A DNA stretch of 42,433 nucleotides from Fragilaria crotonensis (lineage: Eukaryota; Bacillariophyta; Fragilariophyceae; Fragilariales; Fragilariaceae): positions 1 through 42,433 of the forward strand of contig JAKSYS010000547.1 of NCBI GenBank assembly GCA_022925895.1, read 5' to 3'. The position numbers were made by a program, and so were the translations under genes. This document shows, in pieces, positions 1-42,433 of the stretch (positions within the stretch are counted from its first letter, which is position 1; each line of letters begins with the position of its first letter). The notes under the pieces were generated by a model. That model ran no database searches. It worked only from the letters and a program-made list of their open reading frames with translations, and was not told where the DNA came from.

Positions 1-187
1 ATACGGCTAGTGTGCGTGGTGAATGTCGTAGTAACTGCGATTACTAGTTGCACGCTACTTGTCTGTACGTAGACTCTAGTATTGCTAGGTCTCTACAGGT
101 GGTGTAGTGGGCTAAAACGCAGTGGCTATGACGTTAGTATAATCTAGAGTCGAACGATTCCTGGATGGCTTGCTAGCACAGGCCTGT
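1..187 (-). repeat. Split direct repeat box B2 (outer 3' end of the YR element)
   Basis: This stretch matches 487-677 almost base for base; differences are mainly one- or two-base indels, for example near TTACTAGTTG versus TTACTGAATTG. Similarity ends after GGCCTGT at 187. The copy starts at the window edge, so its outer limit is unknown. In the element's orientation it is the terminal B2. Confidence 0.85.
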
Positions 188-204
188 GGGATGGCAGGTG
201 GGTA

Positions 205-440
205 GCGAAAAAACAGTTAGGCAGATATATCATCACCATTGCCGTCGATTCGATCACTCATGAGAAAATTAGGTGGTGAGCTCTCCATCAAGAATAATAC
301 TTTTCCGCCAGTGGTGCCATTCACTATTGTCCTCAGTCCGTCAATCTCCGACTGCGCAGCAACTAAGGCTGTAGGGCATATTGTAGTGTACTGTGAGCTA
401 GTACGCCTGCTGCAGTATTGCCTACGGTCTTATCTGTAAG
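205..440 (-). repeat. Split direct repeat box A2 (internal copy of the 5' end)
   Basis: The copy begins GCGAAAAAACAGTTAGGCAG and ends TCTTATCTGTAAG, and matches 8966-9205 in the same orientation. It lies between B1 and B2 with short spacers at 188-204 and 441-486. The most divergent part is the middle, around GCCAGTGGTGCCATTC. Confidence 0.9.
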
Positions 441-486
441 AATCCAGGTTCCCAGATGTCGCCTCGGCTTGTCACAGCATCCGGCG

Positions 487-677
487 ATACGGCTAGTGTG
501 CGTGGTGAATGTCGTAGTAACTGCGATTACTGAATTGCACGCTACTTGTCTGTACGTAGACTCTGGTATTGCTGAGGTCTCTACAGGTGGTGTAGTGGGC
601 TAAAACGCAGTGGCTATGACGTTAGTATAATCCTAGAGTCGAACGATTCCTGGATGGCTTCACTAGCACAGGCCTGT
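487..677 (-). repeat. Split direct repeat box B1 (inner copy)
   Basis: It is the second copy of the 1-187 sequence, from ATACGGCTAGTGTGCG to GGCCTGT. In element orientation it follows the recombinase gene and the palindrome array, and precedes A2, as expected for B1 of a split-repeat element. Confidence 0.88.
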
Positions 678-1463
678 CCCATGTCGTCTGCTGACGCGGC
701 TGTTCTGCAGGGGCTGCCGTGGTGGGTGCCATATCGATCGGATGCAGGCGGACTTGCCGGTGCACGCAAAAATAACAACAGCAAAAAAATAAAAAAATTT
801 GAAGTTTGGTACGGAGATGCATGTGTATCTGTGTCGCGTGTTGGGTGGAATGTCAAATTGCACTGAACACTGAAAACAACTGGTACTGGAACAAATTATT
901 CCAGTGCCCCGCGGTTCGCGGTATGCCCATAGGCCATTTCCGCGGGGCTACTGGAAAAAAATAATCCAGTGCCGCGCGGTTCCGCGGTCCGCGGTCAGTC
1001 TATTTCCGCGGGGCTACTGGAATAAAATTTTCCAGTGCCCCGCGGTCCGCGGTCCGTCCATTTCCGCGGGGCTACTGGAACAAAACATTCAGTGCCCCGC
1101 GATCCGCGATCTGCGGTCCGCGGTCAGTCCATTTCCGCGGGGCTACTGGAATAAATTTTCCAGTGCCCCGGTCATTCCACTCGGCTGGACTAAGGTATGC
1201 GAGCACTACCGGCAACAAAGTATGCCAGCGCATACTTCATGTACTAGTACTACTCGTGTAGCGTACTTTAGAATTTTTGGATATGCGATACATGCGTATG
1301 CATTATGAATCATGAATCATGATATCATGATGCATTTGGCATTTGATGTTGGTATCTTGGAGTTTTGTTTCTTTTGTATGATGTGTTTGCGATGCTTGGG
1401 CTAAATGCGACGTTACTTCTATGATGCGATGCGACTATGAGTGCTTCATTAATGCTGTCACCA
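678..1463. other. Untranslated 3' region of the YR element
   Basis: This is the gap between the end of the recombinase frames and box B1. It holds the palindrome array (890-1170), a perfect 16-bp palindrome ATCATGATATCATGAT at 1316-1331, and otherwise no frame I can connect to a protein. Confidence 0.6.
890..1170. repeat. Array of 4.5 tandem palindromic units, about 58-71 bp each
   Basis: Each unit reads roughly TACTGGAA, a short A/T core, TTCCAGTGCCCCGCGG, a GGTCCGCGGTC-rich spacer, then CCATTTCCGCGGGGC leading into the next unit. The right end of one unit and the left end of the next form an inverted repeat: CCGCGGGGCTACTGGAA pairs with TTCCAGTGCCCCGCGG around an A/T loop, for example 1006-1045. 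Spacer length varies. It lies between the recombinase gene and box B1, so it could act in the transcript's 3' region or in processing of a replication intermediate; that role is inference. Confidence 0.88.
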
Positions 1464-2774
1464 TTATAGGAAGTTTGGGATGCAGCTGGCATCAGCAAGG
1501 GCGTCATTATGTCGCCGAGACGTGACTGCCAGATTGCGAAGGTAAGTCATGAATGCATTTGATTTCCATCGCAGGAGGTGTTTAATTTCCATTTCATGGA
1601 ATCCCATCGCATATAGGGTGGTGGCGCAACACGCAATGAGTGTGCTGACCACATTTGGAGCTCTGCTTTGTTCTTGATTGGGTCAAGATTGAACATTTTG
1701 GATGCAGCATCCGCATGCACGTTTCAACAGCTTCCGATGTTATGTTGCATGGGTCCCATCTTTGCTTTGAACGCTTAAAGGTATTGTTGTGTCTGATTTT
1801 GTTATGGTCGCGTGTCGTGCTAGGATACGCATGAAATGCGTAACAAAGCAGACTTTTGGGTTTTGACATTGCAGACGAATAACTTTTTCTCCATTCTCAC
1901 CATTCTTTTGCTCTTCAAATCGCAGGTGGATGCTACCGACAGATGCCGGATATGTGAGTGCTTCTGTTAGTGAAAGCCTTTTGTTTGTTGTTGATGAGCA
2001 TTGGATATCCTTCAATGTGAATGCGTAGGCGTTGCCAAAGCGGTTTTTGTGATATGTGGATATGTCGCGTTTGGATGAATCGGTTTGCATCCATTCTACG
2101 CCTCTGCATCCTGCGTAGAGGTTGCATAGTGTCCAATCAGCTAGCGCTGCCATGAGACAACAATCATCCTTTTGGGCGTCAGTTGTGTTGGCAATGAAGG
2201 CGTGCATTTCCAGAGTGAATGGTTCGCGTCTATTTGGGACGGATTCCCATCGTTGGACTTCGGCGAGTACTTTGGTGATTGCTGGTGCCATTTTGGTGTC
2301 AGCTGTTGATCTGAATCGGGGATCAATATCTCTGAATCGTCCAAGGAATTTTGCGACATCAGTAGAAAAGCTCCTGATGGTTCCTGCTTTTAATGAACGG
2401 CAGTGGGTGATGATCCTGTCGCGAGGTGTGTTGCATAAGGCCAGCTGATAATTGGCGCGTTCTTGACTTTGGGTCTGAAGTCGCCAGTCATCTGTAAGCT
2501 TTACAGTGTGACAAAAGATGAAGTAATGGATTCTCCTGCTTCGAATTGTCCGAGCAGTTTTGGCAGTGTTGTTGTTGCTATCCATTGCTCGTTGAACAGC
2601 CTGGATGCCAGGCTTGATAAGAGCTCTGGACTCGGGCGGAAATAGCGATAGGATGCGAGTTTCGGCTCCTTCTCGAATATCTGTTGATGGCGCAGTGCCG
2701 GGGAAGGTAAGTGAGTTGGTGGGCGTGACAAAAAATCGGCGAGGAGATTTGTTGCTCCTGACACATGTGTACAT
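1464..2774 (-). CDS. Tyrosine recombinase of the YR retrotransposon (split frames)
   Basis: The product should cut and rejoin DNA to insert the circular cDNA of the element. The long frame 2774-1740 (344 aa) carries an alpha-helical N-terminal half, then the first catalytic arginine in LYAGCRGVEW (about residue 224) and a lysine-bearing beta segment, LRFEEQKNG. The rest lies in neighbouring frames: AHSLRV, giving the H-x-x-R box, at 1631-1642, and LLRWKSNAFMTYLRNL with the presumed nucleophile Tyr at 1542-1544 in the frame 1652-1464. All conserved R, H-x-x-R and Y positions can therefore be found, in order, but across three frames. The N-terminus overlaps the RNase H frame by about 270 nt. 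Frame breaks may be real decay or assembly indels. Confidence 0.8.
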
Positions 2775-4054
2775 GAAACCGCAAGTGTGGTTCTTTCAAG
2801 CAAAGCTGCATATAGGTGGACCATCTGTTGACCTCGTTCCGATTTTGCGGAAACTTTATGCGCCCAGTTTTGGGATGGGCTATTGTCTGTTCTGATCAGC
2901 AGTTTGGCGAGTTTTGCGATACCATTTGGAAATGTTCTTTGCAATGGTTTGTACAGCCCTGTCTCCTCCATTAGTGTTATGGTTGCTGCAAGCTGGACTA
3001 TAACGACAACGAATTCCATTAAGTTGATGTGGATTTTGTTGACCGCGATGGCTCGTTTTGTCCTTTCCGACCAGTGCATGTCGAACCAGAATTGGAGGTC
3101 GTGACAGAAGGCACCTCCTCCGGTCAGGCATGCGTCGCCAAAGCTGGTGAATTGAGGGTCGCGGGGTATGACGTGGCCAACGTGCATTTCCCATTTGTAT
3201 GTTCGATCTGCCAGCAATTGGTGCAGGTTGGCAAGTTCTACTTTCACTGCTTGGTCAATTGTTATCTTGGCATTCTTTGTCCATAGCAGGGCTGCCATAT
3301 CGCGCGCAATCATGGCGTCGATTCTGGTGTGTAAATGCTTTGGAAGGTCTGCTTGATACCTTTTGGATTTTCCTTGGCGATTGTAATACCCTCTTACTTG
3401 GTTGAAACGGGTTTGAATTGCGCGGCGAAGTGCATTTTGAAAACTGAAGAACAATGTTCTTCCTTGGCGATTGGCACGCGATGCGTCCGCGAGGGTGCCG
3501 TGGAGTGTTGCTGCCTCCAAAATGTTGCATTTGTCCTTTCCGTCCCATTCGTGCAATAGGTTTGTGATTGACTGCCTTTTATCGTCTGGGAGGGTATAGG
3601 TAAGTGATCTCGTGTTGAAATCCCAACCAACTACTCTCCTGATATGTCCGTACGCTGACCCAAACTTTTCCCAGGATATAGGATCTGGGATTCTGCCATC
3701 TGGATAACCCGCGAGTTCGTATAGACTGATGATACTTGCGGCTGCTGCTCTCGGCATGAGTTCCGATATATCGCCATACATGTTGTCGTCGACATGATGG
3801 TTGTATCGGGTGCAATTCAATTCCTGTTTTGTCGAATACTCCTCGGTTTTTGTGTCGGGGATAGCTATTGCGAATCCATCTCTTTCTGTTTGCGTTGCTG
3901 GCTTTTCAAATGTGAAATTTGGCAGGTATTGTTGGGCGCGTTCCAGTATGTCTTCGTCATGCCATAGCTTTTGGGCTAATTGTTGGCGCGCTCTTGCGAT
4001 TGGCTCCCAGTTTGATGGACTTGTGTTGTCACCAAATGTAAGTCCTGTGTGCAT
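2501..4054 (-). CDS. Reverse transcriptase (C-terminal part) and RNase H
   Basis: This 517-aa frame begins inside the polymerase with TGLTFGDNTSPSNWEP, the motif that follows the first catalytic Asp block. It continues to HHVDDNMYGD, where VDD is the polymerase metal-binding pair. VVGWDFNTRSLTYTLP is the usual thumb/connection signature of DIRS-order polymerases. RNase H follows with its acidic residues in FTSFGDACLTGGG, INLMEFVVVIVQLA and IRTDNSPSQNWAHK, and the closing CTHVSGATNLLADFLSR. No protease or integrase domain is present. The start is not natural: the protein continues from the frame 4715-4029 through frameshifts near 4060 and 4150. Confidence 0.85.
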   Translation of the reverse strand: MHTGLTFGDNTSPSNWEPIARARQQLAQKLWHDEDILERAQQYLPNFTFEKPATQTERDGFAIAIPDTKTEEYSTKQELNCTRYNHHVDDNMYGDISELMPRAAAASIISLYELAGYPDGRIPDPISWEKFGSAYGHIRRVVGWDFNTRSLTYTLPDDKRQSITNLLHEWDGKDKCNILEAATLHGTLADASRANRQGRTLFFSFQNALRRAIQTRFNQVRGYYNRQGKSKRYQADLPKHLHTRIDAMIARDMAALLWTKNAKITIDQAVKVELANLHQLLADRTYKWEMHVGHVIPRDPQFTSFGDACLTGGGAFCHDLQFWFDMHWSERTKRAIAVNKIHINLMEFVVVIVQLAATITLMEETGLYKPLQRTFPNGIAKLAKLLIRTDNSPSQNWAHKVSAKSERGQQMVHLYAALLERTTLAVSCTHVSGATNLLADFLSRPPTHLPSPALRHQQIFEKEPKLASYRYFRPSPELLSSLASRLFNEQWIATTTLPKLLGQFEAGESITSSFVTL

Positions 4055-4715
4055 AATCAGAGTTCCTGTGAAATTGCGCTGTGCATTGCGACCAAATTGG
4101 GGTTATATTTGACGCGTGGGAATGCGCATTGCACGTCGTCATCACCGGTGTGTCTATCGTGTTGGGGTACGAGATTGCCAAATTCCATTGCCAGATTAGA
4201 AATTGCTGAAACGAATCGGCGAAATGGAGTTTTGGTTCGGTGGCTTTGCTTGTCCAATCATTAATAGCATGCGCCCCTGGCCACGGGCGAAAACTGCTAT
4301 CTGATATTGGGCGTGGCTTTCTTCGATGATGTAGAATGTCAACAAGTCCTTGTGGCGTTAGGTGCGTGTTGAGTGTGAAATGGACTATCGCCGGATCCAT
4401 TATTAGGGTGAGTCCTCGTTTGCTTTGTTTGACGATTGTTTTCTCAAATACCTTCGGATTGTCCTGCGCTGACTTGTGGTTGCCATATTGCAGATATGCA
4501 TCGAAATTGGCTTGTGATGCTTCAGCGTTGCAGTATGCTGGTGCTCCGGTTGTCAGGATACGTGTTACGTCGGTAAAGACGTCCGTTGTTACGATGGGTT
4601 TGAGCTTTGCCAGTAGGTGGGCTGCATTGATATGTGCATTCACATGGGGTCCCCCAATGTATCTTACTACCGTTGCAATGTCACCGTTATAGTGCAGGGC
4701 GCATGCGGTTGTCAT
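4029..4715 (-). CDS. Reverse transcriptase, N-terminal part
   Basis: The 228-aa frame opens with LHYNGDIATVVRYIGGPHV, followed by a region with YGNH and KQSKRGLTLI and then HLTPQGLVDILHHRRKPRPI, which leads into the fingers motif SDSSFRPWPGAHAINDW. The polymerase continues through FLIWQWNLAISYP and then jumps frame near 4150, where GDDDVQCAFPRVKYNPN supplies the first catalytic Asp (codons at 4133-4144), and jumps again near 4060 into the frame 4054-2501. The arrangement follows DIRS-order reverse transcriptases. Confidence 0.8.
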   Translation of the reverse strand: MTTACALHYNGDIATVVRYIGGPHVNAHINAAHLLAKLKPIVTTDVFTDVTRILTTGAPAYCNAEASQANFDAYLQYGNHKSAQDNPKVFEKTIVKQSKRGLTLIMDPAIVHFTLNTHLTPQGLVDILHHRRKPRPISDSSFRPWPGAHAINDWTSKATEPKLHFADSFQQFLIWQWNLAISYPNTIDTPVMTTCNAHSHASNITPIWSQCTAQFHRNSDYAHRTYIW

Positions 4716-5330
4716 GGCTCGCCAATCTTGGCGTATGCACTCTGTGCTTTCCCAATCAGATTGGAATCCCTGCAGCTGCCGGAAGTCGATTGGGCTATAC
4801 TTTTTCGAAGTTGTTGTAATTGCCTTACTCGGAACGATGCCTTTTCAAGGGTTTTGGTAGCTCTGCATGACAAATATCCGCTTTTAAGAGCGGCAACAGT
4901 ACGTGACAAAACGATTTCGCTGCAAAGAATGATTGTGAAATTGTATCCTTACCAAATGGTTGTGACAGTTGTATTTGGACGCTCGTTGGGAGGATTTCGG
5001 TGGCAAATGCTTCTAAGTGCTTGATTGTAAGTTTTCTGTTGTCGCCCAGCATGTGTTTACTGTTGTCTTTCTTTCGTTGCGCTCATCAGGTTTGCTCTTT
5101 GCTGGCGTTTGTTGCTGATTTGTAAAAAGTCGCGTGCAATCAGACGTTATTGGCGGTATTGCTTTATCGATCGACTCGGCTGGCTCATGATTGTTTGTTT
5201 TTACCTGCTTTTCCTTTGCCTTTAGTGTCTCGAAATCGCCTTCTATGACCTTTTTGTTTGACTGTTTACACTGAAGAATCGTACCGGCTTCGTACATTCT
5301 TACTGTGGGTCGAGCTGGTGTAATTGCCAT
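4712..5330 (-). CDS. Linker upstream of the reverse transcriptase (broken frames)
   Basis: Three overlapping minus-strand frames (5330-5013, 5052-4825, 4909-4712) bridge the gag-like part and the polymerase. The first is lysine- and glutamate-rich and hydrophilic (KAKEKQVKTNN). The second contains HLEAFATEILPTSVQIQLSQ. The frames appear to continue one another through single-base shifts into LHYNGDIATVV of the polymerase. I recognise no domain. It may be the N-terminus of the polymerase protein. Confidence 0.45.
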
Positions 5331-5602
5331 GCGTGTATGCGTTGGTTCTGGGACATGAAGACAAAGTCTTTAAAAGCAACGGCACTGATTGGTGTGTTGC
5401 AACGATACACATATGGAAATTATGAGTTTTGTGAGATTGGTTTGCTATATTGCTTGGTTTTATGCTGTGGTGTTGTTTGAGTTACCTTGGGGTGTCGCCC
5501 ATGTTGATCCGATGTCTGTCCATTCTACATTTGCTTGGGTAGCTACCCATGTAACAAGTTTGCCTTGAGGTCGGGGCTCACTGTTGCGAGATTTGCTGGG
5601 AA

Positions 5603-5659
5603 GTGGAAAAATTTACAGTTGTGGAATGTGCATGTCTTGCCTTCGTATGCACTTCGGCA
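5603..5659 (-). CDS. CCCH zinc finger of the gag-like protein
   Basis: In the third minus-strand frame, not in the longest open frame there, the sequence reads CRSAYEGKTCTFHNCKFFH. This is a C-x8-C-x4-C-x3-H finger, the form of RNA-binding CCCH zinc fingers. It lies directly after the basic, Asn/Gln-rich segment 6222-5686, where a nucleic-acid-binding gag tail is expected. Gag proteins usually carry CCHC knuckles, so the CCCH form is notable. Confidence 0.55.
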
Positions 5660-5685
5660 GCATAATACCGTGAAGCTGTTCGGTT

Positions 5686-6222
5686 TTATTGGGTGCGGGA
5701 ATATTGGTCCTGGATGAAGAGTCGGGCGGTGCTGTCTGTCGCCAATTGCTTGAGGATTTTCTTTCCCTGAGGTGGTGTTGTGTTGCTAATGAGATCACTT
5801 GGGTTGCGTTGCGGCTGGTTTGCGTTATTGTTTCGTGGTACACGGCCATTGGCTACGCTGGTCTCGTTCGTATTGCTCCCATTTTGACGATTACGAGTAT
5901 TTGGGTGCTCGCTATTCAAGGCTTCGGATGTGGCTTTTCGTTTGTTTGGTGACTCGCCAAGTGGTTGGAAGAGTTTAAACGTGAATGGAGTTTCCTTGTA
6001 TTGCCCCGCTGCCATTGTTAGGATTGCTGTTTGCAAGTTGTGCCTGAGTCTCGCCTTGCGTCTTTGCGTTGGTAAAAATTTCAGGGAGATTGGGAGTCCA
6101 TCCATCAGTGCATTTTGTAGCCGGGTCGGCGTGCAACTGCAACAAACCCTGCAATTGTTGATTGGATGTCTTGCAGGACGTTGAAGTGGAGTTCCTTCAG
6201 GTTGCGATGGAGCTCGAACCAT
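5686..6222 (-). CDS. Gag-like C-terminal region, basic and Asn-rich
   Basis: The 178-aa frame starts with VRAPSQPEGTPLQ, contains a basic stretch (FLPTQRRKARLRHN), and becomes rich in Asn, Arg, Pro and Gln (RNRQNGSNTNET and NNNANQPQRNP). Its end shifts into the CCCH finger at 5659-5603. The composition fits a nucleic-acid-binding tail. No catalytic motif is visible. It follows 6640-6263 in the same direction and is probably the same protein across frameshifts. Confidence 0.5.
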   Translation of the reverse strand: MVRAPSQPEGTPLQRPARHPINNCRVCCSCTPTRLQNALMDGLPISLKFLPTQRRKARLRHNLQTAILTMAAGQYKETPFTFKLFQPLGESPNKRKATSEALNSEHPNTRNRQNGSNTNETSVANGRVPRNNNANQPQRNPSDLISNTTPPQGKKILKQLATDSTARLFIQDQYSRTQ

Positions 6223-6262
6223 TTTCGTCCTTCTGGTGATCGCATTATTCTATCGAATGCAA

Positions 6263-7391
6263 TCACTTCTTTCCACAGGTCGGTGGATTGTCTTCGTTGA
6301 CAGTTATCATTGTATGCATCATTGTATAAAAGTTGCCGATGTTGTTGTTGATCTCGCCCAGCGTATTGGTTCGGCCGAGGTGGTAAAGCTCTGTTGCTTT
6401 TGCTGAGGTACGTGATGTTGCTTCTTCCACTTGTTCTTGCTGGACGACTTTGATTGCGCCTTCTAACCGTGTTTTATAGTCTGCAGACCATGTTCTCGGT
6501 GGTGCGAGGTGATGAAATCCGAAGTGGGTTTTATACCCTCTGGATGAATAACTGTATGCTGGTGTTCCCATTGTGCGGTACGAATTGCCGCAGTGAGGGT
6601 TGGTCAAACATTTCGGCTTCAAGACTGCTGGCGGATGCAAATCGATTCTCTCTGAAGTTCATTTCTGCTGCCATAGACTCAATTGCAATTTGCATGAGTC
6701 GAGTTGCTTTGCTGTTTTGTTGGTCTTTAGCACTTGAATGAACATGGGGTCGACTGTTGCTTTTTGAAGTGCTTGGTTTTGTTCCATCATCGTTGCTTAC
6801 TTCAATGGTTGAGGCGAAGAGGATTTCATAGAAGTGTTGGTGTTCTGTTGCTTCCTTGGCGTGTTCTCGTTCTGTGCTTGTCATTGTCTTTGTTGAATTG
6901 TCTGTGATCGCTGTGGTTAAACCTTTGAGCAACGTTGTAACCATGTTTGGGGATTCATTCGGTGCATCCTCTTCTCGTGAATACTTTTGTGGAGTTGTGA
7001 ATGCGGTTTGACGTGCCATTGTGCTACCGAACGAGATAAATGCCTTTTCTTTTGCTGCCAATACCGCGGTTGTAACTTCATGGTAGACTGGGTCGTTTGG
7101 AGTTAGAAACGTTGGCTTCACAGTGAACTTTGATACGAGGTTGGTATCAGGGATGAATTGCGCTTTGTCTATCTGATCGTAGATGAACAAAGTGTCTTTC
7201 GAATGAATCGAAAAGTTTTGGAGGTTCACCGTTCCGTAACGCATCGCTTCATACCACATATGAAATTCTTCAAGGTTGGTGGCGTTGTTGAGATTGCGGA
7301 CTGAGTCTGTATTATTGACATTGATTTTGCTCCTGTTGGGATCTTGTGTCCTCCTGTGAGGAGGAAAACTTTGGGAAATGCAGCGAAACAT
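6263..7391 (-). CDS. Gag-like middle region
   Basis: Frames 7391-6531 (286 aa) and 6640-6263 (125 aa) overlap and probably belong to one protein. The first, once past the shift near 7331, reads NLEEFHMWYEAMRYGTVNLQ, a helical segment containing KFTVKPTFLTPNDPVYHEV, and a long hydrophilic part rich in Thr, Ser and Glu. The second contains GYKTHFGFHHLAPPRTW and a helical ELYHLGRTNTLGEINNN. I recognise no enzyme motif. Position at the 5' side of the polymerase is the only basis for calling it gag-like. Confidence 0.5.
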
Positions 7392-7939
7392 GGCGTTGCA
7401 TCAGGGTCGGTAATGTCAAGTCCAATACGGTCTGGTCCTGGTGGGTCGGCCACTGTACCATCCTCTGGGTCTGGTCCTTCTTCTGTGATCGGATCAGATG
7501 TCGAGGTTGCCATGTTGAGGAGCGTTGGATGGGAGTTTGACGCTGCGACCGTAATGCAGTATCCCTTAATGTCGCGCATCCTGATTGTAACTGGGCATAT
7601 GATGTCCATGCTGTCACCAAGGGTGCCTGCGAAAACAGCATCAGTTCCGAGAGCTGTTGGGAATGGGCAAGATAGAACTGCCAACGTTGGGTTGGCACCT
7701 GGGATGTCAAGGAGGAAAGCTACCTGGTTGACAAGGTTAGAGTCGCAGATGTTTGCGACACGTGTCATGTCAGGGTAGGTCTTGGAGAAAGTTGTTGCGA
7801 TGCGCTTGACTTTGTCGGGATCAGGGACATAAGCTCCGGCAAAGCTGTTAAGCTTAGCGGCGCTAGCTGCCTGATAGGCAAGATCACGAAGGGTTGGCTC
7901 CGTGTCAGGGATAGGGTCGTTGGCATCGGTGGTGAACAT
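7226..7939 (-). CDS. Gag-like N-terminal protein of the YR element
   Basis: The 237-aa frame starts MFTTDANDPIPDTEPTLRDL, has an alanine-rich helix (LRDLAYQAASAAKLNSFAGA), and a central beta-rich part including DIICPVTIRMRDIKGYCITV, then an acidic, proline-rich loop (EEGPDPEDGTVADPPGPD). It is the first long frame after the 1-kb leader, so it is the likely translation start of the element. It leaves frame near 7331 at an A run, GGAGCAAAATC, where one missing A would explain the shift to 7391-6531. Function is inferred from position only. Confidence 0.55.
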   Translation of the reverse strand: MFTTDANDPIPDTEPTLRDLAYQAASAAKLNSFAGAYVPDPDKVKRIATTFSKTYPDMTRVANICDSNLVNQVAFLLDIPGANPTLAVLSCPFPTALGTDAVFAGTLGDSMDIICPVTIRMRDIKGYCITVAASNSHPTLLNMATSTSDPITEEGPDPEDGTVADPPGPDRIGLDITDPDATPCFAAFPKVFLLTGGHKIPTGAKSMSIIQTQSAISTTPPTLKNFICGMKRCVTER

Positions 7940-8965
7940 TGTGCGGGGACGTTTATTGGTTGTTTAGGGGGCGAAACTGAAATGCTGTGATTACTTTTTG
8001 TGTGCTCTGATTGTGTTTCGTTTATGGATGTGTGTTTGGTGACGACTTTCTAGTAATGTTTTCAGGTAGCAAACAATGTAGGGAATTGGTTTGTGTGTTT
8101 GAGATTGTTTGCAAAGTGGGTCTGAGTTTTCTTACGATTAGTAGCTGTGATCTTTTGGACTTCATACTGTTGTTGTAGTTAATTTGTTTGGCATCTGCTT
8201 GTTGTTAGATGCTTGTGTGTATGACTCTAAGTACTCATGATCGCTACTCTGAGGACTTGTTGTTTGGTATGATAGTCGGGTTCAGTTTACTTATTTTTCT
8301 GATACTGGAGTATGCTTCGTTTTAAAATTGAGCCACACTTGTAGATTACATAGCGTTCCGCGGTTTATTACTTAGGTTGTAGATTGGATATAGTACTGTA
8401 TAGCCCGCTATCTGTATTCGATGAATATGTATTTTCATATTCACGCATTTCGTTTATTGAATTTATCTTCTTGTTATTTGCGATGAATTTTGACGATGAT
8501 GGGGCCATCAAAATTGCTGGTGAATGCTGCAAATTTGCATCTCGTTTTGCAGCATTTTGCTATACACTACTTAGTTGGATACAATGTTGTTTGCTTTGCT
8601 TTATATTTGTGCATGTTTGGTATTTTGCTCGGAACTAGTATACGACGTGTTTATCTTTCGCAGGTGTTTGCTGGTTTGTTTTATCGGTGCTGTTGTTTGA
8701 TGCTCCAAGCAATTGTTGCTTTCGCAATATTGTTGGTTTTGGTTTGCGGCTTTGGTTGGATTGGTCTTTATTTTGCTATTGTAATCGCTTGATTGTGATT
8801 GTTTCGATGTCAATTTCGAAATTTGTTGTTTTGGCGGCGGCGCCGATCGCAGGATCTTTGTTTGTTTGTTTGCTTTACAATAGATACAGCGAACTATTGC
8901 ATTTGCAACTACATCTGTAATGTAGTGTTGTATTGCTTTTGGTTGTTTGCTTCTCTCACATGCTT
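7940..8965 (-). other. Leader of the YR element, no gene
   Basis: About 1 kb between box A1 and the first gag-like frame. On the plus strand it is T- and G-rich with many TTGTTTG words, so the element transcript would be A/C-rich here. Short plus-strand frames at 8384-8981 are hydrophobic through T-rich codons and look fortuitous. I see no promoter motif I would defend. Confidence 0.5.
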
Positions 8966-9205
8966 GCGAAAAAACGGTTAGGCAGATATATCATCACCAT
9001 TGCCGTCGATTCGATCACTCATGAGAAAAGTGAGTGGTCGACTCTCCATCCAAGAATAATACTTTTCCGCCAGTAGTGTAGTGCTACTGGCTGTCCTCGG
9101 TCCGTCAATCTCCGACTGCGCAGCAACTAAGGCTGTAGGGCATATTGTAGTGTACTGTGTGAGCTAGTACGCCTACTGCAGTATTGCCTACAGTCTTATC
9201 TGTAA
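8966..9205 (-). repeat. Split direct repeat box A1 (5' end of the YR element)
   Basis: It begins GCGAAAAAACGGTTAGGCAG and ends TCTTATCTGTAA, and matches 205-440 in the same orientation. On the minus strand it is the first part of the element. Similarity stops at 9205, which marks the 5' boundary. Confidence 0.9.
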
Positions 9206-9489
9206 AGTACATGAATCGACGCAGAATTTTCTTGCGCATCATCTGGTGAAGGAATTTTGGAAAACGGAGCGATACTCGAGGAGATGCGTTTAGTCGAATA
9301 TTTTGGGGGCAGAATTTTTTTAGGTCAATAGTGGGACGCGCGTGTTTCTGTCGTGTTAATGACGACAAAAACTCTTTGAAAACAATTCACGACATCCATG
9401 ATGACGGTAACGACAAGGTAGACAATGATCTAATTTAATCCTAATGCTTTAAACTTGTTCACAACACATAGAAGAAGTGGTCTGATCAT

Positions 9490-10330
9490 CTAGGTGGCCT
9501 CTGGAAGTGGTATGTAGGTCGTCCACTCCCGTTCAAGAGTTGCGAGCTTCGCAACAATTGCAGCTTTTTTCTTTAGATCCTTCATAAGCCCCTCTGCCTT
9601 TGACTCAGGGAGAACCCAACGTATGATATCAACCCAGTCTTTATCAGTCAGTGATTCACTGCATGAACGATACTTTGCAAGAGCTCTTTGTGCGTTTGCA
9701 AGGATCTTCCGTTGCCGATCATTTCTGTTCTGCAACTGTGCAGCAGCTTTGCCGCATTGATGGCAAGCTGCGCCTTTGAGCTTGAAGAGTAATCCTTGAA
9801 TTGCCAATACGACTGCCACAAACATTCCAGATTGAAGATGCCGATAAGGCGCCTTTCGTTTCAAGCAGCTTCTTCACCTGCTCTGCATCATTTGCAACTC
9901 TCATCGCACGACTAGAAACGGGAATGGTGGCAGAGAATACTCCAGCATTGAGTCCATCGTCCTTTGACAACGCCACAAGGTCATCATACTTCACCTTGAG
10001 TTCCTCAAGAGCATGATTTTTCTGTTGCTGTCCCAATTCATGACGCACTCTTTTGTTACTTAGACAACTTCTCGTAAACGGAACAAAACCCACCTTCCTC
10101 CACGAACCGAGGATTTTTTCTTTGGTAAAGCACTTGTCGAATGGCTTCAATGAAACGTCATCATTTTCCCTTCCATTTACCACTGTTGCCAAATCATTAA
10201 ACCCAAGAGACAAGACACCCTCGGCGCGTCCTGTATTGGCACCATCAGCTTGTTCTTCTTCGGTGGCTTCATCGTCCTCGTCAGCCTCTTCCTCCAGCAT
10301 TCTGCTTCGATGATTGGCTTGATCTCTCAT
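9490..10330 (-). CDS. C-terminal region of the DDE transposase (two frames)
   Basis: Frame 10330-9719 starts four bases before the end of the catalytic frame (ATGA overlap after an A run). It contains an acidic stretch (RMLEEEADEDDEATEEEQ) and then KEKILGSWRKVGFVPFTRSC, a segment that follows the DDE core in related transposases. After a break near 9850 it continues in 9864-9490 with LKGAACHQCGKAAAQLQNRN and a helical end. I think these belong to one protein with 11346-10327 and that the junctions are frameshifts. It also resembles C-terminal parts of pogo/jerky-like proteins, but I recognise no separate domain. Confidence 0.55.
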
Positions 10331-11346
10331 TTTTCAATCAAGATGACTTCACCGCGAGCATAAGTTGCTGATTTGAAAGCCCCATAAAGTGCATCCATCT
10401 CTTGTTGGACACTAGTCGCATTCGGGAGGCCCATGAGAATGTAGAGTCCCATTTCAAGGAAGTCGGCTCGCTTCGAGATGCTCTCCTCTGAAGCAACGAT
10501 TCGCCCGGGACCTGAATCAACTTTGAGAATAACAGGACCACAAAGCAGTCTTCCATTCACAGGATCGAACTTGGTTGTCTTGGAGATGTTGGGGTATAGT
10601 GGCAACACTACTTTCTCGATGTACTCAATGAAAAGCGAGTCATCCATGGAACCTCGAGCTCTCACAGAATAGAAACTTGACTCCTCAATCAGCTCGGGGC
10701 ATCCAAACCTTCCCTTGATGGCGGGAAGTCCCTCCAACCACTTAGTCTTCACCCGAAAGTTCTGCTCCAGCTTTGCACCTGAATCGAAAATGTACATCGG
10801 AGGCAATGCCTCGCCAGCTGCGTTCGTTGCGTAGACACCCGTGACGTGCCTACCCGCCTTAACACTTCGCTTGCAACCTCTCTGATAATCAGGATTATGA
10901 TAAACAACTGACCGAGACCCACCCTTGTCACCAGTGATTGAGAGATCATGGTGTGTCTCGTCCATGTTTATGATTCGACGGGTCACCTGATCAGAACGAA
11001 AATCTAACTCTGACAACAAATCACCGTTGCCATTCCTTACTTCTCTATCAATCACAAGTCCCGTAGAAATCAAGTCTTTCTTGGCATCATCAAACCACTG
11101 TTGCAAGTTATCATGGGTTGTCCACTTTGACCGAGCATCCTCCACGGACATCTGGCCTCCTGCTGTGATTCGCTGTGGGTGCTTGGATCGAAGCTTTCTC
11201 CATGCTGACTCAATAGTGAACTTGTTGTCATACTTAGTCCCTGAGACAGCAGCTCCAAGTACTCTCTTTATTTCCTGTCCTCGTAATTCCCCATCAGTTC
11301 CCACTTGGCATACCTCAGTATGAGCGGCCGTAACATCCAACAACAA
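10327..11346 (-). CDS. DDE_1-type transposase catalytic domain
   Basis: This 339-aa frame holds the catalytic core of a pogo/Tc1-mariner superfamily transposase, which cuts the element out of DNA and joins it to a target. The first Asp is in RIINMDETHHDLS (residue 129), followed by the typical VTGVYATNAAGEALPPMYIF. The second Asp is in VILKVDSGPGRI (residue 277), and the third acidic position is in GLPNATSVQQEMDALYGAFK (residue 318). The triad is thus D-D-D, pogo style. The N-terminus is not natural: a shift at about 11358, in a four-A run (CCAAAATCCCC), separates it from the helix-turn-helix frame. Possible alternatives are a domesticated jerky/CENP-B-like gene, but the frames and context favour a transposon. 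Confidence 0.8.
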   Translation of the reverse strand: MLLDVTAAHTEVCQVGTDGELRGQEIKRVLGAAVSGTKYDNKFTIESAWRKLRSKHPQRITAGGQMSVEDARSKWTTHDNLQQWFDDAKKDLISTGLVIDREVRNGNGDLLSELDFRSDQVTRRIINMDETHHDLSITGDKGGSRSVVYHNPDYQRGCKRSVKAGRHVTGVYATNAAGEALPPMYIFDSGAKLEQNFRVKTKWLEGLPAIKGRFGCPELIEESSFYSVRARGSMDDSLFIEYIEKVVLPLYPNISKTTKFDPVNGRLLCGPVILKVDSGPGRIVASEESISKRADFLEMGLYILMGLPNATSVQQEMDALYGAFKSATYARGEVILIEK

Positions 11347-12135
11347 ATCGGGGATTTTGGTACGGGACCTTTCTTCGGAGGGCTCATCCCAATATTACCT
11401 TTGTTGATTTCTCTATAAACAGTTGTTCGACTAAGCTTCCTTGTTCCGTTCAGATTGTATTCTGCATTGAGCCTGGTTACAACTTGTTGGGCTGTTTCAT
11501 TCGACGACCCGCCTTCCTTCTTTTCTTTGATTATCCTCGTGGCTTCTTTGAAAGCCTCTTTAAAGCGACGAGAATCCTCTCTTTCTTGTTGCGCCTGAAT
11601 ACGAGCTGTGCTAGCTTGCTTTGATGTCTTTCTGATCCGCTTCGTAGAATCCGAAAAGGATAAGGACGATGCTTCGGTCAAAGGAGAGGTTTGTTCGTCT
11701 GCTAGCTCTGTCGTCATACTAGGGCCGTGAGTATCAATCACCATTCCTTCTTTGCTGCTCTTGCTGAGGCTTCCACTGAGACACATCCCTCCATTCCGAA
11801 GAGCCCTTTTCACATGATAATGAAGGCTTTGTACCGTAACGCTTTCATGGAGCAGACAAGCACGAAGCGCTTGAATGAGTGACACCTTGTTGCATACGAC
11901 CTGCATATAATTTTATGGTACAAAAATCACGTAGAAAAAAAAATTATGAGTCCTTCACTTATCGATACGTTGTGCATCAAAACTCAATTCACAATGGTGA
12001 TTTGAAAGCCCGTTTAAAAGAGTAACTCACCAATTTTACAGCATCTTCAATGGTGCACCCATCTTTTGAAGGTCTTCCTACTTTAACTGATGCATTGTCA
12101 ATGGACAAAGGACATGCCTTCCTCTTCCTTGGCAT
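11268..12135 (-). CDS. N-terminal DNA-binding part of the DDE transposase, with one intron
   Basis: Exon 1 (12135-12031) begins MPRKRKACPLSIDNASVKVG and contains GRPSKDGCTIEDAVKL; an upstream in-frame ATG at 12183 is also possible. An intron with GTGAGT donor and GCAG acceptor (12030-11901) is removed in phase 0. Exon 2 continues VVCNKVSLIQALRACLLH, a basic Ser-rich region, a long charged helix (EREDSRRFKEAFKEATRIIK), and a helix-turn-helix-like segment, QVVTRLNAEYNLNGTRKLSR followed by TTVYREI. The closing KKGPVPK motif runs into the catalytic frame. It probably binds the transposon ends. Confidence 0.65.
11901..12030 (-). other. Intron in the transposase gene
   Basis: The donor GTGAGTTACT lies at 12030-12021 and the acceptor ATATGCAG ends at 11901. 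Removal joins AVKL to VVCNKV without a frame change. At 130 nt it is longer than the 58-65 nt introns of the host genes in this window. Confidence 0.65.
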
Positions 12136-12183
12136 GGTTAAAGTTCTCGTAATTAATTTCAAAGAAATGATGTTGTGCGCCAA

Positions 12184-15100
12184 AATATTGTCTCGCTTCT
12201 AGGAGACATCATACCTTCAGAACTACTCCACCATTGCAAAAACTAGCTACGGTAACCCCTACTCGTTTCGAGTTACCTACACATTCTCTTGCGGATAGAA
12301 AGGCGATCTTCGTGAATGGTTATCTCAAAATCAGACCGAGTACGATGCAGTCCCAGTACTCTTTGAAAAAAACCCGTCCCACTATATGGTTTATGCTAGT
12401 ACCAGGTACAGCACCAAAGTAAGGGTGCATTGGGGTAACCCTGATTTTCACGAGTTCTCAGATACCGGGTACAGTACTCTAGCCAAGTACTACCATACTC
12501 CACTACTCCCACTACTCCAGTGCTCCGGTCCGCAGTCCTCACTACTCCTGTACAGCGTCAACCAGCAAAGGAAGAACAAGCATATAAACATGGTGTCTGG
12601 ATTAGAATTCTTTTGCCTGAAAGGCACACTTGTTGACAGTTTTCTTTAAGGTTGAACAAATAGATAAGATGATGGGTATGCTATGCAGCTATTGTGATGT
12701 AAAATCATGAAGATGATATGATTTGTCAAGTTTTCATTTTTGAGTTTTTCTTAACATGGCATCAGGAGGTGAGTCACTCAAATTGAGTCAATTTACAAAA
12801 TCAAGTGGGTATGACTTTTTTGCATGTTACACATTCATGTCAAATGTATGTGTTGTTATGAGTCTGCTGTTGTGGAAGTGGTTCTTGAGTCAGAAAGGAA
12901 CACATTCGAATTGCTGGTGATCTGAACAACAGGAATATTTTGGAGTTTGTGGTGAAACTCATGCTTTTTGCAACTGACACTGGTTCAATTAAATTAGTAG
13001 CCAGTGCTGGTAGTTCTTTGGAATGTGCCATTGGATAAAAAATGAGTTGTCAACAAAAATTATTATTCAAAAGTGACTGTGACTGTGACCATGCCTGTTG
13101 AGTTGTTTTTTGCTGGTGATGTTAGACTTGGCAAAACGTATGTAGTGGATCCTCACACCTTCACAAGCTTGCTGGAACATCAGTCTGACTAATTTAACAC
13201 TGTGATTTCATTTACTTGTTACAGTAGTCAGCAATTAAATTACAAAGATAAAACTCACGAGAGCAGGAAAAATCCCGAATTTAATGTGTTCTAACTTGTG
13301 AACGGTCACTCCTCACCAAAAACAAGCTACTAGAACAGTAACACCATGTGTTTTAGGGTGTACTACAAAATACTAGGAAGTCAATACATAAATCTTCCTG
13401 AATGAATACAATCAAATCACCAATTTCTCAATCTGTCCAGGTACTGTGGTAGTTTGATTTGTCCAGATACTCTGTCCATGCTTGTACTGCTGGAGTTCTT
13501 GGAGAAATAAAGTACTGTACTCCAAATAATTTTCTTATCCTACATTCAGCTCTGACTGTCACAACACCTCAGGAGTACTAGCTAACTACTTCCGATTTCC
13601 AGTTCAACCCTCCTGTATGACCTTTTGCATAAAATTGTCAACAATGACTGAACCTGGCTGTCACATACGTTAGTCTTGTGGAAATCATGATTTTCAAGCT
13701 TCAATGCTGTATTCATACAGACTTTTGTGTTGGTAGTGAGAGTGAGGCACTTAATAGATTGCAACCAGCCACAGTCCCCCTGCTTCTTAACAGAGAACAA
13801 CAAGGTACAGAACACCCTCTTTTTCTATGTAAGTGGAACCATGAACCAGCATCACTAGAGCCAGCAGCTCACAAGAAGGGTTATTTCAAGGGTCTCTACT
13901 ATCTTGTGGACAGTACTATGGATCAGCTTCTCTCACACAGAAGCTAAGAGATTAGTGGGGGGTGGGCCATATGACCATGTAGGAAACCCTCACCAAAAAT
14001 GTTAAGTACTACTTGTGGCTGGTGGGTGTGATTGATTCTGGTATCAGATGTATGAACACTGGTTCTTGAGAGTGGTGCAAGTGGGAGGAAGACTCAAACA
14101 CAAAGACTTGAAGGGGTGTGATGCTGCTTGTAATGCATCTGTTATTGATGCCATGGTACAATGAGCCAATTCTTTTTGTGCATTTGTGCCTTGGAGCTTG
14201 GTACTTGCCAAGACCTCAAGTACTTCTGTTGATGCAGCCAGTCTTACTGTGGGAATTTAAAGATAGTAGATAAGCCATGACAGTAGCTCTAGAATATATG
14301 CTGCTGGTGCTGCTTTGAAAAACCAAGAATGGAAGACCAGGATAAACTTCCTGGCATGCACAACTCTACTGAGAGATCCAAAAAGGCATACATGTCTTAT
14401 GAGAAATGAACACTACATTGTGTAAGATCTACACCAAGGAAAGTAATCTGGGGTCAGGCTGTTATGATTATGTTTGCAGTGTAATTTACTTAGATTATAT
14501 TTTTGAAAGACTTACTGGTTCTTATCTTTGATTGATTTATGACTTATAATGGAGGGTTGACAAACAACAAATAAGCTCACAATCCTACAGAGAAACAAAC
14601 AATGAAAAAGCAGAGGAGTATAAATAATACTGTATTACCAGGTACTCGAGTACCTGGTACTGTTTTATTGTATTTGCGTTCAGTATAGTAATCCTGGTAC
14701 ATACTACTGTACTACGACAATAAAGTCAACATGCCGGTAGGTCTGTAGTTTTCATATCACGTGCTGTATGGTACACAAATACAGCAGACGTGTAGAGCAT
14801 GAGATGTGTTATTCAGGAAGCAAGAGGTCTAATTTTTCGATATTCTCCCTCAGTACGGTAAATGTGCGCTCGGTGTGATGCATACTCTAGGAATTGATCC
14901 AGTAGCGTGGACTTGGTACATGTGGCTACGTTTTGTGCGATTAATACTAGGCCTACGGGGTTGCACAACCGGTTGCAAAAAAAAATGGGTACGGGCACAG
15001 TACAAGGAGTACAAGGTATTGTAGGTACCGGTAGCATGTAACGTGATATATATGTGAGAGACATGGGACATGGGAGGTGGGAGTAGAGTAGCTATGCCTA

Positions 15101-15356
15101 CCGTAGTCCGTAGTACTCGTCAGCACGTTTCGCCAGTACAACCAGTCCTCTGAGAACGGTACAGTACTGCTATCTGGTACTACGCGGTACGAGTAACAGT
15201 AACGTGTACTGGTACAGCTATTGCAGCTTGCAGCTATGAGTAGATATAATATAGGTAATGCACACATTAGAAGAGACACTGTTTTAAAGGATTAAATGGC
15301 TGGACAAATAGGCAGAATCCCATCCCGACAGTGAGGTATGGCGCACGTTTGCCCAT
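12184..15356. other. Gene-free region, 3.2 kb
   Basis: Only short, unrelated open frames occur on either strand and none matches a family I know. It contains two GTAC-rich clusters (about 12390-12560 and 14630-15220) with words such as CCAGGTAC and GGTACAGTACT. The middle (12650-14600) is AT-rich and could be old transposon debris, but I could not identify any. Confidence 0.5.
14636..14659. repeat. Perfect 24-bp palindrome
   Basis: The core CCAGGTACTCGAGTACCTGG (14638-14657) is its own reverse complement, and two more base pairs extend it on each side. It combines two CCAGGTAC words head to head around CTCGAG, the same word that recurs in other intergenic spacers of the window. Confidence 0.9.
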
Positions 15357-18229
15357 CTACCTAATGCAATCAGCAACCATTCGAGAGACATCAGCATTGT
15401 CACTGCGAACGGCGATCTTCAGCACAACTCCGCTATCGCCCTGCATTGCGATTTGGGCTCTCCCCAAAACTTTCTCGCCACTAACGAAGATTCCACTCAG
15501 GTGCAACATATGAGGCTTGCCTCCAAGGTTGGGCTTGATCGCAGCCGTTCCGTCACAAGGCTGCATTCCAAGCAAATCGATCACGGCAGATACAGCATCT
15601 TCCAGTTTTTTGAACTGCAGGGCAAACTTTTCAAGAACTTCGTTGTCATTTCCAACCGCATCCCAAGCCTTTCTAAAGTCCGGAACAGAAACCTTGGCCA
15701 TGAAGTCAGCTGTACTGATTTCGAGGTCTTCAAGAGGATACTCCTCCTCGAAAGTGTCTCCCTCTGCGTCACCCGTATTGGGGTCCACCTGAACTACGGT
15801 AAAGCGGAGCTCACAAGCCATTGTACATGGGGAAAGAGCTAGGTTAGCGTCTCGCTCCAAAACAGCGAAACAGCTTTTGGTTTCACCATAAGCTATTCCG
15901 TCTGCAGCAATCTCCCCGCTCACATTGAAAGCCTCGGCGTCACTGTCGTCAAGGACAACAGTAACATTATCCAATCTCTGCTCCTCGATAGTATTCTGGA
16001 CAGTAAATTGTAGCACAACGTGGTTTGGGAAGATGTGCTTGATGCATTGAACAACATATTCCGTCTCGCTCTCAGTTAGTTGCACCGGTTGAGAGGAACG
16101 GAAAGTGCGGCCAAACGCGGCAAGCTCGGGAATGGCGTAAACCGCGGCAGCTGGGTCGACGATCTCCTTTTTCTTCTCTCTGGAGCTCCGATTGAAGGTA
16201 CGTCGCCATCCATGCCATCAGATGCGCCTGAAGAGGCGAGGATTTCTTCGGCAGTGTCTTCAACGACTGGTAGGGCATCGACAGAGACTGGATCAGGAGA
16301 AGTCATCGCGTTGGGAATGGCTGCGTAGGCCTTCAGGCTGCGCTCGAGTTTATCAAAAGACATCGGCAATGGCTCCAAAAGGATGAAGGCAGCTGTGTCG
16401 TCCTCGGCTGGATTATCTGCGGGAACCTCCTCGGCCTCCTCACCTTCAGGCGGTGGGACATATGGGAAACTGATCATGGCTTCCTCAATGACGGTGACGG
16501 CGAGGGCGGAACGGTCGCGAGTTTCATCGTCCTCATCGTTCAAACTGCGCTTCAAAAGAGTCGTGATGGAATGTCTCAAGGACGGGCACTGAGCTGCAAA
16601 TTTAGACAAAGCAGATACAGCCGCAGCACGAACAGCAGAGTTTTCGAGGATAACTCGATTGTAGATGAATCTGATGTAGCGAGCCGGAGCGGTAGTCGTT
16701 GGTCCCAATTCTCCAAGTAGATGGAGGATTTGGGTGGAGAGCATGGTGAACTCGCAGTCTTCGATAAACTCACACAAGTGAAGGAGCGAGCTTTCAGTGG
16801 TTTCCGGAACCAATCGAATCAAAGAAACAATACTTGCAACGATGGAGCGCTTGAAATCAAAGCCACCTTCCTCCCGAAGAAAATTGGAGAGAAAGCCGAC
16901 GAGGACACGATGCTTCGATGGGTAAGTCAAACAGAGTTGTTGCAGGCTGCGAACGACCGTGATCTTGTACTCATCCGCAATATCAGTCAGGAATGCAGAG
17001 ATTTGCTTCAAGAGACGATCGACTGAGTTCTCGCTTCCAGTCTTGAGAAAGTAGTGATGGCAAGAGTGGCGATGGAGCGATTTCCGTCTCAATAAGGGCT
17101 TCGAAGTCTTCGTTGCACTTCGCGACAACACGGGGTGGATACTTGCAACTGTAGCCAACGTTCTCATGGACGCGAATCGAACGGCAGGCTTTGGAGAAGA
17201 CAAGAAGAGCTGCAAGACCGAGACAGCGGGGCTCAAGTCTTGAGGTTCAATCTGCGGAAGGTTGCAGATAGCACGTGCAGCTTCGTAGACAACCATTTCC
17301 GACTTGTGTCGCAAACTTGACTCCAGCAACTGGAATCCAGCTCGAGACATGGGGGAACCATCTTGAAGGGATCCACGACCTTCAGCGGCTTCATCGTGCA
17401 AAAGCTTGGTTGCATAGCGAATCAGCAAAACGAGGGCAAGAGGTGATTTGAGAGTGTTTCGCTCGCTGTACTGTTGGACCAACTTGGAGACACCCAATCG
17501 ATCGTGAGACTTGATCTGGTAGAGCAATTGCATCGCGTGGAATTGAACCATTTCATTAGGACTCTGGGTAGCCTCAGTGGTTTCACTAATCCAACGTTTG
17601 ACAACCGCGGCACATTCGGGTGACTTTCTGAACAGGTGAGCCGCCGATACCAAAGCGGAGCTAGCAACTTGACCGGAAGAGTCAACAACAGCCTGCTTGA
17701 CATAACGCTCAATTGCTCCAAGCATGGCAGCATCCACGATCCGAGCAAGCACTCTAAGAGCGTTCGCGCGATAAAGGTCAACATCGCAAGTCATATCTTT
17801 GGTCAAACAAGACGTCACGATAATTACATCGTCGGGATCGCAAGTCTCAGCTACTTCCTTGATGAAAAGGTAAACCATGCGACGAAGCGAAGCATCATCC
17901 GACATGAACAACTTCGTGACGCCGAAGAAGACTTCGGTGGCCTCTGGACCGAGAGCTTTGACCAGTGTTTTGAAGGTGGAGCAATTGAGCGATCACGGTG
18001 CAGCATTTGCGCGGGTTTTCGCGGACGGAGGTAGGGTCATGAAAGATACGCGCCTCCTGCAAGACAGCAGCTTTCTCAAGTGCGCGTAAGGCGATATGTA
18101 TTGCTCGTCCTCCTCCACTTTGAACTTATCAGCAAGGTCTTGCACCTCCTTCAGCATCGCGGACATGCCCATGGCGCCGCCGTTTTGCTCGCCATCAGCG
18201 GCCGTGCTGCTTTCGCCATTTCTCGTCAA
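15357..18229 (-). CDS. COPG: Coatomer subunit gamma (gamma-COP)
   Basis: Gamma-COP is part of the COPI coat on Golgi-derived vesicles that return cargo to the ER. The trunk (frame 17911-16076) is a HEAT-repeat adaptin-type solenoid with FMSDDASLRRMVYLFIKEVA, YRANALRVLARIVDAAML, MVYEAARAICNLPQIE, LKTGSENSVDRLLKQI and DIADEYKITVVRSLQQLCL. An acidic hinge leads to the appendage domain (16085-15357), which begins MQLTESETEYVVQCIKH and ends VSRMVADCIR. The N-terminus (from 18229) contains MSAMLKEVQDLADKF and SPYAHL. Roughly 950 aa is the expected size or slightly longer. Frameshifts lie near 18085, 17960, 17040-17135 (several, compensating) and 16170 (A run). The first in-frame ATG is at 18172; the frame is open to 18229 without ATG, so the start is uncertain. 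Confidence 0.93.
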
Positions 18230-19336
18230 TAAACGACAGGTACTACCAAGTAATAATCCCGTTCAGAGAGGACAGAGCACCTCCGATGACCGACGTAGGC
18301 ATTAGTATAAAGACACTGTAGAAATCTTTCCTTACAATGAATGCGTCTGCAACAGTCTTTCTGGCCGTTGGCATTGGGTGAGAATCAAAACTCCGGATTC
18401 CGTTCTAAATGCGACTCTAATGCTCTTGCATCCTCAGCATACAATACATTTTTGTGCCTCTTCTCTCATACCGTAGATCGCAATGTTCTACCGGTAGTTT
18501 GTCAGCATTCAAGTAAAGCGCAGTATCATCTGATGTGCAGCCTTCGAAAGATTTTTCTACCTTTCTCCGTCCCTCTGGTTTCGAAAAATTACGTGATTGG
18601 CCGAATCAATTGGTTGCTTAGACAAGAAAACCCAAAGTATCAGCCAGCATCTACAACTCTGCGAATCAATTGTGCTTAATAAAGTAGACCAGTCCAAAAG
18701 CATCAGCCAGCATCAGTCAACAAAGAGTTTGCAATCATGTGCTTATTCCAGAATTTGTGTATTGAATGACAAGAATTATATCAATCACATTAGCTACAGG
18801 TGCAAGCCATCTGGCACAAAATCAGGGATTGAAATGCTGAAGGGTAGCATGGTCTAAAAACCTTCACATAAGACAACATGAAATGTCGAAGGAATTGTTG
18901 AGCTCAGAAATCTTCATCTTGTTGTCCGCGCAACATTGGCTGATGCGGCACAATAAAATGTTGAAGATATTGAAAATTCAACTTTTATAGATTGGGCATC
19001 ATTCCTATTCCTAATTTATGACTCAGTTGGCATTGATCTCAATGAGCTGGGAATGATGAGATGTGATGTCATGCTGGTCATGAATTCCCGGGAATGAGGA
19101 AAAATCTTACAAACATTCAGCTTCAGAATTTATGAAATAACTCAATTACAAACGACATTCAATAATCCCCAGTTTATACCATGCAACGTATCACTGTTCC
19201 AAGGAGTCCTGCATAATACATATGTGGATGTGATGGCCCTTGAAAGAGGTATGGAGTTCCATACAATGAGCACACATTGAGGAATACAATTGTGCCTTTG
19301 ATTTCTTCCCATTATGGTAGAAAATCAATTCAAGGA
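18230..19336. other. Gene-free region upstream of gamma-COP
   Basis: This 1.1-kb stretch should contain the gamma-COP promoter on its left side. I see no TATA box or other motif I would defend. The phrase ATCAGCCAGCATC occurs twice (about 18640 and 18700). Short open frames are not supported. Confidence 0.45.
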
Positions 19337-19487
19337 GTGTGTGCATGTGCATGTGCATGTGCATGTGCATGTGCATGTGCATGTGCATGTGCATGTGCAT
19401 GTGCATGTGCATGTGCATGTGCATGTGCATGTGCATGTGCATGTGCATGTGCATGTGCATGTGCATGTGCATGTGCATGCATGCATG
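19337..19487. repeat. Hexanucleotide satellite (GTGCAT)23, alternating purine-pyrimidine
   Basis: Twenty-three uninterrupted GTGCAT units run from 19341 to 19478, flanked by GTGT and GCATGCATG. Every base from 19337 to 19487 alternates purine and pyrimidine. Frames that cross it encode only His-Met, Cys-Ala, Val-His or Cys-Thr dipeptides and are not genes. Confidence 0.97.
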
Positions 19488-19698
19488 GAAGAAGCCAATG
19501 GCCTTGCCAAACTTGTCAATGAGGAATATTGTTTCTGCCAATGACATATTGCCCGGGTGATCAGTATATGCTTCTGATGATAATTATGAACTAGTTGGAT
19601 GTAGCTATGGTAGCTAGTACGTGCAATAACCTGCTGTGTATGACAACAAATTTAGTGCTATGTCACGGTGGTTGTTTTGCAACTTTGAAGCGCTAAGA

Positions 19699-19830
19699 AA
19701 TAGCGACCGCATCACGCTCCTCGGACGCTGGCGCTCCGATGAAATGCACCGCTATCTTCACATCCAGGCCCCAGCACCCGTCATGCAAGGCCTCACGCCG
19801 CTATGTTACGCAGCGGCTCCTTCTGTTTGA
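19699..19830 (+). pseudogene. Detached C-terminal fragment of a tyrosine recombinase
   Basis: The frame contains SDRITLLGRWRSDEMHRYLH followed by IQAPAPVMQG. This is the last conserved block of the recombinase of the second YR-retrotransposon family; the Tyr of RYLH is the expected nucleophile. The same block recurs, diverged, at 24545-24600 (DEMYRYLHVQA). No upstream part of the protein is attached: the preceding 60 bases are unrelated. It is therefore the tail of another, mostly lost copy. Confidence 0.7.
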
Positions 19831-20029
19831 CCCCTGGATGACCCACTGATGCACCCAGCCATTTGGCTTCCCACCCATTTTTGCCCCTTGCCGTGCTGGG
19901 CCAAACAGCATGCCTAGCATGCATGCCACCATACTGTTGATCTGGATGGGAGGGGTTACTCCTAGTAGTATGATGCCAAAACCTCACCACCACCTCATCT
20001 TGACACTACATACCAAGTGCCAGATTTGA

Positions 20030-21747
20030 ACAAGATGTCCAGCGGCAGCTGAGGCGCCGGGAGGGCCTGCAAATCCTGCCATCAGCAGCAGTGCAGACGG
20101 TAGTGTTTCAAAGCCAGAAAGCACACGCACATTCGAGTTCTCCCCCACAGCAAGTCCATGACACGCGTACAAGAGGTATGAACGTACTACTACACTCTGA
20201 TACTTGAACGGAGGAACAGCGTCATTTTTCGATTGTGCTCATTGCTGGTCAAACCAGGTTGCCCCGAACGCACCAGTAGAACAGCGAGGACTACCAAGAA
20301 GAGGATCCGACGGACCTGCAACACAATAGGTGCACCGAACCCGAAGGCAGCGAGAGCTACCAGATTGCGAACTTCAATTTCAACGACCCGCCCGCCCAAG
20401 CCAAACAGCACTCCTGGCATGCATGGGAGCTGGCCGGAATTCCAGCGATTGCTTATGCCTTCCGCTGCTTCTTCTCCCATCGATCGTGAGTGACTACGTC
20501 GCCGCCAAGTTGCTGGAGACCTACCCAGGCAACGCAGAGGGCGCTCTTCAGCAGATTGGGACCAGATGACTTCAGTGGTCCAGCAACTTGCAGAGAACGT
20601 TGGCGGGGCGGCAGACGCACGAGAAGCAAACAGAGGAGTGGCAGAGTCGTACCGAGAGACCTTTCTGGTACTCCTACAGTTCTGTCAAGTATTCACCATG
20701 AAGGAGGCGGCGCCCATCAGGGCACGCCGTGCCAACGGCAGCAAGGGGAGTATCAGTCCGTCAACCAAAAAGAGCTAACACAGCAGGTCTGTGTTGGCGC
20801 GAGCTCACACCAGATCTATACTGTGGTGATACAGGCGTCAAGCAGGTGCTGGTCACCAGTATCAACTTAACTGGCAATGGAACCGATGACATTACCGGCG
20901 GGTGCCAACCTTTTCTGGTTGTCTACTACACGGGCCCAGCAACCACTATCATTCCCTGGCTGGACAATACCACACTGGTGGCATTTCAGTTGGACCAGGT
21001 GGTGGCAAATGCATCCCTTGCAGATATCCACGATATCCGCAACAAGGAGAAGGTGAAAATTGCCGCAAGACCTTCACCAAGTCAGCCTCACATTGCAGCA
21101 CTTTGCGGTTTTAGTCCACACCCTTATCCAAGGGCCGGGGGAGGGTCTAACACATTTGTCAGGTGCATTTGGTTACTAGCCAACAACTCCTCCTTCAGTG
21201 AACACCTGCCTTACTATTTGACACAGCACCAGGCCCTGATACTAGGCATGCCGTGGGCAGAGGTGTACCCGGTACCCGCCACCCGGCCCATGTCCTCCGT
21301 CGTCACGTTCAAATCAATATGCACAAGCACCTGCAGGCGTTGCAGGTAGGGCCGTCACACCAGAGCCCCGTCCTTCCAAAAGCAACTGCTTCGGGATCTC
21401 CAGAAAGGGTCATTCCACATGTCATCATCCTGGCTGCCCTTCTTACCAACCTCAGTGACGGTGCCACCTACCATAGCGACAGGAGAGCTGCCGCCCTCAC
21501 CGAGTACTTGCACCCATACTACGCGAGCATCAACGGCCGCAGCCACTTCCACATCAGGGCTCGCCACAGCGACAGGCGGCGGACGCACAGCGACCGGAAC
21601 AGGAGTGCCTATAGCAGCACGACCGGGACGTATATGGCAAATCCGGCGCGCGATGCTGAGTTTGACGCCTTGCAATTACGCCCTCAGATGCCAGACCCTT
21701 TTATGTGCCCACCGACCAACCGCCAACAAGCTCTACGCGCGAAGTAA
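20030..21747 (+). pseudogene. Gag-like region of the second YR element
   Basis: Open stretches in shifting frames include RFEQDVQRQLRRREGLQIL near 20030, DYVAAKLLETYPGNAEGALQ near 20490, QQLAENVGGAADAREANRGV at about 20580, and frames 20729-21349 (LTGNGTDDITGGC; SNTFVRCIWLLANNSSFSEH) and 21253-21747 (NPARDAEFDALQLRP). There is no enzyme motif. Position before the polymerase and resemblance to first proteins of such elements are the basis for the name; this is weak. Confidence 0.4.
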
Positions 21748-22257
21748 TCAGTTCTTTGTTAGATTAATTTGCAGCTAATTTTTAAAGGGGTGATAGTTGT
21801 AGATTACTAAATGTTATGAGACTAGTTAATAGACTTCATCGTCCATTTGCCAATGCAGCAGAGTACACAACCAGATGCCTCGCCCATGTGCGAGCTCGTC
21901 ATCTCGTGACCACCTGGTGACTCCACCAGGGAGCTGACTCAGCTACCACTCCTGGCTACTGCAGGCACCGCTGTGAATGGCGACCATGATGACGTTCCCG
22001 CACTTGTGCCCAAGCGCTCGAGAGACAGTACAACAGCAGGCAGCTCTCGTGTGGAAAAAACATTAAGTGAGTATGCAGAAACAGCAGCAGCGGTTAAATT
22101 AGCACTAACACCAAGATCTTGCCAGCAGTAGTGGTGCGCCTGGCTCACAAAGTGGCACGCCTCCTGGACCATCTACGTCGGTGAGGCGCAGGGGTGCCCC
22201 TGCACACCGGGCCTTGGACATGCATGGGAGGAAACACGACAGGCAGCACAGCGGGGG

Positions 22258-22771
22258 TTGCACCGTTTGGCGAAGGACAAGGTGGAATTTGTGCGTGCCA
22301 AAATGCTTGAACTAGGCAAACAGGGTTTTTGGGTAGTTCTCCCCTTGCACGTGGCTCTGACACTGCCGAACCTGCATCTGTCCCCGCTTGGCGTAGTGCC
22401 CGAGTGCAATTGCCGGCCGAGGTTGATCGTCAACTTCTCGTACTCTAGTGTGAATGACGAGACGGCGGGCCTGGCACCCTGCTCCAGAAGCCATGCAGTT
22501 CAGAAAGGCCTTGCAATGCATCATGTCCAAGTTGATTCAGGCAAATCCAGGGTACGGTCCGTCATGGCTTCTACCGGATCCGTCTCCACTATCACAATAT
22601 CCCACGTCTGGGAGTCATCCTCGCATCAACGGGTGGCGTCCCGATGGGGCTCTCCCCGTGGTACTACCGATGGACTGGGTGGAGAGCCCACCATATTTCA
22701 CAGCGGTGACTGTAACCAGTTGCGATCTCCTGAACACCAGCCAGGATGTTACGGCTGGGGTGCGCCCCTGA
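22258..22771 (+). pseudogene. Reverse transcriptase remnant of the second YR element
   Basis: Frame 22258-22854 starts in the fingers: RAKMLELGKQGFWVVLPLH, then NLHLSPLGVVPECNCRPRLI and VNFSYSSVNDET. The frame then shifts to 22454-22771 with AMQFRKALQCIM and QANPGYGPSWL, and later VVLPMDWVESPPYFTAVTVT, the block after the first catalytic Asp in this family. The expected segment with the first Asp is missing: between YGPS and a shifted FYRIRL (about 22575) too few bases remain. The polymerase is therefore inactive. Confidence 0.7.
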
Positions 22772-22881
22772 AAGCTCTTGCAGCACCTCAACCACTTCTT
22801 GACGCTTTTGCCCTTCACGCAATCGATTTCGTACTGCATTCCATCAGCCCTTGAGACCGCCCAAGCCAGAAAGAACCAATC

Positions 22882-23600
22882 TTGGTCAAGAAGCTCCTGC
22901 AAGGATGCTCATTGGGCGACATGCAAGATGATCTTAAGATGGGACGACAAGGACACTGCGAGCGGCACCTTGAACCTCACCCCAGACCGACTAGAGAGGC
23001 TAGTACACCCGCTCAAATGCTTCCTCAGACCTTACGCCGCGTCCCAGTTGCGGAATGGCACCAACTCCTACCAGGTTTGCGGGGTTGTTTTTTGCACTGT
23101 AAGACGCCCTTCACAAGGGCAATTGTCACCGCGTACGCCTTACTCGACACGTTTTTGATAGCATTGCTTGCCGATTTTAGGGCAATTGCTGATTCCTTGC
23201 AGTCCGGCCCGACTCGCTTCCGCGAACTTCTGTCCGTGGGACCCCATTGCCCACCGCGCCTGCGATGCCTGCCAACACGGCATGGGCAGCATCTGGTTCT
23301 TCCCTGTCATGCGCCTCCCTGGCTTGGGCGCGCAAAGGATCCGCCACGTCCAGTACCGCCCGATTGTATCTCCTCCACGACCTCAACGCCCTGCACCGGC
23401 AACACCAGCAGCGCTTTGTCCCCTGGTGCATGGTCACATTGCTGGCAAGGCCAAGAGCGTCATGGCCAATGATGCCAGCTGCCGCTGGGATGGTGATCTC
23501 GCCCCCGGTGCCAAACTTGTCTCACACTTCAACTCCGTCTACCCTCAGGCCACCTCCTGGAGGCTGCTGACCCTCAATCACGCAATGCACTCCGCTGTGC
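22882..23600 (+). pseudogene. RNase H-like remnant of the second YR element
   Basis: Pieces in alternating frames include LTPDRLERL at about 22980, RVPVAEWHQLLPGLRGCFLH at 23040, ADFRAIADSLQSGPTRFREL at 23170, the shifted ACDACQHGMGSIWFFP near 23262, and KGSATSSTARLYLL then SVMANDASCRWDGDLAPGAK and HFNSVYPQATSWRL at 23330-23570. This order matches the RNase H and connection region that follows the polymerase in this family, as far as I recall it. No acidic catalytic set is intact. Confidence 0.55.
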
Positions 23601-23820
23601 TTGGAGGGCTGTCACATCAGCCCTCTCTTGTTCTCACCAATCTGTTCATTCTTGATGCGACTCTGCCTCCTCTACCTGGCGCGTGTGGGACCGTTTCTGC
23701 ACCGCCACAGGCGTACGCACCGAGTTGCAGGATATCCTCTCGGAGACCCCATCCCAATTCTGCTCCTCTTTGCCCAGCAGTATCGCACCGGACACATTGC
23801 GCCCGGCAACAAGCCGGGTC

Positions 23821-24720
23821 ACTCTCGAACGGTGGTAGAGGATGCCATGCACCACGTGGCACAGACGTTCACCCGGGTGGGGCCGTGGACCCTGCCTGAA
23901 TGCCTTCGGGACACTCGACTTTCGGCTCCACGCGTTGTTTCAAGCCTGAAACGCACAGATCCCCTTCCTCCCCGAGCTTAAACCCATTGCCCCTTGCTGT
24001 CCTTCGGCAGGCACATCATCTGCTCTCCGGTGCTCCTTCGCCGACGCCACGCCTCGCTGCCACGGGCAACTGCCTTGTGTTTGCCTTTACCTCCTCATAC
24101 GGCCGGGAGAATACAGTGGCCTGCCACGTCATGTCACGGACAATCTCTTTGGTTGAACAACTTGGGCATATGGATTGGCCAGCACGGTCTGGACCCTGCA
24201 CTGACACCCTGATGACCTCCTTGCGGCCACCTTTGTGACGGTCACCTTTATTTCTCAGAAAAGGCGTCGGGCCAAAACACTTGGGCACGGTATAAGCAGG
24301 CATCCATCCCACTGGTGCCCTGTCCACCATGCCCTCATCCGTCATCTCCTCCACCTCTGTGCCTGCGGAGTCACGTCAGTACCCTGCTCAATGCTTATGC
24401 CTACACCGCAGCGTGGAACTTTGTCCTCCTGCCCACGGACGTCACTGCTCTCCTTCGTCGCGCTGTACAAACCCTGCCGCCCGCCCTCACTGACTTGACT
24501 GCCCGTGACATCTCCATTCGGTCCACCCAGGCAGGCGGCGCTATGACCAGTCGGACGAAATGTACCGCTACCTGCATGTCCAGGCGTAGCCAGTGATGGC
24601 GGGCGTCTCTGCCACCATGCTTCGCGGTGGAGATTTCCGCCTCAACCCCCCACCCTCCAACGCCCCCGACGCCTCGCGGCCACATCGCGGCGGCCCTCCC
24701 TCTTCAGTTTCTCCTCTGGC
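23821..24720 (+). pseudogene. Tyrosine recombinase remnant of the second YR element
   Basis: The order of conserved pieces is VEDAMHHVAQTFTRVG (23830), PLPLAVLRQAHHLL (23990), an ATGNCLVFAFTSSYGRENT block with the first arginine-like position (24060), VTVTFISQKRRRAKTLGHG (24235), ISIRSTQAGGAM in the H/R box (24510) and DEMYRYLHVQA with the Tyr (24555). The usual stretch between the AGGAM and RWRSDEM blocks is missing, so the active site is broken. Frames change several times. Confidence 0.65.
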
Positions 24721-24790
24721 CACATGGCCCAATCAAGTGCAACCCCCGGTACACCTGTAACGGTGGGCACCTCTGACGGCAGCACAGTAA

Positions 24791-25390
24791 GGGCGCCGCT
24801 ACCGCCAACATGAGGACATCATTACCTTACTTTTTCTACTGTCGCAGCGGGCGCAAAGTCGTAGCACCTGTCGTAAGCGAGAATTTCCCGGTGTAGAATT
24901 ACTCGTACTCCGAGCACTTTCCAAATTGCTATCGTCTACTGCATGTTTACTGTTTACTCGTACAACCATACCCTGTTACGTTTGCGAGTATGCATACATG
25001 CGTTCCAGGTACCAGTTACAGTATGTCAAGTACATTCTGCGGTACAGCGACAGCGGCCAGATGACTTGAATGACCGAAATGACACCCTGCCGAGCACCGA
25101 GACTGCGGGCACAGGGCACAAGGCACAACTCATACGTACCTGGTACCGACGAAAGACGCTGTATGTTGTCTATACATTATATATATTATATATGAACATA
25201 CATGCAAAATCAGGGACATCATCAGGCATTCTGTGTGCACAACGCACCGTACTCGAGGAGGTACATGGTACAACAGGTACGGACAAAAATTCGATCAACC
25301 GGTAGTCAAATGTCGCCCCAATGGTTCCAGTCACTTCCTCATACTTGCACGTTGCACGAGGCTGATTCTCAACCAGGTACAAGATCTGCA
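24791..25390. other. Spacer upstream of the pepsin-like gene
   Basis: It holds GTAC words (25010-25060 and 25260-25370) and an AT-rich inverted repeat at about 25160-25203, TGTATGTT pairing with AACATACA around a TATATATA core. The latter sits about 190 bases before the chosen ATG and could lie in the promoter; this is inference. No other gene is seen. Confidence 0.45.
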
Positions 25391-27202
25391 ATGATGTTAA
25401 TGCTAACGCTTGCTTCCCTCGCGGTTGTGCGATGTGCAGGACTTTGGTCGTACCAAATTGAGCAATTTCCTCCAGACAGCGAAAGGCAGTTGCACCAGGC
25501 GTTAGCAAGTGACCAGCGGATGAACCCTTACTCTGGCTTTGGTGTGCATTATCTTCGGATGTATTTGGGCAATCCAGCCCAACTGCGGACTTTGGCTGTC
25601 AGTCCTTCAAGTGATTTTACTGCCTTCCCTTGCGAGGACTGTGTCGACTGCGGCCCCCGCGGCTCCAACCTTTACAACTCTTCAGAATCCTCTGGCTTCT
25701 TACTAATTTCTTGTGGTGAATGCAGCAAAGGAGCTTCATGTTTCAACAATCGATGTGCGGTGGGGAGATCAAGTCGTGACCTGTCTTCGTGGAGCGGTTA
25801 TGAGGTTTCCGATTTTGCGTTTCATGGTGGAGGAGACGACCCATCTACTGTTATTGGTTCGGATTCGGCGAAGATGTTCGGATTTCCCATGCGATTTGCA
25901 TGCCAGACACGAACGCGAGGTTTCTTCAATAACGTTTTGGATGGTATAATCGGACTGTCGCCGGCTCCTATGTCCTTCCTGAGTCAAATGCACTCTGCCG
26001 GTAAGCTTGAGCATCCTCGCTTCTCGCTTTGCTTCAACGACATCGAGTTCAGCGGGAACACAACCGGTGTAGTCACTTTTGGAGGATACGAACATGCTTT
26101 GCTTCAGACAGAAATGGTGTATGCTAAGCAGCTTGGCAGGAATATGTACAAAGTGAACATCAAAAAGATTCATCTCAGAGTCGGGGGCGGCAGGTCCGTT
26201 CGATCGTCGAAAGAACACGTGATCATTAGCTTTAATCCACCTTCTGGTGTAGATACGTCGGTCGTAGTGGATGCGTCCACCCCGTTTCTTACGTTCGACA
26301 AGCGCTTTGAGGGCCCATTCCGGGCAGCGTGGAGGGATGCAACTGGTCGCGATTATACTGACAATCGAGTAGATTTAACGCCACAACAACTTGCAAGCAT
26401 GCCAACGTTGTTGATCGAGCTCGAGGTAAGTAGGCTTTTACCTGAACGTTTGCGTGCCTACGATTCCCGCTCATAATTGCCCAGGGAGATAAAAACTCTC
26501 CGCGTGAACTGGATCCATTGACTGTCGCCGGCCTTACGATCGACTACAACGTGTTGGTTGCCGTGCCAGCCGTTCATTACATGGACCGGGTGGTTACAGG
26601 TGTCCGCCAATATCGCTCTAGCATTCGTTTTGAAGCACAGCAGGGGTCGTCGTTTGGTGCAACGTAATGCATGGGCACACCGTCTCATACGAACCGGACT
26701 TATCCCGCATCGGCTTTGCAGAATCCAGACACTGCGAGGTGCTTGGAAAGATGGAGGGGCAAGAACCGCGGACGGTAGATCTAGCATACAGGAAAATGCC
26801 GAGCTTGGGATGCCTACGAGTGTTCACATGTCTGGGAGATCGTCAGCTTTATCACCTGCTCCAGCGCCAAGCGCTGCGGGGACTGATGACGTGTTTGTTG
26901 CCAGAGTGGGATCCTCCGAACCAGGTGGTGCACCTAAAGCTAATTCAAGTGGTGGTGGTGGTGGTGGTGGTGGTGGCGGCGGGTGTTACAATGCCACATG
27001 CCGGAGTTTCATGGCAGTTGGCTATGTCGTCATCGGGACGGCCCTTGCCGTCGCGTATAGATTATCAAGACCCAAAGAGCGGGCCATCAACGCTGGGAGC
27101 TTACCTTCTGAAGGCCAGCGCCCAATTTATCACGACGATTTACGTTCAGCGTATCGGCGCAAGTCAACCTGGAGTGATGCTGACGGCCCATTACTGGTGT
27201 AG
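25391..27202 (+). CDS. Membrane-anchored pepsin-like protein lacking the first catalytic Asp
   Basis: The start at 25391 gives a signal peptide, MMLMLTLASLAVVRCAG. The ectodomain has the A1 pepsin fold: YLRMYLGNPAQLRTLAV, a Cys-rich FPCEDCVDCGPRG, DGIIGLSPAPMSFLSQM and GVVTFGGYE. The first active-site motif, normally D-T-G-S, reads SPSS (residues 71-74, 25601-25612). The second reads VVVDAST (26270-26281), retaining its Asp. A 59-nt intron (26426-26484) joins LLIELE to GDKNSPREL. The C-terminal lobe (YNVLVAVPAVHYM; MHGHTVSYEPDLSRIGFAES) crosses a one-base shift near 26662 and a second shift before 26800. A Gly run, a transmembrane segment (FMAVGYVVIGTALAVAYRL, 27008-27064) and a 45-residue tail follow. 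Probably an inactive surface or secretory-pathway protein. True substitutions, not an indel, remove the Asp. Confidence 0.8.
26426..26484 (+). other. Intron in the pepsin-like gene
   Basis: Donor GTAAGTAG follows CTCGAG, and acceptor ATTGCCCAG ends at 26484. The intron is 59 nt, phase 0. Unspliced, translation stops within it at 26474-26476. Confidence 0.8.
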
Positions 27203-27618
27203 AATATAGGGTTACAACAAAAGTATTCTTCGTTGCCTTCTCATCTGTACAGAAATGTGTGGAATCTAGTCTTGAGCAACACACAAATGTGGTCGTTACG
27301 AATGTTGACATGCGACGCCTGTTGTTGCTCCATTGCGAACGATGGTGACAAAATTCACACGAGGGGAATTCGTAGGCACCAGACTGCGCCTGCGAACCGT
27401 CGTTATCCTGATGGCATTAAGGAACAAATGATGAGGCGCCCCACCTCGCCAGTCGCCGCGTGGATCAAAAGACGACACAACGGCCCCAATGGGTGATGCC
27501 CGAACACCGTGAATGTTAATGGAATGTACTCGCATGGTCGTGACCTCACATTGGACATGCCATGGACGCTGGCTGCATAAGAATGCTTACAAACTCTACA
27601 ACACGGAGGCTCATTGGT
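27203..27618. other. Convergent 3' spacer between the pepsin-like gene and Raptor
   Basis: About 0.4 kb separates two genes that end towards each other. The only frame of note (27233-27496, plus) has no recognisable feature. No polyadenylation signal can be assigned with confidence. Confidence 0.45.
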
Positions 27619-30600
27619 CTAAGTCAAGAGGAATCTTCGGGAAAATAGGTGCACAAAGTTGTCGGTGCCGCCCGCCGCAAGTAGAGTGTGTTGTGGATGG
27701 AAAGCAAGACAGCTGATGGGCCCGATCATGCGACCGTGGTTTAACTGTGAGTGACGAATGACTTGAATCGGCTCACCATCAAGCGTCATAAGCGATGAAT
27801 TGAGCGTGCGAGCCCGATGCGATGAGAGGAATCTGCGCATGCACAGCCATCGCAGTCATGGGGCTGCGCTGAACTGTATAGTTCTGAAGACTTCTTGACG
27901 ACCGAAGATCGAAAATTCGGACGTCCCCAACGACGCTTCCCGACGCAATCTGGATAGGAGTTAGTGAATGATTGAAGCCGGACGACAAAGCATTGGATTT
28001 TCCTTACCCGTAGAATTGCCGTATCCTATGAAAGCGGTCTCAACCACCCAGCTCCCGTGCTCTTTGTACGTGGTGGCACGCTGCCGTCGATTTCTGCCCG
28101 GTCCAGGTAAAGCTGCACTAGAATCAACAACTGCCGATTGAGTTCTGGTGTCGAACACTTTCACTACGCCGTCACTGAATCCGGCGACAAGAATGTTTGG
28201 GCCCGTACAGTATGCGTTGCCGGTGGTCCTTCCATCCTCCACAACATCGCTTCTCCAAGCTGTAGTCAGCGTTGTAACGCAGGCGTGGGTATCAGTTTTC
28301 AACTCGTGAACACACTTCTCTGCATTCATATCCCAACTCCGAATCCCGTCGTAGTTGCCGGCAGCGAAAAGGTTCCCAGTAAACTGTTGCCAGTCAAGTA
28401 TCAGACCACTCTTGCTCTTGTCAGGCACTCGCTGAGGGAGAGCGTAAAAGGCTGACAAGAGTGTCGCTGAGGTGTCAACATGAGCACCTGAAAAAGGTAT
28501 GCCGCCCCATGCACGGACAGAGCCATCGTCACAGCCAGCAATGAAGACACTATTGGACTCCGCATTCATCCAGCACGTCGATGTAAATCGAGAGCCTTTC
28601 AGGTTTCCATTGTTAATAGAAAACTCCTTCGTTAATCCTTTGGTGTCCCACACTGACATCACGCTTTGGTCATCGCAAACAACAAGTATGTCTTCATATG
28701 GGTGGAAACGGAGCATTGATGTCGACAGAGCATCCTTATTTGTCAAAAGGCCCGTCTGTTTCAATTCTAGGGTCTTTTCTTCTTCGTCAGCTTCTCTTCT
28801 GCAAGAAGCGTGGCAGACTCGTCGACTTCAAAAAGAAATCGTTCTTGAGCGTGTCTGTGGCCGTCGTCATCGGCTTTGGAGCGAGGCACGAGTAGTATTG
28901 AGCGATCTTCGCACAAATACCTCTCGCGGCTGTATTGCGACTGCCTAAGTATGCCCTTAGTGCTCCACGGGGCTAAGCTGGTCCATCGAGTCGAAGTGAA
29001 CTCTTGTTCGCGTATTCGAAAAAAATTCGTCTCGTTTCCATTGGAAGAATCCTGATACTGGAAGGGTTGACTCAGGCTTCACGATCGCGTTGGGAGCCAA
29101 AGGTTCAAGCTGTGCCGTAGTAAACGAAGCCATCGACATCGGGTGCACCATCGACCCCATGAAGCCATCCTCCTGTTGAGAACTCGACTGATGGAGCTGT
29201 TCTTCACCTTTGGAAGGTGAACGCACATTTGACAGGAATCGTTGAATGTCGTGGTCAGACTTGCTACGGGTTCCATCAAGGCGACCTTTAAGCGGTTTAA
29301 CGTCCTTTTTTATGAGTCTCTCGTGGACGAAGCGTACGATTGCATTGGCAGCCCTGCGAACGACAGGATGCGCATCCACCTGGCGAGTTGTGTTGAGGGA
29401 ACTCCAAATCTGTCTAAAACTTTCAGCCGCTTCATTATCAATATTCGACGGAAAGGGAAATTGTGCGGTATCTGAACAATCGTTACCTCCCCTAGTGTTG
29501 CTTTCGGTAAGCGTCATTTCCTCTGACGCGGACAGAAACGCAGGCAGGTATTTACCCAGAATGGTCGAAATCACGAAGACGGCTTCGCACCGGACCATCG
29601 GGTTAGCATCATCCAATGTGGCAAGGGTAGTCTTGGCAATTAGCAAGTCAAGTGCAAGTCGGCGCCTATCCTCAAACATCGAGAATTGATTGGTATTGGA
29701 CGGCTCTCCGTGCGGCTGTTGGATCTGCTGTCTGGAGACATTTGACTGGGAGTTTGTTTGAGATCGTCCCTGTGCCGAAGACTCCCTGATCATGTCAGGT
29801 CCAGTCAATGGACTAGTCGGAATTTTTTGTTCGTATTGACAAGACTGTGCTCGAAGTGTTTGTCCGGGGTCTTGCGATGGGTTGCGCAGCACACTAGCAG
29901 GGAGCTGTTGTGGATGCCATGCCGGGGCACCTCTTTCCGGATGAACAAAACTGGGTTGAAGGCGACCAGGGAATTCCCTCTCTGCTGTTGGTGTCTGTGG
30001 AGGGATCATCGGTTGTTGAGGATACAATCGATTTCCCTGAGAAGACGTCGAAGACAGAGGAACAGCGTTGAAAGTAGTCTGAGAGGGGGGCACCAGTGGT
30101 ACGGGAGGGAGCATTGGATGTGCCTCGGGGACAGGAGGCGGTCTCAACAAACAAGCGATTGCAAAGCAGGCGGCGGCTCTAACTTCAGGTGAGTCGTCCT
30201 GAAGTCTCGAGAAGAGACGCAGGTGTACACCAGAGGCGAGTCCTTCCGTCTGGCTTGTGACGTTACCATTGAACAAGTTGCCGAGGCAAAGGCACAACCA
30301 CGTTCTGAACATGGGTGGGACTCTCGCCTCCGCAAGTGCCTTCTTTGGTAGTCAGGTCGAGACTGGAATCTTGGGCAGTTCAGCTGAGCTCAATAGGGCG
30401 CAACTCGTCCCGTGCAAGTTCAGCCGTATGCAAGCCAACTGTCCCTGTGGATATTCAACACAGATGGCTGACAGGATGAAAGCAGCCAATATGCGCTGCT
30501 CGGACGCTTCAACAGGGTTAAGGGAGGTTCATCGTCGCTCTGTTTAACCCCACGTAAGGTGCTGAACGAAATGAGGAAGTGCACCATCCTTGACGAGTTC

Positions 30601-32419
30601 TACTTGGCAAGAAGAGTCAAAGGAGATGATCCTAGCCCATATTCCCACCAAATATTGCTTTCTTTCTTGACTTAGCCAAAGTTTCATCACGTACGGGAAA
30701 ATGCCGACGGAGAGGGCCACGCTGACTGCCCAGGGTCCAAGGTCAAGAAACTGACTAAGCAACGCCAGTGCTCTTTCACGGTGAGCTTGTGAGAGTAAAA
30801 GTTGCAGCACCACGGGGAGTTGCTCCGGAGAATCCAGAGGTTCGTTGACTCGATTTGCCTTTCGAATGGACGCAAACTCCAACCAAATTTCAAAAGCTGT
30901 CAATTGCTCTGAAAAAAAAGGCGACGTAACGCAAGAAGAAGATCCCGCAGCGACAGGCTGTTGCGTTACATCGGGCTTTGAGTCGTTGAGAGCGCTGTCT
31001 TCTTCGCCGTCGTTTTCGGGGTCAGGTTGCGTCGCCAGCAAGACTTGGTTGTTCAGGATCCCATCCTTCATCAGACCGCACAAGCAAGTCTCGCATGCAA
31101 GATCCCAAGCCTGCCAAAGGGGGTGATCGCAAACTCCTGGAGGAAAAGGGGGAAAGCTCTGCGGTGAGCAATTCAGACTCCGAAGGATTCTATCAGCCAG
31201 CAAGAAGTTCCGAAACAGACTTGCGACCATCAGATCCTGACGGAACAATCTTTGGAAAAGTGGTTTCGGGAGTATATTCCACGCGATTGAATCAGTGACT
31301 GATGTGAATATCCAGTTGAGGTCTCCAAGGGGGGTTTTCCGGTCAGTGGCCTTTCCTGGGATAGCATCAACAACATCTGGGTTCAGACTCCCCATGCTCT
31401 GAGGGTTCCTACGCACAAACCATCGCAATGCCATCTTTATCGGCGTTGTGAGACATGATGTGAATATATCTGCAGGGTAATCTGGATGCATAGGTAGCCA
31501 TTCGTTTTCTGAAGTAGGCGACAGCACAATCGTGTCACGGATCCACTGCGAAGCCACGGTTTCCAGGTCGTCGCCCTGAAAGAAGTAGGATTTGGAGTCT
31601 GAGGAGGTGTGGCGTCGTTCGATTCTAGGGAGCAGTTAGAAAGGGCATCAAGATCCCTGCACTGCTGCAGTCCAGAACCACGATGCTTGGTTTTCCTATC
31701 CATTGTCTAAGATCGGTAATGCAAAGGGGATGTACTGAGTATGGTTCTTGTCGAAGACCCAGATCTCCGTTCACGGTGGGGCGAGGTACCCCGTGACCAT
31801 TGTAGTGCAAAGAATACGTTCGTTCCTTGCTTGTCTCCTCAGCCCAAGGCAGAGCGCGCACCTCTTCTACAGTTGGATCGAGCGCACGGCGATATTTCAT
31901 CGGCCTCGCGCCGCGTTTGAGTTGCCACTGGGCATACTGACTCTCAAGTCTCTCTCCAATTTTTTCCTTCGCTTTTGCTCGACTGATACTAGAAGGGTCC
32001 ATCCAACATTGAAGCATGGCGCAAGGATGAGGTTTGGTGATATCTGGAGGCTCTGTACCAACATTCAGAGCCATCACCAGGCCAACTCCGACGGTTTTCG
32101 TACGATCCTTCAATCGCCGTGTCGGAATTATTTCTGGATTGACAACTGCCGGCGGCTGAGACTGCTTCTTCTCTTTTACCTTCTCGACTTGGGGACGAGG
32201 CGACTGAGTCGGACGCAAAAGGTTGAACGAACTGACTCTCTGCAAGACGGAACCACCGGCTACGTCTGCCTCGCCGTTTTCCGAGGACCCTTGGGTCGCA
32301 TTGTCGGCGCTGCGTCCGCAAACTTCCTCCTCAATCTCATTAATGGCTCGAAGGTAAGGAGGCAGCTCGCTTTCGCTCAGGAAATCCTTCATGGTCGAGA
32401 ACAATGTCGTCCAGGACAA
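27619..32419 (-). CDS. RPTOR: Raptor, scaffold subunit of TOR complex 1
   Basis: Raptor presents substrates to the TOR kinase. The N-terminal conserved, caspase-like domain (32419-31625) has [66 protein letters not shown] and [11 protein letters not shown]. It continues with [20 protein letters not shown] followed by [19 protein letters not shown]-type helices follow (31557-30544; [13 protein letters not shown] and [16 protein letters not shown] in 30312-28957), with a Pro/Gln/Ser-rich low-complexity insert of about 150 residues. The C-terminal WD40 propeller (28764-27619) has [37 protein letters not shown] and [21 protein letters not shown] 58-nt intron interrupts the propeller. Total is about 1,580 codons, longer than the roughly 1,300 usual, mainly through the insert. 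Frameshifts occur near 31760-31720, 31630, 30500-30310 and 27950. Confidence 0.95.
27950..28007 (-). other. Probable intron in Raptor
   Basis: Minus-strand donor GTAAGGAAA begins at 28007 and acceptor CTATCCAG ends at 27950, with a likely branch site CACTAAC just upstream. It joins GYGNSTG to [13 protein letters not shown], continuous WD40 sequence. The phase is off by one base, which I attribute to a nearby indel. Confidence 0.6.
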
Positions 32420-33610
32420 CGCTTGAACTTGGATTGTACCCTTGTACCTCTACTGCACCAGGTCGTACTTGTACCTCGTGTCTCGTGTCTGCATTCTTGA
32501 TAGAGGTTCCAGACGGCGAACAAATTCCCGTATTATATGCAGAATGCAGACCGATTTCGAAGATTTTTTAAGCCACTCTATTGTACAGTATGTCGACTGA
32601 TGGTCCAAACTCCAAACGGCGTAATCCAGTACACTTGTACTCGGAATAGTACCAGGTACAAAAGTAGCAGTACCGGTACTTGTATTCGGGAAAACGCTTT
32701 GAAACCTTTTTTATTTCCACTCTCCAATCTAGTACAGTATTCCTAATACTGTGGAATGCAGTACCATGTCCACGGAGTACGATTTCAGAATTGAGCGCTT
32801 TTTCTATGATCCTTTACTGTTTCGCACTGGTACTTGTACCGAAACCCGAAACGATTGTATGGAGTACTGTAGTACCATTTAGAACGAATTCTACGAACAG
32901 CGTTGAGAGTTATGTACTATGTAATGCAGTACTACTACTAGCAACTAGTGGTACTGGAGTATCAGGTACTGGAGTAGGAAATAAAATAACGCAGGATGTT
33001 ACCGTACCGGTACAGAAAGAACCTTACTGTAGCTACTCCAGTACGAAGTACGTGACTGTACTCCAACAGAGGTGACAATTGACAAGTCAACTTGAATAAA
33101 TGAGAGAGTAGGAGAGTTGACTACAGTAGTAGGAGTACCAGGTACCAGGTACCTTGTACTATACCAGGTATGGCACGCCGCACATGCCAAGTGAATAGGA
33201 CTCATAACTCATAACCCTCGCATACTACCGTACGATGTACTCCTTCTCAAGAGTATGTATGTCATACATAGTTTACCAATTTTCTATGCAGTCTTGTACT
33301 GCCTTCTCTACTGGTGCAGCATACAGTAACCTGGTTGTACTGATGGTACCTGGTACTCCAGTACAGTACTATTGTCTGACTCTTTCGTTTGTCAACACAA
33401 TCGAGGGACGTAAACTACGGTAGGATAAGAACCAACTCTGAACTCTGGACTCTGGGGACTCAGTAAGTCTGCGTGCTTGTCTACTACTGCTACTGTACCT
33501 TGGTACTATAGCTACACATACCGCAGTACAATTTTCCTTGTCGCAGTTCCCCTCGACTCTCCACATTCAGCGCTTCTGAAGTGTAGTCATCACCCAAAGG
33601 ATTACAGACG
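32420..33610. promoter_or_regulatory. Divergent intergenic region between Raptor and LTN1, GTAC-rich
   Basis: This 1.2-kb spacer must hold both promoters, since the genes point away from each other. It is crowded with GTAC words: GGTACCAGGTACC-type repeats near 33140, and many AGTACTG or TGGTACTTGTACC variants between 32630 and 33500. The density is higher than in the genes. I cannot say whether the words are regulatory or simply a feature of this genome's spacers. Confidence 0.5.
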
Positions 33611-36600
33611 ATGGCGAAGGAGAAACGAAAGTATCGCTTGGACAAAGGAAGCACCGGCGCTTCCAGCGGTGAATTTCTTGGTTTGGCGCTTTTGCGCAGG
33701 AACGAACCCTCGATCCTCCTTGTCGTCACCGAGTCAATTGTCGATTCAATGGTCGCCAGTATGGGGTTCGGACAGTCAACTGTCGATTCTATTCAAGAAG
33801 ATTAAAAACGAGATGGTGGTACAAAGTCAAAAGCTCTTCTTGATGTTAAGTTATTCTTCGACGATGAAACTCAAAACAAGAAAGAACAGGTTACTGCTTT
33901 GGCCCACTTGGTCTTCGTATTTCATTCAAGGCTCGTGTATGACGATTTTTCATCTGTGCGCGCTACAGCACTTTCGGCACTTGATTCCGCTAGAAGACGA
34001 CTTCCAAAGGTATGGAAGACATTGATCGAACGTCACAAGGAACTCAGTGGGATGATCTGGTGCGCTCAGGCTGATCCCTCGACGGATGTCAAGAGTTCTA
34101 CTCAGAACTTATCAAAATCGTTGAGTGTCGTCGATTGGCCGGGGTCTGGGAGTACGTCAGTCGAATTCTTGGTTACAGCCGACCAAAAGTTATGTTCGAC
34201 GATATTTTCGCCAGGAAATCTGGGGATGAGACTGCGGTTGATGCGGAACGTGAACAACTCGATGAGCGCTTCGAGCGCGTTTTGGTACGGCACTATCCGG
34301 GTTGTCCTTGTGGTTCCACAACTTCCCGAGTCTGGTTCATTCACGTACGATTCCTTCATTACTGATCGGATCCTTTGGAAGCCGTTGACGAGCGCTAGGA
34401 ATTCTTTCCGCCTGAAGGCATATCAACTCCTGGGAGCGTGTTGCATGCACGCAAAGTCGATCGTGTACGGTCCAACCGGCTCATGCACATTGCCAGCATT
34501 GCTTCCAAATATTGTAGCCCAAGAAAAAGACCCTACGAATGTGCCATATGTTTTCGACGTTCTCTTGCTTTACTTGACAAGCGGAGATTCCAGTGCTTTA
34601 GACCGAGGACAGCTGGTAAAGATGATCAACAGGATGATAAAGAAGGCGTGCTTTGGTTCGTCGCCATCGGGCTGGGCGCCAGCCATACTACCGTTACTTG
34701 TTTCGATTGACGACAATAGTCTCATCATCTCCGTAATATCCAGTCTGGTAAGGTCATGTTCGTGTTATCAAGGACTCCTTTGTTAGTTGTTTCTCATGAC
34801 GCTTTCATTCAGTTGGAGGGATGTGGCGCAACAATTGGTCTCGGTGATAGTCTTACCGTTGCGTCGGCAGTGGCTGAATCGGCATGCTACTTCATGATTC
34901 GTTCCGACGCAGATGACTTAGTCGACGCCGAGTTCTCTGAGGCTTTGGCCACTTATTGGTGCAAGACTCTTGGTATTTTTTCTTTGCGTGCAAGGAGTAT
35001 CTTCGATTTCTATGGAGGCGGACCTTTCCTTTGGAGGTATCCTTGGAAAAACGCTTTGTCGGTTGGACGAGGCGTCGTTCGATAAGGACAAATGCGCTAT
35101 ATATCTGAAAAAAGGATTGGTTTTGGATCGAAGAATTGCCGAAGTACCTTCTCGCGAACGATGATCCGGAGGTGAATCGTCGATTCAATAATTTTCTTAA
35201 AAGAGTGGAAGAACACAGACGAACAACGAAACAACTGAGTCACCTGTTTCCGTTGGTACGACGTAAATTCCACAGTGTGCTGTCAAAGTTCAATTCAACG
35301 TCTGATGGTGCTCCCTCTGACGAGACCTACGACTTATTACAAACCTGCTTGGAATTCAATACTGCTGCGAACACATTTGTTTCGTCCGGTGATTTGGAAC
35401 AGATCGCAATGGAAGTATTTCTCCTGAACAATCTCCTTCGATGGATCATAGTTCACACTTCTCGCCTCGGAGCCATTGGTGGTCATACTTCAGCCATCAA
35501 GGAAACGATGTACGATTTTTCTCTCCTGAGAATCTGTCTACAATCATTCGCGTCGATTGACAGGCAGAGAGCAATATGGGAAACCGTCCTTCGCGAAGTC
35601 ATTGCCGCGAGATGTGACTTCGGAGCTTTCGCGCTCGGTCTACAGGAGCTTTGCTCGGTCCCACGTGCGGCAGGTGATAAGTCTCTGATAGAAGTTATCC
35701 GATGTGACATGTTTGACAAATTTGCGGTCCAAGCTGTCGAGGATGCACTCCAGGATTCAATGCTAACAAGATCGGACACATTCGAAGTTTTTCTCAGAAC
35801 TTGTGCGGGACTTTGTGGCACAGTAAGAGCTCCACTTGTAGCAACAGCCGTCTGGTCCGAATGGGTAGACATCGCTCGATCCAAAGAAGACGACCCTGCT
35901 GTGGGTTCTATTCTTTCTGTATTGTTGGATCTTGTCAGCAATCAAAGCCTCATCTCTTTGGACGAAAATGTGGATGTAATTTTGATGGTGTGGCATAAGG
36001 GGGGTGACTTGTGGCTTCGCAATGCCGCGACGCTACTTGCAACCCCAGCTTTTGAAGAATTGAAATCGGCTTTTCTCGAGAGCGCTGGAGCTAAGCTTCG
36101 GGCATCTCTGACAGCATTGTGTGACACGTCCTCGGAGGGGGGGAACGACATCGATGCGCAATGCAGATATTGGTCGGAACGCGCCGCGAGGTGGTTCCTG
36201 GTCAACGACGGGCTTTCAGTGCAAGAAAAACTCGACGGAGTGGGTCTCGCAGATTTTCAGAAGTGGGAAACAGCTGCTCTGTCAGATAGATCAATCTCTG
36301 ATGTCCTCATCCGATGTACCTTCGGCTTTCTTCTCGGTATTTCGAACCATGCAGAAAGGTTCGCGGCTTTATTTGGTGAAGTTGGTTGCGCGGATCGAAT
36401 CAGACTTGTCGCTATGATGATGATTGCGGCTAGCGATCCGAATGCCAGCATCGGAAGGAGAAGCCGACGAATGTAGCTGTGGTGCCTTCATTTCCTCATC
36501 GGGGAGGTGATGTTCAACGATGACCTTGCGAATCGTTGTGCTGGTGCTATTGTGCAATGCTTGGAAAGCTCGTTGTCAGAAGGCGGCTCATACCAATGGG

Positions 36601-38843
36601 CCAGACGAAGCGCCGTTGCCACGTCAGAATTCATCGATGCCATGATGCAACCGTACTTGTCGACGCATAAGGACGAACGTGGAGACAGCATGGATGCTTC
36701 ATCGTTGAGGAAGGGTGATGAAGTATGGTATGTTGTAAACACAGACCAGGACTATGTTCGAGATAAGGCTGAAATTGTTGAAGTGCATTCAGAGGATTTT
36801 CCACGTCTTTTTTTCACGATCCGGCTTGAAGCAGGCGGAGTGATATCGGAGAGGCAAACAGTTGCCGAGCGACTGAGGTCGGGAAAGGTTTCCTCAAATT
36901 ACTCAATCAGGGTTAGTGCTGTGCCTCCCTCGGAAGTGTTATTGAGGAAGCAACTGGGTAGTCTTTTGGTCGACAAGGTGGTCAAGCGCGCCTCGCTTCC
37001 AACCGTGATGAGAAACAGCACGAAATGGAAATCGGCGCAGAGTGCTTCCATATCGTACTTTCACAGTGCGGAGTTTTTGCCGTGCGGGAATCGGGCTTGC
37101 GATATGACCTCATCCAGATTTTGCTGTCTCTTGATGCCCGGTCGTTCGGACCATCGAGACACGCTGCTTGCTGTTGGCGGCGTTTGCGCTCAGAGGATTG
37201 GCGCTGGCACTCGGTGTTCGGAGCAGCCTGTCCATTCTACTTTCTTGCTGGAATCCTTCCAATTCGACCCGGAACCGTCGCTCGCATCCTAGCCTCCCTG
37301 AACGATTCTGCCGAGTTGGTGGACGTCATGTATCTACCAACTCTGATGTGGACAAGTGTAGCGTTTTTCGATCGTTCATCCCAGTTGAAGAAGAGTGGTG
37401 CAAATGATTTGCTCGGTCATCACTCAGCGCCTTCGACGATGACGACGACACCTTCTTCGCAGTGCGCTTTAAGCAGCGTTCTCAAGTCACCTACAGCGGA
37501 ATCCAGCGAGGTTGAGGAGAAAGCTATCTCAAAGCTCATCTACTTGTTTGCTTTAGCCGGTCAAGTTGAGCATCCTTTGAGGGCCTTGTGTAGCTTGTAG
37601 GTGGTTGGATTCCTTCGAATCTCTAATCGACGACATGCGTCGGAATAGGATGTCTATTCTGCGTGATGCCTCAAGAAAATGTGCAACACCTTTTGCGCAT
37701 TCTTCCTGTGTCGAGTAAGCGATGGCTTTCCTTCCGATTGCTTCACCTGGCCTCAAAGAAGAGCGCACCTCTGCATCTTAGTGTCGAAGGAAACGTGCTC
37801 CCAAACGTGACTCAGGTAGACTTCATCACTGGAAAAAACCTCATGTGCGATGAAGCGGAAGAGCTTGAAAAGTATTTTCTGACGGTTTTCGAATGGGTCC
37901 CTTCAGATCTTATGGCGGAGATGGAATCATGGATCGAAGACGCAACGTACTTTGATGACCCAGACGAAGACACGACGATTGCTCGCTTGCTGGGTTGGCT
38001 TGTCTTCCTTGAGTACCTGGAGTCATCGGCAGCTGCCGATGCCCACATCGTGTTGCTTTCAGTTCTTACGCTAGTCGAACAGGTTGTGTCTCTCGTTTTA
38101 AGTGCCTGTGTGATGCACCTTGATGTGGACTTCGACAGAAAGTCGCAAAGAAACAGCGTTTCGACGATTGATGACATTATTGTCAACAAGGAGTCCATCA
38201 ACGCGACGGATCTCTCACGGAGTTTTTACACAGTTGAAGTGTTCCCAACGCTCTCGAGAGTTGGTGGGAGGAGGACTGCCCCAAGGCGCTATCTGCGACA
38301 GTCAGCAAATTTGTTCAGCAAATGGTGGCACCGGAAACGTTTCGAAGAGAGCTTGAGCGGATCAATGAAGCAATGATACTTAGTGCCACCGGTGAGATGA
38401 TTGTGAAGGGTTCAACCGTCAGCAGAGAGGTCACAGCTACATACCAACAAGATGAATGCACCCTGAGCATCGCCATCCAGATTCCTCCTAACTTCCCGTT
38501 CCGAAGCGTTGATGTCGACGGCAGGAAGACACTTGGAGTCTCCGAAAGTCGTTTCAAAAGATGGGCCTTGCAAATGCGTCAAATTGTAAACAATCAAGAT
38601 GGCACGTTGCTCGACGCCTTGATGCTTTGGAAGCGGTACGTGGAGAAGGAGTTTGAAGGAGTCGAACCATGTCCTGTGTGCTACTGCGTTCTGGCAGTTA
38701 AAACACACGAATTGCCGAATATGCAGTGCAAGACTTGTGCGAATACCTTTCATTCCTCGTGTCTACAAAAGTGGTTTACAAGCAGTGGGAAAAGCCGATG
38801 CGTCGTGTGTCAGCAGCCGTGGAGCGGATCCAGGATTAGTTAG
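33611..38843 (+). CDS. LTN1: Listerin, E3 ubiquitin ligase of ribosome quality control
   Basis: LTN1 binds the 60S subunit and ubiquitinates nascent chains stuck after ribosome splitting. The start MAKEKRKYRLDKGSTGASSG at 33611 leads, across a shift near 33800, into SQLSILFKKI, a Thr-Lys-Ser-Lys segment and VTALAHLVFVFHSRLVYDDF followed by SSVRATALSALDSARRRLPK, the conserved listerin N-terminus. The long middle is helical repeat (33899-37600). An SH3-like insert lies at 36705-36878. The C-terminus has an RWD-type domain (TATYQQDECTLSIAIQIPPN) and a RING-CH finger, C-x2-C at 117-120, C-x2-C at 136-139, H144, C147 and C-x2-C at 160-163 of the frame 38322-38843, ending VVCQQPWSG. About 1,700 codons matches the family. 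One 65-nt intron is clear (34748-34812). Shifts lie near 33800, 35000, 35150, 36480, 37030, 37620 and 38340. Confidence 0.93.
34748..34812 (+). other. Intron in LTN1
   Basis: Donor GTAAGGTCAT follows CAGTCTG and acceptor TTTCATTCAG ends at 34812. It is 65 nt, phase 0, and joins VISSL to LEGCGATIGLGDSLT. An in-frame TAG lies inside the intron. Confidence 0.8.
36705..36878 (+). CDS. SH3/Tudor-like segment within Listerin
   Basis: The 58 residues begin LRKGDEVWYVVNTDQDYVRD and continue KAEIVEVHSEDFPRLFFTIR, closing with ERQTVAERLR. The pattern of a charged loop, a W-Y-V strand, an A-x-I-V-x-V-H strand and an F-F-T-I-R strand is that of a small beta barrel. It sits in the middle of the helical-repeat part in an otherwise normal listerin frame. 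I do not know how widely it is conserved in the family. Confidence 0.6.
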
Positions 38844-38966
38844 CAAAGGAGGTAAGGCTAGGATCAGCAGTACCTTACTAATTTTGACTTGTCCGCCCGT
38901 TGATCTGAAACGCGCGAATGAGTGAACAATAATTGAGCCACGGGGCGAATGTCCTATAAAGAGCAA
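38844..38966. other. 3' flank of LTN1
   Basis: This short stretch between the LTN1 stop and the inverted-repeat element contains AATAATTGAGCC and ATAAAG, either of which might serve polyadenylation. Nothing else is seen. Confidence 0.3.
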
Positions 38967-40009
38967 GTCTTATCATAGGGTTAAATTCTTGACATTTTAA
39001 CCCCTGGGGTCTAAATTTTAGATCCTCCACGTCGAACGAAAAAAGCAATTCTTATCATTTTTAACTTGATAACTCAAACCCTTTGAAGAACAGTATGGTA
39101 AATCAGAATCGAGCTCCCTTCTATACTCGTCACTCGTCACTCGTCAACGACAACATTGCCACGGTAAATTTGACAAATCGGGAGACTGATGACCATGGGG
39201 TGAGCATTGTGGAAAGACAATGGAACAAAATCACAGGAGTGCTCACATCTGCTCCTGAGAATGCTTGTGGAGTTGACATTGTTGTGTATGCAGCAGGGAT
39301 GGAGTAAATAACCACCGTATGGTAACAAATACCGATGGTATTATACTGTACACATGTGAAAAAAATCCCAATCTGGTTACCTGCGAGTGCAATATACCAA
39401 CCAGTAACTCAGTGGTTCTACTGAGTTTAGTCGGTAGTATTTTGCCGGTGTTCAGGAATACCAGTCGGAATTTCCATGATATTCTGTCTGCATCAGTGTG
39501 TTTGGTTCTTTCTGTATTAGTACTGAGTTTACTGTTACTGTAGTGTTTTACTACATTATGCCTACCGGACAAACCAATGGATCCAGTAAGTGCGATTCGA
39601 AAAATGAGAGAAGTTATATTCATACCGGATGAAGGATTTTCAATACCAAATACCTGTGCAACAGCGCAATACCATTCTACCTACTGGAGGACTGTGTACC
39701 AGATTCAACGTGGGCCAGTATATGGTATGCAGTTCTAGAATAGTCGTATGCATACATATTGGGGTGTGACGTGTGACATCGACACCGTTTGAAGAGCAGA
39801 ATTCGTGCCGAAAAAAGAGTTAGTGGTATAATTGGCGTAGGAAACTGAGATGATTTAGACCTCTAAACGACCTGGGGTCAAATTCGCTAGACCTGGATTA
39901 AAATAGACCCCAGGGGGTCAAATTCAAGATCCTAAAAACGACTTATACTCCCATAAGACTTGCTTTTTTATTTTTTCGATTCGGGACTCACTTAACCCCA
40001 TGATAAGAC
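38967..40009. mobile_element. Candidate non-autonomous inverted-repeat element, about 1.04 kb
   Basis: The left end GTCTTATCATAGGGTTAA (38967-38984) is the reverse complement of the right end TTAACCCCATGATAAGAC (39992-40009) but for one base. Inside, CCCCTGGGGTCTAAATTTTA (39001-39020) is mirrored by AATAGACCCCAGGGGGTCAA (about 39902-39921), and a GTCGAACGAAAAAAGCAA segment near 39033 by TTGCTTTTTTATTTTTTCGAT near 39960. No frame inside has a transposase motif. A target duplication is not obvious at the flanks. It looks like a MITE or foldback element. Confidence 0.6.
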
Positions 40010-42433
40010 AGTACACCTTCCCGTAGGTGCAGGAGCTCGCGTAAGCATTCAAAAGTGACCGCAGAGTCGATCCAGCCTTTGCTTGCGAGCCAGCTCTCAG
40101 TAGCCAAACAAACGTACCCTTGGCCGTCGGTTAGAAAACTTCGGTTTTCAGTGGATTGAGAAGCAGATCACCCGCAACCTGCAACCCATCGGATGATACG
40201 GCAAAGGCCCTCCTGAGGACAAGAATCGAAGCAAGCGTCGTCCACCACATTGAAACCCATCGCCATTGTGGTAGGTTTGATTTGAACTGACAACGATCTA
40301 GTCCTGAAACTCATCGCCATAGTGGTAGGACTTTTAGTGGAACTGAAAACAATATAAGTTAACAATCTTCAAGTCACATGTGCCATCTTGTTAATATTAA
40401 TCGGATCCACTATCCGGTTCTTGCGACACTTGAGGGGCACCTGATGCATTTCGCATTTTTGGTCTGATGATCAAAGTCACGATCCTCCCAAATGTCCATG
40501 TGAAATCACGCAGAGTGCATGTCTATAGTATCCAAGTTTTCCACGCGTTGAGCCTTTTTCTGCTTGAGGGCATCCCAGCTGTTATTCTGGGTGTCCCAAT
40601 CTACAATGACCTGGAGCTTTCCTGTTTTCAGTTATGATTGTTGATTATGACAAGTCTGGGGCTGCTTCCTGCAATTGCCTCATTTCAGCCCATGCAAGGA
40701 GCAAAAAGTTCATCAATATAACTACTCTTTAGGAAACATTGATATCATTATGGCAATTGAAACGACTTCTTGGAGATTTTTCCAGCCCCCATACTTGTCA
40801 ATACGTTGACCACAAAGGGAGGCGAACATTGTCTAAAGATGTCTTTTGTCAAAAACATCAGATTTGGAACAGAAAGCCTCTGCCAATTATGATCCTATGT
40901 TAGTCACATCAGCCTGTGAGGATCACCAAGGCAAAGGTACCATTGTCAAATCCATTTGTCTGACATGGGCAGTCTTTGTGTTGTACACAGCAAACTACAT
41001 TTGTATCCTCTGAATGCTTTACGAGTATTTTTGTGGAGAATGGATGTGTTGAAGAATAGACTGACCTTGTTAACATGATCGGCCGCTGTAGTACTTGATT
41101 GGTGATTTTTCAGTGCATTCTAGAGAGTCATGAACAAAATGTCAACAAAGAAGTCCGGATTCCTTACAGCGAAGTCAAAGCACTCCAAAGAAGTGGCCAA
41201 AATTGCCCTTCTGCAATGTTTGCATGTCGAGCAAACTTTGACGATGTCCCAAGCGCGTCACATAATAGAGTGTTATTTAATCGGATCCCACAAACAAAAT
41301 GTAGGCTGTGCAATTCAATCTGGAACATATTATTTGTTCCTTACCGCATCAAAGTGAGACTCCAACTGTGCCTTGCATGGTTGCATTGTTGCCAACTTAC
41401 ACGAATTGACAAAATATCGGTCCTTACTAGGTTTGTCATCTTTTTGATATTTGTGGTTACGTGAGTTTTTGAGCCAGAATCAATCATGTAGCATTTCCTT
41501 CACCTCTCCACATCACGAAGTCACATTTGGTTCCCTATTGCTGAACGTTGGAAAGCCATGAACACTTGCTTCCTGCTGGTATTTGGCCTTGACTTCTTTT
41601 TGCACTCATCTTTGTCCGAGATATCAATGCACCCATCTTTACCGTGGCCTTGGCATCTTCTTTCTATTTGGAATCTATAGCTTCTTGTGCCGTTTCCTTA
41701 ATTTTGCTCTTTTGTTTCATGTCTCATGCACAGTCTCCATTTCTGTTTCTTTGTTTGTGCTTTCAATGTACATTGTCATCTTGAACATTTCCATTCCATC
41801 AGCACTCTAGTATGAGTACTTTGTTGGTCCTAGTCTTCCACTTCATCTTTGGTCTTACATAAATATAAGGGTGATACGTTGAGCTAGTGTCTTAGCTGGC
41901 ATCTCATATTGTTCTACTTCTGCTTAGTTTTGTGAAAGGTAAGGTTGGCTTATCTATATTTCTTAGGTATCTTAACAAGCTTGTCTCTCTCTTCATCAGC
42001 ACACGCTTCCATTTGTCATCAACTTCAATCACCTCATCTTGCAGATCATCTTTTCTTCTAATTCCATACTACTAAGCACTCTTTCATTGTTAGTTGCATT
42101 TTTATGTCAAGACATTCTCTGCTCCTTCATTGTAAACTCAGCAATCTCACGCCAATTTACATACATTTCATCTTCAACTCCAACCTGTTCAATGCTTATC
42201 TTACAACTTTCCTCAGTATCCATAACACTGATGGCTTGCTTAGTCTTATCAATAATTTCTTTTGTTGTCTTTGAAATGCCTTCCAGAAGGAGTTGCATTG
42301 AAGTCTTGTTCAATAGACCATGTCATGTCATCTGCCATATGGCTTTGAAAATTGTATGCCCATGAAATGCAATTGACATTCAACCAACACAGTAACCATT
42401 CTCCTTAGAATTTGGCTGTAATATGAATTTGTT
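40010..42433. other. AT-rich region without a recognisable gene
   Basis: Apart from the short duplication at 40251-40358, I see no supported gene, RNA or repeat. Short frames such as 41099-41464 (plus), 41583-41810 (plus, hydrophobic from T-rich codons) and 42107-42313 (minus, EEVNW-like hydrophilic peptide) have no family I recognise. Some of this could be eroded transposon sequence. Confidence 0.45.
40251..40358 (+). repeat. Tandem duplication, two 54-bp units
   Basis: Units at 40251-40304 and 40305-40358 both start TGAAAC and share CATCGCCAT-GTGGTAGG and a GAACTGA-AACGAT/AACAATA ending. They are clearly related but differ at about a quarter of positions. Confidence 0.75.

What the first reader, a model, noticed from the sequence alone, without database searches (positions are those of the whole stretch)
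1..9205. Complete split-direct-repeat architecture of a YR retrotransposon
Two different sequence boxes are each present twice in the order A1 - coding - B1 - A2 - B2, with reverse transcriptase, RNase H and recombinase between. The full structure in one piece lets the ends, junctions and recombination site be defined. Such elements are much less documented in stramenopile algae than Copia or Gypsy elements; if this is a diatom it may be a new family.
Basis: partly seen in the sequence, partly recalled or inferred. Interest (0 to 1): 0.75.

Follow-up and report, generated by a model that had tools for sequence, protein, structure and literature searches.

The report
Tyrosine-recombinase retrotransposon in a diatom
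The start of this contig, very likely from a diatom, holds a jumping gene that copies itself through RNA and inserts with a tyrosine recombinase; its relatives in the same genome show where it inserts and suggest that it makes its proteins by alternative splicing.

Summary
The boxes are real: on the minus strand the order is A1-coding-B1-A2-B2, the split-direct-repeat layout of tyrosine-recombinase (YR) retrotransposons. The window copy is not complete: the contig starts inside B2, and contig C844 shows that 50 bp are missing. The host is very likely a diatom (silicon transporters). Dozens of relatives exist in this genome, with ends TTRCAGATAAGAC...GGGAATCCNNNGGATTC. Empty counterparts, found for 3 of 13 sites, show no target bases duplicated or lost. 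Targets resemble the element's own 3' end (GGWTT just 5' of the insertion; 46 flanks). Full, A-coding-B, solo A-B and one tandem form occur; none of 22 testable chains is permuted. RT and RNase H rest on motifs (no Pfam or PDB match); the recombinase matches PF00589 weakly. New here: a donor splice site at the end of gag and two acceptors, before pol and before the recombinase, so that Gag, Gag-Pol and Gag-recombinase could come from one RNA. No RNA was seen. It is a divergent Ngaro-type variant of a known kind; such elements are already reported in stramenopiles (Cafeteria, Ectocarpus; DIRS entries in Phaeodactylum). Subgroup membership could not be tested by phylogeny.

The parts
1..9205 (-). 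YR retrotransposon, coding on the minus strand; 3' end (50 bp of B2) cut off by the contig start
8966..9205 (-). repeat A1; element 5' end TTACAGATAAGAC at 9205-9193
7916..7939 (-). putative start of Gag (MFTTDAND)
5636..5662 (-). start of the Gag C-x8-C-x4-C-x3-H zinc-finger-like motif (CCRSAYEGK); motif found in 8 of 8 other gag ends examined and in the window
5385..5485 (-). putative spliceosomal intron 1 (101 nt): donor AAG|GTAACT, acceptor CAG|TGCCGT; would join Gag to Pol in frame
4299..4319 (-). RT motif KPRPISD
4120..4146 (-). RT motif A region GDDDVQCAF
4025..4048 (-). RT motif B region TGLTFGDN
3782..3799 (-). RT motif C region HHVDDN
2723..3145 (-). RNase H-like region with D-E-D-D at SFGDAC, INLMEF, IRTDNS, LLADFLSR
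2681..5485 (-). putative alternative intron 2 (same donor, acceptor CAACAG|ATATTC); would join Gag to the recombinase in frame
1467..2680 (-). tyrosine recombinase; R at GCRG 2111-2100, HSLRV 1642-1628, Tyr in LLRWKSNAFMTYLRN 1577-1533; split over frames in this contig
440..677 (-). repeat B1; its end and the start of A2 make the internal junction (imperfect in this contig)
205..439 (-). repeat A2
1..187 (-). repeat B2, truncated by the contig start

Best explanation
A YR retrotransposon of the split-direct-repeat (Ngaro-type) design. Likely cycle: (1) an unspliced RNA running from A1 into B2 is both genome and gag mRNA (inferred). (2) One donor at the end of gag is spliced either to an acceptor 76-152 nt on, giving Gag-RT-RNase H, or to an acceptor about 2.8 kb on, giving Gag-recombinase; unspliced RNA gives Gag alone (sites and frames shown, splicing inferred). 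(3) Unspliced RNA is reverse transcribed; annealing between the repeats lets the B2 and A1 ends be joined, with B1-A2 as guide (inferred; annealing of repeats is part of the published model, PMC6681497 passage, the detail is recalled). (4) The recombinase inserts the joined B2|A1 end, GGATTC|TTRCAG, next to genomic sites that resemble GGATT, with no target duplication or loss (products shown, mechanism inferred). (5) Later crossing-over between B1 and B2 or A1 and A2 leaves A-coding-B, solo A-B, and the reciprocal tandem array (forms shown, route inferred).
For: Order and ends. Copies. Empty sites: one search gave an uninterrupted counterpart for 3 of 13 joined-flank sites (C429, C598 and the window's own C844/C500); the 6 counterparts fetched align through the junction with no gap within 25 nt of it. 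Target preference: 46 distinct 5' flanks, G 26/46 at -5 (p 5e-7), A or T 42/46 at -4 (p 1e-6), weaker at -6 and -3 (p 0.03); GGATTT is the best of 4,096 hexamers at -6..-1, mean match to GGATTC 2.37 against 1.50 at 28 control offsets. Forms. Recombinase: R, HxxR, W and Y invariant in 7 of 7; PF00589 in 7 of 7 at E 7e-4 to 4e-3, below the curated cut-off; profile to Cre E 0.05. Introns: donor at the gag end in 14 of 15 copies by script plus L044 by eye, acceptor 1 leading into the Pol start in 14 of 15; Gag-Pol in frame in 6 of 8 copies where both sides were measured, and the recombinase acceptor in the needed phase in 8 of 8; intron 1 lengths (76-152 nt) fall in all three classes mod 3. In 4 of 5 copies an in-frame stop lies within 15 codons before each acceptor, leaving an entry window as small as 2 codons for Pol (L048) and 4 for the recombinase (L046). 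In 10 of 10 pairs of 5 families third codon positions diverge most in all three genes.
Against: No RNA data; the donor for the recombinase acceptor is a guess, chosen because it is in frame. L039 fails the frame arithmetic on the pol side; L040 fails on the gag side, where the open frame used does not carry the gag peptide; in L044 no in-frame acceptor 1 was found. An ATG does lie in frame before the conserved Pol start in 2 of 9 copies (L041, L046; L039 unclear) and before the recombinase start in 1 of 6 (L048). RT and RNase H have no profile support. GGATTC itself ranks only 30th of 4,096 at the target; the match is to GGATT. The empty counterparts are repeats, so paralogues and alleles cannot be told apart, and one search scored 40 of 237 candidates. 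The families share ancestry, so frames and motifs are not independent. Circles were not observed.
Confidence: 0.7

Rival explanations
1. Same element, but Pol and recombinase are reached by ribosomal frameshifting, reinitiation or a non-ATG start, not by splicing.
For: ORF2 and ORF3 overlap by 190-235 nt with ORF3 in the -1 frame in all 6 copies measured, a layout usual for frameshifting; overlapping ORFs are common in DIRS elements (PMC9210276, passages).
Against: Gag and Pol open frames do not overlap in 5 of 7 copies and their relation differs between families; stops sit right before the conserved starts in 4 of 5 copies; no conserved slippery heptamer was seen by eye at the ORF3 entry; donor at the gag end in 15 of 15 copies, one of them by eye.
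Confidence: 0.2
2. A-coding-B copies and solo A-B units are primary insertions, made when a circle with two B|A junctions is resolved by the recombinase before integration.
For: The forms share exactly the same ends; C429, an A-coding-B copy, has a perfect empty counterpart.
Against: Such a circle should also insert at its internal junction and give A-B-A-coding-B; 0 of 22 testable chains show this. Unequal crossing-over explains the forms and the reciprocal array at C368.
Confidence: 0.2
3. An LTR retrotransposon or a nest of unrelated repeats that only looks like split repeats.
For: RT not recognised by Pfam; the flank is itself repetitive.
Against: Same layout in 19 exact chains; no target duplication at 3 sites; recombinase with R-H-R-Y; no inverted repeats of 25 nt or more and no LTR-like pair in 1-12000.
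Confidence: 0.02

Closest known systems
Ngaro-like elements, e.g. those of Cafeteria burkhardae (PMC8547959, passages read)
   Same: A1-ORFs-B1-A2-B2, Gag, RT-RNase H, YR; solo AB repeats; stramenopile host
   Different: Cafeteria proteins are reported to match PF00078, PF17919 and PF00589; here RT and RNase H match nothing and YR only weakly; about 9 kb instead of about 6 kb; putative splicing, which the passages read do not mention for those elements
PAT-like elements (PMC4157794, PMC3266345, passages read)
   Same: split direct repeats; zinc finger in Gag (Pat1)
   Different: no methyltransferase domain found here
VIPER-like elements (PMC6681497, PMC4157794, passages read)
   Same: A1 ... 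B1 A2 B2 repeats, no methyltransferase
   Different: kinetoplastid hosts; RT relation not testable here
DIRS1-like elements (PMC3266345, passages read)
   Same: YR, no target duplication, model with a junction sequence matching the target (3 bp)
   Different: DIRS1 has inverted terminal repeats and internal complementary regions; here direct repeats and a longer, degenerate GGATT-like target

Membership tests
YR retrotransposons (order DIRS) | tyrosine recombinase instead of DDE integrase | tested here: met
   catalytic residues invariant in 7 of 7; PF00589 in 7 of 7, below cut-off; no integrase match in ORFs scanned
YR retrotransposons (order DIRS) | RT and RNase H | tested here: inconclusive
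   motifs in order and invariant in 9 of 9; no Pfam or PDB profile match
YR retrotransposons (order DIRS) | no target site duplication | tested here: met
   3 of 13 sites had an empty counterpart, all 3 with 0 bp duplicated or lost
Ngaro-like | split direct repeats with internal pair downstream of YR | tested here: met
Ngaro-like | no methyltransferase domain | tested here: met
   none in 9 ORF2; only about 76 residues follow the last RNase H aspartate in L039; one of 7 recombinase ORFs gives N6_Mtase at E 0.0038, below cut-off, at residues 228-309. Weak: Pfam misses the RT too
Ngaro-like | RT/RNase H and YR in the Ngaro clade | not testable with these tools
   no reference sequences on hand
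PAT-like | methyltransferase domain | tested here: not met
   same caveat as above
VIPER-like | RT in the VIPER/TATE clade | not testable with these tools
   no reference sequences on hand
DIRS1-like | inverted terminal repeats and internal complementary regions | tested here: not met
   0 inverted pairs of 25 nt or more in 1-12000
Ty3/Gypsy or Copia | LTR pair, integrase, target duplication | tested here: not met
   no profile similarity to three Gypsy-like proteins of the same genome, shallow comparison

The most novel reading that the evidence does not exclude
A deep, diatom-borne lineage of YR retrotransposons, outside the four named groups, that produces Gag, Gag-Pol and Gag-recombinase from one RNA by alternative splicing, and that chooses targets by their likeness to the end of its own B repeat, using only the joined outer ends and not the identical internal junction.
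Probability: 0.35. Interest if true: 0.7.

Novelty: new variant of a known kind. Interest (0 to 1): 0.55.

Why it matters
How split-repeat YR retrotransposons choose targets and balance their proteins is poorly known. This genome offers many copies, exact ends, empty counterparts and a target motif, so both questions become directly testable. The RT is missed by Pfam, so such elements may be overlooked in diatom genomes.

Tried and rejected
Structure prediction of the two window fragments without an alignment gave mean pLDDT 34.9 and 33.2 and was not used. No relatives were found in viral contigs or in prokaryote genome contigs; few peptide patterns were scanned. PDB searches with Pol, RT and RNase H gave only chance matches. 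hhalign against Gypsy-like (the proteins are from one family) and LINE-like proteins of this genome gave nothing; these labels are mine, the alignments are shallow (Neff below 2) and the partners single sequences, so this is weak evidence. A circle that integrates equally at either of two junctions was rejected because no permuted copy exists (0 of 22 chains). Frameshifting at the ORF3 entry was ranked lower. Light-harvesting proteins were tried for host identity and were less telling than silicon transporters; that other silicifying algae may also carry these is recalled.

One search lists 100 of 182 places, exact ones first. The window itself does not chain there, because its B ends are imperfect. 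C105 and C495 share a flank and may be one insertion. RT homology to DIRS-type thumb and RNase H regions, and splicing precedents such as Ogre and copia, are recalled and come from no call.

Full report
Observation. Read on the minus strand, window 9205 to 1 is A1 (9205-8966), coding, B1 (677-440), A2 (439-205), B2 (about 187-1). The boxes recur in the genome at the same spacing. The closest full copy, C844:7501-16780, has 50 more bases at the B2 end, so the contig starts inside B2. C844 also ends with the window's first 39 nt of right flank, so the two contigs appear to hold one insertion. C844's left flank joined to the window's right flank matches contigs C523 and C424 without a break over 222 nt (72 left, 150 right). 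The two contigs differ by 71 substitutions and 75 gap events, 51 of them 1 nt, so single frameshifts in the window should not be read as biology.

Host. Silicon transporters (PF03842) give 19 matches, best E 4e-193, three of them in one 1,456-aa frame on C97. The genome, 62 Mb in 881 contigs, is therefore very likely a diatom.

Anatomy of the family. I took 14 further copies, 8.3-9.9 kb each. Seven full elements measured 8.8-9.5 kb; the 19 full chains span 8.8-10.0 kb. In 5 of the 10 copies in which one search found both pairs, A1/A2 and B1/B2 are 99.6-100% identical, which points to recent insertion. Ends are TTRCAGATAAGAC at the 5' side and GGGAATCCNNNGGATTC at the 3' side, and the internal junction B1|A2 is GGATTC|TTRCAGATAAGAC. 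Genome-wide, the B end occurs 182 times with up to one mismatch against 2 for the reversed pattern, the A start 89 times against 9. Three genes follow one another: Gag (826-971 aa stop to stop in five unbroken copies) with a C-x8-C-x4-C-x3-H motif in 8 of 8 gag ends examined; Pol (950-1,054 aa stop to stop in 9) with RT motifs KPRP.SD, GDDDVQCAF, TG..FG..TSPSNWEP, HHVDDN and an RNase H-like D-E-D-D; and a recombinase (414-429 aa in six, one partial) with R, HxxR, W and Y invariant in 7 of 7. Pfam finds PF00589 in 7 of 7 recombinases at E 7e-4 to 4e-3, below its cut-off, and no RT or RNase H in 9 Pol proteins. Third codon positions diverge most in all three genes in 10 of 10 pairs of five families, a sign of purifying selection.

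Insertion. For 13 sites I joined 90 nt of each flank. Three had an uninterrupted counterpart elsewhere in the genome; for the other ten no counterpart across the junction was listed, in a search that scored 40 of 237 candidates. The six counterparts fetched align through the junction without a gap near it. They are repeats, so allele and paralogue cannot be told apart. At these sites insertion neither duplicated nor removed target bases. Among 46 distinct 5' flanks, position -5 is G in 26 and position -4 is A or T in 42; 45 distinct 3' flanks show no position below p 0.007. GGATTT is the best of 4,096 hexamers at -6 to -1; mean agreement with GGATTC is 2.37 of 6 against 1.50 (sd 0.13) at 28 control offsets, none of 20,000 random draws reached it, and both subgroups (14 and 32 flanks) show it. 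GGATTC itself ranks 30th. The target thus resembles the first five of the last six bases of the element, as expected if the recombinase exchanges strands at GGATT shared by junction and target (inference).

Forms. Chaining exact A starts and B ends gives 19 full A-coding-B-A-B elements, 12 A-coding-B chains (one only 3.4 kb, and C598, in which A2 is broken), 12 A-B units of 260-1,186 bp, one A-coding-B-A-B-A-B (C368), one with an interrupted A2-B2 (C49), one ending after A2 (C817), five chains without a known A1, 15 lone A starts (two of them the window's) and 13 lone B ends. In all 22 chains with a known upstream A and a B|A junction, the long unit (8.3-9.5 kb) comes first. A circle with two equal junctions would give permuted copies as often; none is seen. 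Crossing-over between repeats explains the shorter forms, and C368 is the reciprocal product.

Expression. The conserved Pol and recombinase starts (VPVFFPN, DISRGAE) have an in-frame stop within the 15 codons before them in 4 of 5 copies each. An in-frame ATG before the Pol start exists in 2 of 9 copies (L041, L046; L039 unclear) and before the recombinase start in 1 of 6 (L048). At the end of gag a donor AG|GTA[A/C] is present in 14 of 15 copies by script and in L044 by eye. An acceptor 76-152 nt on continues into the Pol start in 14 of 15; L044 is the miss. Acceptor 2, [C/A]AACAG|AT[A/T]TT, lies at the recombinase start in 14 of 15 copies (L044 not shown). By frame arithmetic Gag-Pol is in frame in 6 of the 8 copies where both sides were measured; L039 fails on the pol side, and L040 on the gag side, where the open frame used does not carry the gag peptide. 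The recombinase acceptor has the phase the donor needs in 8 of 8 measured copies. Among the six clean copies two gag-pol frame relations occur, yet the spliced frame holds; intron 1 lengths fall in all three classes mod 3. I infer three products: Gag, Gag-Pol, Gag-recombinase. No intron-less copy was met among the 15, as expected if unspliced RNA is copied, but none was searched for genome-wide.

Comparison. The layout is that of Ngaro, PAT and VIPER elements (PMC4157794, PMC6681497, passages). Lack of a methyltransferase fits Ngaro and VIPER, not PAT; lack of inverted repeats excludes DIRS1-like. Ngaro elements with solo AB repeats are known from Cafeteria (PMC8547959, passages), Ngaro and PAT-like families from Ectocarpus (PMC12477816, passages; also PMC3145265, one section), and DIRS with 14 entries is tabulated for P. 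tricornutum (PMC5859163, passage). My searches for Ngaro or DIRS with diatoms listed, and the passages I read showed, no description of such an element's structure in a diatom. A search for splicing in YR retrotransposons (listing) and term searches in PMC5633606, PMC8547959, PMC9210276 and PMC12477816 showed none; the library is open-access only. A 3-bp match between junction and target is the published model for DIRS1 (PMC3266345, passages).

Verdict. Known kind, clearly real, with a divergent sequence, a defined target and a likely splicing scheme: new variant of a known kind.

Noticed in passing
window 884-1180: GC-rich repeats of about 58-71 bp (CCGCGG palindromes, TACTGGAA...TTCCAGTG) between the recombinase stop and B1; also in C844, C429 and C598. 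Other copies compared show none there at that threshold, except a weak pair in L045.
   Followed up: partly
window 9490-11906: Minus-strand ORFs beside the element with no Pfam match over cut-off; the first flank bases recur on C523 and C424, so the element probably sits in or next to another repeat.
   Followed up: no
G000 C33:17-26 kb, C736:9-17.5 kb, C591:31.9 kb: The three contigs share the same B2-side flank, but C33 and C736 differ on the A1 side: haplotype, rearrangement or assembly error.
   Followed up: partly
G000 C368:22913-32698: Array A-coding-B-A-B-A-B, the reciprocal product expected of unequal crossing-over.
   Followed up: partly
L059:2642-3481 (C548): A 280-aa frame very faintly like the recombinase (hhalign probability 2.4%, E 0.019) with the motif QKNG; perhaps another YR element.
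   Followed up: partly
G000 C880: Many RVT_1 matches packed on one contig, perhaps group II intron RTs of an organelle genome.
   Followed up: no
G000 C97:29749-33762: Three silicon-transporter domains in one 1,456-aa frame.
   Followed up: no
ends of C500, C844, C105, C180, C385: Several contigs stop inside or just beside element ends, so the assembly seems to break at these repeats and copy numbers are lower bounds.
   Followed up: partly
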